Position numbers and translations under genes: made by a program. A stretch of 51,003 bases of DNA, from assembly GCA_002154345.1 (NCBI GenBank), contig MUNB01000054.1, positions 1 through 51,003 of the forward strand. Reading direction: 5' to 3'. Below, piece by piece: positions 1 through 51,003 of this stretch (positions are counted from its first letter, which is position 1; each line of letters starts with the position of its first letter). Origin of the DNA: Streptomyces griseus (lineage in GTDB: Bacteria; Actinomycetota; Actinomycetes; Streptomycetales; Streptomycetaceae). The notes beneath the pieces were generated by a model. That model had not been told where the DNA came from and ran no database searches. It worked only from the letters and a program-made list of their open reading frames with translations.

Positions 1-1450
1 CACGCAGCGGGAGGTGCGGGGCCTCGCCCGCGGGCGGTCGCGGGCTGCCGTTCTGTCCGGCGGCGGGTGCCCGGGGCGGGCCGTCGGCGGGCGCCGGGGC
101 CGTCGGCCGGGGCGTGCCGCTCCCGCTTCCGCTTCCGTTCCCGGCCTCGACGGGCGGCCGGTGCACGGCGCCGGGGGGCGGTACGGGCACGGCGTCGGGC
201 GACGGCGGGGCGTCCGGGTCGGCGCCGAGCAGCGACTGCGGGAGGACCAGCACCGCCTGCGTACCGCCGTAGATGTTGCTCTGGAGGCGGACGGCGATGC
301 CGTGACGGCGGGCCAGGGCCGAGACGACGAACAGGCCGATCCGGCCGTCCTGGAGCAGATGGGCGACGTTGACCTGGTCGGGGTCGGAGAGCAGGGCGTT
401 CATCCGCTTCTGCTCGTGGTCCGGCATCCCGAGGCCGCGGTCCTCCACCTCCAGGGCCAGCCCGGCGGTGACGTGCTGGACGCGCAGGAGCACCTGGGTG
501 TGCGGGGCGGAGAAGACCGTGGCGTTCTCGACCAGCTCGGCCAGGAGGTGGATCACGTCGGCGACGGCGTGGCCGCGCAGGGTGCCGTCCATCGGCGGGA
601 CCAGCTTGACCCGGGGGTACTGCTCGACCTCGGCGATGGCCGAGCGGAGCACCTCGGTCATGGTGACCGGGTTGCTCCACTGCCGCCGGGAGACGGCCCC
701 GCCGAGCACGGCGAGGTTCTCCGCGTGGCGGCGGATCCGGGTGGCGAGATGGTCGACGTGGAAGAGGCCCTTGAGGAGGTCGGGGTCCTCGACCTCGTGT
801 TCCAGCTCGTCGAGGATCTGGATCTCGCGGTGGACGAGGGATTGCAGCCGCCGCGCGAGGTTGACGAAGACCTCGACCTTCTGTTCGTTGCCGGCGCTGC
901 TGAAGAGCTGGGAGGCCTGGACGACGGCGGTGACGGCGGCGTCCTGGGCCCGCGCCATCTCCTGTCCGAGCAGGTCGAAGGCGTCGGCCCCGGGCGCGGC
1001 CGGTTCCGACGGCCGCCGGGCGGCGACGGTTTCGCCGTTGCGGAGCTGTTCCATCACCCGTTGCAGCTCGGCCTGGCCCTGGGCGCTGGCCCGGCGGAGC
1101 GTGAGCGCCCGGTCGAGCACCTGGCCGGCCACCCGGTTGGCGCCGAGGTAGGCGGCCGCGACGGCGGCGACCGCCAGGGCGGCCGATCCGCCGAGCGCCG
1201 CCCAGAGGCTGGGCGAGGAGGCGACCGCTCCGGCGCGCACGGTGAAGATGACCGCGGCGGCTCCGCTGAGCACCGCGGCGATGGCCGGGAGCAGCGCGGT
1301 CCGCAGCAGCTGGGGACGTATGCGGGCGTCGGGGGAAGGCCCTGCGGCGCGCGGCCTGCTCGGGGCCGAGTGGGCGCGCGTACCGGGGCGGCCGTGCCGC
1401 CCGCCCTCACGGCGGTCCGGTCGCGCGTCGGGTGCGCGAAGTTGAGACAT
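1..1450 (-). CDS. cvnA: Conservon-type sensor histidine kinase (5' part; C-terminus off the window)
   Basis: Translated from the ATG at 1448-1450 the frame stays open to the window edge. The N-terminus is Arg/Pro-rich, followed by two hydrophobic segments (about residues 48-72 and 78-100, start LLRTALLPAIAAVLSGAAAV). A dimerisation-like region follows (NEQKVEVFVNLARRLQSLVH), then a HATPase_c domain with N box ELVENATVFS and G box EDRGLGMP. After about residue 410 the chain becomes a Pro/Gly/Ser-rich tail. This is the architecture of the Streptomyces nitrate/nitrite-sensor-like kinases that head conservons (cvnA-cvnB-cvnC-cvnD: kinase, roadblock/LC7, DUF742, GTPase). It lacks the large extracellular sensing domain of the longest members. 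The conservon partners would lie to the left, outside the window, so the symbol is an inference. Confidence 0.85.
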   Translation of the reverse strand, partial: MSQLRAPDARPDRREGGRHGRPGTRAHSAPSRPRAAGPSPDARIRPQLLRTALLPAIAAVLSGAAAVIFTVRAGAVASSPSLWAALGGSAALAVAAVAAAYLGANRVAGQVLDRALTLRRASAQGQAELQRVMEQLRNGETVAARRPSEPAAPGADAFDLLGQEMARAQDAAVTAVVQASQLFSSAGNEQKVEVFVNLARRLQSLVHREIQILDELEHEVEDPDLLKGLFHVDHLATRIRRHAENLAVLGGAVSRRQWSNPVTMTEVLRSAIAEVEQYPRVKLVPPMDGTLRGHAVADVIHLLAELVENATVFSAPHTQVLLRVQHVTAGLALEVEDRGLGMPDHEQKRMNALLSDPDQVNVAHLLQDGRIGLFVVSALARRHGIAVRLQSNIYGGTQAVLVLPQSLLGADPDAPPSPDAVPVPPPGAVHRPPVEAGNGSGSGSGTPRPTAPAPADGPPRAPAAGQNGSPRPPAGEAPHLPLR

Positions 1451-1872
1451 CAGCGTCCTCGGTACAGGGGGCACCGGGGATCGGCGGTCGTGCCGGCGTC
1501 CATCAGGTGGCCCCTACGGTGGTCGGTCAGGCTCGGGTCATCGGTCGGGCAGGCCCGAACGTTATGAGCCCACCGTTGATCACCGGGCACACACGGTAGT
1601 CGTCAATGACGTATGCGCGACGGGCAGTTGTCGAACTTGCCCGCCATCCGTCCCACTCTGGTATGACGGCTCGCACGCGCGCCCGATTGCGCCGCGTTGA
1701 CCCCGAATCGCCCCGCATCGCCGTCGGCTGCCCACATGCTGGACACATCGCGTGCGCCGAAGCCGCGCGAGGGGTGCCGATTGCGGATTCACCCGCAGGT
1801 AGGACACCGCCCGAAGGGGCGAAAGGCGGGCCGGTTACCATATGAGCGCCGCCTAGCTCGAAAGATAAACTT
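1451..1872. other. Divergent intergenic region, kinase / GAPDH
   Basis: These 422 bases separate the kinase (leftward) from gap (rightward), so both promoters should lie here. I see no convincing -35/-10 pair, no RNA gene and no coding region; open frames on both strands here lack ribosome sites and recognisable protein sequence. Confidence 0.5.
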
Positions 1873-3318
1873 GTGACTGTCAATGACGACTCGTTCACCA
1901 ACTGGATGCACCGCGAGGAGATCGCGGAGTCGATGATCCCGATCATCGGGAAGCTGCACCGCGAGCAGGACGTCAACGTCCTGCTGCACAGCCGCTCCCT
2001 GGTGAACAAGTCGGTGGTCAGCATCCTCAAGACCCACCGCTTCGCCCGGCAGATCGCCGGTGAGGAACTCATCGTCACCGAGACCATGCCGTTCCTGCGG
2101 GCGCTGACGACGCTCGACCTCGGCCCGTCCCAGATCGACATAGGCATGCTGGCCGCGACGTACCGGGCCGACGGGCGCGGTCTCTCCGTCGAGGAGTTCA
2201 CCGCCGAGGCCGTCGCCGGGGCGACGGGCGAGAACAAGATCGAGCGCCGTGCGTCGCGCGACGTGGTGCTCTACGGCTTCGGCCGCATCGGCCGGCTGCT
2301 GGCCCGTCTGCTCATCGAGAAGGCCGGCTCGGGCAACGGCCTGCGCCTGCGGGCCATCGTCGTCCGCAAGGGCTCCGGCCAGGACATCGTCAAGCGCGCC
2401 TCGCTGCTGCGGCGCGACTCGATCCACGGCCAGTTCCAGGGCACGATCACCGTCGACGAGGCGAACAGCAAGATCATCGCCAACGGCAACGAGATCAAGG
2501 TGATCTACTCCGACGACCCGACGACGGTCGACTACACGGCGTACGGCATCAAGGACGCCATCCTGATCGACAACACCGGCCGGTGGCGCGACCGCGAGGG
2601 CCTCTCCAAGCACCTCCAGCCGGGCATCGCCAAGGTCGTGCTCACCGCGCCGGGCAAGGGCGACGTCCCGAACATCGTGCACGGCGTCAACCACGACACG
2701 GTCAAGCCGGACGAGCGGATCCTGTCCTGCGCGTCCTGCACGACCAATGCGATCGTGCCGCCGCTGAAGGCGATGGCGGACGAGTACGGTGTGCTGCGCG
2801 GGCACGTCGAGACGGTCCACTCGTACACCAACGACCAGAACCTGCTGGACAATTACCACGGTTCGGACCGTCGTGGCCGTTCGGCGGCGCTCAACATGGT
2901 CATCACCGAGACCGGGGCCGCCTCGGCCGTCGCGAAGGCGCTGCCCGACCTCGACGCGCCGATCACCGGCAGCTCGATCCGGGTCCCGGTGCCGGACGTC
3001 TCGATCGCGATCCTCAGTCTGCGGCTGGAGCGCGAGACCACCCGCGAGGAGGTCCTCGACTACCTCCGCAACGTCTCGCTGGCCTCGCCGCTCAAGCGCC
3101 AGATCGACTTCATCAGCGCGCCCGACGCGGTTTCCAGCGACTTCATCGGCTCGCGCCACGCCTCGATCGTCGACGCGGGGGCCACGAAGGTCGACGGCGA
3201 CAACGCGATCCTCTACCTCTGGTACGACAACGAGTTCGGCTACTCGTGCCAGGTCATCCGGGTCGTCCAGCACGTCTCCGGCGTGGAGTACCCGACCTAC
3301 CCGGCCCCGGCGGTCTGA
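1873..3318 (+). CDS. gap: Glyceraldehyde-3-phosphate dehydrogenase, long (481 aa) form
   Basis: Catalyses the NAD(P)-dependent interconversion of glyceraldehyde-3-phosphate and 1,3-bisphosphoglycerate. The Rossmann motif GFGRIGR sits near residue 135 and the catalytic cysteine is in SCASCTTNAIVPP (about Cys289). The C-terminal WYDNEFGYSCQV is diagnostic of GAPDH. Classical GAPDH is about 335 aa; here about 125 residues (start TVNDDSFTNWMHREEIAESM) precede the NAD domain, as in the 481-residue GAPDH type I recall as gap2 of S. coelicolor. The start is GTG, preceded only by a weak purine run (GAAAG); Met12 is an alternative start. A strong hairpin follows the gene. The function of the N-terminal extension is unknown to me. 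Confidence 0.93.
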   Translation: MTVNDDSFTNWMHREEIAESMIPIIGKLHREQDVNVLLHSRSLVNKSVVSILKTHRFARQIAGEELIVTETMPFLRALTTLDLGPSQIDIGMLAATYRADGRGLSVEEFTAEAVAGATGENKIERRASRDVVLYGFGRIGRLLARLLIEKAGSGNGLRLRAIVVRKGSGQDIVKRASLLRRDSIHGQFQGTITVDEANSKIIANGNEIKVIYSDDPTTVDYTAYGIKDAILIDNTGRWRDREGLSKHLQPGIAKVVLTAPGKGDVPNIVHGVNHDTVKPDERILSCASCTTNAIVPPLKAMADEYGVLRGHVETVHSYTNDQNLLDNYHGSDRRGRSAALNMVITETGAASAVAKALPDLDAPITGSSIRVPVPDVSIAILSLRLERETTREEVLDYLRNVSLASPLKRQIDFISAPDAVSSDFIGSRHASIVDAGATKVDGDNAILYLWYDNEFGYSCQVIRVVQHVSGVEYPTYPAPAV

Positions 3319-3345
3319 CCCCGGCAGGCCGCTTCGGTACGTCGC

Positions 3346-3378
3346 CCGGTGCCCGGCAGGCCTCCTGCCGGGCACCGG
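3346..3378. terminator. Bidirectional hairpin terminator between gap and the SnoaL-like gene
   Basis: A perfect 15-bp stem (3346-3360 with 3364-3378) closes on a 3-base loop. It lies between two convergent genes, 27 bases after the gap stop codon. There is no clear T tract, as is usual in Streptomyces. Confidence 0.85.
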
Positions 3379-3391
3379 CGTATCTCCCGGC

Positions 3392-3907
3392 CTACGCCCG
3401 GCGCCGGGCGTCCGCCTCACCCGCACCGGCCGGGGCCAGTCGTTCGGTGGGCCCGCCGAAGTCGAGGAAGAGCTCCCGCTCGGCGAGGAGCCACCGGCCG
3501 TCGACCGCCCGGAACGTGTCCTCGTAGTGCCCGACCTGCACGGGAAGGCGCGGCGGCAGCATGCCGCCGGAGTGGCCGTCCACGCGGTACGTCGTGAAGT
3601 ACGTGCTCGCCGTCGCCGTCGAGGCGGACGTCAGGGTCACCAGGATGTTGGTGCACAGCCGGCGCGAGAGCCGGTCGGCGGGGCGGCCGCCGAAGTAGGC
3701 GCGCAGGGCGTCCCGGCCCTCGATCCGCCGGTCCCCCTCGGCCCATTCCCAGACCCCGTCGGGGGTGAACAGCTCGGCCACGTCGCCGGGTTCACCCAGA
3801 TCGAGCGTGCGGACGAACTCGACGACCAGCCGTTCGCAGGCGCGCTCGGCGATCAGACGGTCCAGGGGGTCCGGCAGTTCCGGGGGATTCAGCGCGTCGG
3901 TGTCCAT
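3392..3907 (-). CDS. SnoaL-like / NTF2-fold protein
   Basis: A 171-residue protein with the SnoaL_4-type pattern: an N-terminal helix (IAERACERLVVEFVRTLD), then GEPGDVAELFTPDGVWEW, IEGRDALRAYFGG, and a final strand pair ending in DGRWLLAERELFLDFGG. Members of this fold are small polyketide cyclases, dehydratases or isomerases, or simply ligand-binding proteins; the substrate cannot be read from the sequence. The start ATG abuts a purine run (GAAGGGGAG), so spacing to the ribosome site is tight and a slightly later start is possible. The gene is convergent with gap and 62 bases downstream of the SDR gene, possibly co-transcribed with it. Confidence 0.8.
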   Translation of the reverse strand: MDTDALNPPELPDPLDRLIAERACERLVVEFVRTLDLGEPGDVAELFTPDGVWEWAEGDRRIEGRDALRAYFGGRPADRLSRRLCTNILVTLTSASTATASTYFTTYRVDGHSGGMLPPRLPVQVGHYEDTFRAVDGRWLLAERELFLDFGGPTERLAPAGAGEADARRRA

Positions 3908-3969
3908 CTCCCCTTCCTATCAACGTGTCCCGGGGCCGCACGACGTGTTTTCGGAGGCCCCGGGACGGC

Positions 3970-4899
3970 TCACACCGCGTCGGCGTCCAGTCCGGTCAGC
4001 CGGGCCGACTCGTCCCACAACGCCCGCGCCATGACCGCGTCCTGGGCGCGCTTCGACGTCCGGGCGGGTGCGGGCGCGCCGCGGGTCTCGCCGAGGTGGG
4101 CGGGGCCGTAGTAGGAGCCGCCCGGGGCGTCCGGCAGCGTCGCCGCGTACAGGACGGGCAGGGCGCCCTTCGAGGCCGGCTGGGTGTAGAGGCGCGAGGT
4201 CCGCTCCAGCTTCGCGGCCCAGTTCCGCCCGGCCAGGCGCGGTCCGGCCTGCCCCAACTCCGTTGCCGACAGGCCGGGATGGGCCGCGAGCGCGATCAGG
4301 TCACGGTCGGCGGCGCGGGCCCGCCGGTCCAGCTCGTTCGTGAACAGCAGGTTGGCGAGCTTGGACTGGCCGTAGGCCCGCCACTTGCCGTACGAGCGCT
4401 CGGCGTTGAGATCGTCGAGATCGATGCGGCCGATCCGGTGGCCGAGCGAGGAGAGGGTCACCACCCGCGCCGGGCCCCGGGTGCCGAGGACGGGCAACAG
4501 CCGGTGCGTCAGGGCGAAGTGACCCAGGTGGTTGGTGCCGAACTGCATCTCGAACCCGTCCGCCGTGCGCAGTGGCGGCAGGGCCATCACCCCGGCGTTG
4601 TTCACCAGGAGGTCGAGCCGCCCGTCGGCCTCCTTCGCGATGGTCTCCGCGGCCTCGGCCACACTGCCGAGATCGGCCAGATCGAGGCGGACGAGCCGGG
4701 CGTCCGAGCCGGGGGCGGCGCGTCGGACGGCGTCCACGGCGCGCCGGCCGCGCTCCGGATCGCGGCACGCGAGAAGCGTACGGGCGCCCGAGCGGGCCAG
4801 GACGAGGGCGGTCACCGCGCCGATGCCGCTGTTGGCACCGGTGACCACGGCGGTGGTGCCGCCGAGGTCGGGCATGTCGTCAAGAGTCCAGGAGTGCAT
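3970..4899 (-). CDS. SDR-family oxidoreductase (retinol-dehydrogenase-like)
   Basis: A 309-residue short-chain dehydrogenase/reductase. The nucleotide motif TGANSGIG is at residues 20-27, the structural motif NNAGVMAL at about 117-124, and the catalytic Tyr-x3-Lys is in YGQSKLAN. The length and the YGQSKLANLLFTNEL stretch match the RDH/WW-domain-oxidoreductase-like branch, which uses NADP(H) on lipophilic alcohols or ketones. The start ATG has a good ribosome site (GGAGG, 8 bases upstream); Met9 is an alternative. Neighbouring small oxidoreductases on the same strand suggest a general redox group rather than a defined pathway. The substrate is unknown. Confidence 0.9.
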   Translation of the reverse strand: MHSWTLDDMPDLGGTTAVVTGANSGIGAVTALVLARSGARTLLACRDPERGRRAVDAVRRAAPGSDARLVRLDLADLGSVAEAAETIAKEADGRLDLLVNNAGVMALPPLRTADGFEMQFGTNHLGHFALTHRLLPVLGTRGPARVVTLSSLGHRIGRIDLDDLNAERSYGKWRAYGQSKLANLLFTNELDRRARAADRDLIALAAHPGLSATELGQAGPRLAGRNWAAKLERTSRLYTQPASKGALPVLYAATLPDAPGGSYYGPAHLGETRGAPAPARTSKRAQDAVMARALWDESARLTGLDADAV

Positions 4900-4959
4900 G
4901 GGGCACGCCTCCCCCGTGTCGGCGTCGCCACACGTGCGGGGCCACCGCGCGGGCCGGGC

Positions 4960-5388
4960 TCAGACCTGGCCGAGGTCCGAGCTGACCCACCGTTCGGGGC
5001 GCAGGGTGATCACGACCTGCTCGCCGTGGTTCTCCCAGGCGAAGTCCACGTAACCGGCGACCTTCTCGGCCGGGAGGTAGCGGGCCGACATCTGCTCCAG
5101 GTCGGCGCGGGTGGCGGGGCGGGTGTCGACGACGGGCCCCTCGACGGAGACGTACCGGATGGTCGGCTCGAGCCGGTCGACGAGCAGCGTGAACCGGCCT
5201 GCGGCGGCGATCAGTTCGGCCTTGCGCGAGGTGCGGCCGGTGAGGATCCGGATGTCGCCGCCCGCTTCGTACGCGTACCAGATCGGCACGTTGAGCGGGG
5301 CCCGGTCAGCGTCCCCCGACGCGACGGCGAGTGCGGCGACATGGGGTTCGGCGAGGAACTGTTCGCGCTCTTCACGGGTGAGTGCCAC
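4960..5388 (-). CDS. Pyridoxamine 5'-phosphate oxidase-family protein
   Basis: A 142-residue split-barrel flavoprotein of the PPOX class. It begins MALTREEREQFLAEPHVAALAV, followed by the strand pair NVPIWYAYEAGGDIRILTG and the conserved TSRKAELI segment that contacts the flavin phosphate in this fold. GTG start with a strong ribosome site (AAGGAG, 6 bases upstream). Such proteins bind FMN, F420 or heme, and members of this short type are often annotated only as PPOX-family. It lies 60 bases upstream of the SDR gene on the same strand and could share its transcript. Confidence 0.85.
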   Translation of the reverse strand: MALTREEREQFLAEPHVAALAVASGDADRAPLNVPIWYAYEAGGDIRILTGRTSRKAELIAAAGRFTLLVDRLEPTIRYVSVEGPVVDTRPATRADLEQMSARYLPAEKVAGYVDFAWENHGEQVVITLRPERWVSSDLGQV

Positions 5389-5478
5389 GGGAGGCTCCTT
5401 CTCGTACGGGGATGCGAGGGCTGCCCCAGTGTGCCCCGCGCGCCGGGTCTGTCCCCCGGTCCCCGCCGTCGGCGTGTC

Positions 5479-5967
5479 CTAGGCGGTTCCCTGGACGCGG
5501 GAGACTTCCTCGGTCCGCCGTACGACGGCCGCCCCACGCAGAGCGACGGCGCACCAGACGGCCACGAGCAGCAGACCGACGGCGGCGATTCCGGCGACTT
5601 CGAGGGGCTCCGGCCGCCAGCCGAGAGACAGCCGCGTGCCGATCATGACCACGCCGATGGCGGCCGTCTCCGGTTCGTAGACGGGCACCTTGGCAGCCAC
5701 GAACCGCAGGACGGCGGACAGAACCAGACCGATCGCGGTCCAGCCGAGCAGATAGGGCCAGAGCGCTCCGGGAGCGGCGGGCGGCAGTCCGAACTCCTCG
5801 GGTCCGATACGGAAGAGCGCGCCCACCCATCCGAGTGCCACCCCGGCGGCGGTGACGGCGAGGGCCCACAGCGCATGGCGCCAGAGAGGGCCGGGCCGCA
5901 CCTCCGCGTCCTCGGAGTCGACGGGGTCATAGGGAAGTTCGTTGACGGAGCTCACAGGATCGTTCAT
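5479..5967 (-). CDS. Small integral membrane protein, unknown function
   Basis: A 162-residue protein beginning MNDPVSSVNELPYDPVDSED. An acidic N-terminal tail precedes about four predicted membrane segments (ALWALAVTAAGVALGWVGAL, LWPYLLGWTAIGLVLSAVL, a weaker IGVVMIGTRLSLGW, and IAAVGLLLVAVWCAVALRG), ending in a charged cytosolic tail. I chose this start because longer versions add a basic, low-complexity stretch that crosses into the promoter of the divergent gene at 6032. No family recognised. Only 64 bases separate it from that divergent gene. Confidence 0.7.
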   Translation of the reverse strand: MNDPVSSVNELPYDPVDSEDAEVRPGPLWRHALWALAVTAAGVALGWVGALFRIGPEEFGLPPAAPGALWPYLLGWTAIGLVLSAVLRFVAAKVPVYEPETAAIGVVMIGTRLSLGWRPEPLEVAGIAAVGLLLVAVWCAVALRGAAVVRRTEEVSRVQGTA

Positions 5968-6018
5968 GCACGATGAGACGCGTACGGGGCGCGGTTCGTT
6001 GCGCGTTCGGGCGGCGAC

Positions 6019-6024
6019 TAGGCT
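6019..6024 (+). promoter_or_regulatory. -10 box of a leaderless promoter
   Basis: TAGGCT lies 7 bases before the ATG at 6032, leaving no room for a ribosome site. This is the usual Streptomyces leaderless arrangement. Confidence 0.6.
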
Positions 6025-6031
6025 CCCTGGC

Positions 6032-6529
6032 ATGAGCAGCGGCCATGACGACGAGCCGATATTCGTCCGCTCGAACTGGGGAACAAGTCGCTATGTCTAC
6101 AACCCGAGAAATCCGATCGGGATGGGCCTCATCATCGGCTCCCTGTTGTTCGCCGCCGGGGCCATGTACTACCTCCACGCGAGTTCCTCCTGGAGCGAGG
6201 GCGAGCTGCGCGACGCCGTGAACGTGGCCGTCCGGGAGCTGGAGGCGACGCCGCAGACCCTGGGCTCGTGGACCGGCGGATACAAGAGCATGATCCGCGA
6301 CGCGCTGGAGGAGAGCGGTGAGGGCCCCTCGACCGGCGGCGTGGTGTACGTGGAGGCGGCGAACGACCCCTACGACGAGGACGCGAACCCCTCCGTCGAC
6401 CTGTTCGAGGTCAGGGCGAAGGACGTCGACGCCGCGTTCTGTCTGAGCGTGTCGCCGCCGGAGCCGGAACCTGGACTGACGGGTGTTGAGGTCAGCCTCT
6501 CCATCGCCGTCGACGAGGGCGGGTGCTGA
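6032..6529 (+). CDS. Single-pass membrane protein, unknown function
   Basis: A 165-residue protein starting MSSGHDDEPIFVRSNWGTSR. One transmembrane helix (about residues 31-50, GMGLIIGSLLFAAGAMYYLH) is followed by a hydrophilic, acidic domain of about 115 residues, presumably outside the membrane, ending DEGGC. I do not recognise the family. The start is fixed by a TAGGCT -10 box 7 bases upstream. The gene is divergent from the membrane protein at 5479-5967 and convergent with the hydrolase at 6682, with a strong hairpin between. Confidence 0.75.
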   Translation: MSSGHDDEPIFVRSNWGTSRYVYNPRNPIGMGLIIGSLLFAAGAMYYLHASSSWSEGELRDAVNVAVRELEATPQTLGSWTGGYKSMIRDALEESGEGPSTGGVVYVEAANDPYDEDANPSVDLFEVRAKDVDAAFCLSVSPPEPEPGLTGVEVSLSIAVDEGGC

Positions 6530-6628
6530 ACCCGACCGGCGTCGATCCGGAGCGGATCCGGACTGGCGGAGTTCCGGCGGGACGCGATCGAGGTCTACGC
6601 GGTGTCCCGGCTGGGCCGAGTCGCCGAA

Positions 6629-6659
6629 GGGCCGCCGCCGGACGGACCGGCGGCGGCCC
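6629..6659. terminator. Bidirectional hairpin terminator
   Basis: A perfect 13-bp GC stem (6629-6641 with 6647-6659) has a 5-base loop (ACGGA). It sits between convergent genes ending at 6529 (+) and 6682 (-). Confidence 0.88.
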
Positions 6660-6681
6660 CGGGCCTGGGGCCGGAGAGCGG

Positions 6682-7899
6682 TCAGCGCTCCCCGGCGAGG
6701 TCCAGATCGCCTCGGGCCGCCGCCCCGGGCCCGGGGCCCGGGCCGGGCCCCTGCTGCTCCTCGGTGCGACGCCACGGACGGGCGAGCGGCGCGGACAGCG
6801 GTCGCCACCACGGCTCCACGGGAAGCGTTCCGGCCGGTTCGAACGGTTCGCCCGGCCGGGGGAACGCCACCGGCTGCCCGGCGTCCTCGCCGGCGTCCTT
6901 CGTCCATTCGCCCGGCTCCGCCCAGGCGTGCGGGGCCAGGTTGAACGTGCCCCAGTGGATCGGGAGCAGCACGCCGTGCGGGCTGCCGCCCTGGAGGTCC
7001 AGATGGGCGCGCATGCCTTCGGCCGGGGTCATGTGGATGTCCGGCCAGTACTCCGAGTACGCACCGATCTGGATCATGGTGGCGTCGAAGGGCCCGTGCT
7101 CGGCCCCGATGTCCCGGAAGCCGGGGAAATAGCCGGTGTCCCCGCTGTGGTAGATCCGGTGTTCCGGACCCGTGACGGCCCAGGACGCCCAGAGGGTGTG
7201 CTGCCCGTTGCGCAGCCCGCGCCCGCAGAAATGGCGTGCGGGGGTGGCGGTGAGGCTGATTCCGGCGACCGTCGCGGTCTCGTTCCAGTCGAGCTCGTGC
7301 ATCCGGGCCTCAGGCACGCCCCAGCGCTCCAGATGGGCTCCGACGCCGAGCGGCACGGCGAAGACCGTGTCGGTGCCGGCCAGGGCGCGGATCGTCGGCA
7401 GGTCGAGGTGGTCGTAGTGGTCGTGGGAGATCACGACGACGTCGACCGGGCCGAGCGCGGCCAGCGGCAGCGGGGTGGGGTGCAGCCGCTTGGGCCCGGC
7501 GAACGGGAACGGCGAACAGCGCTCGCCCCAGACCGGGTCGAACAGGATCCGCCGGCCGTCGATCTCGGCCAGCACGCTGGAATGGCCCATCCAGGTCAAC
7601 CGGAGGCCGGAGGCGGGCGGTGCGGCCAGATCGGCGAGGGTCGTGGCGTGGACCGGCACGGTACCCGTCGGCATCCGGCGGGCCCGCTGCTCCTTCTGGA
7701 AGTAGATCTTGGCGAAATCGACGGTGGAACCGGAGGGCCTGATCCGGGCCCCCACCGGGTTCTGGAACGCTCCGTCGACGAAATGGGGCGAGCGGCGGAT
7801 GCGCTCCATCCGCGCTCCGGCCGGGTCGGCCCCGAAGGACTCGGTGCGCATCGAGCGCAGTTTCGTGCGGAGCGGAAGCAAGTAGTCAGCGCCGGTCAC
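6682..7899 (-). CDS. MBL-fold metallohydrolase, NAPE-PLD/UlaG-like
   Basis: A 405-residue zinc hydrolase. The metal motif HDHYDHLD follows PVDVVVISHD. A TWMGHSSVL strand opens the fold, the later ligands are in HFCGRG and YHSGDTGY, and IHWGTFNLA is near the C-terminus. This set matches the N-acylphosphatidylethanolamine phospholipase D-like branch (also called L-ascorbate-6-P lactonase-like), whose bacterial members are mostly uncharacterised phosphodiesterases. GTG start with ribosome site AGGAG 6 bases upstream. The last 30 residues are low complexity (a GPGPGPG run), encoded by a near-perfect GGGCCC repeat. Confidence 0.9.
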   Translation of the reverse strand: MTGADYLLPLRTKLRSMRTESFGADPAGARMERIRRSPHFVDGAFQNPVGARIRPSGSTVDFAKIYFQKEQRARRMPTGTVPVHATTLADLAAPPASGLRLTWMGHSSVLAEIDGRRILFDPVWGERCSPFPFAGPKRLHPTPLPLAALGPVDVVVISHDHYDHLDLPTIRALAGTDTVFAVPLGVGAHLERWGVPEARMHELDWNETATVAGISLTATPARHFCGRGLRNGQHTLWASWAVTGPEHRIYHSGDTGYFPGFRDIGAEHGPFDATMIQIGAYSEYWPDIHMTPAEGMRAHLDLQGGSPHGVLLPIHWGTFNLAPHAWAEPGEWTKDAGEDAGQPVAFPRPGEPFEPAGTLPVEPWWRPLSAPLARPWRRTEEQQGPGPGPGPGAAARGDLDLAGER

Positions 7900-8001
7900 A
7901 ACATCTCCTGAGGGAGTCGGTGTCGTCTCATTATGGTCGGCCTGTACGACAGGGCGAGCAGAAGATGCTGAACGGGGCAGCCGCTCCGGCCGGTGGCGGC
8001 A

Positions 8002-8544
<543 letters not shown>

Positions 8545-8545
8545 T

Positions 8546-8551
8546 TAGGGT
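8546..8551 (+). promoter_or_regulatory. -10 box of a leaderless promoter
   Basis: TAGGGT lies 6 bases before the GTG start at 8558. Confidence 0.55.
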
Positions 8552-8557
8552 GACCCG

Positions 8558-9199
8558 GTGGCTAGAGTCCGGTTGAACGTGGCGGAGCGGCGTGAGGAGC
8601 TGCTGCGCGCCGCGGTCGAGCAGATCGAGGTCCGCGGGGTCTCGTCCGTGCGGATCGCCGACGTCGCCTCGGTGCTGGGGGTGAGCAACGCGCTCGTCCT
8701 CTACCACTTCTCGACCAAGGAGAAGCTGGTCGCGGCGGCGTTCGCGTACGCGGCCGAGGCCGACCTGGCCCATCTCCGCAAGCTGCTGGCCCGGCGCACC
8801 ACCGCCGTACGACGACTGCGTGCGGCGGTGCGGTGGTACGCGCCGACGGGGCAGGCCAAGGGCTGGCGGCTGTGGATCGAGGGCTGGGCCGCCTCCCTGC
8901 GTGACCCCGCCCTCCGTGAGGTCGCGGGCGACCTCGACCAGCAGTGGAAGGCGGAGCTGGCCCAGGTCATCGAGGAGGGGGCCGCCGCCGGAGAGTTCCG
9001 GTGCGAGGATCCCCGGTCGGCGGCCTGGCGGCTGACCGCCCTGCTGGACGGGATGGCGGTGCAGACGACCTCGTACTCCGGTCCGCTCTCCCGGGCCACG
9101 ATGCTGCGGTGGACCGACCAGGCGCTCGCCCGTGAGCTCGGCATCGACCTCTCGGAGCTGACCGGTTCGCCGGTCGCGGACGCGTCGACCGACGGCTGA
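8558..9199 (+). CDS. TetR-family transcriptional regulator (BetI-like C-terminus)
   Basis: A 213-residue repressor. The HTH is at about residues 10-55: RREELLRAAVEQIEVRGVSSV, then IADVASVLGVSNALVLYHFSTKEKLV, a good TetR recognition helix. The ligand domain resembles BetI/TetR_C_6 (WRLWIEGWAASLRDPALREV, then LLDGMAVQTT). Leaderless GTG start. It is divergent from the PPOX gene, so it may control that gene and itself; I could not identify a clear operator in the 115-base gap. Confidence 0.9.
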   Translation: MARVRLNVAERREELLRAAVEQIEVRGVSSVRIADVASVLGVSNALVLYHFSTKEKLVAAAFAYAAEADLAHLRKLLARRTTAVRRLRAAVRWYAPTGQAKGWRLWIEGWAASLRDPALREVAGDLDQQWKAELAQVIEEGAAAGEFRCEDPRSAAWRLTALLDGMAVQTTSYSGPLSRATMLRWTDQALARELGIDLSELTGSPVADASTDG

Positions 9200-9218
9200 G
9201 AGCGGACCGGCCTTCGGG

Positions 9219-10220
9219 TCAGGTCTGCCGCATCGGTGCGTAGGCCGCCCCCTCCAGGCCGAACGTCCAGGCCACCCCGTCCTTCGCGGTCCGGGTGGCG
9301 GGCGGCACGCGCAGCCAGTAGGTGCGGTGCGTGCCGTCCGGCTCGGGGGTGGAGTTGACCACCTCGACCATCACCACGTCCTCGTCGCCGTCGAGGGCGA
9401 TGCGCCAGAGGATGCCGGTCTCGTCGCGGTGGACGGGCTCGGCGCCCGACTCGGCGAGATAGCGGTCGTAGCCGTAGTACTCCAGCATCACGCGGCGCAG
9501 CTCCGCGTTCTCCTCGGCCCGGATCCGCTCGGGCGTGAGCGAGGACAGCTCGGCGAGGAACGCGGCCGGAACGGGCATGCCGCGCCAGGCGTGCAGGGCG
9601 AAGCCGTCCCCGTACGCCAGGGCCGGTCCCTCGCCGTGGTCGAGCCGGCCCGCCTCGTCGCGGTGGAGGACGTCGGGCCGCTCGCTGATGACCACGGCGT
9701 TCTCGTAGGGCCACCACCAGCCGGCGTTGCGGGCCACCTCCGCGAGACCCGTCAGCCGGTCGCCGCGCCCGTCGAAGGCGGCGAGCCACGCGGCGTCGTG
9801 CTGGCCGAGCACGGCGTCCAGGAGCACCAGTCGCACGGCGCCCTCGTCCGCCGGCCGGGGCGCCAGGTCGGCGACGACACCGGTCCGTATCCGGTCGGCG
9901 AGCGCGGCCGTGGTCTCCCACAGCTGGGCGCCGGTGGCGGACCAGAGCGCCGACCAGCCCGCCGGGCCGAGCTCGTCGTACATCCGGCGGCGTTCGGCGG
10001 CCCACGGGCGGGTGCGGACCTCCTCACGCACCGACCGTCCGGCGTCGGTCAGCTTCTCCACGATCCCGACGGCGGCCCGGGGCGACGCGGCCCAGATGAT
10101 CCGCTCCGGCTCGGCCAGGCCCGCGGTGCGGTAGGCGCGGCGCACACCGGCCTCGGCCGCCGCCCGGTCCGCCCGGCCGGTCGCCGCCGCCACGCTCCGC
10201 CAGGTAGTCACGTTCTGCAT
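9219..10220 (-). CDS. DUF6745-type protein, unknown function
   Basis: A 333-residue soluble protein. The N-terminal half is helical and Ala/Arg/Trp-rich. The C-terminal half carries PDVLHRDEAGRLDHGEGPAL, then YGDGFALHAWRGMPVP, and EYYGYDRYLAESGAEPVHRD, ending with STPEPDGTHRTYWLRVPP. I recognise this pattern as the DUF6745 family, for which no function is established. It reads left in the same direction as the small His-rich gene upstream (10363-10689) and is divergent from the STM4015-STM4011 operon. The family assignment is from memory. Confidence 0.75.
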   Translation of the reverse strand: MQNVTTWRSVAAATGRADRAAAEAGVRRAYRTAGLAEPERIIWAASPRAAVGIVEKLTDAGRSVREEVRTRPWAAERRRMYDELGPAGWSALWSATGAQLWETTAALADRIRTGVVADLAPRPADEGAVRLVLLDAVLGQHDAAWLAAFDGRGDRLTGLAEVARNAGWWWPYENAVVISERPDVLHRDEAGRLDHGEGPALAYGDGFALHAWRGMPVPAAFLAELSSLTPERIRAEENAELRRVMLEYYGYDRYLAESGAEPVHRDETGILWRIALDGDEDVVMVEVVNSTPEPDGTHRTYWLRVPPATRTAKDGVAWTFGLEGAAYAPMRQT

Positions 10221-10362
10221 CGGTTGTCCCCGTCCCCTGCTGTGCTCGTCCGCTGTTCTCGTCAGCTGTTCTCGTACGGAACTGAAAGGCTGTGCTCGTT
10301 CTGGATGGTTGTGCTTGTGCTGTGTATGGCCGTGCCTGCTCAGGCGTGCCGGTGGTGCGCGC

Positions 10363-10689
10363 TCAGTCCGCCACGATGCGGATCGCGCCCGGTGCGTACT
10401 CGCGCTGCCGCACGACGCGGAACCAGCCCTTGGGAAGGGGGATCACCGCGTGTTCCTCGTGCACCACCCGTCCGCCCTCGGGGAGATGGAGCAGCATCGG
10501 GCCGAACTGCCCCGCCTCCCTGATCAGCCGGCCGGGGCCCTGCACGGCGTGCGCGTGCCCGGTGACTTCGCCCAGCGCGAGCACCAGCCGCCCCCGCCCG
10601 TCGCGCAGTTCGCCCGGGGCCTCCAGGAAGGGGGCGGGCACCGCCGACTCGTCCAGCTCCATGATCAGTACATCGCCCTGCCGGTACAC
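10363..10689 (-). CDS. Small conserved protein with G-H-A-H and H-E-E-H motifs
   Basis: A 108-residue protein starting VYRQGDVLIMELDES. The start is GTG because GAGGGGAG lies 6 bases upstream; a longer reading adds 28 residues that do not look coding. Conserved-looking elements are RQGDVLI, GEVTGHAHAV (His45, His47), VVHEEHAVIPLPKG (His77, His80) and the tail VVRQREYAPGAIRIVAD. Four histidines in two pairs on a predicted beta-rich scaffold suggest a cupin-like metal site, which is an inference. I recall such proteins next to DUF6745 genes in other bacteria. Here the gap to the DUF6745 gene is 142 bases on the same strand. Confidence 0.75.
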   Translation of the reverse strand: MYRQGDVLIMELDESAVPAPFLEAPGELRDGRGRLVLALGEVTGHAHAVQGPGRLIREAGQFGPMLLHLPEGGRVVHEEHAVIPLPKGWFRVVRQREYAPGAIRIVAD

Positions 10690-10723
10690 GGACGTCTCCC
10701 CTCGTCGCGGCACCCGCTGTGCC

Positions 10724-10753
10724 GACCCTGCGAAAAACGCTACGGGCAGGGTC
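10724..10753. promoter_or_regulatory. Inverted repeat GACCCTGC-N14-GCAGGGTC
   Basis: Perfect 8-bp arms (10724-10731 and 10746-10753) flank 14 bases that include a TAGCGT hexamer on the minus strand. It lies just upstream of the leftward gene starting at 10689, so it could be a repressor operator or a 5'-UTR hairpin. Confidence 0.45.
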
Positions 10754-10807
10754 TGACAACGGGCCCCCGCCAACGCCCGGAACGGGTCCCGGCGGCGGCG
10801 TTGTCAG
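10753..10807. promoter_or_regulatory. Widely spaced inverted repeat CTGACAACG ... CGTTGTCAG between divergent operons
   Basis: Perfect 9-bp arms lie at 10753-10761 and 10799-10807. Read outward, each arm gives TTGTCA followed after exactly 11 bases by an AT-containing hexamer (TAGCGT leftward, TAAACC rightward). This symmetry between the DUF6745-side genes and the STM4015 operon suggests shared control. Confidence 0.5.
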
Positions 10808-10863
10808 TGCGGCTTGATAAACCTTGCGGACATCAGCCGTCCCAGGATCAGGAGCTCAGGGCC

Positions 10864-11826
10864 ATGTACGGTGCACAGCATCTGCACGAGTTCGGCGGCC
10901 TTCCGGCCGTCGACTTCCAGCGCACGACCGACGGGGGCTCCCGGCCCGCCGCGGATGCCGCGGCCTGGCGCCTCTACGTCGATCCGTACGGGGGCGACGA
11001 GGACCGGGACCGTCCCTGGGCGGAGGAGTTCGCCGACTTCCTGGAATCGGTCGACCCGGCCGGGGTGCGGGCCCTGATCATCGGTCAGTGGGGCGAGGCC
11101 TACGAGGAGAACTCCTCCGTGCCGATCGGTCTGCTGATCGCCGCCGCCGACCGGCTGACCTCGCTGGAGTCGGTGTTCATCGGGGATCTGGAGGCCGAGG
11201 AGGCCGAGATCACCTGGATCCAGCAGTCGGATGTGACGGCGCTGCTGGCAGCCTTCCCCGCGCTGACGGAGCTCGGGGTGCGCGGCGGCTCGGAGCTGCT
11301 GTTCCCGCCGACGAAGCACGAGCGGCTGCGGGCGCTGACGATCCAGGCGGGCGGGCTGCCGGTCGAGGTGGTGCGCGGTGTGCTGGACAGCGAACTGCCC
11401 GCGCTGGAGCGGCTGGACCTCTGGCTCGGGGTGTCCGCCTACGAGGGCGACACCAACGTCTCCGACCTCGCCCCGCTGCTCTCCGGCACCCGTTTCCCCC
11501 GGCTGAACCACCTGGGCCTGCGCAACAGCGAGATCCAGAACGAGATCGCCGCGGCCGTCGCCTCCGCTCCGGTCGTCGCCCAGCTGCGGGTGCTCGACCT
11601 CTCGAACGGCACGCTGGGCGACGAAGGCGCGGCCGCTCTGCTGGAAGGACAGCCGCTGACCCATCTGGAAGCCCTCGATCTCCACCACCACTTCCTCAGC
11701 GGGTCGATGGAGAAGCGGGTCCGTTCCGCTCTGGAGCCGCACGGGGTGCGCGTCGATCTCTCCGAGAAGTGCGAGCCCTGGGGCGACCGTGGCGTCGAGG
11801 GCCGCTACACCGCCGTCTCGGAGTAG
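10864..11826 (+). CDS. STM4015-family leucine-rich-repeat-like protein, copy 1
   Basis: A 320-residue protein starting MYGAQHLHEFGGLPAVDF. The middle and C-terminal parts carry spaced Leu motifs of LRR type: LTSLESVFIGDL, FPALTELGVRGG, LPALERLDLWLG, FPRLNHLGLRNSEIQ, VVAQLRVLDLSNGTLGDEG, LTHLEALDLHHHFLS. It ends RYTAVSE directly before the stop. LRR folds are usually interaction surfaces, and no catalytic residues are evident. It is the first gene of the operon, 12 bases before its paralogue. The family is named after Salmonella STM4015; function unknown. Confidence 0.88.
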   Translation: MYGAQHLHEFGGLPAVDFQRTTDGGSRPAADAAAWRLYVDPYGGDEDRDRPWAEEFADFLESVDPAGVRALIIGQWGEAYEENSSVPIGLLIAAADRLTSLESVFIGDLEAEEAEITWIQQSDVTALLAAFPALTELGVRGGSELLFPPTKHERLRALTIQAGGLPVEVVRGVLDSELPALERLDLWLGVSAYEGDTNVSDLAPLLSGTRFPRLNHLGLRNSEIQNEIAAAVASAPVVAQLRVLDLSNGTLGDEGAAALLEGQPLTHLEALDLHHHFLSGSMEKRVRSALEPHGVRVDLSEKCEPWGDRGVEGRYTAVSE

Positions 11827-11838
11827 GGGCAGGGAGTC

Positions 11839-12798
11839 ATGACGTACCTCGGTATTGAGCATCTGGAGCACTTCCACGGCCTGCCGGTCCACACTCCGGA
11901 TCCCTCGTCCGGCGCTCTGCCCGCCGCCGATTCGGTGGCCTGGCGGCTGGTGTGCGACTACGACGAGGACGCCGGCTTCGCCGCCCTCTGGGAGCAGTTC
12001 CTGGAGACGGTGGACACGACCCGGGTCCGAGCCCTCGTCATCGGCCCCTGGTGGAACGGCGAATACACGCCCTTCGATCCGGTGGTGGAGCTGATCGTCG
12101 CCCACGCCGAACGCTTCCCGGCGCTGCGCGGGCTCTTCCTCGCCGATGTGGTGGGCGAGGAGTGCGAGGTGTCCTGGCTGAAGATGTGCGACATCACTCC
12201 GGTGCTCGAAGCGCTGCCGTCGCTGGAGGAGTTCGGTGTGCGCGGCTGCGGCCAGGAGGGACTCGCGCTGCGGCCGCTGCGCCATACGGCGTTGAAGTCG
12301 CTGCGCTTCGAGTCCGGTGGTCTGCCCGGCGAGCTGGTGCGGGCGGTCGCCGCGAGCGAACTGCCCGCACTGGAGCGGCTGGACCTGTGGTTCGGCAGTA
12401 CGTGGTACGGCGGCGACGCGACGATCGACGATGTCCGGCCGGTCCTGGCGGGCGGCCTGTTCCCGCGGCTGCGCCACCTGGGGCTGCAGAACAGCGAGTT
12501 CCAGGACGAGATCGCCACGGCGGTGGGTTCCGCGCCCGTCGTCGCCCAGTTGGAGACCCTGGCGCTGTCGATGGGCACCCTGAGCGACACGGGCGGCGAG
12601 GCGCTGCTCAACGGGCAGCCCCTGAGCCACCTCTCCCTGCTCGACCTCCGCCATCACTACCTCACCGACCCGATGGTCGACCGCATCAGGACCGCGTGCA
12701 CACCCGCAGTCGTCGAGGCCGACGGGGCCGAGGACGACTACGCCGACCCGGACGACGAGGACGACGAACCGGAACGCTATGTCGCGGTCAGCGAGTAG
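11839..12798 (+). CDS. STM4015-family leucine-rich-repeat-like protein, copy 2
   Basis: A 319-residue tandem paralogue of the preceding gene with clear end-to-end similarity: WRLVCDYDEDAGF, RALVIGPWW, LPSLEEFGVRGCG, LPALERLDLWFGS, FPRLRHLGLQNSEFQDEIA, LSLLDLRHHYLTDPM. Before its end it has an acidic insert (EDDYADPDDEDDEPE) absent from copy 1, then RYVAVSE at the stop. The last 20 bases overlap the ATP-grasp gene. The two copies have diverged throughout but keep the same tail, so the duplication is old and both copies appear to be under selection. Confidence 0.88.
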   Translation: MTYLGIEHLEHFHGLPVHTPDPSSGALPAADSVAWRLVCDYDEDAGFAALWEQFLETVDTTRVRALVIGPWWNGEYTPFDPVVELIVAHAERFPALRGLFLADVVGEECEVSWLKMCDITPVLEALPSLEEFGVRGCGQEGLALRPLRHTALKSLRFESGGLPGELVRAVAASELPALERLDLWFGSTWYGGDATIDDVRPVLAGGLFPRLRHLGLQNSEFQDEIATAVGSAPVVAQLETLALSMGTLSDTGGEALLNGQPLSHLSLLDLRHHYLTDPMVDRIRTACTPAVVEADGAEDDYADPDDEDDEPERYVAVSE

Positions 12799-13936
12799 CC
12801 CCGGCGACGGCCCGCTGCCGCGCTTCGCGGTCGTCGGCAATCCGGACAACCGCCGGGTGGCCTTCTTCGAGGAGGCCGTGCGTACCGCCGGCCTCCCGGC
12901 GGCCCGGGTCGTGTCCTGGCTCCAGGTGCTGCGCGGCGAGGCGGTGTTCGCGCCCGGCGAGAGCGTACGGATCGATTCGCCCGGTGAGGACGCCGAGGTG
13001 GAGCGGCTGCTGCGCGGGGTTGACGACCCGACCCGGGTGGAGGGTTCGGCCCGGTGGTACGCACGGTTCACCGCCGCGGTGGAGGAGGTGGCGGGCGCGG
13101 CCACGGCCGCGGGCGCCGAGGTGCTGGGCTCCCCCGGTGACATCGCCGTGCTCTTCGACAAGCGGCTGTGCCACGGGCTGCTGGACCGGGCGGGGATCTC
13201 CGTGCCCGCCTCGCCGACGTCCGGTTCCGGGGCGGCGCCGGTGCGCGGCTGGTCCGACGTACGGGAGGCGCTGCGCGAGCACCGGATGCCCCGGGCGTTC
13301 GTGAAGCTCGCGCACGGCTCCTCGGCCTCCGGGGTGCTGGCGGTGGAGACGGCGGGCCCCGGCCGGGTCCGGGCCACCACCTCGGTGGAACGGGACGCGT
13401 CGGGGCGGCTGTTCAACTCGCTGCGGGTGCGGCGCTACACCTCGGAGCGGGAGGTCGGCGCGATCGTCGACGCGCTGGCCCCGGACGGGCTGCACATCGA
13501 GCGCTGGCTGCCGAAGGCGTCCCAGCGGGGGCGGGCCGCGGATCTGCGGATCGTGGTGACCGGCGGCCGGGCGACGCACGCCGTGGTGCGGACGAGCACG
13601 AGCCCCATGACCAATCTGCATCTCGGCGGCGCGCGCGGTGACCTGGGCGAGGTCCGGGCCGCCGTGGCGGCGGCGGGCGGCTCCTGGCGCGAGGCGCTGA
13701 CCCTGTGCGAGCGAGCAGCGGCCTGCTTCCCCGGGACGCTCTGCGTGGGCGTCGATCTGCTGCCCACGGCCGGCTGGCGGCGCTTCGCCGTCGGCGAGGT
13801 CAACGCCTTCGGCGATCTGCTGCCCGGACTGACCGGTCTGCCGGGCAGCGGCGCCGAGGGCCTGGACACCTATGCGGCGCAGGTCGCCGCCGTACTCGAC
13901 CGAGCAAGGAACCACCGTGCCGTCACCGCTTCCTGA
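12779..13936 (+). CDS. STM4014-family ATP-grasp protein
   Basis: A 385-residue protein. An N-terminal pre-ATP-grasp part (FAVVGNPDNRRVAFFEEA) precedes the ATP-grasp core: lid entry VLFDKRLCHGLLDRAGISVP near residues 122-141, the nucleotide-binding strand AFVKLAHGSSASGVLAV, DLRIVVTGGRATHAVVRTS, and the Mg-binding acidic strand FAVGEVNAFGDLLPGL near the C-terminus. ATP-grasp enzymes join a carboxylate to an amine or thiol through an acyl phosphate, and similar ones modify peptide or protein tails. The substrate here is unknown. It overlaps both neighbours by 20 bases, implying translational coupling. Confidence 0.87.
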   Translation: MSRSASSPGDGPLPRFAVVGNPDNRRVAFFEEAVRTAGLPAARVVSWLQVLRGEAVFAPGESVRIDSPGEDAEVERLLRGVDDPTRVEGSARWYARFTAAVEEVAGAATAAGAEVLGSPGDIAVLFDKRLCHGLLDRAGISVPASPTSGSGAAPVRGWSDVREALREHRMPRAFVKLAHGSSASGVLAVETAGPGRVRATTSVERDASGRLFNSLRVRRYTSEREVGAIVDALAPDGLHIERWLPKASQRGRAADLRIVVTGGRATHAVVRTSTSPMTNLHLGGARGDLGEVRAAVAAAGGSWREALTLCERAAACFPGTLCVGVDLLPTAGWRRFAVGEVNAFGDLLPGLTGLPGSGAEGLDTYAAQVAAVLDRARNHRAVTAS

Positions 13937-14858
13937 ACCCACCGCGCCCCACGAGCCCCACGAGTTCCACGGGCCCGGCGGCTCCGGGCGGCCCGACATG
14001 GCCGAGGTCGTGGGCAGCCACGATCTGCTGCTGGTCACCCTGGACACCCTGCGCCACGACGTGGCCGTCGAGCTGGCCGCCGCCGGGCGCATCCCCCACC
14101 TCGCCCGGCACCTGCCCGGGGGCGGCTGGGAGGAGCGGCACGCTCCGGGCAGCTTCACCTACGCCTCGCACCAGGCGATGTTCGCCGGGTTCCTGCCGAC
14201 GCCCGCCTCCCCCGGGCCGCATCCGCGGCTCTTCGCGGCGCGGTTCGCGGGCAGTGAGACGACGGCGGACGGCACATTCGTGTTCGACACGCCGGACCTG
14301 GTGTCGGGGCTGGCCGCCGAGGGCTACCGCACGGTGTGTATCGGCGGGGTCGGCTTCTTCAACCGTCAGGGGCCGCTCGGTTCGGTGCTGCCCGGCATGT
14401 TCCAGGAGAGCCACTGGGAGCCCGGCTTCGGCGTCGCCTCGCCCACCTCGTTCGAGGAGCAGGTGGCCAGGGCGGAGAAGGTCGTCGCGGCGCTCCCCCG
14501 GGACCAGCGGCTGTTCCTCTTCGTCAACGTGTCCGCCCTGCACCAGCCGAACTGGTTCCATCGGCCCGGGGCGACCCGCGAGGCGGGCGACTCCCGCGCC
14601 ACGCACGCGGCGGCCCTGGAGTACGTGGACCGGCACATCGGCCGGCTCTTCGCCGCGGCGAGCAGCCGCCGCCGTTGCTTCGCCATCGTCTGTTCCGACC
14701 ACGGCACGGCCTACGGCGACGACGGCTACACCGGTCACCGGCTCGGCCACCCGGCCGTCTGGACCGTCCCGTACGCCCACTTCTTCCTCGAACCACCCGC
14801 ATCCGAACCACCCGCGTGCGAGACATCCGCATCGCCAGAACCGGGGGCCGCCCGATGA
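13917..14858 (+). CDS. STM4013/SEN3800-family sulfatase-like hydrolase
   Basis: A 313-residue alkaline-phosphatase-superfamily protein. The metal strand LLLVTLDTLRHDV is near residue 45. A candidate nucleophile lies in GSFTYASHQAMFAGFLP, and later metal ligands in CSDHGTAYGDDGYTGHRLGH. There is no sulfatase C-x-P-x-R signature, so a phospho- or other esterase role, or a transferase, is as likely as a sulfatase. The start is GTG with AAGGA 6 bases upstream and overlaps the ATP-grasp gene by 20 bases. The C-terminus is a low-complexity Ser/Pro/Glu tail. Stop and next start overlap as ATGA. Confidence 0.87.
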   Translation: MPSPLPEPTAPHEPHEFHGPGGSGRPDMAEVVGSHDLLLVTLDTLRHDVAVELAAAGRIPHLARHLPGGGWEERHAPGSFTYASHQAMFAGFLPTPASPGPHPRLFAARFAGSETTADGTFVFDTPDLVSGLAAEGYRTVCIGGVGFFNRQGPLGSVLPGMFQESHWEPGFGVASPTSFEEQVARAEKVVAALPRDQRLFLFVNVSALHQPNWFHRPGATREAGDSRATHAAALEYVDRHIGRLFAAASSRRRCFAIVCSDHGTAYGDDGYTGHRLGHPAVWTVPYAHFFLEPPASEPPACETSASPEPGAAR

Positions 14859-16237
14859 CGCTCACCACCCGTACTCCCGCGCCGCCCGCCGTCCGGCCGT
14901 ACGAGAGCTACGTCTACGCCTATCCGCACAAGACGGCCTACCGGCCGCTCGCGGACCGCCCGTCGCTGCGGTCGCTGTGGGCGGCGGAGCCCAAGGACGC
15001 GCTCTCCCTCTATCTCCACATACCGTTCTGCGAGGTCCGCTGCGGCTTCTGCAACCTCTTCACCCGGATCGGCGCGCCCGAGGAGCTGACGACGCGCTAT
15101 CTGGACGCGCTGGAGCGGCAGGCCGTGGCCGTACGGGAGGCCCTGGGCGACGAGGAGCCGGTGCGGTTCGCGGCGGCGGCGTTCGGCGGCGGCACGCCGA
15201 CGTTCCTGACCGCCGGCGAGCTCGAGCGGCTCTGCGACATCACGGAGAAGCGGATGGGCGCCGACCTGGGCGCGGTCCCGCTCTCCGTGGAGACCTCGCC
15301 CGCCACCGCCACCGCCGACCGGCTGGCGGTGCTGGCCGACCGGGGCACGACCAGGGTCAGCATCGGCGTGCAGAGCTTCGTGGACGAGGAGGCGCGGGCC
15401 GCGGTCCGCCCGCAGCGCCGGGCCGATGTGGAGGCGGCGCTCGGCCGGATCCGCGAGGCCCGGATCCCGGTGCTGAACATCGACCTGATCTACGGCATCG
15501 ACGGGCAGACCGAGCGCAGCTGGCTCGCCTCGCTGGACGCGGCGCTGGCCTGGCGGCCGGAGGAGCTGTATCTGTATCCGTTGTACGTCCGCCCGCTCAC
15601 CGGTCTGCACCGCCTGGGCGCCGCGGCCGACGCCGAGGCGCGGGCCCTGGAGGACGCCGCCTGGGACGAGCAGCGGCTGCGGCTGTACGCGGTGGGGCGG
15701 GACCATCTGCTGGCGCACGGCTACGAGCAGGTGTCGATGCGGATGTTCCGGCGGACCGACGCCCCTCGGGAGCAGGAGGGTCCCGAGGACTACGCCTGCC
15801 AGACCGACGGCATGATCGGCCTGGGCTGCGGGGCCCGTTCGTACACGGCGGCCCTGCACTACTCCTTCGACTACGCGGTGGACATGCGGGAGATCCGGTC
15901 GATCATCGACCGTTTCACCGCCACCGAGGACTTCTCCCGGGCCGAGGTCGGCCGGTATGTCGATGTGGCCGAGGCGCGCAGGCGGCATCTGCTGCAGTCG
16001 CTGCTCCAGGCGGCGGGGCTGCCGGTGGTGGACTACCGGGCGCGGTTCGGTACGGATCCGGGCGCGGACTTCCCGGCCGAGCTGGCGGAGTTCGCGGCCC
16101 GGGGCTGGCTGGACTCCTCGGCCCCGGAGGGGCTGCTGCGGTTGTCCCCGGCGGGTCTGGCCCACTCCGACGCGCTGGGTCCGGCGCTGTTCTCGCCCGG
16201 GGTGCGGGCGGCGATGGCCGCGTACGAGCGGAAGTGA
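14855..16237 (+). CDS. STM4012-family radical SAM protein (HemW-like)
   Basis: A 460-residue radical SAM enzyme. HIPFCEVRCGFCNLF supplies the [4Fe-4S] cluster cysteines (Cys59, Cys63, Cys66) and FGGGTPTFL the SAM-binding Gly motif. SIGVQSFVDEEARAAVRPQR and NIDLIYGIDGQTERSW match the coproporphyrinogen III oxidase-like/HemW branch, and the C-terminus has a HemW-type domain (MIGLGCGARSYT). HemW-like proteins bind heme or run methyltransfer and other radical chemistry; this clade is uncharacterised. It starts in the ATGA overlap with the hydrolase gene. Confidence 0.9.
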   Translation: MTLTTRTPAPPAVRPYESYVYAYPHKTAYRPLADRPSLRSLWAAEPKDALSLYLHIPFCEVRCGFCNLFTRIGAPEELTTRYLDALERQAVAVREALGDEEPVRFAAAAFGGGTPTFLTAGELERLCDITEKRMGADLGAVPLSVETSPATATADRLAVLADRGTTRVSIGVQSFVDEEARAAVRPQRRADVEAALGRIREARIPVLNIDLIYGIDGQTERSWLASLDAALAWRPEELYLYPLYVRPLTGLHRLGAAADAEARALEDAAWDEQRLRLYAVGRDHLLAHGYEQVSMRMFRRTDAPREQEGPEDYACQTDGMIGLGCGARSYTAALHYSFDYAVDMREIRSIIDRFTATEDFSRAEVGRYVDVAEARRRHLLQSLLQAAGLPVVDYRARFGTDPGADFPAELAEFAARGWLDSSAPEGLLRLSPAGLAHSDALGPALFSPGVRAAMAAYERK

Positions 16238-16244
16238 GCCGGAC

Positions 16245-17162
16245 ATGGACCTGACGATTCTCTACCGGGGCCCGCTCGCCTCCTGCGACTACGACTGTCC
16301 GTACTGCCCGTTCGCCAAGCGGCGGGACAGTCGCGCGCAGCTCACGGCGGACCGGGAGGCGCTGGAGCGGTTCACCTGCTGGGCGGCGGCACAGACGGGC
16401 GACCGGCTGTCGGTGCTGTTCACTCCGTGGGGCGAGGGCCTGGTGCGCTCCTGGTACCGGCGGGCGCTGACCGAGCTGTCGCGGCTGCCGCACATCGGCC
16501 GGGTCGCGATCCAGACGAATCTGAGCGGCCGCACCGACTGGCTGGCGGACGCCGATCCGGAGCGGATCGCGCTCTGGTGCACGTACCACCCGGGGCAGAC
16601 CCCGTACGACCGGTTTCTGGGCAAATGCCGGGAACTGTCGGCGAAGGGGATCCGCTACAGCGTGGGCGTGGTGGGGTTCGACGAGCACCTGGAGGAGGCG
16701 CGGCGGCTGCGGGCGGCGCTGCCCGGGGAGGTCTACCTCTGGGTGAACGCCGCCGAGGGCCACACGTACACCGACGCGGAGGCGGCGCGGTGGACGGAGC
16801 TGGATCCGCTGTTCCCCTACAGCCGTGATCCGCACCGCTCGGCGGGGCTGCCCTGCCGGACGGGCGAGTCGGTGATCTCGGTGGACGGCGACGGCACGGT
16901 GCGGCGCTGTCACTTCGTCAAGGCGGAGCTGGGCAATCTCTACGACGGCAGCTACCGCCGGGCGCTCGGCCCGCGGGCCTGTCCGCTCGCCGTGTGCGAC
17001 TGCCACATCGGCTATGTGCATCTGGAGTCGCTGCCGCTGTACGACGTCTTCGCGGGCGGCGTCCTGGAGCGGATACCGGCGGAGCGCCCGCCGGGCACGC
17101 CGCCGGACGGGCTCGTGGTGCCGAACCCGTCCCGGCGCGCGTTGCCCCTGCTGGAGCCCTGA
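16245..17162 (+). CDS. STM4011-family radical SAM protein
   Basis: A 305-residue radical SAM enzyme with its cluster motif right at the N-terminus, SCDYDCPYCPFAK (Cys14, Cys18, Cys21). The partial barrel is followed by a SPASM-like Cys-rich tail: LPCRTGESVISVDGDG, RRCHFVKAELGNLYDG, CPLAVCDCHIGYVHL. SPASM-type enzymes commonly act on peptides or proteins and carry auxiliary Fe-S clusters. It is the last gene of the operon, 7 bases after STM4012 with a GGAAGTGA ribosome site, and ends 11 bases from the convergent SGNH hydrolase gene. Confidence 0.9.
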   Translation: MDLTILYRGPLASCDYDCPYCPFAKRRDSRAQLTADREALERFTCWAAAQTGDRLSVLFTPWGEGLVRSWYRRALTELSRLPHIGRVAIQTNLSGRTDWLADADPERIALWCTYHPGQTPYDRFLGKCRELSAKGIRYSVGVVGFDEHLEEARRLRAALPGEVYLWVNAAEGHTYTDAEAARWTELDPLFPYSRDPHRSAGLPCRTGESVISVDGDGTVRRCHFVKAELGNLYDGSYRRALGPRACPLAVCDCHIGYVHLESLPLYDVFAGGVLERIPAERPPGTPPDGLVVPNPSRRALPLLEP

Positions 17163-17173
17163 ACGCCCGGCTG

Positions 17174-18001
17174 CTACAGCGGCAGCAGGTCGGGACGCTT
17201 CGCCTCGACGTGGTCGCCGGAGGACTCGCCGCGCAGCCGTCGCCCGATCCACGGCACCAGGTATTCGCGGGCCCACTGGATGTTGTCGCGCCGCTCGTCG
17301 AAGGGGCTGCGCTGGGCCTGCGGCGGCCAGGGCTGGTCGGGGTCGGCGGGCACGTCGTGGCCGAGGACCTGGGCGGCGCGCAGGGCGACGCGGGTGTGGC
17401 CCTCGGGCGAGAGGTGCAGCCGGTCGGCGTCCCACGCGCGCCGGTCCTGGACCGAGCGCAGCGACCACAGGTCCAGCACGGGGCACTGGTAGCGGTCGGC
17501 GATGGCCCGCAGATGGACGTTGTACGTGGCGATCTTGCCGCGCATGTGGCGCAGCACCGGAACGCCCCGGGTGTCGAAGCCGGTGGTGACCATGACCGTG
17601 CCGACGGCGTTGCTCAGGTCGGCGACCGCACGCTCGAAGCGCTCGGCGAGGTCGTCGGGGTCGGTGCCGGGCCGGATGATGTCGTTGCCGCCCGCACAGA
17701 AGCTGACCAGGTCGGGGGCCAGTTCCTTGGCACGGGGGATCTGCTCCTCGACGATCTGGTCGAGGAGACGTCCTCGTACGGCGAGATTGGCGTAGCGGAA
17801 GTCCCCGTGCGGGGAGTCCTCGGGGCCGGCCTCCGTGTCGGGGGCCGGGAGCCGGTCGGCGAGGAGCACCGCGAAGCGGTCCGCCCAGCCGACATAGGTC
17901 CCGTCGGGGCCGGGGTCGCCGACGCCCTCGGTGAAACTGTCGCCAATCGCCGCGTACGACCCGATGATGTGCTGCTGGTTGTTTCTCGAATCGTCTGCCA
18001 C
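17174..18001 (-). CDS. SGNH/GDSL-family hydrolase
   Basis: A 275-residue esterase/lipase-like enzyme. Block I is AAIGDSFTEGVGD (nucleophile Ser22), the block II-like Gly is in YANLAVRG, block III is CAGGNDII, and the catalytic Asp/His pair is in DADRLHLSPEGH. No signal peptide is visible, so it is probably cytoplasmic. The start is GTG with AGGA 9 bases upstream. It is preceded by a terminator for the M23 gene and by a GGGTGGT-N7-ACCACCC inverted repeat, and so is probably transcribed on its own. Confidence 0.9.
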   Translation of the reverse strand: MADDSRNNQQHIIGSYAAIGDSFTEGVGDPGPDGTYVGWADRFAVLLADRLPAPDTEAGPEDSPHGDFRYANLAVRGRLLDQIVEEQIPRAKELAPDLVSFCAGGNDIIRPGTDPDDLAERFERAVADLSNAVGTVMVTTGFDTRGVPVLRHMRGKIATYNVHLRAIADRYQCPVLDLWSLRSVQDRRAWDADRLHLSPEGHTRVALRAAQVLGHDVPADPDQPWPPQAQRSPFDERRDNIQWAREYLVPWIGRRLRGESSGDHVEAKRPDLLPL

Positions 18002-18057
18002 AAGGACTTATCCTGCATCGTCCGATGTGACCTACGCGACCGTAATACGGGGTTGAC

Positions 18058-18078
18058 GGGTGGTGAGATAGACCACCC
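18058..18078. promoter_or_regulatory. Inverted repeat GGGTGGT-N7-ACCACCC upstream of the SGNH hydrolase gene
   Basis: Perfect 7-bp arms with a 7-base spacer lie 57-77 bases before the SGNH start codon, where an operator would be expected. A TATTAC hexamer follows on the minus strand. The regulator is unknown. Confidence 0.4.
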
Positions 18079-18108
18079 GGTCAGGTTTTGGTAAAGCCGG
18101 AATAAAGG

Positions 18109-18140
18109 GAGGGGCGGTGCGCCGCCGCGCACCGCCCCTC
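18109..18140 (-). terminator. Hairpin terminator of the LysM/M23 gene
   Basis: A perfect 13-bp stem (18109-18121 with 18128-18140) closes on a 6-base loop. On the minus strand it is followed by CCTTTATT, lies 22 bases after the M23 stop codon, and separates that gene from the SGNH gene. Confidence 0.88.
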
Positions 18141-18162
18141 GGACACTTCCGGTCCTGCTCGG

Positions 18163-19119
18163 TCAGACGGAGACGCCGTGCTGACGCAGGTACGCGATCG
18201 GGTCGACGTCCGAGCCGTAGCTCGGACCGGTGCGGACCTCGAAGTGCAGGTGCGGGCCGGTGGAGTTGCCGGTGGAGCCGGAGAGGCCGATCTGCTGGCC
18301 GCCGGTGACGGTCTGGCCGACGGAGACGTTCAGCGAGGACTGGTGGGCGTACTGCGAGTACATGCCGTCCTCGTGCTGGATGACGACCTCGTTGCCGTAC
18401 GAGCCGCTGTTGCCGGCCGAGACCACGGTGCCCGGTCCGATGGCGAGGACGGGGGTGCCGGAGGCGGCCTGGAAGTCCGAGCCGGTGTGGTAGCCGCTGG
18501 ACCAGCTGGCGCCGGAAGCGCGGTACTGGGTGGTGACGTTGGCGTTGGCCAGCGGGGCGGACCAGCCGGAGCCGGTGGCCTCGGAGGAGCCGGTCTTCGC
18601 GGAGGCGCCGGAGCCCTCGGAGTCGTCGGCGGAGATGGTGTCGCCCTTCGGGGCTTCCTTCGGCGCGGCCTTCGGGGCCGGAGCGGCCTTCTTCGGGGCG
18701 GCCTCGGGAGCGGCGGACTTCTCGGCCGGGGCGGAGCCCTTGGCGCCGAGGGTCAGCTTCATGCCCGGGTGGATCAGGCCGGGGTTCTCGCCGACGGTGG
18801 AGCGGTTGTCCTGGTACAGCTTCTGCCACCCGCCCTTGAGCTGGTGCTCGGCCGCGATCTTCGACAGGTAGTCGCCGGAGACGACGGAGTACGTCTTCGG
18901 GGCGGCCTTCGACGCGGCGGGAGCGGCCGACGGGGCGGTGTGCGCGGCGGCGACCGAGGCGGCGGCGGGCTTCGCGGCGGGAGCGGCCCGGTCGGCGGCG
19001 CTCGCGATGCCGGCGCCGATGAGCGGGAGGGCGAGTGCGGCGCCACCGGTGCCCGCGGCGAGGACGCCGCGGGAGATCGGGCCGGACTTCGGACGACGGT
19101 GCTTACCCTTTGCGGGCAT
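18163..19119 (-). CDS. Secreted LysM / M23-family peptidoglycan endopeptidase
   Basis: A 318-residue cell-wall hydrolase. The N-terminus (MPAKGKHRRPKSGPISRG) gives a basic start, followed by a hydrophobic core and an ASAAD signal-cleavage region. A LysM repeat (about 75-125, YSVVSGDYLSKIAAEHQLKG) binds peptidoglycan, an Ala/Pro/Lys linker follows, and the C-terminal M23 LytM domain has HTGSDFQAASGTPV, HEDGMYSQYAHQS and the zinc motif GPHLHFEVR. The ATG has ribosome site GAGAGGAA 7 bases upstream; a longer version would run through the riboswitch. Expression is probably controlled by c-di-AMP through that element. Confidence 0.93.
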   Translation of the reverse strand: MPAKGKHRRPKSGPISRGVLAAGTGGAALALPLIGAGIASAADRAAPAAKPAAASVAAAHTAPSAAPAASKAAPKTYSVVSGDYLSKIAAEHQLKGGWQKLYQDNRSTVGENPGLIHPGMKLTLGAKGSAPAEKSAAPEAAPKKAAPAPKAAPKEAPKGDTISADDSEGSGASAKTGSSEATGSGWSAPLANANVTTQYRASGASWSSGYHTGSDFQAASGTPVLAIGPGTVVSAGNSGSYGNEVVIQHEDGMYSQYAHQSSLNVSVGQTVTGGQQIGLSGSTGNSTGPHLHFEVRTGPSYGSDVDPIAYLRQHGVSV

Positions 19120-19137
19120 GGGGGATTTCCTCTCCGG

Positions 19138-19306
19138 CGCCTGCGAGGTGAGCTGTCGGGTTCGGGCTGGAGATGCCCGGTCGCGTTGCGGCGACTTCAC
19201 CCCGAGCCGGTCCGGATCGCTCCGGACCGGCGGCTTACCTGGTTCCCCCGCTCCTGCCACACGTGAGTGGGTGGGTGCGAATTCCGGGCGGCGGCAGGAT
19301 TAGGCG
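19138..19306 (-). promoter_or_regulatory. ydaO-yuaA (cyclic di-AMP) riboswitch
   Basis: The minus strand carries, in order, the ydaO-class conserved blocks: TAATCCTGCCG, GCGGGGGAACCA, GGGGTGAAGTCG, GGGCATCTCC, then AGCCCGAACCCGACAGCT and CACCTCGCAGGCG. The outer P1 stem is formed by CGCCT (19302-19306) and AGGCG (19138-19142). The element ends 18 bases before the M23 start codon. In actinobacteria this class controls resuscitation factors and cell-wall hydrolases and turns expression off when c-di-AMP binds. Confidence 0.92.
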
Positions 19307-19325
19307 GTCCGTCCGGATTGCGGCG

Positions 19326-19355
19326 ACCGTAAACCGGTCAGGACGAGCGGAACAA
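19326..19355 (-). promoter_or_regulatory. Candidate promoter of the riboswitch transcript
   Basis: On the minus strand TTGTTC (19350-19355) and TACGGT (19326-19331) are 18 bases apart and lie about 20 bases before the first riboswitch base. Confidence 0.45.
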
Positions 19356-19726
19356 GCCATCGGTTGCGCGCCGGAATCATCGATTCGATATCGCATCGGA
19401 TTTCCCGTCACACTCCGTGGATTACGGATCTTGGATTTCCTTACGGGCAAGGGAAATACCCCGGGGCGCGCTCACCACGGTCCGTCACGGATATGATCCC
19501 GCTCACCTCTGAAATCTCATCTCCCCCATTAGCGGGGCATGTTCTGCGAAATACACCAATACGGACATGCCGTCGGCGGTGCTCCTGACGCCGGGTCAGT
19601 CCGGCCTGGTCGGCACCCCGCATCGAGGTGTCGACCGTGATGATTTTCTGTCGAATCGATGTCGTATCGTCACGGGAGCGCCCTCGCCGGCGAGCCGCGC
19701 CGACGCCAGAGATCCCAGGAGCCCCC
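19356..19726. other. Divergent intergenic region of lower GC content
   Basis: This stretch between the riboswitch promoter and the phosphatase start is visibly AT-richer than its surroundings. It should contain the phosphatase promoter. I find no RNA gene and no convincing ORF; an in-frame extension of the phosphatase to 19628 is possible but lacks a ribosome site. Confidence 0.5.
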
Positions 19727-20539
19727 GTGACGCAGCAGGTGCCGCAGGTCCCGCCGACAGAGACCGTGCTGACCGGAGTCCGCAACTTCCGCGACGTGGG
19801 CGGGCTCCCCACCACGGACGGGCGGCGCACCGCCTTCGGCCGGCTCTACCGCAGCGGCCACCTGGCGCACGCCACCGCCGAGGACGCGGCCTTCCTCGGC
19901 GGGCTCGGACTGCACACGGTCTTCGACTTCCGGCACTCCGCCGACCACCGCCTCGACGGTTACGACATCGAGCTGCCCGGTGTCCGCAATGTCAGCATTC
20001 CGCTCTCCGACCCGGCCGACGGCGCGGAGTTCTGGCGGCTGGTGAGCGACGGGAACATCGAGCAGCTGCGCTCGGTCCTCGCGGACGGCAAGGGCGTCGA
20101 CCGCATGATCCGGATGTACCGCGCGACGATCGAGGACCGCACCGCCGAGCACAGCCGGGTGCTGCACGCGCTGGCCGAGGACAGCGTCCCGGCCCTGATG
20201 CACTGCGCGGCGGGCAAGGACCGGGCCGGTCTCTCGATCGCGGTCGCCCTGCTGGCGGTCGGCGTGGAGGTGGAGGCGATCGAGGAGGACTACCTCAAGT
20301 CCAACGACCTCCACCGCCGCTACAACGTGAAGCGCTCCGACGCGTCCGAGGCCGGTATGTCGCCCGAGGTGCTGGAGCTGCTGGACCCGCTCTTCGGGGC
20401 GCGGCCGGCCTACCTCGCGGCGGCCTTCGCGACCATCGAGGAGAACTGGGGCACGACCGACCGCTACCTCACCGAGGGGCTGAAGATCTCCTCCGGTACC
20501 CGGGAGCTGCTGCGCGAGCGCCTGCTCGACCAGGACTGA
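19727..20539 (+). CDS. Tyrosine-protein phosphatase (SCO/IphP-like)
   Basis: A 270-residue protein with the P-loop MHCAAGKDRAGLS (C-x5-R) at about residue 160, NFRDVGGLPTTDGR near residue 25 and LYRSGHLAHAT. These are the hallmarks of the Y_phosphatase3/IphP/LipA-like family, which removes phosphate from tyrosine residues or phosphoinositides. The GTG start is chosen because GGAG lies 6 bases upstream; further upstream the frame is open but does not resemble the family. Convergent with the DUF6126 gene, 19 bases away. Confidence 0.9.
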   Translation: MTQQVPQVPPTETVLTGVRNFRDVGGLPTTDGRRTAFGRLYRSGHLAHATAEDAAFLGGLGLHTVFDFRHSADHRLDGYDIELPGVRNVSIPLSDPADGAEFWRLVSDGNIEQLRSVLADGKGVDRMIRMYRATIEDRTAEHSRVLHALAEDSVPALMHCAAGKDRAGLSIAVALLAVGVEVEAIEEDYLKSNDLHRRYNVKRSDASEAGMSPEVLELLDPLFGARPAYLAAAFATIEENWGTTDRYLTEGLKISSGTRELLRERLLDQD

Positions 20540-20558
20540 CCCGTCCGGCGGCGGGCCG

Positions 20559-20732
20559 TCACTTGCTCCCGGCCACCACGAAGAGCAGGTAGAGGAAGCC
20601 CGCGATGACGTGGCCCGCCACCAGGTAGGCGAAGAGCCGGATGACGACGCCGCGCGGCATCCGCTTCTCCTGCGGGTCCTCGTTCACGCGACGTCCGGGG
20701 CCCAGCGGGTCGTAGTGTTCGGAATCGGACAT
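20559..20732 (-). CDS. DUF6126-type small membrane protein
   Basis: A 57-residue protein: a hydrophilic N-terminus (MSDSEHYDPLGPGRRVNEDP, then QEKRMPRGVVIR) and one transmembrane helix (LFAYLVAGHVIAGFLYLLFVV) ending AGSK. It follows the XRE/cupin regulator by 64 bases in the same direction, a pairing I recall from other streptomycetes. Role unknown; it could report on or anchor the regulator, which is inference. Confidence 0.75.
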   Translation of the reverse strand: MSDSEHYDPLGPGRRVNEDPQEKRMPRGVVIRLFAYLVAGHVIAGFLYLLFVVAGSK

Positions 20733-20796
20733 GACGGTCCTCTCTGTCGGCCTCGCGGCCGGTGGAGCGAAGGATGGAGCCGGCGGGGACGGCCGG

Positions 20797-21405
20797 TCAG
20801 CGCGCGTGGAGGGCGTTGCCGAGACAGAGCTCGGCGGCGGGACTCTGCAGCAGGGTGTGGACGAAGAGCAGCTCCGCGCCGCCGCGGTCGACGGCCGCGA
20901 TCCGGTGCGGGGTGAGCGAGTCGAAATGGGCGCTGTCGCCGGGTTCGAGGTCGTGCACGGTGTCGCCGAGCCCGACCCGCAGCCGCCCTTCCATGACGTA
21001 CAGCCACTCCTCGCCGGGATGGACCCGGACCAGGTCGCCCTGGGCCCCGTACGGAACACGTACCCGCAGGGCCTGCATCGCACGGCCGGAGCCGCCCGCC
21101 TGCCGGTACATCCAGCCGTCCGCCTCCGCCCCCTCGAAGCCGCCGCCGCGGACGATCGCGTCCCGTTCGGGCGGCTGCTCGCCGAGGAGCTCGGAGACCG
21201 TCGTACCGTAGATACGGGCCAGCCCCAGCAGCATCGGCAGCGAGGGCTGCCGACGGCCGGTCTCCAGCCGGGAGAGATGGGCCGGGGAGAGCCCGGCCCG
21301 CCGGGCGGCGGTCTCCAGGGTGAGACCACGGCTTCGGCGCAGGTCACGCAGTCGGGGTGCGACGCCGGGGAGCTCGTCCGGCACCCCTTCGTCCGGAGGG
21401 TTCAT
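20797..21405 (-). CDS. XRE-family transcriptional regulator with cupin domain
   Basis: A 202-residue protein with an HTH_3 domain at about residues 17-74 (RLRDLRRSRGLTLETAARRA, GLSPAHLSRLETGRRQPSLP) and a C-terminal cupin_2 domain (about 125-190: VHPGEEWLYVMEGRLRVGLG, LEPGDSAHFDSLTPHRI). Such regulators sense a small metabolite in the cupin and often control themselves plus a neighbouring transporter or enzyme. An inverted/direct repeat cluster lies 29-55 bases upstream of the start. It follows hpnO in the same direction (66 bases), so read-through from the hopanoid operon is possible. Confidence 0.9.
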   Translation of the reverse strand: MNPPDEGVPDELPGVAPRLRDLRRSRGLTLETAARRAGLSPAHLSRLETGRRQPSLPMLLGLARIYGTTVSELLGEQPPERDAIVRGGGFEGAEADGWMYRQAGGSGRAMQALRVRVPYGAQGDLVRVHPGEEWLYVMEGRLRVGLGDTVHDLEPGDSAHFDSLTPHRIAAVDRGGAELLFVHTLLQSPAAELCLGNALHAR

Positions 21406-21433
21406 GGATCCATTGGGCCAGGATCTTTCCTCC

Positions 21434-21460
21434 GAGGCAAATAAGTTGCCCCGGAGGCAA
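21434..21460. promoter_or_regulatory. Candidate operator of the XRE/cupin regulator
   Basis: On the plus strand TTGCC-CCGGA-GGCAA (21446-21460) is an inverted repeat. GAGGCAA occurs at 21434-21440 and again at 21454-21460, exactly 20 bases (about two helical turns) apart. The site is immediately upstream of the regulator gene. Confidence 0.5.
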
Positions 21461-21471
21461 AGTGGCGCCCG

Positions 21472-22869
21472 TCAGCGGTTGGCCACGGCCTGCTTGACGA
21501 GAGTGCGACCGAAGTCCCACATCAGTCCGCCGCCGCTGTGCGCGTCGTCCATGACGGACGTGAACGCCGCCACGAAGCGGTCCACCTCTGCATCCCCGAT
21601 GACCAGCGGCGGAATCAGCTTGATCACTTCCAGATGGTCGCCGGAGACCTGGGTGAGGATCCGGTGCTTCTGGAGCAGCGGCACCACGACCATCTGGGCG
21701 AAGAGCCCCTTGCGGGCCGCCTGGAGCATGGTCCAGCGGCTGCGGAGCTTCAGCGACGACGGCCGGCCGAACTCGATGCCGATCATCAGCCCGCGCCCGC
21801 GGACCTCGTGCAGCAGCTCGTAGCGGTCCACCAGGGCCGCCAGCCGCTCGCGGAGCAGATCGCCGGTGCGCCGGGCGTTCGCGACGGTCTCCTCGTCCTC
21901 CATCACGGTCAGGACGGCGAGCCCGGCCGCCATCGCCTGCGCGTTGGAGCCGAAGCTCGCGGAGTGGACGAGGACCCGGTCCATCGAGGAGTAGACCTTG
22001 CGGAAGATCCAGTCCTTGCCGAGGGTCGCGCCGACGGGCACATAGCCGCCGGAGAGCGCCTTGGCCACACAGACCAGATCGGGCTCCACGCCCTCCTCGT
22101 GCTGGTAGGCGTAGAAGTCGCCGGTCCGGCCCAGGCCCGTCTGCACCTCGTCGGCGATCAGGAGCGCCTTGTGCCGGTGCAGCAGCTCCTGGGCCTGCCG
22201 CAGATAGCCGGGCGGCGCGGCGTGCACGCCCTTGCCCTGGATCGGCTCGACGACCAGCGCCGCGACATCGCCCCGCTTCAGCTCGCGGCGCAGCGCGTCC
22301 AGATCGCCGAGCGGCACGGCCGTGTCGGGGAGCAGCGGGGCGAACCCGTCGCGGAAGCCGCTCTCCCCGTTGACCGACAGGGATCCGGTGGTGAGCCCGT
22401 GGAAGGCGTGGTCGCAGTAGAGGATCCGGGGCTTCCCGGTGGCGTACCGGGCGAATTTCAGCGCCGTCTCGACCGCTTCCGTACCGCTGTTCCCGAAGAA
22501 GACGCGGTCCAGGTGCGGGCTGTGGGTCAGCAGCTTCTCGGCGAGCAGTCCGGGCAGCGGCTGGCAGTCGAAGCGGGTGAGGTCGGCCAGCTGGGCGTCC
22601 AGGACGTCGTGCAGGGCCTGCCGGACGACGGGGTGGTGGCGGCCCAGGCCCATGACGCCGAAACCGGCGAGCATGTCGAGGTAGTCGTCGCCCTCCGCGT
22701 CCCAGAAGTACGCGCCCTCGGCCCGCTCGTAGACCTTGTCGAAGCCGATGGTGTGGAGCATGCGCGGCAGCTGGTGGTTGAGGTGGCGCGCGTGCAGCTC
22801 GTACCGCTCGGACCCGCGCTCGGCGAGGAGCCGCGCCAGATCGAAGCCCTGGGATCCGCCGTCCGTCAT
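21472..22869 (-). CDS. hpnO: Hopanoid aminotransferase HpnO
   Basis: A 465-residue class-III PLP aminotransferase. Visible motifs are FFGNSGTEAVETALKFARYA, YCDHAFHGLTTGSLS, the PLP-pocket LIADEVQTGLGRTG and the Schiff-base lysine in CVAKALSGGYVPVGA. In hopanoid producers this enzyme converts ribosylhopane (or its aldehyde) to aminobacteriohopanetriol. The assignment rests on its place as the last gene of the hopanoid cluster; by sequence alone it is an acetylornithine/GABA-type aminotransferase. A 16-bp-class hairpin separates it from hpnH. Confidence 0.88.
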   Translation of the reverse strand: MTDGGSQGFDLARLLAERGSERYELHARHLNHQLPRMLHTIGFDKVYERAEGAYFWDAEGDDYLDMLAGFGVMGLGRHHPVVRQALHDVLDAQLADLTRFDCQPLPGLLAEKLLTHSPHLDRVFFGNSGTEAVETALKFARYATGKPRILYCDHAFHGLTTGSLSVNGESGFRDGFAPLLPDTAVPLGDLDALRRELKRGDVAALVVEPIQGKGVHAAPPGYLRQAQELLHRHKALLIADEVQTGLGRTGDFYAYQHEEGVEPDLVCVAKALSGGYVPVGATLGKDWIFRKVYSSMDRVLVHSASFGSNAQAMAAGLAVLTVMEDEETVANARRTGDLLRERLAALVDRYELLHEVRGRGLMIGIEFGRPSSLKLRSRWTMLQAARKGLFAQMVVVPLLQKHRILTQVSGDHLEVIKLIPPLVIGDAEVDRFVAAFTSVMDDAHSGGGLMWDFGRTLVKQAVANR

Positions 22870-22904
22870 CGCCCGCTCTTCTCCTTCGGATGTGCTGCGT
22901 CGTG

Positions 22905-22942
22905 CGGCCGGCCGCCCCGGGAAAACCCGCGGCGGCCGGCCG
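22905..22942 (-). terminator. Strong hairpin between hpnH and hpnO
   Basis: A 12-bp perfect stem (22905-22916 with 22931-22942) continues through one mismatch into CGGG/CCCG with an AAAA loop. It may attenuate transcription into hpnO or mark the end of an operon segment. Confidence 0.6.
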
Positions 22943-22961
22943 TACCTCGTCGGTCACCGGC

Positions 22962-23981
22962 TCACCGGTTGCTGGTGACGGTCTCCCGGGCCGCGCGCAG
23001 GGATTCCTTGAGGGACCCCATGGTGGCGAGCACCGCCGTGGGCTCGTAGCCGCAGTGCGCCATGCAGTTGGCGCAGCGCGGGTCCTTGCCGCGGCCGTAC
23101 TTGTCCCAGTCGGTCTCCTCGATGAGCTGACGGTACGTCGGTACGTAACCGTCGCTCATCAGGTAGCACGGGCGCTGCCAGCCGAAGAGCGAGTAGTTCG
23201 GGATCGCCCACGCGGTGCACGGGAAGTCCGCCTTGCCCTCCAGGAAGTCCAGGAAGAGCGGCGAGTGGTTGAGCCGCCAGCGGGCCCGGTTGCCGCCCGC
23301 GAAGGCCTTCTTGAAGAGTTCGCGGGTCTGCTCGACACCCAGGAAGTGCTCCTGGTCGGGAGCCTTCTCGTAGGCGTAGGCCGGCGAGATCATCATCTCG
23401 TCGACGTGCAGGTCGTCGTTGAGGTAGTTGAGGACCTCGATGATGGTCTGCGGGGTGTCGGTGTTGAAGAAGGTGGAGTTGGTGGTGACGCGGAAGCCGC
23501 GCCGCTTGGCCTCCTTCATCGCGGCGACGGCCTCGTCGAAGACGCCTTCCTTGGCGACCGACTCGTCGTGCCGTTCGCGCAGCCCGTCGATGTGGACGGC
23601 GAAGGCGAAGTACGGGGACGGGGTGAACTTGTCGAGCTTCTTGCGCATCAGCATGGCGTTGGTGCAGAGGAAGACGTACTTCTTCCTCGCGACGAGCTGG
23701 CGCACGATCTCGTCGATCTGCGGATGCATCAGCGGCTCGCCACCGGCGATGGACACCATGGGGGCCCCGGATTCGAGGACCGCGCCCACCGCCTGGGCGA
23801 CCGGCATGCGCTGCTTCAGGACACCGGCCGGGTGCTGGATCTTGCCGCATCCCTCGCAGGCGAGGTTGCAGGCGAACAACGGCTCCAGCTCGACGATCAG
23901 CGGGAACTTCTCACGCTTGCGGAGCTTCTGTTCGAAGAGATACGTCGCAACCTTGATGGTCTGGCGGAGCGGCATGGCCAT
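22962..23981 (-). CDS. hpnH: Adenosyl-hopene transferase HpnH (radical SAM)
   Basis: A 339-residue radical SAM enzyme with CNLACEGC (Cys38, Cys42, Cys45) and SIAGGEPLMHPQID. The Cys-rich C-terminus is DPRCANCMAHCGYEPTAV. HpnH adds the 5'-deoxyadenosyl radical to diploptene, giving adenosylhopane. The ATG has a near-ideal ribosome site AGGAGGTGA 5 bases upstream; that AGGAGG also encodes the last two Arg codons of hpnG and its TGA is the hpnG stop. Length and motifs match the family. Confidence 0.95.
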   Translation of the reverse strand: MAMPLRQTIKVATYLFEQKLRKREKFPLIVELEPLFACNLACEGCGKIQHPAGVLKQRMPVAQAVGAVLESGAPMVSIAGGEPLMHPQIDEIVRQLVARKKYVFLCTNAMLMRKKLDKFTPSPYFAFAVHIDGLRERHDESVAKEGVFDEAVAAMKEAKRRGFRVTTNSTFFNTDTPQTIIEVLNYLNDDLHVDEMMISPAYAYEKAPDQEHFLGVEQTRELFKKAFAGGNRARWRLNHSPLFLDFLEGKADFPCTAWAIPNYSLFGWQRPCYLMSDGYVPTYRQLIEETDWDKYGRGKDPRCANCMAHCGYEPTAVLATMGSLKESLRAARETVTSNR

Positions 23982-23986
23982 CTAGC

Positions 23987-24634
23987 TCACCTCCTGGGGA
24001 GCAGTAAAGATCGGTGCCATTCGTAGAAAGCCGGAAGGACGGCACGAAGAACGCGGAACGCCGATATTCCACCGCGTACGGTGCCGATGCGGACGAGCTC
24101 ATGCTCTGGAGCGTCCACGACCACCCGGACGGCCGCAACCGGGCGCGGTCCGTGACACAGGGCGGTACGCAGTGTCGCGGCGGACTCCATGTCCACCGCG
24201 ATGGCCCCGCCCGCCCGCAGCGCGGCCCGCTCGGAGCCCCGTACGACGTGGTCGGAGCCGGTCAGGGGGCCGGTGTGGACGGTGCGGCCGGGGACGGCCC
24301 TGGCGAGGGCGGCGACCAGGACGCCGGTGCCGGTGCAGGGGGTGGTGCCGTCCACATCCCGGGTCTCCTCGGCGACGACCAGGTCCCCGGGGTGCATCCC
24401 CGGAAGGAGGCCGGCGCAGAACCCGGAGGCGATCACGGCGGCGTCCGGAACCCCGTCGGGGCCCAGGAGGCGCGCCACGGCCGTCTCCGCCGCCCGGGGG
24501 CCCATTCCGGTGCGCAGGACCCGGACCGGGCCCGGGGCGCCCCTGCCGCTGCGCAGGGCCACCTGCTCGATGCCGAGGGCGCAGGCGACCAGCAGCGGCG
24601 GCACGGGGCTCCCGGGCCCTCTCGGATCGTCCAT
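23987..24634 (-). CDS. hpnG: Adenosylhopane nucleosidase HpnG-like
   Basis: A 215-residue nucleoside-phosphorylase-fold protein. VLRTGMGPRAAETAVARLL and ASGFCAGLLPGMHPGDLVV form the phosphate/ribose region, and AIAVDMESAATLRT is the substrate motif of MTA/SAH-nucleosidase-like enzymes. HpnG removes adenine from adenosylhopane, leaving (phospho)ribosylhopane. Position between shc and hpnH supports this role. Start and shc stop overlap (TGATG), indicating coupling. Confidence 0.87.
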   Translation of the reverse strand: MDDPRGPGSPVPPLLVACALGIEQVALRSGRGAPGPVRVLRTGMGPRAAETAVARLLGPDGVPDAAVIASGFCAGLLPGMHPGDLVVAEETRDVDGTTPCTGTGVLVAALARAVPGRTVHTGPLTGSDHVVRGSERAALRAGGAIAVDMESAATLRTALCHGPRPVAAVRVVVDAPEHELVRIGTVRGGISAFRVLRAVLPAFYEWHRSLLLPRR

Positions 24635-26634
24635 CAGGCCCCCTCGACGGCGTCCGCGCGGTCGGCGAACGGGTCGCCGTACACATAACGCCCGAGTGCG
24701 GTGAGCGGGAAGACCTGGCGGTAGAGGTGGTAGTTGATGGAGAAGTCCCAGGGGAAGCCGGTGCCGGTGAAATACGGCTCGTCCCAGGAGCCGTCGGCCT
24801 GCTGCGCCTCGGTCAGCCAGGTGACGCCGCGGGCGACCGGGCGGGTGTCGCGGCGGCCCGCGGCGAGGAGGGCGAGCAGCGCCCAGGCGGTCTGGGACGC
24901 GGTGGACTCACCGTGTCCGATCCACTTCTCCTCCTGGTAGGAGCGCAGGTCCTCGCCCCAGCCGCCGTCGTCGTTCTGGACGGACTCCAGCCAGCCGACG
25001 GCCCGGCGGATCGCGGGGTGTCCGGCGGGCAGTCCGGCGGCGATCAGGGCGGGCACCACGGACCCGGTGCCGTAAACGTAGTTGACGCCCCAGCGGCCGA
25101 ACCAGGCGCCGCACGCCTCCTGTTCGGCGAGCAGCCACTCGATGCCCTCGCGGGTACGGGGGTGGTTCGCGAGTCCCTCGACGGCGAGCATCTCCACGAC
25201 ATGGCCGGTGACGTCGGCCGACGGCGGGTCGATGACCTCGCCGAAGTCGCAGAAGGGAAGCCGGTTGGGGAAGGGGCTGGTGTTATCGGCGTCGAACGCG
25301 CCCCAGGCCCCGTTGCGGGACTGCATCCCGAGGTTCCAGCGGACCCCGCGGTCGATGGCCGCCTGCATCCGGGCGGGGTCGGGGTGGCGCACCCGGCGCA
25401 GCGCCAGGACGACTTCGGCCGTGTCGTCGATGTCCGGGTAGTTGTCGTTGTGGAACTCGAACGCCCAGCCGCCCGGGGCCAGTTCGGGTTTTCGCACCGC
25501 CCAGTCACCGGGTCGGGTGATCTCCTCGGCCAGCATCCAGTCGGCGGCCTTCACCAGCGCCGGGTGGTCGGGTCTGAGTCCGGCGTCGGCCAGCGCGATG
25601 GTGGCCAGGCAGGTGTCCCAGACGGGCGACTGGCAGGCCTCGACCATCCGGGCGCCGTCCTCGCGCCGGACGGCGAACCGGTCGAGCGAGGCCAGCCCGG
25701 CCTTCATCACCGGGTGGTCGAGGTCGTAGCCGAGCAGGTGCAGCGCGATGATGGAGTAGACGGCGGGCGGCTGGATCCCGCCCCAGCAGCCGTCGTTCTC
25801 CTGGCGCTCGATGATCCACCGGGCGGCCACGTTCATCGCGATACGGCGCAGCGGGCGCGGGGCGACCTTGTGATAGAGGTGCAGCCCTTTGTCGAGGCGC
25901 TGGAAGAGTCCGTCCCAACTGGCGGGCGGGGCGAGCTTCCTGGCCGGGTTGGGGTGGTCCGGGTCGGTGTGCAGCTCGTCCAGGGCGAAGGGCGCGGGGC
26001 GGACCGGGCGCTTCGCGGAGACGATGGTGAGCGGCACGATGGTCTGCCGGGCCCAGCAGCCGAAGTCGTAGATGTTGAGCGGGACCCACTTGGGGAAGAA
26101 CATCAGCTCGGGCGGCAGTTCGGGGAGGTCGTCCCATTTCCACCAGCCGAACAGGGCCAGCCAGATGCGGGTGAAGACGCGGGCCGCCGCGATGCCGCCC
26201 TGCTCCCTGATCCAGCCGGAGGCTCGGGCCATGTGCGGTTCGTCGGGGCGGTCCCCGGCCAGCCGCAGGGCGACGTACGCCTCGATCGTGGCGGAGAGGT
26301 CGCCCGGTCCGCCGTAGAAGGTGTTCCAGGTGCCGTCGCCGAGTTGTTCGCCGCGGATGAAGAGGGCGGCCGCCCGGGTCGTCTCCGCGTCCTGGATGCC
26401 GAGGAACTGACGCAGGAGCAGGTCCTCGGCGTCCATCGTGACGTTGGTGGCGAGGTCGCCCTTCCACCAGCCCTGCTCGTCCTGTCTGCCGAGGAGGTGC
26501 TCCACGGAGCGTTCCGCGGCCCGTCGCGCGGCGGCGGTCACGTCGTCCGCGGCGGTGGTCGTGTCGGTCGGATCGTCGGCCGGGGCCCCGGAGAGGTTCG
26601 CGGCCCCGGTCGATCCGTCGGTCGTCGCTGTCAT
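24634..26634 (-). CDS. shc: Squalene-hopene cyclase
   Basis: A 666-residue terpene cyclase that folds squalene into hopene/hopanol at the membrane face. The acid motif DIDDTAEV (D-x-D-D-T-A) is at about residue 400. Several QW repeats are visible (QDEQGWWKGDL, QENDGCWGG, QSRNGAWGAFD, QNDDGGWGEDL, QQADGSWDEP). The SHC-typical GTGFPWDFSINYHLYRQVFP is near the C-terminus. Length is normal (about 630-680). A disordered 45-residue Asp/Thr/Ala-rich N-terminus precedes the first QW motif. Ribosome site AAGGGGAA. Confidence 0.97.
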   Translation of the reverse strand: MTATTDGSTGAANLSGAPADDPTDTTTAADDVTAAARRAAERSVEHLLGRQDEQGWWKGDLATNVTMDAEDLLLRQFLGIQDAETTRAAALFIRGEQLGDGTWNTFYGGPGDLSATIEAYVALRLAGDRPDEPHMARASGWIREQGGIAAARVFTRIWLALFGWWKWDDLPELPPELMFFPKWVPLNIYDFGCWARQTIVPLTIVSAKRPVRPAPFALDELHTDPDHPNPARKLAPPASWDGLFQRLDKGLHLYHKVAPRPLRRIAMNVAARWIIERQENDGCWGGIQPPAVYSIIALHLLGYDLDHPVMKAGLASLDRFAVRREDGARMVEACQSPVWDTCLATIALADAGLRPDHPALVKAADWMLAEEITRPGDWAVRKPELAPGGWAFEFHNDNYPDIDDTAEVVLALRRVRHPDPARMQAAIDRGVRWNLGMQSRNGAWGAFDADNTSPFPNRLPFCDFGEVIDPPSADVTGHVVEMLAVEGLANHPRTREGIEWLLAEQEACGAWFGRWGVNYVYGTGSVVPALIAAGLPAGHPAIRRAVGWLESVQNDDGGWGEDLRSYQEEKWIGHGESTASQTAWALLALLAAGRRDTRPVARGVTWLTEAQQADGSWDEPYFTGTGFPWDFSINYHLYRQVFPLTALGRYVYGDPFADRADAVEGA

Positions 26635-26680
26635 GAGCTTCCCCTTACGTGCAGTCGGTTCTCTGCTGTGCTGGGGTCTC

Positions 26681-26716
26681 CGTCGGCCGGCGCCCGGTGA
26701 GGGGCGCCGGCCGGCG
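26681..26716 (-). repeat. Intra-operon GC hairpin between the polyprenyl synthase gene and shc
   Basis: CGGCCGGCGCC (26684-26694) pairs perfectly with 26703-26713 and the stem extends by about 3 more pairs with one wobble. It lies in the only long spacer (107 bases) in this part of the operon, so it may tune or process the message. No T tract follows. Confidence 0.55.
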
Positions 26717-26741
26717 ACTGCGAGTCATATGCGGAAAGTGA

Positions 26742-27845
26742 TCATCTCTTTCGTACCACCACGAAGTCGGCGAGCTCGGTGAGCTGCTCCCTCACCCGGT
26801 GGGGCATGTCGACGGCGTGCAGCGCCTCGATGGCGACCGCGTGCTGACGACGGGCTTCCTGGGCGGTCCACTCGCGGCCGCCCGCCTCCTCGATGAGTGC
26901 CGCGCGGGCGGCGAACTCCTCTTCGGAGAAGCTGTCGAAGTCGTTGCTCTTGGCGTCGGCGGCGAGCAGCTCGCCCAACCGCTCGGACGCCTCGCCGCCC
27001 GCGGCGAGCGCCGCGACGACGGGCAGGGACTTCTTGCGCTGGCGCAGGTCGCTCCAGGTCTGCTTGCCGGTGGACTCCGGGTCGCCCCAGATGCCGAGCA
27101 GGTCGTCGACGGCCTGGAAGGCGAGGCCGAGGTGATAGCCGTACGCCTCCAGGGTGTCGGCGGTGCGGTCGTCGGCGCCGCCGAGCACCGCGCCGATGGA
27201 GACGGCGCAGGCCAGCAGCGCGCCGGTCTTGTTTCCCTCCATCTCCAGGCACTCCTCGACGGTGACCCGCTCGCGGTGCTCGTAGGAGATGTCCTGGGCC
27301 TGGCCGTCGATGAGCTTGCGGGTGGCGGTGGTCAGCCGGCGGGCCGCGCGGCCCGCCTCGACCGTGCCGAGCTCCAGCAGCAGGTCGTAGGCGAGTGCGA
27401 AGAGCGCGTCGCCGACCAGGATCGCCTGGGCGGGGCCGTGCACCTTCCAGACGGTGTCGCGGTGGCGGCGCTGCTCGTCGCCGTCCATCAGGTCGTCGTG
27501 CAGCAGCGAGAAGTTGTGCACGAGTTCGACGGCCACCGCGCCGGGGATGCCGGCCTCGGCGGGGGCGCCGGCCGCTTCGGCGGACAGCAGGGCGAGCGCG
27601 GGGCGCACGGCCTTGCCGCCGTCGCCGTCCGAGGGCCGTCCCTCGGCGTCGATCCAGCCGAAGTGGTAGGCGGCGACGGTGTCCATGGGCGGCGCGAGCC
27701 GGTCCACGGCAGCCCGCAGGACCGGCGCTGACAGGGCTCGTCCGCGCTCCAGAAGCGCGGTGACGTCCGCGGTGTCCGCCACGGTGTCGAAAGCCGGATT
27801 CGCCGGGGTCACAGACTCTCCTCTTGTTCCGGTGGTACTGCTCAT
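26742..27845 (-). CDS. Polyprenyl (farnesyl-type) diphosphate synthase of the hopanoid cluster
   Basis: A 367-residue trans-isoprenyl diphosphate synthase. The first Asp-rich motif is in FSLLHDDLMDGDEQRR, the second in FQAVDDLLGIWGD, with GNKTGALLACAVSIGAVLGG between. It most likely supplies farnesyl diphosphate for squalene synthesis by HpnC/D/E. Two starts are plausible: ATG at 27845 (AGGAGG 4 bases upstream, ATGA overlap with hpnE), used here, or GTG at 27812 (GAGGAG just upstream). Chain length is inferred from context. Confidence 0.92.
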   Translation of the reverse strand: MSSTTGTRGESVTPANPAFDTVADTADVTALLERGRALSAPVLRAAVDRLAPPMDTVAAYHFGWIDAEGRPSDGDGGKAVRPALALLSAEAAGAPAEAGIPGAVAVELVHNFSLLHDDLMDGDEQRRHRDTVWKVHGPAQAILVGDALFALAYDLLLELGTVEAGRAARRLTTATRKLIDGQAQDISYEHRERVTVEECLEMEGNKTGALLACAVSIGAVLGGADDRTADTLEAYGYHLGLAFQAVDDLLGIWGDPESTGKQTWSDLRQRKKSLPVVAALAAGGEASERLGELLAADAKSNDFDSFSEEEFAARAALIEEAGGREWTAQEARRQHAVAIEALHAVDMPHRVREQLTELADFVVVRKR

Positions 27846-29227
27846 GCCGCCTCCTGCAGCGGATGTCCAAGGGGGCGGCCGAGGTCCTGGAGCGCCGCGT
27901 CGGCGGCACCGGCGCCGCTGCGCACGGCACCCTCCATCGTCGCGGGCCAGCCGGTGGCGGTCCAGGCCCCCGCCAGCTGAAGGCCGGGCAGCCGGGTGCG
28001 GGGGCCGGGGCGCAGCCGTCCGACGCCCGGGGCGGGCGCGAAGGTTGCGGTGCGCTCCCGGGTGACGAAGAAGTCGCGGATGCCGGCGCCGCGGGCGGCG
28101 GGCAGCAGCCGCTCCAGCTCGGGCAGATAGCGGGAGCGCAGTTCGGCGACGGGCAGGTCGATCTCGTCCTGGGCGGCCGACTGCGAGACGGCCAGATACT
28201 GCCCGGGGCCCGTGAGCCCCGAGGCGTGGGTGCGGTCGAAGACCCACTGCACCGGGGAGCCGATCGCGGCGAAGAACGGCCTGCGCAGCACCTTGCGGTC
28301 GTAGACGACGTGCACGTTGAGGATCGGGGCGTTGTCGATGTCGAGCAGCAGCTCCGGCTCGTCCAGCGCGCCCGCGGGCAGCAGGTCGTGGGTCTCGGTC
28401 TGCGGCACGGCCAGCACGACGGTGTCGGCGGTGATCCGCTCCCCCGCCGTCTCCACGCTCCAGCGGCCGTCCTCGGTACGGGTGAGGGACCCGGCCTTGG
28501 CGCGCAGCTCGGTGCGGACGCCCGCGGTGTCCAGGGCCTTGCGGGCGAGGGTGTCGTGCAGTTCGCCGAGCGGCACGGCGGCCCAGCCGATGTCGGCGGC
28601 GCCGGGCTCGGAGAGCAGGCCGGTCTTGAAGACCTTCGCGGCGAGCGCCATGGAGGCGTTCGGGGCGGTGGCGTTCAGGGTGGCGACGCCGACGAGGTCC
28701 CAGAGGGCCTCGATGGTGCGCTCGGACTGGCCGTTGCGGCGCAGCCAGGTGGCGAAGTCGACGCGGTCCAGCTCGGGGTCGGCGGGGTCCAGGCGGCCGA
28801 GCGCGAGGGCGGCCCGGCCGACGCTCGCCTTCTCGGCGAGCGAGAGGTGCGGGTAGGCGGCGAGCCCGCCGGCGAGGTGCAGCGGTACGGGCAGGCCGGT
28901 GCGGCGGATCCGTCCCAGGCGCGGTCCGGCGGCCCGGCCGACGTCCAGCACGGGCACGTCGAGGCGGTCCTGGAGCGGGGCCAGGTGGGAGGCGTCGATC
29001 CGGTCGAGGAACCAGCGGTAGCCGGTGCAGCAGCGCAGGTAGACGTGCTGGCCGTTGTCGACGGTGAGGTCGCCGCGCTGGAAGGAGAAGGCGAGGCCGC
29101 CGAGGCGGGGCCGCCCTTCCAGGAGGGTCACGTCCAGTCCGGCGTCGGCGAGGCGGAGCGCCGCCGTGACGCCGGCGAGTCCGCCGCCGACGACAACGGC
29201 GACGGGGCGCGGGGTCTCGTCGCTCAT
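27842..29227 (-). CDS. hpnE: Hydroxysqualene dehydroxylase HpnE
   Basis: A 461-residue FAD-dependent oxidoreductase of the amine-oxidase/phytoene-desaturase fold. The dinucleotide motif VVVGGGLAGVTAALRLADAG is at residues 10-29, and DNGQHVYLRCCTGYRWFLDR is characteristic of HpnE. The C-terminal FAD motif is LPGLQLAGAWTATGWPATME. HpnE reduces hydroxysqualene to squalene. Start ATG has GGGAGGGG 5 bases upstream; a longer reading into the 118-base spacer before it is non-homologous. Confidence 0.94.
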   Translation of the reverse strand: MSDETPRPVAVVVGGGLAGVTAALRLADAGLDVTLLEGRPRLGGLAFSFQRGDLTVDNGQHVYLRCCTGYRWFLDRIDASHLAPLQDRLDVPVLDVGRAAGPRLGRIRRTGLPVPLHLAGGLAAYPHLSLAEKASVGRAALALGRLDPADPELDRVDFATWLRRNGQSERTIEALWDLVGVATLNATAPNASMALAAKVFKTGLLSEPGAADIGWAAVPLGELHDTLARKALDTAGVRTELRAKAGSLTRTEDGRWSVETAGERITADTVVLAVPQTETHDLLPAGALDEPELLLDIDNAPILNVHVVYDRKVLRRPFFAAIGSPVQWVFDRTHASGLTGPGQYLAVSQSAAQDEIDLPVAELRSRYLPELERLLPAARGAGIRDFFVTRERTATFAPAPGVGRLRPGPRTRLPGLQLAGAWTATGWPATMEGAVRSGAGAADAALQDLGRPLGHPLQEAA

Positions 29228-29345
29228 GCGTGCCCCTCCCGTCGGGTCGTGGCCGTCTGCCGGGTCCTCACCCTGGAGATCGTCGCAGTCTGTGACGCGT
29301 CGGGCCACCGGAGGGTTGCCCGGCGGCCGGAGGTGCCGGCGTCCA

Positions 29346-30299
29346 TCAGGATCGCCCCCTGGCGGTGAGCCGCGAGATGTGGCGGGCGTCCAGTCCGGAC
29401 AGGCCGCGCACCGCGACATAGGCCTTCTCGTGGCCGGGCAGCGAGACCCGTCCGCGCAGGACGGCCTCGGGGTCGCGCTCGATCCGGTCGAGGAGGCGGC
29501 GATAGATTCCGGCCATCGCCGCGACGCAGGCGCCGCTGCGGCGGTCGAGCATCGGCAGCAGCCGGTAGCCCTCGGCGAACAGGGCGCGGGCGCGGCGGAC
29601 CTCGAAGTGGATGAGGCCGGCGAAGTCGGAGCCGGGGGGCGGGGTGGTGCGGTGGAACCCTGCCGAGCAGCCGAATTTGGCCAGGTCCTCGGCGGGCAGG
29701 TAGGTGCGTCCGTTGCCGGCGTCCTCGCGGACGTCGCGCAGGATGTTGGTGAGCTGGAGGGCGAGGCCGAGGGTGTCGGCGTACTCCGCGGCGCGCTCGG
29801 CCCCGCGGGCGCCCGGCGCGGTGCCGAAGACGCCGAGGCTGAGGCGTCCGATGGCTCCGGCGACACAGCGGCAGTAGGCCTTGAGGTCGTCCCAGGTCTC
29901 GTAGGTCGCGCCCCGGACGTCCATCAGGACGCCGTCGATCAGCTCGTCGAGTCCGCCGAGCGGGAGCGGGAAGCGGCGGGCGGCGTCCGCGAGCGCGACG
30001 GCCACCGGGTCGGTGTCGTCCTCGTCGACCGCGTCCTTGCGGATCCGCTCCAGCAGCTCGCGGGTGCTCTCCAGCCGGGTCCGCTTGGTCTCCGGGTCCA
30101 GCTCCCCGTCGCCGATGTCGTCGACCCGACGGGAGAAGGCGTACAGCGCCGACATGGCCTGCCGCTTCTCGTACGGCAGCAGTCTGATGCCGTAGGCGAA
30201 GTTACGGGCCTGCTGTCCGGTGACGGCCTCGCAGTAACTGTATGCGGCCTGCACCGGCGGCGACATGTACGTCGTCTGTCCCTCCACGGTCCGGCTCAC
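29346..30299 (-). CDS. hpnD: Presqualene diphosphate synthase HpnD
   Basis: A 317-residue trans-isoprenyl head-to-head synthase. The first Asp motif is RRVDDIGDGELD and the second NILRDVREDAGNGRTYLP. It condenses two farnesyl diphosphates to presqualene diphosphate. Begins MSRTVEGQTTYMSPPVQAAY; the GTG start overlaps the hpnC stop (GTGA), and Met12 with GGAGGG upstream is an alternative. HpnC and HpnD are paralogous, and the assignment follows the HpnC-HpnD-HpnE gene order. Confidence 0.93.
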   Translation of the reverse strand: MSRTVEGQTTYMSPPVQAAYSYCEAVTGQQARNFAYGIRLLPYEKRQAMSALYAFSRRVDDIGDGELDPETKRTRLESTRELLERIRKDAVDEDDTDPVAVALADAARRFPLPLGGLDELIDGVLMDVRGATYETWDDLKAYCRCVAGAIGRLSLGVFGTAPGARGAERAAEYADTLGLALQLTNILRDVREDAGNGRTYLPAEDLAKFGCSAGFHRTTPPPGSDFAGLIHFEVRRARALFAEGYRLLPMLDRRSGACVAAMAGIYRRLLDRIERDPEAVLRGRVSLPGHEKAYVAVRGLSGLDARHISRLTARGRS

Positions 30300-31207
30300 C
30301 TCTCTCCACGCGCTCTTCGCAAGACGATTCCCACTTCGCGCAGCAGGCTGGGCTTGGTGGGCTTGGGCGGTCCGGGCAGTACGTCGAATCCGGCGGCCGA
30401 GATCGCCGTGAGCGCGCTGCGGCCGCCCCCGACGAATCCGGCGAGGAGCAGCTTGAGCCTGCCGTCGACGCTGCCCACCAGCGGGGGGCCCTCGTCCAGC
30501 AGGTCGTTCGCACGCTGGGCCTCGTAGGCGATCAGGGCGCGCACGGAGGCACCGGCGGTGGGCGCGGCCAGGTCGGTCTCGGTGACCCGGAAGCGTTCCA
30601 TGTCCTCGGCGGGCAGATAGATCCGGTCGCGGGCCAGGTCCTCGGCCACGTCCTGCAGGTGCTCGACGATCTGGAGCGCGGTGCAGACCGCGTCGGAGCG
30701 GCGGACGCGTTCCGGGCTCGTGGTGCCGGTGAGGGCGAGGACCAGGCGGCCGACCGGGTTCGCCGAGAGCTCGCAGTAGGCGGCGAGCTCGGCGTAGGTG
30801 CCGTAGCGGCGGATCTTCTGGTCCTGGCGGTTGGCCTCGATCAGGCCGAGGAAGGGCTCGGGGGTGAGCGCGCGGCGCCGCACGGTGGGGCGCAGGTTGC
30901 GCAGGAGCGGGTGGCGCGGCTCATCGCCGGTGGTGGCGAAGACCCGGTGGAGGTCGGCCTCGAAGGCGTCGAGCATGGCGAGGCGGTCGTCGCTCCGCTC
31001 CGGCTCCAGGCCGAGGTGGCGGGCGTCCGCGCCACCGGGTGCGAGGTCGCCGTCACCGATGTCGTCGACGAGCCGGGCGAATCCGTAGACCGCCATCAGG
31101 TCGTCGCGCCAGGCGCGGGGCAGGAAGAAGGGCGCCACGGGGAAGTTCTCGTCCGCGGCCTTGCCGAGGGTGGCGTCGCCGATGCGCGCCTCGGGGGGAG
31201 AAGTCAC
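30296..31207 (-). CDS. hpnC: Hydroxysqualene synthase HpnC
   Basis: A 303-residue paralogue of HpnD. The N-terminal DENFPVAPFFLPRAWRDDLM is characteristic of HpnC. Asp motifs are ARLVDDIGDGDL and HLQDVAEDLARDRIYLP. HpnC converts presqualene diphosphate to hydroxysqualene. It is the first gene of the hopanoid operon; the GTG start has no clear ribosome site. The promoter should lie in the 360 bases upstream. Confidence 0.93.
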   Translation of the reverse strand: MTSPPEARIGDATLGKAADENFPVAPFFLPRAWRDDLMAVYGFARLVDDIGDGDLAPGGADARHLGLEPERSDDRLAMLDAFEADLHRVFATTGDEPRHPLLRNLRPTVRRRALTPEPFLGLIEANRQDQKIRRYGTYAELAAYCELSANPVGRLVLALTGTTSPERVRRSDAVCTALQIVEHLQDVAEDLARDRIYLPAEDMERFRVTETDLAAPTAGASVRALIAYEAQRANDLLDEGPPLVGSVDGRLKLLLAGFVGGGRSALTAISAAGFDVLPGPPKPTKPSLLREVGIVLRRARGER

Positions 31208-31568
31208 TGCGGACCGCCCGGCGCGGGGACGGCGAAACCACGTCGGAGCTGGAGATCTTCCGTCATTGCCGTCACATCTCCCGTTCTACACTGCTGACCC
31301 AAAACAACCCTTTTCGGACACGCCGTTCATTCTTCCGAGTGCACTGCGGCAGAGCGGACGGTGCCGGGGCGTATCGCCCTACTTGCCATGAATCAGCACC
31401 GCTACAGCTTACGTTGTACAGCTCACAGCGGACCGGCGGGGTGGAGCGCCCGCCGCCGCTTCCCGGCCGCGTCCGTCAACCTTCCCCGCGTACGGCGGAA
31501 TTGACGTCATCCGCCGGGAGGAGATCGCCCCTGGGGGCCTACTGCGGGCGGTCTGCCGGGCACCGCAC
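31208..31568. other. Upstream region of the hopanoid operon
   Basis: This non-coding stretch before hpnC is less GC-rich in its first half (it contains ACCCAAAACAACCC) and holds an imperfect palindrome at 31402-31419. I cannot place a -35/-10 pair with confidence. No gene seen. Confidence 0.5.
31402..31419. promoter_or_regulatory. Imperfect palindrome upstream of the hopanoid operon
   Basis: CTACAGCTTACGTTGTAC matches its own reverse complement at 12 of 18 positions. It resembles the size and symmetry of TetR-type operators and lies about 195 bases before hpnC. Confidence 0.35.
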
Positions 31569-31598
31569 GGCCCCCGCCGGAACGGTCCGGCGGGGGCC
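31569..31598 (-). terminator. Terminator of the glycopolymer/ABC-exporter operon
   Basis: A perfect 13-bp stem (31569-31581 with 31586-31598) closes on the 4-base loop ACGG, 16 bases after the stop codon of the exporter ATPase gene. Confidence 0.88.
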
Positions 31599-31614
31599 AC
31601 GGGGAGAGCTGGGG

Positions 31615-32400
31615 CTACTTGCCCGTTTCGCGTTCGTACGCCTTGAGGACTTCCTCGGTGGGGCCGTCCATGAGGAGCTCGCCCTTCTCCAGCCAGAGCG
31701 CGCGGTCGCAGGTGTCCCTGATCGACTTGTTGTTGTGGCTGACCAGGAAGACCGTGCCCGCCTCCTTGCGCAGCTCGCGGATCCGCTCCTCGGAGCGGAC
31801 CCGGAACTTGCGGTCGCCGGTGGCCAGCGCCTCGTCGATCATGAGGACGTCGTGGTTCTTGGCGGCGGCGATCGAGAAGCGCAGTCGCGCGGCCATGCCG
31901 GAGGAGTACGTCCGCATCGGCAGGGTGATGAAGTCGCCCTTCTCGTTGATGCCGGAGAAGTCGACGATCTCCTGGTAGCGGGAGCGGACCTCGGCCTGGG
32001 TCATGCCCATGGCCAGGCCGCCGAGCACGACGTTGCGCTCGCCGGTCAGATCGCTCATCAGCGCCGCGTTCACGCCGAGCAGCGAGGGCTGGCCGTCCGT
32101 GTACACCTGGCCGGATTCGGTCGGCAGCAGACCGGCGATGGCGCGCAGCAGCGTCGACTTGCCGGAGCCGTTGGTGCCGATGAGGCCGATGGCCTCGCCG
32201 CGGTAGGCGGTGAAGGAGACCCCGCGGACCGCGTGCACCTTCCGGACGCCGCGCGGCTCGCCCTTGCCCCGCCGCATCATGCGGCTCAGCGCGGCGGTGG
32301 CGCTGCCGCGGCCGCCGCCCGTGCCGTTGACGCGGTACACGATGTGCACGTCGTCGGCGATCACCGTGGGGATGCGTCCCTGTGCGTTGTCGTCAGCCAC
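31615..32400 (-). CDS. ABC exporter ATPase, TagH/Wzt-like
   Basis: A 261-residue nucleotide-binding domain. Walker A is GTNGSGKST, the signature region TYSSGMAARLRFSIA and Walker B VLMIDEALATGD, followed by the switch His in FLVSHNNKSI. SSG-M-x-ARL in place of LSGGQ is typical of polysaccharide and teichoic-acid export ATPases. It lacks the C-terminal carbohydrate-binding domain of full-length Wzt. It overlaps the permease gene by 8 bases, forming a two-component exporter, and is the last gene of the operon. Confidence 0.92.
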   Translation of the reverse strand: MADDNAQGRIPTVIADDVHIVYRVNGTGGGRGSATAALSRMMRRGKGEPRGVRKVHAVRGVSFTAYRGEAIGLIGTNGSGKSTLLRAIAGLLPTESGQVYTDGQPSLLGVNAALMSDLTGERNVVLGGLAMGMTQAEVRSRYQEIVDFSGINEKGDFITLPMRTYSSGMAARLRFSIAAAKNHDVLMIDEALATGDRKFRVRSEERIRELRKEAGTVFLVSHNNKSIRDTCDRALWLEKGELLMDGPTEEVLKAYERETGK

Positions 32401-33322
32401 GGCCGTACCGCTCCTCCGCCTTCCAGAAGTACACGAATCCCACGACGCCCAGCAGCACGGCCCAGCCCAGGCCGACGGCCCAGACGTGGTCCGGCAGGTT
32501 CTCGGAGCCGTAACCGTCGATCAGCGCGAAGCGGACCAGGTCCATGTAGACCGCCGCCGGGTTGTACTGCAGTACGTCGGCGATCCAGGCCGGCTTGTCC
32601 TTGAGCATCACCGGGATGGAGAACATGACGCCCGAGGCGTACATCCAGGTGCGCATGACGAACGGCATCAGCTGCGCGAGGTCGGGGGTCTTGGAGCCGA
32701 GCCGCGCCATGACGAGGGCCAGGCCGGTGTTGAAGAAGAACTGGAGAATCAGGGCGGGGATCACCAGGAGCCACGACAGCGAGGGGTAGCTGCCGAAGAT
32801 GACGGCGACCGCGACCAGCACGATCATCGAGAACAGCAGCTGCTGGAGCTGCTGGAGCGAGAAGGAGATGGGCAGCGAGGCCCGGGGGAAGTGGAGGGCC
32901 CGGACCAGGCCGAGGTTGCCGGAGATGGCCCGCACACCGGCCATGACCGAGCTCTGGGTGAAGGTGAAGACGAAGACGCCGGTGACCAGGAACGGCACGA
33001 AGACGTCGTGGGGAATCCCCTCCCTGGTCCCCAGGATCAGCCCGAAGATCAGGTAATAGACACAGGCGTTCAGCAAGGGCGTGACCACTTGCCACAGCTG
33101 GCCGAGCTTGGCCTGGCTGTACTGAGCGGTCAGCTTCGCCCGGGAGAAGGCCAGGATGAAGTGGCGTCGGCCCCAGAGCTGTCGCATGTACGCGAACAGC
33201 CCCGGCCGGGCGCCGCTCACGGTCAGGCCGTACTTGGCGGCCAGCTGGGCCGCGCCGAGGCCCTCGTCGGCGGACGGCGGGGTCCCGAGGGCTACCCCAC
33301 CGTCGTGGGTCGTGTCACTCAC
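32393..33322 (-). CDS. ABC-2 exporter permease, TagG/Wzm-like
   Basis: A 309-residue membrane protein. After a soluble N-terminus comes the amphipathic segment FSRAKLTAQYSQAKLGQLWQ, then six predicted membrane helices (starting ACVYYLIFGLILG, HDVFVPFLVTGVFVFTF, LLFSMIVLVAVAVIFG and so on). This arrangement is that of ABC-2 permeases exporting lipid-linked glycans or teichoic-acid polymers. GTG start. A 101-base AT-richer spacer to the upstream glycosyltransferase gene might hold an internal promoter. Confidence 0.91.
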   Translation of the reverse strand: MSDTTHDGGVALGTPPSADEGLGAAQLAAKYGLTVSGARPGLFAYMRQLWGRRHFILAFSRAKLTAQYSQAKLGQLWQVVTPLLNACVYYLIFGLILGTREGIPHDVFVPFLVTGVFVFTFTQSSVMAGVRAISGNLGLVRALHFPRASLPISFSLQQLQQLLFSMIVLVAVAVIFGSYPSLSWLLVIPALILQFFFNTGLALVMARLGSKTPDLAQLMPFVMRTWMYASGVMFSIPVMLKDKPAWIADVLQYNPAAVYMDLVRFALIDGYGSENLPDHVWAVGLGWAVLLGVVGFVYFWKAEERYGRG

Positions 33323-33423
33323 AAGTTGAAACTCTCGTCTTCACGCGCAGCCAGTCGCGGGCGCGGCTCAGGCGGACAGGTTCCGGAAAGAAAATACGCC
33401 TCATGCTCTCAGAGGAAAGCCTC

Positions 33424-34296
33424 TCAGATGACCGGAGGTCGGCCCAGCCTCGTCAGCCGCCACACCGTACGCCACTTCATCGGACGCCGAGGCCCGCAGG
33501 GCGTCGACCAGCCTTCCCGGAAACCGCCGAACCATGCCTTCAGCGCGGGCGGTGACGGACGCCTCACCAGGGTCAGCAGCAGCCAGACCCCGAGGTAGAG
33601 GGGGACCAGCGGGGCGGGCAGGTTCCGGCGGGCGAGCCAGACCCGGTTACGGGCGACCATGCGGTGGTAGACCGCGTGCCGGGACGGGGCGGTGGTGGGG
33701 TGGTTCAGCACCATGTCCGCGCGGTAGTCGATCATCCACCCCGCGTCCAGCGCCCGCCAGGCCAGGTCCGTCTCCTCGTGCGCATAGAAGAAGTCCTCCG
33801 GCAGCGGGCCGACCTCGGCGATGACCTTGGTGCGTACCGCGTTGGCGCCGCCGAGGAACGTCGTCACCCGCGAGGAGCGCATCGGGTCGGCGGCCCGCAG
33901 CCGGGGCACGTGCCGCCGCTGGGTGGCGCCGGTCTCCGGGTCGGCGATCCGGAAGGTGACGATCCCCAGCTTCGGATCGGCCTCGAACGCCTGCCGGCAC
34001 AGCTCGGCGGTGTCCCGGTTCGGCAGCAGCCCGTCGTCGTCCAGGAAGAGCAGCACGTCCACGTCCGCACCGCAGGGACCGAACGCCTCGATGCCGACGT
34101 TGCGGCCGCCGGGGATGCCCAGGTTCTCGGGCAGTTCCACCGTGCGCACCCCGGCGGGCACATCGGGCACCGGGGCGCCGTTGCCGACCACCACGACCTC
34201 GATCCGGTCACCGTGCTGGGCGGTGACCGAATCGAGGAGGGCGCGGAGCTCGTCCGGGCGGTTGCCCATGGTGATGATCACCGCGCCCAGTTTCAT
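33424..34296 (-). CDS. GT2-family glycosyltransferase
   Basis: A 290-residue GT-A enzyme starting MKLGAVIITMGNRPDELRAL. ENLGIPGGRNVGIEAFG and the metal site DVLLFLDDDGLLP are classic for family 2. EDFFYAHEETDLAWRAL contains the likely catalytic acidic residue (E-x-x-D/E-x-x-W). A hydrophobic C-terminal segment (LVPLYLGVWLLLTLV) suggests membrane association. It starts 8 bases after the CDP-alcohol phosphotransferase gene. Sugar donor and acceptor unknown; rhamnosyltransferase-like members look similar. Confidence 0.9.
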   Translation of the reverse strand: MKLGAVIITMGNRPDELRALLDSVTAQHGDRIEVVVVGNGAPVPDVPAGVRTVELPENLGIPGGRNVGIEAFGPCGADVDVLLFLDDDGLLPNRDTAELCRQAFEADPKLGIVTFRIADPETGATQRRHVPRLRAADPMRSSRVTTFLGGANAVRTKVIAEVGPLPEDFFYAHEETDLAWRALDAGWMIDYRADMVLNHPTTAPSRHAVYHRMVARNRVWLARRNLPAPLVPLYLGVWLLLTLVRRPSPPALKAWFGGFREGWSTPCGPRRPMKWRTVWRLTRLGRPPVI

Positions 34297-34304
34297 GGGG
34301 AAGG

Positions 34305-35084
34305 TCACTTCAGCCTGCTGGACGCCAGGACGGACACCAGGTGCAGCAGGGTCTGCAGCAGCGCGATGCCGGCCATGACCGCCACGGTCAGGCGGGTGTA
34401 GAAGAGGTCGCCCCCGATCGCGTCCACGACGGCCACCACGAGGATCACCAGGGATGCCTCGATGCCGAGGATCAGCCGGTGGAACTTGAGCGCGGCGGCC
34501 GCCTTGCGGGCCAGCGCCACGCCGGAGGAGCGCGGCTCGGAGGCCGCCTCCTTGACCGGCGGCAGCCCGCCCTGGTGGCGGGCCACGCCCACCAGGTCCG
34601 TCTCGGCCTTGATCAGGATCGCGCCGAGCGCGGCCAGCGTGCCGAGGAAGGCCCAGAGCCAGTCGATCCGGCCCTCGCCCCAGATGTCGGCGGCGCGCAG
34701 GCCGAGGCCGACGAGCACCGCCGCGTCGCACAGATAGGCGGCGACCCGGTCCAGATAGACCCCGCTGAGCGAGTACTGCTTCTTCCAGCGGGCCAGCTCG
34801 CCGTCCACGCAGTCGAAGAGCAGGTAGAGCTGGACCATCACCACACCGAGCACGGCGCCCCAGACGCCCGGCACCAGCAGCGCCGGGGCGGCCAGCGCAC
34901 CGGCCAGCGTCATCACGTACGTGACCTGGTTCGGCGTGACGCGGGTGTTGACCAGGTAGCGGTCCACGCGCAGCGAGACCTCGCGCATGTACATGCGCCC
35001 GGCCCAGTGCTCGCCGCTGCGCCGGTCCTTGACCCCCGGGGGGTGCACGACCGGACGGAGTTCAGCTACTGATGGTCGTCGCAT
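34305..35084 (-). CDS. CDP-alcohol phosphatidyltransferase-family enzyme (single domain)
   Basis: A 259-residue integral membrane enzyme. The catalytic motif is intact (DG-x2-AR-x8-G-x3-D-x3-D), read as CVDGELARW, then SGVYLDRVAAYLCD. RVTPNQVTYVMTLAG opens the first helix. These enzymes transfer a phospho-alcohol from a CDP-alcohol to an acceptor alcohol. It overlaps the dehydrogenase gene by 23 bases. The donor may be the CDP-alcohol made by the CTP-transferase encoded in the operon; this is inference. Confidence 0.9.
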   Translation of the reverse strand: MRRPSVAELRPVVHPPGVKDRRSGEHWAGRMYMREVSLRVDRYLVNTRVTPNQVTYVMTLAGALAAPALLVPGVWGAVLGVVMVQLYLLFDCVDGELARWKKQYSLSGVYLDRVAAYLCDAAVLVGLGLRAADIWGEGRIDWLWAFLGTLAALGAILIKAETDLVGVARHQGGLPPVKEAASEPRSSGVALARKAAAALKFHRLILGIEASLVILVVAVVDAIGGDLFYTRLTVAVMAGIALLQTLLHLVSVLASSRLK

Positions 35085-36123
35085 AGTCGGCGTACGCGTC
35101 CCTGATCTTGTCGGTGGACAGGTTGAGGTGCTCCAGGATCGTGAAGCGTCCCGGACGCGTCTGCGGCGCGTAGTCGACGGCCTTGACGAACTCGTCGACG
35201 CTGAACCCGATCTCCTCCGGCAGGACCGGCAGACCGTGGCGGCGCAGTATCGATGCCATCAGGAGCGACTCCTGGCGGGCACCGCGCAGATGCATGGCGA
35301 AGCAGGCGCCGAGGCCGACCTGCTCACCGTGGCTGGCCGCGCGCTGGGGGTAGAGCAGGTCGAAGGCGTGGTTGATCTCGTGGCAGGCGCCGGACGCCGG
35401 GCGCGAGTCGCCCGCGACCGACATCGAGATACCGGTGAGCACGAGCCCCTCGGCCAGCACCTTCAGGAAGGCGTCGTCGCCGACGCCGCCCGGGTGGCGC
35501 AGCACGGCCTCGCCGGCCTGGCGGGCCATCGCGGCCGCGAGTCCGTCGATCTCCTCGCCGTTGACCTCGTGGGCCAGCTCCCAGTCGGCGACGCAGGAGA
35601 TGTTCGAGATCGCGTCGCCGATGCCGGAACGGACGTAACGGGCGGGCGCCTCACGGATCACGTCGAGGTCGATGACCACGGCGATCGGGGTGGGGACCCC
35701 GTAGGAGCCGCGCCCGTTGTCGTTGTCGAGCGTGGCGACCGGCGAGCACAGGCCGTCGTGCGAGAGGTTCGTCGCGACGGCGACCAGCGGCAGGCCGACC
35801 CGCGCCGCGGCGTACTTCGCCACGTCGATGATCTTGCCGCCGCCGAGGCCGACGACGGCGTCGTACCGGTTGCCCTTGATGCCGTCGGCGAGCTTCACCG
35901 CGGAGTCGATCGTGCCGTCGGAGACCGGATACCAGTCGGCACCCGGCAGGACCGGAGCGAGCCTCTCCCTGAGGGCGCGCCCGGAGCCGTCGCTGATCGC
36001 GATGGCGAGCTTGCCCGAGGTGGAGATCCGCTGATCGGCCAGGAGACCCGCCAGATCGTCCATGGCGCCGCGCCGGATGTCGACGACGACCGGGGACGGA
36101 ATGAGCCGGGTCAGTACTGGCAC
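35062..36123 (-). CDS. Glycerol-1-phosphate dehydrogenase-like enzyme (AraM/EgsA family)
   Basis: A 353-residue group-III iron/zinc alcohol dehydrogenase-fold protein. The NAD motif is VVGLGGGKIIDVAKY and TNLSHDGLCSPVA follows. Metal ligands are SGACHEINHAFD and RAASHGEQVGLG. This combination fits sn-glycerol-1-phosphate dehydrogenases (AraM of Bacillus, archaeal EgsA), which reduce dihydroxyacetone phosphate to G1P. Other members are 3-dehydroquinate-synthase-like, so the substrate is probable but not certain. GTG start, overlapping the CTP-transferase gene by 13 bases. Confidence 0.85.
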   Translation of the reverse strand: MPVLTRLIPSPVVVDIRRGAMDDLAGLLADQRISTSGKLAIAISDGSGRALRERLAPVLPGADWYPVSDGTIDSAVKLADGIKGNRYDAVVGLGGGKIIDVAKYAAARVGLPLVAVATNLSHDGLCSPVATLDNDNGRGSYGVPTPIAVVIDLDVIREAPARYVRSGIGDAISNISCVADWELAHEVNGEEIDGLAAAMARQAGEAVLRHPGGVGDDAFLKVLAEGLVLTGISMSVAGDSRPASGACHEINHAFDLLYPQRAASHGEQVGLGACFAMHLRGARQESLLMASILRRHGLPVLPEEIGFSVDEFVKAVDYAPQTRPGRFTILEHLNLSTDKIRDAYADYATTISS

Positions 36124-36848
36124 GCGATCTCACGGCCCTTCTTGAGGTCGTCGTGGTTGTCGATCTCGACCCAGGTCACGGTGCCGATGGGGGCCACGTC
36201 CACGGTGAAGCCGCGGTTGACCAGCTCCTGGTAGCCGTCCTCGTAGTAGAGGTCGGGGTCGCGCTCGAAGGTGGTCTTCAGCGCGTCCGCCAGCTCCTCG
36301 GCGGCCTCGGCCTCGATGAGGGTGACGCCGATGTACTCACCGGTCGCGGTGGCCGGGTCCATCAGCTTGGTGATGCGCTGAACTCCCTTGCCCTCCGCGG
36401 TGATGACCTTCATCTCCTCGTCGGCGAGGCTCTTCTCGGTGTCCAGGGCGAGGATGATCTTCTGGCCCTTGCCGCGGGCGTCCAGAAGGGTCTTCTCGAC
36501 GGAGACCGGGTGCACGGTGTCGCCGTTGGCGAGGATCACGCCGCGCTTGATGACGTCACGGGCGCACCACAGGGAGTAGGCGTTGTTCCACTCCTCGGCC
36601 TTGTCGTTGTCGATCAGCGTGAGGGTGAGGCCGTAGGTCGCCTCCAGCTCGGCCTTGCGGGCGTAGACAGCCTCCTTGCGGTAGCCGACGACGATCGCGA
36701 CCTCGGTGAGTCCGACCTCGGCGAAGTTGGCGAGCGTGAGGTCGAGGACCGTCTTGTCGCCGTCGACAGGGACGAGCGCCTTGGGGAGCGTGTCCGTGTA
36801 GGGGCGCAGACGTCGTCCTGCACCGGCTGCCAGTACGAGGCCGATCAT
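36111..36848 (-). CDS. CTP-dependent nucleotidyltransferase (phosphocholine cytidylyltransferase-like)
   Basis: A 245-residue sugar/alcohol-phosphate nucleotidyltransferase. The signature LVLAAGAGRRLRPYTDTLPK and KALVPVDG binds the nucleotide, LANGDTVHPVS holds the metal Asp, and GTVTWVEIDNHDDLKKG closes the fold. The closest families are LicC-type phosphocholine and inositol-1-phosphate cytidylyltransferases. It probably forms the CDP-alcohol used by the two CDP-alcohol phosphotransferases in the operon. ATGA overlap with the upstream gene. Confidence 0.9.
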   Translation of the reverse strand: MIGLVLAAGAGRRLRPYTDTLPKALVPVDGDKTVLDLTLANFAEVGLTEVAIVVGYRKEAVYARKAELEATYGLTLTLIDNDKAEEWNNAYSLWCARDVIKRGVILANGDTVHPVSVEKTLLDARGKGQKIILALDTEKSLADEEMKVITAEGKGVQRITKLMDPATATGEYIGVTLIEAEAAEELADALKTTFERDPDLYYEDGYQELVNRGFTVDVAPIGTVTWVEIDNHDDLKKGREIACQY

Positions 36849-38677
36849 GCGAGTTCTCCTTCGTCGTGTACGGCGGGCGCCGAGGAGGACACCCAGAAGC
36901 GGATGGACTCCACGAGCACCACCAGAGCCACGGCGACCGCGAGCGCGGTCAGGGCCGTGGTGAAACCTGAGGCATGGGTGAGTACGGCGGCGAGGACGGC
37001 CACCAGCGCGGTACGGCCCTCGTGTCCACCGATCGTCCGCACCAGCCACTGGGGCGGCGCGCCGGTGCCTCCGCGAATGCGGTACACCGTGTCGTAGTGA
37101 TGGTAGGCGACGGCCGAGACCAGCCCGAAGGCCGCCGGAACGGCGTGCGGGACGTCGCTGCGGGCCGCCAGCACCAGGATCGTGACGTACTCCGCGGCCC
37201 GGAAGAACGGCGGCACCAGCCAGTCGAGCGCGCCCTTGAGCGGGCGGGCGACGGCGAGGCCGGAGAGGACCACGTACACCGCAGCGGCGGCGACGGTGAG
37301 CCAACTTCCGTACGGGAGGAAGAGGGCACCGCCGATCATCACGAGCGTGCCGAGCAGGGCGACGGCCGGAGCGGTGAACGCGCCCCGGAGCCCGGGGGCG
37401 ACGGCCGCGACGCCCTGGGCGAGCGGGCCGGAGTCGGCGAGGTCCGCGAGGGCCTGCGCGGCGCGGTCGGTACGGCGCGCCTTGCGGGTCAGCGAGCGCA
37501 GCAGACGGCCCGCTGTGGTGTAGCAGGCGGCGAGCGCGCAGCCGACGAGCAGGGCGTAGAAGACGATGCGCGGCGTGGTGAGCGCGGTGAGGACCGCGAT
37601 CATGGCCCAGCGCTCGCCGATCGGCAGCACGATCATCCGGCGCGCCCAGACCGTCCAGCCGACGCTGTCGAGCTTGCCGGAGAGGGCGGCGGTGGGGCTG
37701 GTATTGGCGACCGCGTCGTGGTTGGCCTCGTTGAACGAGAAGTCCACGACATGGCGGCAGGCCTGGAGGACCATCGCGCCCAGCGCCAGCACCCATACGT
37801 CGTCGCCGCCGCGTACGGCGCCGATGGCGAGCCCCGCGTAGTACGCGTACTCCTTGGCCCGGTCGAAGGTGGCGTCCAGCCAGGCCCCCATCGTGGAGTA
37901 CTGCAGCGAGTAGCGGGCGAGCTGCCCGTCGGTGCAGTCCAGTACGAAGGAGACCATCAGCAGGATCCCGGCGGCGACATAGCCGCCCCGGGTGCCGGTG
38001 GCCGCCGCGCCCGCCGCGATCAGCGCGGTGATCAGCGAGGCGGTGGTGACCTGGTTCGGGGTGAGGTTGCGGCGGGCGCACCAGCGGGCGATGTAGCGGG
38101 AGTAGGGGCTGATGCAGAAGGTGGTGAAGAAGCCGTCGTGCGCCTTCACCGCGCTGCGCAGCCGTACGGCCTCGTCGTCGACCGAGGCGAGGCCCGCCTC
38201 GGCGGCGGCCCGCTGCTCCGGGTCCGTGGGGACGGCCGCGACGAGCGAGCCGAGGGCGGGGCGCTGTACGGCGGTGCCGTCGGCCTCCAGTGCCACGGCG
38301 ATCCGGCCGGGGACGGTGCGGTCCTCGGGCGCGGGGTCGGTGTCCGGCTCGACGACCGGGGCGCCCGCGCCGACGGCGGCCGTGGTGCGCCGGAGCGCAC
38401 TCAGCAGGGCGCCGCGCGCCTCGGGCCGGGCGGTGAGCGCGCCGGGCACGGTGGCGACGGCGAAGCGCGGGTCGGTCAGTCCGAGCCGCAGCGCGTGGAC
38501 GTGGCCCACGAAGCGCGGGTCGACGAGGGCGACCCGGCGGCCGGCCGGAACGGCGGCGAGCAGGGCTGCGGCGTCACCGGCGTCGACGGCGGTCTGCACA
38601 TCGAAGCCCAGGGACCGCAGATCGTCCGCGAGCGACGACCCGGGTACCGGCGTACCGGTGAGGATGGCGGTCGACAG
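36845..38677 (-). CDS. CDP-alcohol phosphatidyltransferase with DUF5941 C-terminal domain, probable CTG start
   Basis: About 610 residues in three parts: an N-terminal alpha/beta domain (GRRVALVDPRFVGHVHALRL), a CDP-alcohol phosphotransferase domain (CTDGQLARYSLQYSTMG, then AWLDATFDRAKEY, the complete DG..AR..G..D..D motif), and a membrane C-terminal domain of DUF5941 type (ALDWLVPPFFRAAEYVTILV). No ATG, GTG or TTG is available between the in-frame TGA and codon 27. A CTG at 38675-38677 has AAGGAG 9 bases upstream and yields STAILTGTPVPGSSLADDLR, which looks like true protein. The fallback start is GTG at 38599. Confidence 0.85.
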   Translation of the reverse strand: MSTAILTGTPVPGSSLADDLRSLGFDVQTAVDAGDAAALLAAVPAGRRVALVDPRFVGHVHALRLGLTDPRFAVATVPGALTARPEARGALLSALRRTTAAVGAGAPVVEPDTDPAPEDRTVPGRIAVALEADGTAVQRPALGSLVAAVPTDPEQRAAAEAGLASVDDEAVRLRSAVKAHDGFFTTFCISPYSRYIARWCARRNLTPNQVTTASLITALIAAGAAATGTRGGYVAAGILLMVSFVLDCTDGQLARYSLQYSTMGAWLDATFDRAKEYAYYAGLAIGAVRGGDDVWVLALGAMVLQACRHVVDFSFNEANHDAVANTSPTAALSGKLDSVGWTVWARRMIVLPIGERWAMIAVLTALTTPRIVFYALLVGCALAACYTTAGRLLRSLTRKARRTDRAAQALADLADSGPLAQGVAAVAPGLRGAFTAPAVALLGTLVMIGGALFLPYGSWLTVAAAAVYVVLSGLAVARPLKGALDWLVPPFFRAAEYVTILVLAARSDVPHAVPAAFGLVSAVAYHHYDTVYRIRGGTGAPPQWLVRTIGGHEGRTALVAVLAAVLTHASGFTTALTALAVAVALVVLVESIRFWVSSSAPAVHDEGELA

Positions 38678-38688
38678 ACGAACTCACT

Positions 38689-38732
38689 CCTTGGCACTGA
38701 CGGGGACGACCCTTGGCACTGACGGGGACGAC
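38689..38732. repeat. Perfect 22-bp tandem duplication
   Basis: The unit CCTTGGCACTGACGGGGACGAC (22 bases; key parts CCTTGGCAC and GGGGACGAC) occurs twice head-to-tail at 38689-38710 and 38711-38732. It abuts the ribosome site of the DUF5941 gene in its 5' leader. Confidence 0.9.
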
Positions 38733-38925
38733 ACACGGCCGCACGGCCACGAGACGGGCCGGCGGCGTGTCGGCTGAGGCTATCCGATGAACGGAAGGCT
38801 GAGTTCACCACCCGTTTGTGCGCTGTTCGGGTGGATCCGCAAGCGCGGTCGCCGTTCGCGATCATCATCATCGATCGGGGGCCCGGCCCACAAACCCGCG
38901 GGCCGGGGCGCGGACGGCGGGCCCT

Positions 38926-38931
38926 TAGGCT
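38926..38931 (+). promoter_or_regulatory. -10 box of the galE leaderless promoter
   Basis: TAGGCT lies 7 bases before the ATG at 38939. Confidence 0.6.
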
Positions 38932-38938
38932 GACGGTC

Positions 38939-39916
38939 ATGACATGGCTGATCACAGGCGGGGCGGGTTATATCGGGGCACACGTGGCGCGGGCCATGGT
39001 GGCGGCGGGCGAGCGGGTCGTGGTGCTCGACGACCGCTCCAGCGGCATCGTGGACCGGCTGCCCGAGGACGTGACCCTGGTGGAGGGCTCGGCCTCCGAC
39101 CGGGCCCTGCTGGACCGGGTGCTGGCCGGGCACGCGGTGAGCGGTGTGGTGCATCTCGCGGCGAAGAAGCAGGTCGGCGAGTCCGTGGAGAAGCCGCTGC
39201 TGTACTACCGGGAGAACGTCGCCGGGCTGGGCGTGCTGCTGGAGGCCGTGGTCGCGGCGGATGTGCGGCGCTTCCTCTTCTCGTCGTCGGCGGCCGTCTA
39301 CGGCGTACCGGACGTGGAGCTCATCACCGAGGAGACGCCCTGCCTGCCGATCAACCCGTACGGCGAGACCAAGCTGACCGGGGAGTGGCTGGTGCGGGCC
39401 ACCGGGAAGGCCCACGGGATCTCGACCGCCTGTCTGCGGTACTTCAACGTGGCGGGCTCCGCCGCACCGGAGCTCGCGGACACCGGGGTCTTCAACATCG
39501 TGCCGATGATGTTCGAGCGGCTGACGCGCGGCGAGGCCCCGCGGATCTTCGGTGACGACTACCCGACGCCGGACGGCACCTGCGTCCGCGACTACATCCA
39601 CGTCGCCGACCTGGCGGAGGCGCACCTCGCCGTCGCGCGGCGGCTGGACGGGGCGGACGCCGTCGACCTGACGCTGAACGTCGGCCGGGGCGAGGGCGTC
39701 TCGGTGCGGGAGCTGGCCGAGGTGATCGGCGAGGTGACGGGTCACGGCCTCGAGCCGGTGGTGGAGCCGCGCCGGGCCGGTGACGCACCGAAGGCGGTGG
39801 CGTCGGCCGCGCGGATCACCGAGGAGCTCGGCTGGACGGCACGGCGGAGTGTGCGCGAGATGGTCGAGTCGGCCTGGGAGGGCTGGCAGCTGCGCCATCC
39901 CGAGGCCCGTCCGTGA
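38939..39916 (+). CDS. galE: UDP-glucose 4-epimerase
   Basis: A 325-residue extended SDR. The NAD motif TGGAGYIGAHV is at residues 6-16, the catalytic Ser in FLFSSSAAVYG, and Tyr-x3-Lys in NPYGETKLTGEWL. It interconverts UDP-glucose and UDP-galactose (or the GlcNAc/GalNAc pair). ATG start, leaderless. It is divergent from the glycopolymer operon across a 261-base gap, so it probably supplies UDP-galactose to that pathway. A strong terminator follows. Confidence 0.95.
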   Translation: MTWLITGGAGYIGAHVARAMVAAGERVVVLDDRSSGIVDRLPEDVTLVEGSASDRALLDRVLAGHAVSGVVHLAAKKQVGESVEKPLLYYRENVAGLGVLLEAVVAADVRRFLFSSSAAVYGVPDVELITEETPCLPINPYGETKLTGEWLVRATGKAHGISTACLRYFNVAGSAAPELADTGVFNIVPMMFERLTRGEAPRIFGDDYPTPDGTCVRDYIHVADLAEAHLAVARRLDGADAVDLTLNVGRGEGVSVRELAEVIGEVTGHGLEPVVEPRRAGDAPKAVASAARITEELGWTARRSVREMVESAWEGWQLRHPEARP

Positions 39917-39949
39917 TCGGTTCCCAGCGGCGTCGGTGATCGTGTCAAC

Positions 39950-39984
39950 GCTCTGACCTGCGGAACGTTTCCGCAGGTCAGAGC
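39950..39984 (+). terminator. galE terminator
   Basis: A perfect 16-bp stem (39950-39965 with 39969-39984) closes on a 3-base loop, 33 bases after the galE stop codon. Confidence 0.9.
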
Positions 39985-39987
39985 ACA

Positions 39988-40002
39988 TGACAACGGTGTT
40001 CA
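39988..40002. promoter_or_regulatory. Zur-box-like inverted repeat upstream of the CDF gene
   Basis: TGACAACGGTGTTCA has TGA/TCA ends and 10 of 15 self-complementary positions, the 7-1-7 layout of actinobacterial Zur sites. The match to a real Zur consensus is weak. A CGGGGCGG-TT-CCGCCCCG hairpin (40049-40066) lies further down the same leader. Confidence 0.25.
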
Positions 40003-40096
40003 GTCCCGTGTTGCCCCATACCCCCCACCCGTAGTTCACTGGCCTGGTCGGGGCGGTTCCGCCCCGGCGCGTCCTAGGGACCTGGAGGCGTTTCGC

Positions 40097-41038
40097 ATGG
40101 GGGCTGGCCACGATCACGGACATACGCACGGCGGGCCGCCTCCGACCGGCACGGCGGCCGCCGCGTACCGGGGCAGGCTCCGGGTGGCCCTCGCGATCAC
40201 GCTGAGCGTGATGGTGATGGAGATCGTCGGCGGCGTCCTCTCCGACTCGCTGGCCCTGATCGCGGACGCCGCCCACATGGCCACCGACGCCCTGGGTCTC
40301 GGAATGGCGCTGCTCGCCATCCACTTCGCCAACCGCCCGGCCGGCCCGAACCGCACCTTCGGCTTCGCCCGTGCGGAGATCCTGGCGGCCCTCGCCAACT
40401 GTCTGCTGCTGCTGGGGGTCGGCGGCTATCTGGTCTTCGAGGCGGTCGAGCGGTTCATCACCCCGGCCGAGACGAAGGGCGGACTCGCCATCGCGTTCGC
40501 CGCGGTCGGCCTGGTGGCCAACATCGTCTCGCTGTCCCTGCTGATGCGCGGGCAGAAGGAGAGCCTGAACGTGCGGGGCGCCTATCTGGAGGTGATGGCC
40601 GACACCCTGGGCTCGATCGCCGTGATCGTCTCGGCGGGCGTCATCATGGCGACCGGCTGGCAGGCCGCCGACCCGATCGCCTCGCTGGTGATCGGCCTGA
40701 TGATCGTCCCCCGGACGGTGAAGCTGCTGCGGGAGACCCTGAACGTGCTGCTGGAGGCGGCGCCCAAGGGCGTGGACATGGCGGAGGTACGGGCCCACAT
40801 CACGGCGCTGCCCGGAGTCCTGGACGTCCACGACCTGCACGCCTGGACGATCACTTCGGGCATGCCGGTGCTCTCCGCCCATGTGGTGGTGCGCCAGGAG
40901 ATGCTGGACTCGATAGGACACGAGAAGGTGCTGCACGAGCTGCAGGGCTGCCTCGGGGACCACTTCGACGTGGAGCACTGCACCTTCCAGCTGGAGCCGA
41001 GCGGCCACGCCGAGCACGAGGCGCACCTCTGCCACTGA
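40097..41038 (+). CDS. Cation diffusion facilitator (CzcD-like zinc/cobalt exporter)
   Basis: A 313-residue CDF protein. The N-terminus is His-rich (GHDHGHTHGG). Six helices carry the transport-site motifs SLALIADAAHMATDALG (H-x3-D) and YLEVMADTLGSIAVI (D-x3-D type). The C-terminal ferredoxin-like domain has DVHDLHAWTITSG and ends with HAEHEAHLCH. The TM2/TM5 metal site points to Zn(II) export by proton antiport. ATG start with GGAGG 8 bases upstream. Confidence 0.94.
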   Translation: MGAGHDHGHTHGGPPPTGTAAAAYRGRLRVALAITLSVMVMEIVGGVLSDSLALIADAAHMATDALGLGMALLAIHFANRPAGPNRTFGFARAEILAALANCLLLLGVGGYLVFEAVERFITPAETKGGLAIAFAAVGLVANIVSLSLLMRGQKESLNVRGAYLEVMADTLGSIAVIVSAGVIMATGWQAADPIASLVIGLMIVPRTVKLLRETLNVLLEAAPKGVDMAEVRAHITALPGVLDVHDLHAWTITSGMPVLSAHVVVRQEMLDSIGHEKVLHELQGCLGDHFDVEHCTFQLEPSGHAEHEAHLCH

Positions 41039-41058
41039 GACGCGCGAGGGGTCGGTGC

Positions 41059-41064
41059 TAGGGT
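41059..41064 (+). promoter_or_regulatory. -10 box for the structured leader transcript
   Basis: TAGGGT lies 8 bases before the first base of a hairpin (41072), which would place the transcript start almost at that hairpin. Confidence 0.45.
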
Positions 41065-41070
41065 GGCTTC

Positions 41071-41143
41071 GCTGAGACGTTCGAGTCTCAGTGGTGGAGC
41101 GGAACCCGGTGTCACCGGGACCTTTCGAGAGGAGCTGAGGTTG
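41071..41143 (+). promoter_or_regulatory. Structured 5' leader upstream of a small ORF
   Basis: Hairpin CTGAGAC-GTTCGA-GTCTCAG (41072-41091) is followed by CCCGG-TGTCA-CCGGG and then the ribosome-site region GAGAGGAGCTGAGG. CTCAG of the first hairpin can pair with CTGAG in that region, so alternative folding could mask or free the ribosome site. It does not match a riboswitch class I know. Confidence 0.5.
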
Positions 41144-41212
41144 ATGACGGTCGCGACGACGCCTTCCCGGCGCAGCAATCGGTCCTTCCTCATCTCCGGG
41201 GTTTCCGGCTAG
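41144..41212 (+). CDS. Putative 22-residue leader peptide
   Basis: An ATG with GAGGAG 9 bases upstream opens MTVATTPSRRSNRSFLISG, then VSG and TAG. It lies inside the leader of the methyltransferase-GNAT gene, ending 53 bases before its TTG start. Rich in Ser and Arg. It could be a translated regulatory ORF or a genuine micro-protein. Confidence 0.5.
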   Translation: MTVATTPSRRSNRSFLISGVSG

Positions 41213-41265
41213 GTCCACCTTCTTCGCGGATCGGGTCGGAGCCCTCACACGCAAGGGTTCCCACG

Positions 41266-42534
41266 TTGACCGACCACACCGACGACGCCTCGCGCACCGA
41301 GGCGTTCTTCACCCTGCACCACCGTCTTCCCCGGCAGAGTCCCGGCTCCGACGCGACCACGCGCCGGCTGCTGGACCTCGCCGGTCCGCTGCCCGACCGT
41401 CCGCGCGTCCTCGACCTGGGCTGCGGTCCGGGCCGTGCCGCTCTGCTGCTCGCCGCCGAGGCGGGCGCCGAGGTGACCGCGGTCGACCTGCACCAGCCGT
41501 TCCTGGACGAGCTGCGTGAGGCGGCCGTGGCCCGTGGCCTCGGCGACCGGATCCGTACGGTCCGGGCCGACATGGGCGATCTCACCGGCCCCGCCTTCCC
41601 CGAAGGGGCCTTCGACCTGATCTGGGCCGAGGGGTCGGCGTACTGCATCGGGTTCGACACCGCCGTCCGCGACTGGCAGCGGCTGCTGGCCCCGGGCGGC
41701 TCGATGATGATCTCCGAGTGCGTCTGGACCACGGACGCGCCGTCCGACGGGGCGCGCGGCTTCTGGGACCGCAACGGATCCCTGCGCACCCTGCCGGAGA
41801 CCACCGCGGCGGCCGTCGCCGCGGGCTGCACGGTCCGCGCCGTGCTGGTCCAGCCCGAGAGCGACTGGGACGCGTACTACGCACCGCTCGCCGAGCGGGT
41901 CGCGGACACCGACCCGGGTGCTCCCGGTATGGAGTGGGCGCTCGCGGCCACCCGCGAGGAGCTGGCGGTACGGCGGGAGCACGGCACGGAGTACGGCTAC
42001 GCCGCGTATGTGCTGCGCCCGGCCGATCCCCGGTGGGCCACCCGGCCGGAGACACCGGCGGACCGTACGGCCGTGCACGCGGTCAACACGGCCGCGTTCC
42101 CGACCCGGGACGAGGCCGACCTCGTGGACGCCCTGCGGGCCGACCCCGAGGCCTGGCTGCCGGGCCTGAGTCATGTCGCCGAGGCTCCGGACGGGTCTCT
42201 CGCGGCGTACGCGCTGCTGACCCGCTGCCGGGTCGGCGACGCCCCGGCGCTGGCGCTGGCCCCGGTGGCCACCTCCCCCGCCCACCAGCGGCAGGGTGCG
42301 GGGCAGGCCGTGGTCCGGGCGGTGCTGGACGCCGCCCGGGTGCGCGGTGAGGCGCTGGTGCTGGTGCTCGGCCATCCCGAGTACTACCCGCGCTTCGGTT
42401 TCGTGCCGGCCTCGCGCTACGGGATCCGGCCGGGTTTCGAGGTTCCGGAAGAGGCGATGATGGCCCTGGTGCTGGACGATTCCGTCCCGGTTCCGGCGGG
42501 CATGATCCGTTATCCGGCGGCCTTCGGGGTCTGA
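41266..42534 (+). CDS. Class I SAM-methyltransferase fused to a GNAT acetyltransferase
   Basis: A 422-residue two-domain protein. The N-terminal half (about 1-250) is a SAM-dependent methyltransferase: VLDLGCGPGRAALLLA (motif I), VTAVDLHQPFLDELR and FDLIWAEGSAYCIGF. The C-terminal half (about 255-422) is a GNAT N-acyltransferase: LALAPVATSPAHQRQGAG is the acetyl-CoA loop (Q/R-x2-G-x-G/A), followed by LVLVLGHPEYYPRFGF. Both catalytic cores look complete. The TTG start has AAGGG upstream. A 16-bp-stem terminator follows. Substrates unknown; the GNAT half resembles Eis/YhbS-like enzymes. Confidence 0.88.
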   Translation: MTDHTDDASRTEAFFTLHHRLPRQSPGSDATTRRLLDLAGPLPDRPRVLDLGCGPGRAALLLAAEAGAEVTAVDLHQPFLDELREAAVARGLGDRIRTVRADMGDLTGPAFPEGAFDLIWAEGSAYCIGFDTAVRDWQRLLAPGGSMMISECVWTTDAPSDGARGFWDRNGSLRTLPETTAAAVAAGCTVRAVLVQPESDWDAYYAPLAERVADTDPGAPGMEWALAATREELAVRREHGTEYGYAAYVLRPADPRWATRPETPADRTAVHAVNTAAFPTRDEADLVDALRADPEAWLPGLSHVAEAPDGSLAAYALLTRCRVGDAPALALAPVATSPAHQRQGAGQAVVRAVLDAARVRGEALVLVLGHPEYYPRFGFVPASRYGIRPGFEVPEEAMMALVLDDSVPVPAGMIRYPAAFGV

Positions 42535-42540
42535 CGGCCC

Positions 42541-42579
42541 GTCCGCCCCGCCGCGCTCGCAGGGCGCGGCGGGGCGGAC
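42541..42579 (+). terminator. Terminator of the methyltransferase-GNAT gene
   Basis: A perfect 16-bp GC stem (42541-42556 with 42564-42579) closes on a 7-base loop, 6 bases after the stop codon. Confidence 0.9.
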
Positions 42580-42681
42580 ATGCCCGGACCCGAAGTGCGG
42601 ACAAGCGGCTTTTGTACGGCAGACTTGACCGGACTCCAGGGGCCCGGCGCACGAGGCCGGGAACCAAAGCGAAGGATGGGT

Positions 42682-43275
42682 ATGCCGACCACACCAGCCA
42701 CCGCGACGCACAGCTCGTCGAACGGCACCGCAGAAGCGATCATGCTCGAACTGGTCGACGAGAACGGCACCACGATCGGCACCGCGGAGAAGCTGGCGGC
42801 CCACCAGGCCCCCGGGCAGCTGCACCGCGCGTTCTCGGTGTTCCTCTTCGACGAGCAGGGGCGGCTGCTGCTCCAGCGCCGGGCACTCGGCAAGTACCAC
42901 TCCCCCGGTGTCTGGTCGAACACCTGCTGCGGACACCCCTATCCGGGCGAGGCGCCGTTCGCGGCCGCTGCCCGGCGTACGTACGAGGAGCTGGGGCTCT
43001 CGCCCTCGCTGCTGGCCGAGGCGGGCACGGTCCGCTACAACCACCCGGACCCCGCTTCGGGTCTGGTGGAGCAGGAGTTCAACCACCTGTTCGTGGGAAT
43101 GGCGCAGGAGGCCCTGAAGCCGGACCCCGAGGAGGTCGGGGAGACGGCCTTCGTGACGGCGGCGGAGCTGGCGGAGCGGCACGCGCGGGCGCCGTTCTCG
43201 GCATGGTTCATGACGGTGCTGGACGCGGCACGGCCGGCGATCCGTGAGCTGACGGGGCCCTCCGCCGGCTGGTGA
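42682..43275 (+). CDS. idi: Isopentenyl-diphosphate delta-isomerase, type 1
   Basis: A 197-residue Nudix-fold isomerase interconverting IPP and DMAPP. LHRAFSVFLFDEQGRLLLQRR, GVWSNTCCGHPYPGE (catalytic Cys), RRTYEELG and VEQEFNHLFVG (catalytic/metal Glu) are all present. ATG at 42682 is preferred over 42676 because GAAGGA is 5 bases upstream of it. It provides precursor balance for isoprenoids, including the hopanoids encoded 11 kb away. Confidence 0.96.
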   Translation: MPTTPATATHSSSNGTAEAIMLELVDENGTTIGTAEKLAAHQAPGQLHRAFSVFLFDEQGRLLLQRRALGKYHSPGVWSNTCCGHPYPGEAPFAAAARRTYEELGLSPSLLAEAGTVRYNHPDPASGLVEQEFNHLFVGMAQEALKPDPEEVGETAFVTAAELAERHARAPFSAWFMTVLDAARPAIRELTGPSAGW

Positions 43276-43302
43276 GCCCTCGCTCGTCCCCGTACGGGGC
43301 GG

Positions 43303-43758
43303 TCAGAGCTGCGTCTTCAACGGCAGCGCCGCCCAGATGATCTTCCCGCCGCTCGCGGTGTGCTCGACGTCGCAGGTGCCGCCCGCCTCCGCGGTGACGA
43401 CCTTGACCAGCAGCAGGCCCCGGCCGCCGGTCTGGGCGTAGTCCGTCTCCAGGGCGGTGGGGCGGTAGGGATGGTTGTCCTCGACCGAGACGCGGACCCA
43501 GTCGGCGGCGATGGCCACCTCGACGGCCAGCTCGGGCGAGAGGAGCGCCGCGTGCTTGACGGCGTTGGTCACCAGCTCCGAGACGATCAGCAGGAGCCCC
43601 TGGAGGATGCCGTCCTCGATGGGCACGCCCTGCCGCCCGAGCAGATCGCGTACGGCGTGCCGGGCGCTGGGCACGGACGCGTCCACGGCGGGGGCGGTGA
43701 AGCGCCACACCCCCTCGTACGACACGGGGTCGGCGGGGGCACTCCCGAGGCTCTCCAT
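43303..43758 (-). CDS. RsbW-like ATP-binding protein (anti-sigma-factor-type HATPase)
   Basis: A 151-residue single HATPase_c domain: N box LLLIVSELVTNAVKHA, VEDNHPYRP, then GRGLLLVKVVTAEAGG. Streptomyces encodes many such stand-alone ATPases that act as serine kinases/anti-sigma partners or modulators of SpoIIAA-like antagonists. No partner gene is adjacent. Start ATG at 43758 is the first credible one; upstream in-frame sequence (a Cys/Ser/Trp-rich run) is unlike the family. Convergent with idi, 27 bases away. Confidence 0.88.
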   Translation of the reverse strand: MESLGSAPADPVSYEGVWRFTAPAVDASVPSARHAVRDLLGRQGVPIEDGILQGLLLIVSELVTNAVKHAALLSPELAVEVAIAADWVRVSVEDNHPYRPTALETDYAQTGGRGLLLVKVVTAEAGGTCDVEHTASGGKIIWAALPLKTQL

Positions 43759-43904
43759 CGTCCGGCACCAGCTCTCACTCGCACTGCACTGACCGTCGAG
43801 TAAAGAGTGTTGGGAATGGCCTGGTCCGGACCGTGCCACTGATCGGAAGTAGCCAGGTATCGGCGCTATTCGACCGAACGAGCACATCTCTGCAAGCCCA
43901 GGGA

Positions 43905-44528
43905 CTACTTCTGCTCTTCTTCTGGTGACTTGATCGGCTCGTCCGAGGTCGGGGCAGTTTCATCGAGCCGCTCCGAGACCATGCTGACGATGCGGCGGCC
44001 GCCGATGCCGATGGCGATCAGGCCGAGCCCGTCGAACAGCAGGGCCAGCGAGAAGAAGCAGCCCAGGACGTACAGGCTGCTGTGCGGCCAGTCGAAGAGC
44101 ACCAGCAGCCCCAGCAGCAGCCCGAAGGCGCCCTGGAGCAGCGTCCACCCCATCTGCGGGCCGCGTACCACGACACTGCCGACCAGCCGGAAAACCCCGC
44201 CGGTCAGGAAGAGCAGGGCGGCGAACATGGTGAGCGCCTCGGCCGTGCCCTCGGGATGCTTGATGACGACGACGCCCGCTGCGATGTTGAGGGCCGCGAC
44301 GACCACACCCAGCCAGAAGTAGTTGGTGCCGCGCGACTCGATCGCGTGCAGCAGTCCGACGAGGCCACCGACGAGCAGCAGCCAGCCGAAGAGCAGCATC
44401 GAGGTGAGGGTGGCGACGCCGGTGTAGACGAGACCGATGATGCCCGCGATCACCAGCAGCGCGCCGAGCAGCGCCAGCCAGCCGAAACTGCGGCTGAGCT
44501 TCCTGCCCTCGGCTGTGGGTTCGTTCAT
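43905..44528 (-). CDS. HdeD-family (DUF308) membrane protein
   Basis: A 207-residue protein with six predicted membrane segments in two DUF308-type halves (LALLGALLVIAGIIGLVYTG, LLFGWLLLVGGLVGLLHAI, TMFAALLFLTGGVFRLVGS, LLQGAFGLLLGLLVLFDW). The C-terminus is an acidic cytosolic tail (DETAPTSDEPIKSPEEEQK). In E. coli HdeD contributes to acid resistance, but the role in actinobacteria is not established. ATG start with GAGGAGC upstream; divergent from the enoyl-CoA hydratase gene. Confidence 0.92.
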   Translation of the reverse strand: MNEPTAEGRKLSRSFGWLALLGALLVIAGIIGLVYTGVATLTSMLLFGWLLLVGGLVGLLHAIESRGTNYFWLGVVVAALNIAAGVVVIKHPEGTAEALTMFAALLFLTGGVFRLVGSVVVRGPQMGWTLLQGAFGLLLGLLVLFDWPHSSLYVLGCFFSLALLFDGLGLIAIGIGGRRIVSMVSERLDETAPTSDEPIKSPEEEQK

Positions 44529-44595
44529 CGACAGCTCCTCACGGTGCGTGCCCGGCTCACGACCCCTTCTTGATCATAGGTTCGAACCCCCCGGA

Positions 44596-44601
44596 TAGCA
44601 T
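44596..44601 (+). promoter_or_regulatory. -10 box of a leaderless promoter
   Basis: TAGCAT lies 7 bases before the ATG at 44609. Confidence 0.5.
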
Positions 44602-44608
44602 CCGGCCC

Positions 44609-45376
44609 ATGGACCGTACGGAACCGAGCCTGATCCCGTCCGTCGAGCGCGGCGTCGCCACCGTCGTGATCACGAACCCCGCCAAGCGCAACGCGATGAC
44701 CGCCGCGATGTGGCGGAGCCTGCCGGAGCTGCTGGAGCGGCTGGCGGCCGACCCGGCGGTCCGGGTCCTGGTGCTGACCGGGGCCGGGGACACCTTCTGC
44801 GCCGGGGCCGACATCTCCACGCTGCGGGAGAGCGCGGACACCGCCCAGGGCCTGGCGGTGGCGGCCGAGGAGGCGCTCGCCGCGTTCCCCCGGCCGACGC
44901 TGGCCGCGGTACGCGGCTACTGCGTGGGCGGCGGCAGCCAGCTGGCCGCCGCCTGCGATCTGCGGTTCGCGGAGGAGGGCGCCTCCTTCGGGGTGACCCC
45001 GGCGAAGCTCGGCATCGTCTATCCGGCTTCCTCGACCCGGCGGCTGGTCGCCCTCGTCGGCCCGGGCACGGCCAAGCATCTGCTGTTCTCCGGCGAGCTG
45101 ATCGACACCGGACGGGCGCTGCGCACCGGCCTGGCCGACGAGGTGCTGCCCGTGGGCGGCCTGGACAAGCGGGTCGAGGAGTACGTACGGGTCCTGGCAT
45201 CCCGGTCCCGGCTGACCCAGGCCGCGGCGAAGGAGTTCGCGGCGGGCCGGACGGACCGGGACGCGTACTGGGCCGGTGAGGCGCGGAGCAGTACGGACAC
45301 GGCGGAGGGCGTCGCGGCCTTCCTGGAGCGGCGCGCGCCGGTGTTCACCTACACGACGGGCCCCACCTCCGGGTGA
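44609..45376 (+). CDS. Enoyl-CoA hydratase/isomerase-family protein
   Basis: A 255-residue crotonase-fold protein. NPAKRNAMTAAMW and TGAGDTFCAGADISTL form the CoA site and first oxyanion loop; AAVRGYCVGGGSQLAAACDLRFA is the second. The GVTPAKLGIVYPASS region lacks an obvious second catalytic Glu, so hydratase, isomerase or thioesterase activity cannot be told apart. Leaderless ATG. A hairpin overlaps the 3' end. Confidence 0.9.
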   Translation: MDRTEPSLIPSVERGVATVVITNPAKRNAMTAAMWRSLPELLERLAADPAVRVLVLTGAGDTFCAGADISTLRESADTAQGLAVAAEEALAAFPRPTLAAVRGYCVGGGSQLAAACDLRFAEEGASFGVTPAKLGIVYPASSTRRLVALVGPGTAKHLLFSGELIDTGRALRTGLADEVLPVGGLDKRVEEYVRVLASRSRLTQAAAKEFAAGRTDRDAYWAGEARSSTDTAEGVAAFLERRAPVFTYTTGPTSG

Positions 45377-45389
45377 GCCGGTGGGGCCC
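45358..45389. terminator. Hairpin terminator between convergent genes
   Basis: A perfect 10-bp stem (45358-45367 with 45380-45389) with a 12-base loop starts inside the last codons of the enoyl-CoA hydratase gene and ends 6 bases before the convergent DJ-1/PfpI stop. A second imperfect palindrome overlaps it (45378-45401). Confidence 0.65.
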
Positions 45390-45394
45390 GGGCC

Positions 45395-46030
45395 CTACCG
45401 GGCGCTGTGACGGCTCCTGGACCGCCACTCCTCGACGAGGGCGGCCGGGGCCTTGTGCGGCGAGCCGGAGTCGTAGGGCGGCTGCGGGTCGTACTCCGTG
45501 AGCAGCTGCACCGAGCGCGCCACGTCGTCGCCGGCGATCCGGCCGAGCAGGGTCAGCCCCATGTCGATGCCGGAGGAGACCCCGGCGGCGGTGACGTACT
45601 TGCCGTCGAGCACGACCCGCTCCCCGGTGGGCTCGACGCCGAACTCCTCCAGCAGCTCCAGCGCCAGCCAGTGCGAGGTGGCCCGTCGTCCCCGCAGAAG
45701 TCCGGCCGCCGCCAGCAGCAGCGACCCGGTGCAGACCGAGGTGGTCCAGGTGGTGGTGGCGTCGACCGTGCGCAGCCAGCCGAGCAGCGCCTCGTTCGCC
45801 ATCTGGTCGCTCTGGCCGGGGCCGCCGGGCACGATCACCAGATCGGGCGACGGCACCTCGGCGAGCGTCTTCTCCGCGACGAGCGCGAGGCTTCCGCTGT
45901 CGTTGCGGACGGGTCCGGTCCGTTCGGCGACGAAGACGGTCTCGGCGCCGGGGGTACGGCTGAGGATCTCGTAGGGGCCCACCGCGTCCAGGGCGGTGAA
46001 ACGGTCGAAGAGCAGGATGGCGATCTGCAC
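45395..46030 (-). CDS. DJ-1/PfpI-family protein (isonitrile hydratase-like)
   Basis: A 211-residue protein starting MQIAILLFDRFTALDAVGPY. The nucleophile elbow is WTTSVCTGSLLLAAAGLL, and VIVPGGPGQSDQMA binds the catalytic Glu partner. The TALDAVGPYEIL and ATSHWLALELLEEFGVEP stretches resemble isonitrile hydratases and GlxA N-termini. It is 97 bases downstream of a GlxA-type regulator in the same direction, so the two may be co-regulated. Activity not certain. Confidence 0.88.
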   Translation of the reverse strand: MQIAILLFDRFTALDAVGPYEILSRTPGAETVFVAERTGPVRNDSGSLALVAEKTLAEVPSPDLVIVPGGPGQSDQMANEALLGWLRTVDATTTWTTSVCTGSLLLAAAGLLRGRRATSHWLALELLEEFGVEPTGERVVLDGKYVTAAGVSSGIDMGLTLLGRIAGDDVARSVQLLTEYDPQPPYDSGSPHKAPAALVEEWRSRSRHSAR

Positions 46031-46127
46031 GGGAGCTGCCTCTCGGTTCGGACGGACGGGCCGGATGGTGGCTGGACGGCTGACTGACCTGCTGACCGGC
46101 TGGTCGGCAGGCGGTGCGTTTCGGGTG

Positions 46128-47099
46128 TCAGCTGCCGGCCGCGGGTGTGCGGAAGCGGCGGCGGTATTCGGCCGGTGCCGTCGCGAGGGTCTTCACGAAG
46201 GCCCGGCGCATGGCCTCCGGGGTGCCGTAGCCGCTGGCGCGGGCGATCCGCTCGACGCCGTCGGCGGTGTCCTCCAGGAGCCGGCGGGCGTGCTCCAGAC
46301 GGACGCGTTCGACGTACCGCCCCGGGGTCGTGCCGGTCTCCGACCGGAAGGCGCGGGCGAAGTGCCGGGGCGAGAGCCGGGCGCGGGCTGCGAGGGCGTC
46401 GACCCCGAGGTCGGCGTCCGGGTGCTGGGCGATCCAGTGCTGGACCTCGCGCAGCGGTTCGCGCCGCGCGGTCTGGGCGCTGAGCTGGGCGCTGAACTGG
46501 GCCTGGTTGCCGGGGCGGCGCAGGAACACCACGAGGTGCCGGGCGATCGTCAGCGCGAGGTCGCGCCCGTGGTCCTCCTCGACGAGCGCGAGGGCCAGAT
46601 CGATGCCCGCGGTGACGCCCGCCGAGGTGGCCAGCCGCCCGTCCCGTACGAAGATCGGCTCCGGGTCGACCTCGACGGCCGGGTAGTCACGGGCCAGCCG
46701 CTCGCAGTAGTACCAGTGGGTGGTGACCCGGTGCCCGTCCAGCAGGCCCGCCTCGGCCAGCAGCAACGCCCCGGTGCACACGGAGACCAGCCGCTCCGCG
46801 CGGGGCGCGTGCTCCCGCAGCCAGCCGGTCAGCCCGGGCTGCGAGCCCCGGGTGCCCTGCCCGCCGGGCACCAGCAGCGTGTGCGGGGCGGGCGCGTCGG
46901 CCAGGCTGCTGTCGGGCACCAGGGTCAGACCGCTGGTGGACCGGACCGGGCGACCGTCGAGCGAGGCGGTCCGCAGGTCGTAGGAGACGCCGGGCGACCG
47001 GGAGGCGCCGGAGAAGACCTCCATCGGGCCGCTCACGTCGAGGCTCTGGACACCGTCGAAGAGGACGACGAGCACGGTTCGCTGCTTCACGTCCGTCAT
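46128..47099 (-). CDS. GlxA-family transcriptional regulator (DJ-1 domain + AraC HTH)
   Basis: A 323-residue regulator. The N-terminal DJ-1/PfpI domain (VLVVLFDGVQSLDVSGPMEV, then LVPGGQGTRGSQP and VSVCTGALLLAEAGLLDG) is followed by a C-terminal AraC-type double HTH (LGVDALAARARLSPRHFARA, then GVERIARASGYGTPEAMRRA). GlxA-type proteins usually activate or repress an adjacent enzyme gene in response to a small nitrogenous ligand. ATG start with a weak ribosome site. It probably controls the PfpI gene downstream. Confidence 0.94.
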   Translation of the reverse strand: MTDVKQRTVLVVLFDGVQSLDVSGPMEVFSGASRSPGVSYDLRTASLDGRPVRSTSGLTLVPDSSLADAPAPHTLLVPGGQGTRGSQPGLTGWLREHAPRAERLVSVCTGALLLAEAGLLDGHRVTTHWYYCERLARDYPAVEVDPEPIFVRDGRLATSAGVTAGIDLALALVEEDHGRDLALTIARHLVVFLRRPGNQAQFSAQLSAQTARREPLREVQHWIAQHPDADLGVDALAARARLSPRHFARAFRSETGTTPGRYVERVRLEHARRLLEDTADGVERIARASGYGTPEAMRRAFVKTLATAPAEYRRRFRTPAAGS

Positions 47100-47213
47100 C
47101 CTGGGCGACGGGCGACGATGGCCGCAATGACGAGTACCCCACCTTTCCTGCCATCGGCCTTCCGTGGCACGGCCACCCCTCCCCCGGGGTTCCCCTCCGT
47201 ACCGACCAGTCGG

Positions 47214-47219
47214 TAACGT
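47214..47219 (+). promoter_or_regulatory. -10 box of a leaderless promoter
   Basis: TAACGT lies 6 bases before the ATG at 47226. Confidence 0.5.
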
Positions 47220-47225
47220 GCCCGT

Positions 47226-48095
47226 ATGAGTACTCTCCCGGCCCGCGCGGAGCGCCGCTGCCACAACGCCGTCAACCCGCTGCACTCGTGTCTCTTCTTC
47301 TCCCCCGACCTGGGCGCGGAGATGGCGAAGATCGGCATCGAGGACCCCAGCGCCGCCTACTTCGCGACCCGGGCCGCCGCGCTCGGCGCGGTGGGCGCGG
47401 GGACCGTCAGCGCCACCTTCTACAACTTCAACCCCGCGCTGGTGGCCCGCCATGTGCCCGCCGTCTGGGAGACCGCCGCTCCCGACGTGGTCCTCGGGGC
47501 CCGGCTGCGGGCGGCGGACTCGACGCTGCGGCGGCTGCTCGGCGAGGAGATCGTCGCCTCCGCCGAGATGGCGGAGGCGGCCCGGCTCGCGCTGCGCGCC
47601 ACCGAGGCCTGCACCCCGCACGCCCGCCCGCTGTACGCGGCGCACGCGGAGCTGCCGGTGCCCGAGGAGCCGCACCTGGCGTTCTGGCACGCGGCGACCC
47701 TGCTGCGCGAGCACCGGGGCGACGCGCATCTGGCCGCCCTGCTCGCTGCCGGTCTCGACCCGCTGGAGTCACTGGTCAGCCACACCGCGACCGGCAAGGG
47801 CATGGCGATCCGCTGGATCCTGTCCTCCCGGGGCTGGCGCCGCACCGACTGGGAGGCGGCGTCCGAGCGGCTGCGCGAGCGCGGGCTGCTGGCGGGCGGC
47901 GAGGAGTTGGCGCTCACCGAGGCCGGAACGGCGCTGCGCGCGGAGGTCGAGCAGGCGACGGACCGCATGGACGCGGCCCCGTACGAACACCTGGGCGCGG
48001 AAGGCGTGGAGCGGCTCACCGAGCTGGGGCGCGGCTTCCTGTTCACGGCCGCGGCGGCGGGTGCGTTCCCGGCCTCGGCGACCGGCCGGGGCTGA
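47226..48095 (+). CDS. SCO6745-family protein
   Basis: A 289-residue protein starting MSTLPARAERRCHNAVNPLH. AYFATRAAALGAVGAGTVSATFYNFNPALV and the long helical middle match the family that databases call SCO6745, whose C-terminal half contains a MarR-like winged helix (here WILSSRGWRRTDWEAASERL, then RERGLLAGGEELALTEAG). It may bind DNA or a heme-like ligand; no function is known to me. Divergent from the GlxA regulator over 126 bases. Confidence 0.85.
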   Translation: MSTLPARAERRCHNAVNPLHSCLFFSPDLGAEMAKIGIEDPSAAYFATRAAALGAVGAGTVSATFYNFNPALVARHVPAVWETAAPDVVLGARLRAADSTLRRLLGEEIVASAEMAEAARLALRATEACTPHARPLYAAHAELPVPEEPHLAFWHAATLLREHRGDAHLAALLAAGLDPLESLVSHTATGKGMAIRWILSSRGWRRTDWEAASERLRERGLLAGGEELALTEAGTALRAEVEQATDRMDAAPYEHLGAEGVERLTELGRGFLFTAAAAGAFPASATGRG

Positions 48096-48297
48096 CCCGG
48101 GACGGGCCCCGGCACGGCCCGGGCCCCCGCGCACCGCGTCGGGGCTCCCGGGCGTGTTGCCCGAGGTCACGCGACACGGCCCCCGGCCACCCGGCACAAT
48201 GCAGGCCTGGGGGGATGCCCCCGGCAAGCAAGAACGTGCTCATCACGACCCGGGCACGGCCAGCACAGCCAGTACGAGAAGGCGAGTCGGGAAAACC

Positions 48298-50748
48298 GTG
48301 ACGACGTCCATCGAAGGCAGGATCGCCGAGGAGCTCGGCGTACGTGAGCGACAGGTCAGGGCCGCCGTCGAGCTGCTCGACGGCGGATCGACCGTGCCGT
48401 TCATCGCGCGCTACCGCAAGGAGGCGACCGAATCCCTCGACGATGCGCAGCTGCGCACGCTGGAGGAACGGCTGCGCTATCTGCGGGAGCTGGAGGAGCG
48501 GCGTACCGCGATCCTCGAATCCGTGACGGAACAGGGCAAGCTCGACGCGGCGCTGGAGGCGAGCATCCGGGCCGCGGAGACCAAGGCGCGCCTGGAGGAC
48601 ATCTATCTGCCGTTCAAGCCGAAGCGGCGCACCAAGGCGCAGATCGCCCGGGAGGCGGGGCTCGAACCGCTGGCGGACGGACTGCTCGGCGACCCGTCGG
48701 TCGACCCGCTCGCGGCGGCCGCCGCGTTCGTGGACGGCGACAAGGGTGTCCCGGACGCGGCCGCCGCGCTGGACGGCGCCCGCTCGATCCTCACCGAGCG
48801 GTTCTCCGAGGACGCCGACCTGACCGGCGAGCTGCGCGAGCGCATGTGGACCCGCGGCCGGCTGGCGGCGAAGGTGCGCGAGGGCCAGGAGGAGGCGGGC
48901 GCGAAGTTCGCCGACTACTTCGACTTCGCGGAGCCGTTCACCGCGCTGCCCTCGCACCGGGTGCTCGCGATGCTGCGCGGCGAGAAGGAGAACGTGCTCG
49001 ATCTGGTCCTGGAACCGGAGGAGCCGGAGGCCGCAGGGCAGCCCGGTCCCTCCTCGTACGAGAACATGATCGCCCGCCGCTTCGAGATCGCCGACCGGGG
49101 CCGCCCGGGCGACAAGTGGCTGGGCGACACCGTGCGTTGGGCGTGGCGGACCCGGATCCAGGTGCACCTGGGCATCGACCTGCGGCTGCGGCTGCGCACG
49201 GCGGCGGAGGACGAGGCCGTACGCGTCTTCGCCTCGAACCTGCGCGATCTGCTGCTCGCCGCCCCGGCCGGCACCCGCGCCACGCTCGGTCTCGACCCCG
49301 GTTTCCGTACGGGGGTGAAGGTGGCGGTCGTCGACGCGACCGGCAAGGTGGTGGCCACCGATGTGATCCACCCGCATGTGCCCGCGAACAAGTGGGACCA
49401 GGCGCTGGCCAAGCTCGCGCACCTCGCGAAGGAGCACGCGGTCGACCTGGTCGCGATCGGCAACGGCACGGCGTCCCGCGAGACGGACAAGCTCGCCGGT
49501 GAACTGATCGACAAGCACCCGGAGTTGAAGCTCACCAAGGTGATGGTCTCGGAGGCGGGCGCCTCGGTGTACTCCGCCTCCGCGTTCGCCTCGCAGGAAC
49601 TGCCCGACATGGACGTGTCGTTGCGCGGCGCCGTCTCCATCGCGCGGCGGCTCCAGGACCCGCTGGCGGAGCTGGTGAAGATCGACCCGAAGTCGATCGG
49701 CGTCGGCCAGTACCAGCACGACCTGTCCGAGGTGAAGCTCTCGCGGTCCCTGGACGCGGTCGTCGAGGACTGTGTGAACGGCGTCGGCGTGGACGTCAAC
49801 ACCGCGTCCGCACCGCTGCTTTCACGAGTCTCGGGGATCAGCTCGGGGCTCGCGGAGAACATCGTCGCGCACCGCGACACCAACGGCCCCTTCCGGTCCC
49901 GGAAGGCGCTCAAGGACGTGGCGCGGCTCGGCCCGAAGGCGTACGAACAGTGCGCGGGCTTCCTGCGGATCCGGGGCGGCGACGACCCGCTGGACGGCTC
50001 CAGCGTGCACCCCGAGGCCTACCCGGTGGTGCGGCGGATGGGGAAGAGCGCGGGCGGCGAGGTGGCCTCGCTGATCGGCAACGCGGACGCCCTGCGGGCA
50101 CTGCGCGCGGCGGACTTCGTGGACGACATGTTCGGGCTGCCGACCGTGACGGACATCCTCAAGGAGCTGGAGAAGCCGGGGCGCGACCCGCGGCCCGCCT
50201 TCCGCACGGCGACCTTCAAGGAGGGCGTCGAGAAGCTCGGCGACCTGGAGCCGGGCATGGTGCTGGAGGGCGTCGTGACGAACGTGGCCGCGTTCGGCGC
50301 GTTCGTCGACGTCGGCGTCCACCAGGACGGTCTGGTGCATGTCTCGGCGCTGTCGAAGACGTTCGTGAAGGACCCGCGGGACGTGGTGAAGCCCGGGGAC
50401 ATCGTGAAGGTCAAGGTCATGGACGTCGATGTGCCGCGCAAGCGGATCTCGCTGACGCTGCGGCTCGACGACGAGCCCGGCGCGGGCGGCGGTCCGGGCG
50501 GCGCACAGCAGGGCCGCGGCGAGCGGGGCGGCCGGCCCCCGAAGCAGCGCCAGGGTCAGGGCCAGGGCCAGCCGTCCGGTGGCGGTCAGGGCCGGCAGGG
50601 CGGCGGCGGCCGGGACCGGCGCGGCGGTGGCGGTGGCTCGCGCCAGGGCGGCCAGGGCGCTCCGGCTCCGGCGAACAGCGCGATGGCCGATGCGCTGCGG
50701 CGGGCCGGGCTGGCCGACCCGAAGCCGGGCGGCGGCCGGGGTCGCTGA
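48298..50748 (+). CDS. tex: Tex-family RNA-binding transcription accessory protein
   Basis: An 816-residue protein. Order: N-terminal Tex helical region (STVPFIARYRKEATESLDDA, then EDIYLPFKPKRRTKAQ), a YqgF/RuvX-like RNase-H fold (about 325-450, TLGLDPGFRTGVKVAVVDA), helix-hairpin-helix motifs (about 495-565, VNTASAPLLSRVSGISSGLA), an S1 RNA-binding domain (about 645-715, MVLEGVVTNVAAFGAFVDVG) and a Gly/Gln/Arg-rich tail (after about 730). Tex proteins act on stalled transcription or RNA. The start is GTG; the frame is open far upstream but the sequence there is a shadow of the SCO6745 gene. The long tail is not universal in the family. Confidence 0.96.
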   Translation: MTTSIEGRIAEELGVRERQVRAAVELLDGGSTVPFIARYRKEATESLDDAQLRTLEERLRYLRELEERRTAILESVTEQGKLDAALEASIRAAETKARLEDIYLPFKPKRRTKAQIAREAGLEPLADGLLGDPSVDPLAAAAAFVDGDKGVPDAAAALDGARSILTERFSEDADLTGELRERMWTRGRLAAKVREGQEEAGAKFADYFDFAEPFTALPSHRVLAMLRGEKENVLDLVLEPEEPEAAGQPGPSSYENMIARRFEIADRGRPGDKWLGDTVRWAWRTRIQVHLGIDLRLRLRTAAEDEAVRVFASNLRDLLLAAPAGTRATLGLDPGFRTGVKVAVVDATGKVVATDVIHPHVPANKWDQALAKLAHLAKEHAVDLVAIGNGTASRETDKLAGELIDKHPELKLTKVMVSEAGASVYSASAFASQELPDMDVSLRGAVSIARRLQDPLAELVKIDPKSIGVGQYQHDLSEVKLSRSLDAVVEDCVNGVGVDVNTASAPLLSRVSGISSGLAENIVAHRDTNGPFRSRKALKDVARLGPKAYEQCAGFLRIRGGDDPLDGSSVHPEAYPVVRRMGKSAGGEVASLIGNADALRALRAADFVDDMFGLPTVTDILKELEKPGRDPRPAFRTATFKEGVEKLGDLEPGMVLEGVVTNVAAFGAFVDVGVHQDGLVHVSALSKTFVKDPRDVVKPGDIVKVKVMDVDVPRKRISLTLRLDDEPGAGGGPGGAQQGRGERGGRPPKQRQGQGQGQPSGGGQGRQGGGGRDRRGGGGGSRQGGQGAPAPANSAMADALRRAGLADPKPGGGRGR

Positions 50749-50808
50749 ACGAGGCGGGAGGTGAGGGGCGGGTCGCCGGGTGCGGCCCGCCTCTCACCGC
50801 CTCGCGGG

Positions 50809-50851
50809 GTTACGGGGGTCGGGGTGCGGGCCGCACCCCGACCCCCGTAAC
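50809..50851. terminator. Near-perfect 43-base palindrome, bidirectional terminator
   Basis: Arms of 21 bases (50809-50829 and 50831-50851) are exact inverted copies around one central base. It lies between convergent tex and the ABC-F gene, 6 bases from the latter's stop. Confidence 0.9.
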
Positions 50852-50856
50852 TCCGC

Positions 50857-51003
50857 TCAGACTTCCTTGACCTGACCGTCCGTCACTTCGATGCGGCGGG
50901 TCGTCCGGACCGCCTCCAGCATCCGCCGGTCGTGCGTGACCAGCAGCAGGGTGCCCGTGTACGTCTCCAGGGCCGCCTCCAACTGCTCGATGGCGGGCAA
51001 GTC
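50857..51003 (-). CDS. ABC-F family ATPase, C-terminal fragment (gene continues off the window)
   Basis: The last 48 codons: DLPAIEQLEAALETYTGTLL, then LVTHDRRMLEAVRTTRRIEV and a short tail ending VKEV. LPAIEQLEAAL is the D-loop region after Walker B and VTHDRRML is the H-switch of ABC-F proteins (EttA/Vga/OptrA-like), which act on ribosomes rather than transport. Only this end is visible, so the subgroup cannot be told. Confidence 0.85.
   Translation of the reverse strand, partial: DLPAIEQLEAALETYTGTLLLVTHDRRMLEAVRTTRRIEVTDGQVKEV

Follow-up and report, generated by a model that had tools for sequence, protein, structure and literature searches.

The STM4011–STM4015 operon of Streptomyces griseus as a candidate carrier pathway on the C-terminal glutamate of an LRR protein

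Among the known systems closest to this locus are some in which an ATP-grasp ligase works on the end of a protein. According to excerpts of PMC10433800, LysX attaches an amine to LysW at the gamma-carboxyl of the C-terminal Glu, and the LysW/ArgW carriers are small zinc proteins with EDWGE. Further amino-group carrier systems are the AmCPs of Streptomyces secondary metabolism, named in reference titles of PMC9303977. Excerpts of the same paper describe the Pearlin/PEARL systems (3-thiaglutamate, 3-thiahomoleucine), where chemistry takes place on an amino acid appended to a carrier's C-terminus and includes a radical SAM step. RimK, an ATP-grasp enzyme of the same fold class, extends a protein C-terminus by adding Glu to S6 (excerpts of PMC10092738).

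The present locus shares with LysX/ArgX and LysW/ArgW the ligase fold and a putative carrier whose conserved C-terminal Glu follows an acidic stretch. However, this carrier, STM4015, is a leucine-rich-repeat (LRR) protein with the tail consensus RYVAVSE, in which neither a zinc-Cys domain nor EDWGE was found, and radical SAM and phosphodiesterase-like enzymes stand in place of LysZ, LysY, LysJ, and LysK. RimK/S6 differs in that here an LRR protein would be the acceptor and the operon includes radical SAM enzymes. As for Pearlin/PEARL, the carrier there is a peptide, and neither a PEARL nor a protease is among the hits here. The NCBIfam entries STM4011–STM4015 and PDB entry 2ra8 represent the same families but provide names only, 2ra8 being titled an uncharacterized protein. 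A literature search for the family names, SEN3800, and DUF6745 found nothing; STM4013 and STM4015 were met only as isolated lines in the tables of two papers.

Gene content and distribution

The window, i.e., the whole stretch of 51,003 nucleotides analyzed (contig MUNB01000054.1, positions 1 to 51,003, assembly GCA_002154345.1), contains the following genes, with NCBIfam scores given in bits.

9219..10220, reverse strand: DUF6745 protein (PF20530, Pfam 386.9 bits), divergent partner gene
10363..10689, reverse strand: small protein of ~108 aa with motifs GHxH and H(E/D)EH
10864..11826, forward strand: STM4015-family LRR protein 1 (LRR1), tail RYTAVSE (NF038076, 389.8, cut-off 275)
11839..12798, forward strand: STM4015-family LRR protein 2 (LRR2), tail RYVAVSE (NF038076, 377.2, cut-off 275)
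12779..13936, forward strand: STM4014-family ATP-grasp ligase (NF038074, 457.8, cut-off 175)
13917..14858, forward strand: STM4013-family alkaline-phosphatase-superfamily enzyme, Thr at the nucleophile position (NF038075, 426.7, cut-off 250)
14855..16237, forward strand: STM4012-family HemN/HemW-like radical SAM enzyme (NF006067, 641.5, cut-off 380)
16245..17162, forward strand: STM4011-family radical SAM enzyme (NF038073, 417.3, cut-off 200)

Family membership was assigned to co-located proteins scoring above the curated NCBIfam cut-off, and all six operon proteins do so. Thus, the six-gene set of the first-pass annotation is present in full and at the coordinates it had given. Regarding the spacing, which it put at overlaps or gaps of at most 12 bases, the gaps agree (12 and 7 bases), but 2 of the overlaps reach ~20 bases: LRR2/STM4014 (12779-12798) and STM4014/STM4013 (13917-13936, provided that the GTG start of STM4013 is correct). 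The third is 4 bases long. The six genes stand as the operon, but its 5' side had been drawn too short, since the DUF6745 gene and the small gene belong to the module. Neither this pair, nor the DNA-damage-type promoter, nor the HAD phosphatase that partners the set in Salmonella, E. coli, and Bacteroidota had been mentioned.

The start of the small protein was placed at the GTG before YRQGD, with the longest ORF extending to 10773. A Pfam search assigned it to no family, and it aligns with homologues encoded next to DUF6745 in Streptomyces, Methylobacterium, and Deinococcus. DUF6745 is found in 70 of the 78 full loci, and DUF6745 together with the small His-motif protein likewise accompanies 70/78.

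The gene set recurs across 5 phyla and was found in Streptomyces, Salmonella, E. coli, Deinococcus, and Bacteroidota. The records behind the other phyla are plasmids, a single E. coli chromosome, and a contig from a viral collection; the contig scan covered the 80 best-scoring among 574 relatives, and 78 of these carry a Streptomyces title. Among 295 Streptomyces genomes, STM4014 is present in 131 and STM4015 in 134, with all 131 common to both, and up to 4 STM4015 copies adjoin a single STM4014 gene per genome. Since the set recurs in distant phyla and STM4015, STM4014, and STM4011 co-occur genome-wide, it is not a chance arrangement, and the co-occurrence of families expected at first pass holds up. 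A phylum-wide search returned mostly weak superfamily matches, with the STM4013 cut-off passed in 5 of 198 genomes. Anti-phage defence was set aside: scanning 8 proteins with the PADLOC models gave no match of weight, only a weak one for STM4012 (E 1.2e-5 over 86 residues).

The C-terminal glutamate and the enzymes

Both LRR genes of the window end in codons for the proposed acceptor residue.

11803..11823, forward strand: last seven codons of LRR1, with the C-terminal Glu as proposed acceptor
12775..12795, forward strand: last seven codons of LRR2, with the C-terminal Glu as proposed acceptor

According to the tail count, an exact C-terminal Glu follows a variable linker in 134 of 135 distinct STM4015 copies, the sole exception being an out-of-frame piece (one of the analyses behind this count left out loci L001-L007 and was made before L141 and some further loci were added). 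The DNA pattern of the tail has 2 sites genome-wide, both at the LRR genes, and 0 in the reversed control. In an alignment of 55 sequences from 6 phyla, the last Glu is among 12 invariant columns and is the only invariant residue of the ~seven-residue tail, whereas conservation is lowest in the linker. In tandem-copy loci (n = 36) Glu ends both copies, and the 13 residues preceding the tail share 9%. Overlapping reading frames were ruled out as the cause of this conservation: in the window LRR1 stops 12 bases short of LRR2, and the Glu persists in Salmonella, E. coli, Paenibacillus, and one Deinococcus, where 12-59 bases separate STM4015 from what comes next.

The first tail counts were drawn mostly from operon loci, and wider sampling turned up extra paralogues lacking Glu; full conservation is therefore claimed for operon-linked copies only. 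Of the 134 STM4015-bearing Streptomyces genomes, 3 have no STM4014 match, and the copies there end in Glu in 0/3 cases; these genomes may represent perhaps only 2 independent losses. Where STM4014 is present, Glu is also missing from 3 of the 9 extra copies that lie apart from the tandem array, and the comparison of these extra copies with those of the STM4014-less genomes (6/9 vs 0/3), taken alone, has p = 0.18. Three extra copies listed in the 295-genome search only were checked; all end in Glu and 2 lie beside STM4013. The fixed tail described in the first-pass annotation is thus confirmed in this form: Glu ends every operon-linked copy counted and is absent in the three genomes found without STM4014.

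As for the structures, the predicted model of LRR2 has a pLDDT of 88, falling to ~50 in the tail region, and PDB 2ra8 (STM4015 of Bacteroides fragilis) is Foldseek rank 1 for the LRR fold (sequence E 3.9e-104). In two Bacteroidota copies the LRR body carries a WGR domain. For STM4014 (pLDDT 92), the closest PDB folds reported by Foldseek are LysX, ArgX-LysW, DcsG, PsnB, and RimK. Ranks 1-3 belong to LysX and ArgX (E 2.4e-13 to 6.8e-13) at an identity of 14-20%, which is a fold-level likeness only, and the same list includes an inositol-phosphate kinase at rank 19 and D-Ala-D-Ala ligase at rank 27. With LysX, ArgX, and RimK among its closest matches, the modelled fold resembles ligases whose substrate is a protein's C-terminal Glu or C-terminus.

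Among the remaining enzymes, STM4012 keeps CxxxCxxC in 6/6 aligned members and matches HemN (1olt, E 2.7e-53) and the methyltransferase NocN (8.1e-34) in the PDB, in line with its earlier description as a HemW-like radical SAM enzyme. The "SPASM-like" label of STM4011 is less secure. The alignment shows 5 further conserved Cys, and the C-terminus matches SkfB in the PDB weakly (E 1.2e-4), but PF13186 was reported for one relative and below its cut-off (E 0.0032). STM4013 matches Pfam Sulfatase, so "sulfatase-like" is right at superfamily level, but the Cys/Ser of formylglycine-type enzymes is absent, the nucleophile position being Thr in 7/7 aligned members. A type I sulfatase is very improbable on this ground. 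The best PDB matches are nucleotide pyrophosphatase/phosphodiesterases, and the alignment of STM4013 with 7n1s and 2gsn spans its Thr and DH motifs. In such enzymes Thr serves as the nucleophile and Asp/His residues as metal ligands. STM4013 is a predicted phosphodiesterase-like enzyme, which goes against the suggestion of a sulfatase-like hydrolase trimming the product.

The divergent promoter region

Two motif sites lie between the small gene and the operon.

10737..10759, reverse strand: PafBC-type (RecA-NDp) motif TTGTCAG-N10-TANNNT toward the small protein and DUF6745
10801..10823, forward strand: variant of the PafBC-type motif, last base C not T, toward the STM4015 operon

Excerpts of PMC8151990 give the PafBC/RecA-NDp regulon motif of actinobacteria as TGTC(A/G)G-N10-TA-N3-T; the likeness here is that of the promoter motif in the divergent region, and PafBC action at this locus is predicted. 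According to excerpts of PMC9380542, the smegmatis PafBC motif is not conserved in an 'S.' species. In this genome the motif has 31 sites, including the one at 10737..10759, vs 0 in the reversed control. It also occurs upstream of recA, uvrB, ruvC, ung, and ligA, and several of the downstream genes are not repair genes (20 of 30 downstream ORFs were scanned, all hand-picked, ten of them for repair-like first residues).

The DUF6745-side motif is present in 67/69 loci with G or C as the sixth base and in 62/69 in the stricter form TTGTC(A/G)G with a spacer of 9-11. The operon-side motif is present in 63/69 loci when the last base may be T or C, and in 0/69 with strict T. The C-ending pattern occurs at 5 sites in this genome vs 5 in the control, which is the background level, and it was rejected as a genome-wide signal. 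For the Streptomyces locus, the promoter motif suggests a link to DNA damage.

A motif scan of the 350 bases 5' of the operon was negative for DNA-damage boxes in Salmonella, E. coli, Paenibacillus, Methylobacterium, and three Deinococcus. Regular-expression matches 5' of non-actinobacterial operons were limited to two Bacteroidota loci (L039 and L141), Calothrix (L124), and, in a stretch beyond the operon, L130. By eye, those of L039 and L141 fall on a hairpin and upstream coding sequence, and these candidates were rejected. Also by eye, the Paenibacillus sequence CGAACATTGGTATG resembles a LexA box. In Deinococcus, the RDRM/DdrO test sought a 17-bp palindrome near TTATG-N7-CATAA 5' of the DUF6745/small-protein pair. 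The three species show 0, 1, and 3 mismatches to TTATGTNNNNNACATAA, with chance expectations per locus of 0.04, 0.04, and 0.56, respectively. No such palindrome was seen in the 350-base motif scan upstream of the operon.

A carrier reading and its alternatives

The leading reading, which we hold at slightly better than an even chance, is that STM4015 is the carrier or substrate of a pathway in which STM4014 loads its C-terminal Glu and two radical SAM enzymes process the attached group, with the operon and DUF6745 under a PafBC-type promoter. The tail, the C-terminus-type ATP-grasp fold, and the co-occurrence favor it, and to this extent the earlier proposal is kept, in which a tail-maturation pathway uses the LRR proteins as substrate or scaffold. 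The LRR protein would offer its Glu on a flexible linker, and STM4014 would couple a carboxylate of this residue to a molecule with an amine group, probably an amino acid. We infer that STM4012 and STM4011 would then transform the attached group, and that STM4013, plus the HAD phosphatase where present, would handle a phosphoester or phosphodiester step. Against this reading, the operon encodes neither a peptidase nor any other enzyme that would release the product. The PafBC-type DNA-damage promoter would, in Streptomyces, turn on the operon together with the divergent pair. By analogy, this would be the LysX/LysW logic on an unrelated repeat protein, the LRR carrier being non-homologous to LysW.

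The same tail and ligase evidence would fit RimK-like permanent modification, in which STM4014 adds one or more amino acids to STM4015, the radical SAM enzymes finish the modification, the binding of the LRR protein changes, and nothing is released. Six genes without a peptidase, LRR bodies that are binding modules (with the WGR domain of the two Bacteroidota copies), and several LRR copies for one ligase argue for this reading; it is nevertheless unlikely, since tagging would not need a phosphodiesterase-like enzyme on top of two radical SAM enzymes and the HAD phosphatase partners suggest small-molecule chemistry. The C-terminal Glu could also be a docking or recognition feature: STM4015 would be an assembly scaffold that inserts its last Glu into the pocket of an enzyme, and the enzymes would work on a small molecule not bound to it. 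Recognition can rest on a free C-terminus that ends in a constant residue, and between Salmonella, E. coli, and Bacteroidota most tail positions vary, but not Glu. However, the near folds LysX, ArgX, and RimK use a C-terminal Glu or C-terminus as substrate, and we regard docking as unlikely too.

Far less credible is a strict RiPP pathway, i.e., the LRR protein as a giant precursor whose modified tail peptide is cut off. Two radical SAM enzymes, the SkfB-like C-terminus of STM4011, and the nearness of the ATP-grasp to the graspetide ligase PsnB point toward it, but the hits of the six proteins include neither a peptidase or transporter nor a domain for RiPP recognition, and a ~seven-residue tail with the last Glu alone invariant does not suit it. 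A small precursor peptide and a leader domain were likewise absent among these hits, which come from a search of proteins of at least 100 aa, so the "RiPP-like" label of the first-pass annotation is dropped in its strict sense. As for an anaerobic formylglycine system of sulfatase and radical SAM maturase, it could draw on the Pfam Sulfatase match of STM4013 and the SPASM-like enzyme in the same operon. A formylglycine maturase oxidises Cys or Ser of its sulfatase, though, and with Thr at this position in 7/7 members and nucleotide pyrophosphatases as the best solved relatives, this option was set aside as next to impossible.

To return to the carrier reading, a more specific and rather doubtful extension of it is a DNA-damage-induced pathway in which the LRR proteins, without kinship to known carriers, keep an amino-acid-derived group on their Glu, the radical SAM enzymes rebuild it into a new cofactor, protectant, or signal for use under DNA damage, and the DUF6745/small-protein pair is its user or processor. 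If the carrier reading is true, carrier-tethered biosynthesis would have arisen on a carrier that is related neither to LysW nor to the carrier peptides. Five families known by locus numbers only would then share a function, namely covalent chemistry on the end of a repeat protein.

Gene content and distribution

According to the curated NCBIfam cut-offs, which all six operon proteins exceed, the operon covers five families: STM4015 (the tandem leucine-rich-repeat proteins LRR1 and LRR2), STM4014 (ATP-grasp), STM4013, and the radical SAM proteins STM4012 and STM4011. Pfam reports Sulfatase in STM4013 and Radical_SAM in STM4012, with sub-threshold matches to Radical_SAM in STM4011 and to LRR families in LRR1 and LRR2; STM4014 has no Pfam match. 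STM4013 and STM4015 appear as single table entries in two open-access papers, and nothing was found in open-access texts for the STM family phrases, SEN3800 or DUF6745. Two divergent genes lie 5' of the operon.

9219-10220, minus strand: DUF6745 gene
10363-10689, minus strand: small gene
10864-17162: six-gene operon
17174-18001, minus strand: ORF directly downstream, with the look of an SGNH/GDSL esterase by eye; not counted in the module

The five families are complete in 78 of the 80 loci fetched with STM4013 (best 80 of 574 relatives), the other 2 being cut by contig ends. Complete loci are found in Streptomyces, Nonomuraea, Embleya, Methylobacterium, three Deinococcus, Paenibacillus, Salmonella, and E. 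coli LF82, as well as in a Bacteroidota-like contig from a viral collection (L141). A Bacteroides finegoldii plasmid carries STM4015, STM4014, and STM4011, but between these genes STM4013 and STM4012 are represented by short pieces only. The STM4015-STM4013 part is present in 154 of 5426 E. coli genomes; in LF82 (L125) the operon and a HAD gene are flanked by a yih-like region and typA/glnA.

Among 101 Streptomyces genomes, STM4015, STM4014, and STM4011 occur in 46, 43, and 44, respectively, and all 43 genomes with STM4014 also carry the other two. STM4011 stands alone in G213, and STM4015 in G223, G264, and G288. Among 295 genomes the values for STM4015 and STM4014 are 134 and 131, with STM4015 in 131/131 STM4014 genomes; these counts include G263, whose three examined genes are all partial or broken. 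Of 72,556 plasmids searched with three baits, 13 match STM4011, 15 STM4015, and 23 STM4013, all 13 STM4011 records lying within both other sets. The 10 STM4013 records without STM4011 include seven Agrobacterium matches at ~25% identity. One Agrobacterium plasmid, pTi-SAKURA (L040, 8118-8864), has a 'sulfatase-like' gene 25% identical to STM4013, and the other four families are unmatched in the fetched stretch. A Calothrix plasmid (L124, 2014-3288) encodes a lone STM4015-like protein ending in RYCSVAE, with no other operon family matched in its fetched stretch.

The DUF6745 gene and the small gene accompany 70 of the 78 full loci; of the eight loci without the pair, three lie at contig ends. 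The pair is divergent upstream in Streptomyces, co-directional upstream in Methylobacterium, and convergent downstream in Deinococcus; this varied placement speaks for a functional link more than for a gene order passed on by descent. No such pair turned up in the loci fetched from Paenibacillus, Salmonella, E. coli, Bacteroides, and Embleya. A gene for a HAD-type hydrolase lies 3' of STM4011 in Salmonella and E. coli and is fused to STM4011 in L141; a similar extension is present at the C-terminus of STM4011 from B. finegoldii. Both scanned Bacteroidota STM4015 proteins (2/2) have an N-terminal WGR domain. A structure of STM4015 has been solved as PDB 2ra8, an entry titled as an uncharacterized protein of B. 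fragilis.

The C-terminal tail of STM4015

Of the 135 distinct STM4015 sequences that run to a stop codon (92 loci, with L001-L007 left out as duplicates), 134 have a terminal Glu; the sole exception is an out-of-frame piece in locus L091, the in-frame piece of which ends in Glu. The most frequent letters of the last seven residues are R-Y-V-A-V-S-E. Across 55 divergent sequences from six phyla, 12 positions are invariant, namely the terminal Glu and, within the LRR body, eleven that are Leu, Gly or Pro, and mean gap-weighted information equals 2.99 bits for the tail, 2.65 for the body, and 1.64 for the linker between them. In the 36 loci with two tandem STM4015 genes every copy ends in Glu, and the copies agree at a mean of 5.3 of their last 7 residues, the 13 preceding residues being only 9% shared. 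The tail-plus-stop pattern occurs at two places in the 7.8 Mb genome, which are the two LRR genes (reversed control, 0). As for the LRR2 model, the body is confident, and the score drops to about 50-60 across the last 30 residues.

Three Streptomyces genomes with STM4015 and no STM4014 match provide a natural experiment: their proteins end in PLTY, GLP, and SIAV (0/3 with Glu). For the STM4014-bearing genomes among the 101, nine extra copies that lie outside the tandem array were compared: 6/9 end in Glu and 3/9 do not; three further extra copies from the 295-genome sample are all Glu-ended. The comparison of extra copies only (6/9 vs 0/3) is not significant (p = 0.18), and it becomes significant (p = 4e-5) with operon copies added, although these are related sequences. 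Several of the copies without Glu resemble one another at the end, so the losses may represent as few as two independent events.

Extra Streptomyces paralogues in L176, L178, L179, and L184, with alike ends and without terminal Glu, form a natural control set. In genome G349, an ORF beside STM4014 (L192) matches STM4015 only in the first third of the profile and in its last 34 positions, with most of the LRR body missing and the end CTAVAE retained; a full STM4015 adjoins STM4013 and STM4012 2.2 Mb away.

Enzymes and proposed mechanism

Seven distant STM4014 members share 28 invariant positions, including typical ATP-grasp residues. The folds nearest to the STM4014 model (pLDDT 92) are those of LysX, ArgX bound to LysW, DcsG, PsnB, and RimK, at identities of 14-20% and E values from 2.4e-13 to about 1e-11. 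Sequence profiles agree only weakly (biotin carboxylase 1.2e-4, RimK 1.4e-4, LysX 1.4e-3). LysX joins an amine to the gamma-carboxyl of the C-terminal Glu on LysW (PMC10433800), and RimK extends the C-terminus of S6 (PMC10092738).

In STM4013, Asp43, Thr81, His209, Asp261, His262, and His278 are invariant in 7/7 sequences. Among solved structures it matches nucleotide pyrophosphatase/phosphodiesterases best (E about 4e-8), with an alignment that spans the Thr and DH motifs, and sulfatases next. A divergent homologue (46-49%) occurs in a separate small cluster with a NUDIX-type gene (L037, 7753-9916; L041, 5828-9247, where NUDIX was assigned by eye). The cluster also encodes a lasso-B2-like protein in L037, and in L041 both a thymidylate-kinase-like protein and a MoaA-like radical SAM protein; these clusters hint at nucleotide-like phosphoesters as the STM4013 substrate. 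Distant relatives (27-37%) are also present in viral-collection contigs L135-L140, in the last of which glycosyltransferase- and methyltransferase-like genes (by eye) adjoin. STM4012 keeps CxxxCxxC in 6/6 sequences and matches HemN and the methyltransferase NocN in PDB. STM4011 keeps CxxxCxxC and five more Cys in 7/7, with an SkfB-like C-terminus (E 1.2e-4).

The balance tips slightly towards the STM4015 tail being a carrier or substrate. STM4014 would load its terminal Glu, and, with less confidence for each later step, STM4012 and STM4011 may rebuild the loaded group, STM4013 (plus HAD in some loci) may act on a phosphate ester, and the product might remain on STM4015 or leave via an enzyme encoded outside the operon. 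The working logic resembles that of amino-group carrier systems. The set is not a member of these systems, however, since STM4015 is unlike LysW and its partner enzymes, the ligase apart, are different ones.

Damage-type promoter motifs

The promoter set comprises 69 loci with both genes (the window and 68 fetched loci). The intergenic region contains TGTC(A/G)(G/C)-N10-TA-N3-T directed toward the small gene in 67/69 loci and, with T or C as the end base, toward the operon in 63/69. The strict form (TTGTC(A/G)G, spacer 9-11, T ending) is present in 62/69 on the small-gene side and 0/69 on the operon side, and the shuffle control gives 0.01/69 loci on average. The motif is the mycobacterial PafBC motif as printed in PMC8151990. 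The C-ending motif occurs in this genome at background level (5 sites vs 5 in the control), so the operon-side case rests on conservation and position, not on rarity.

TTGTCRG-N10-TANNNT has 31 sites in this genome (G000, loci L142-L171; reversed control, 0). From the 30 sites with DNA, 20 downstream ORFs were scanned, half of them picked for a repair-gene look; 17 had a family and three had none. At least nine sites precede DNA-repair genes: RecA, UvrB, RuvC, PcrA, a UvrD-like helicase, a DinG/YoaA-like helicase, uracil-DNA glycosylase, LigA, and an HhH-GPD glycosylase. FolC, PhoH, DapF, HxlR, and others downstream are not repair-linked.

In three Deinococcus species an RDRM-like palindrome lies 26-58 bases upstream of the small gene (0, 1, and 3 mismatches, the third being weak), resembling sites in Table 4 of PMC1978522; none was found in the scan upstream of the Deinococcus operon. 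For S. venezuelae, an initial published search pointed to a lack of conservation of the M. smegmatis motif (PMC9380542). The motif sites in this genome suggest that a RecA-independent damage regulon exists in Streptomyces.
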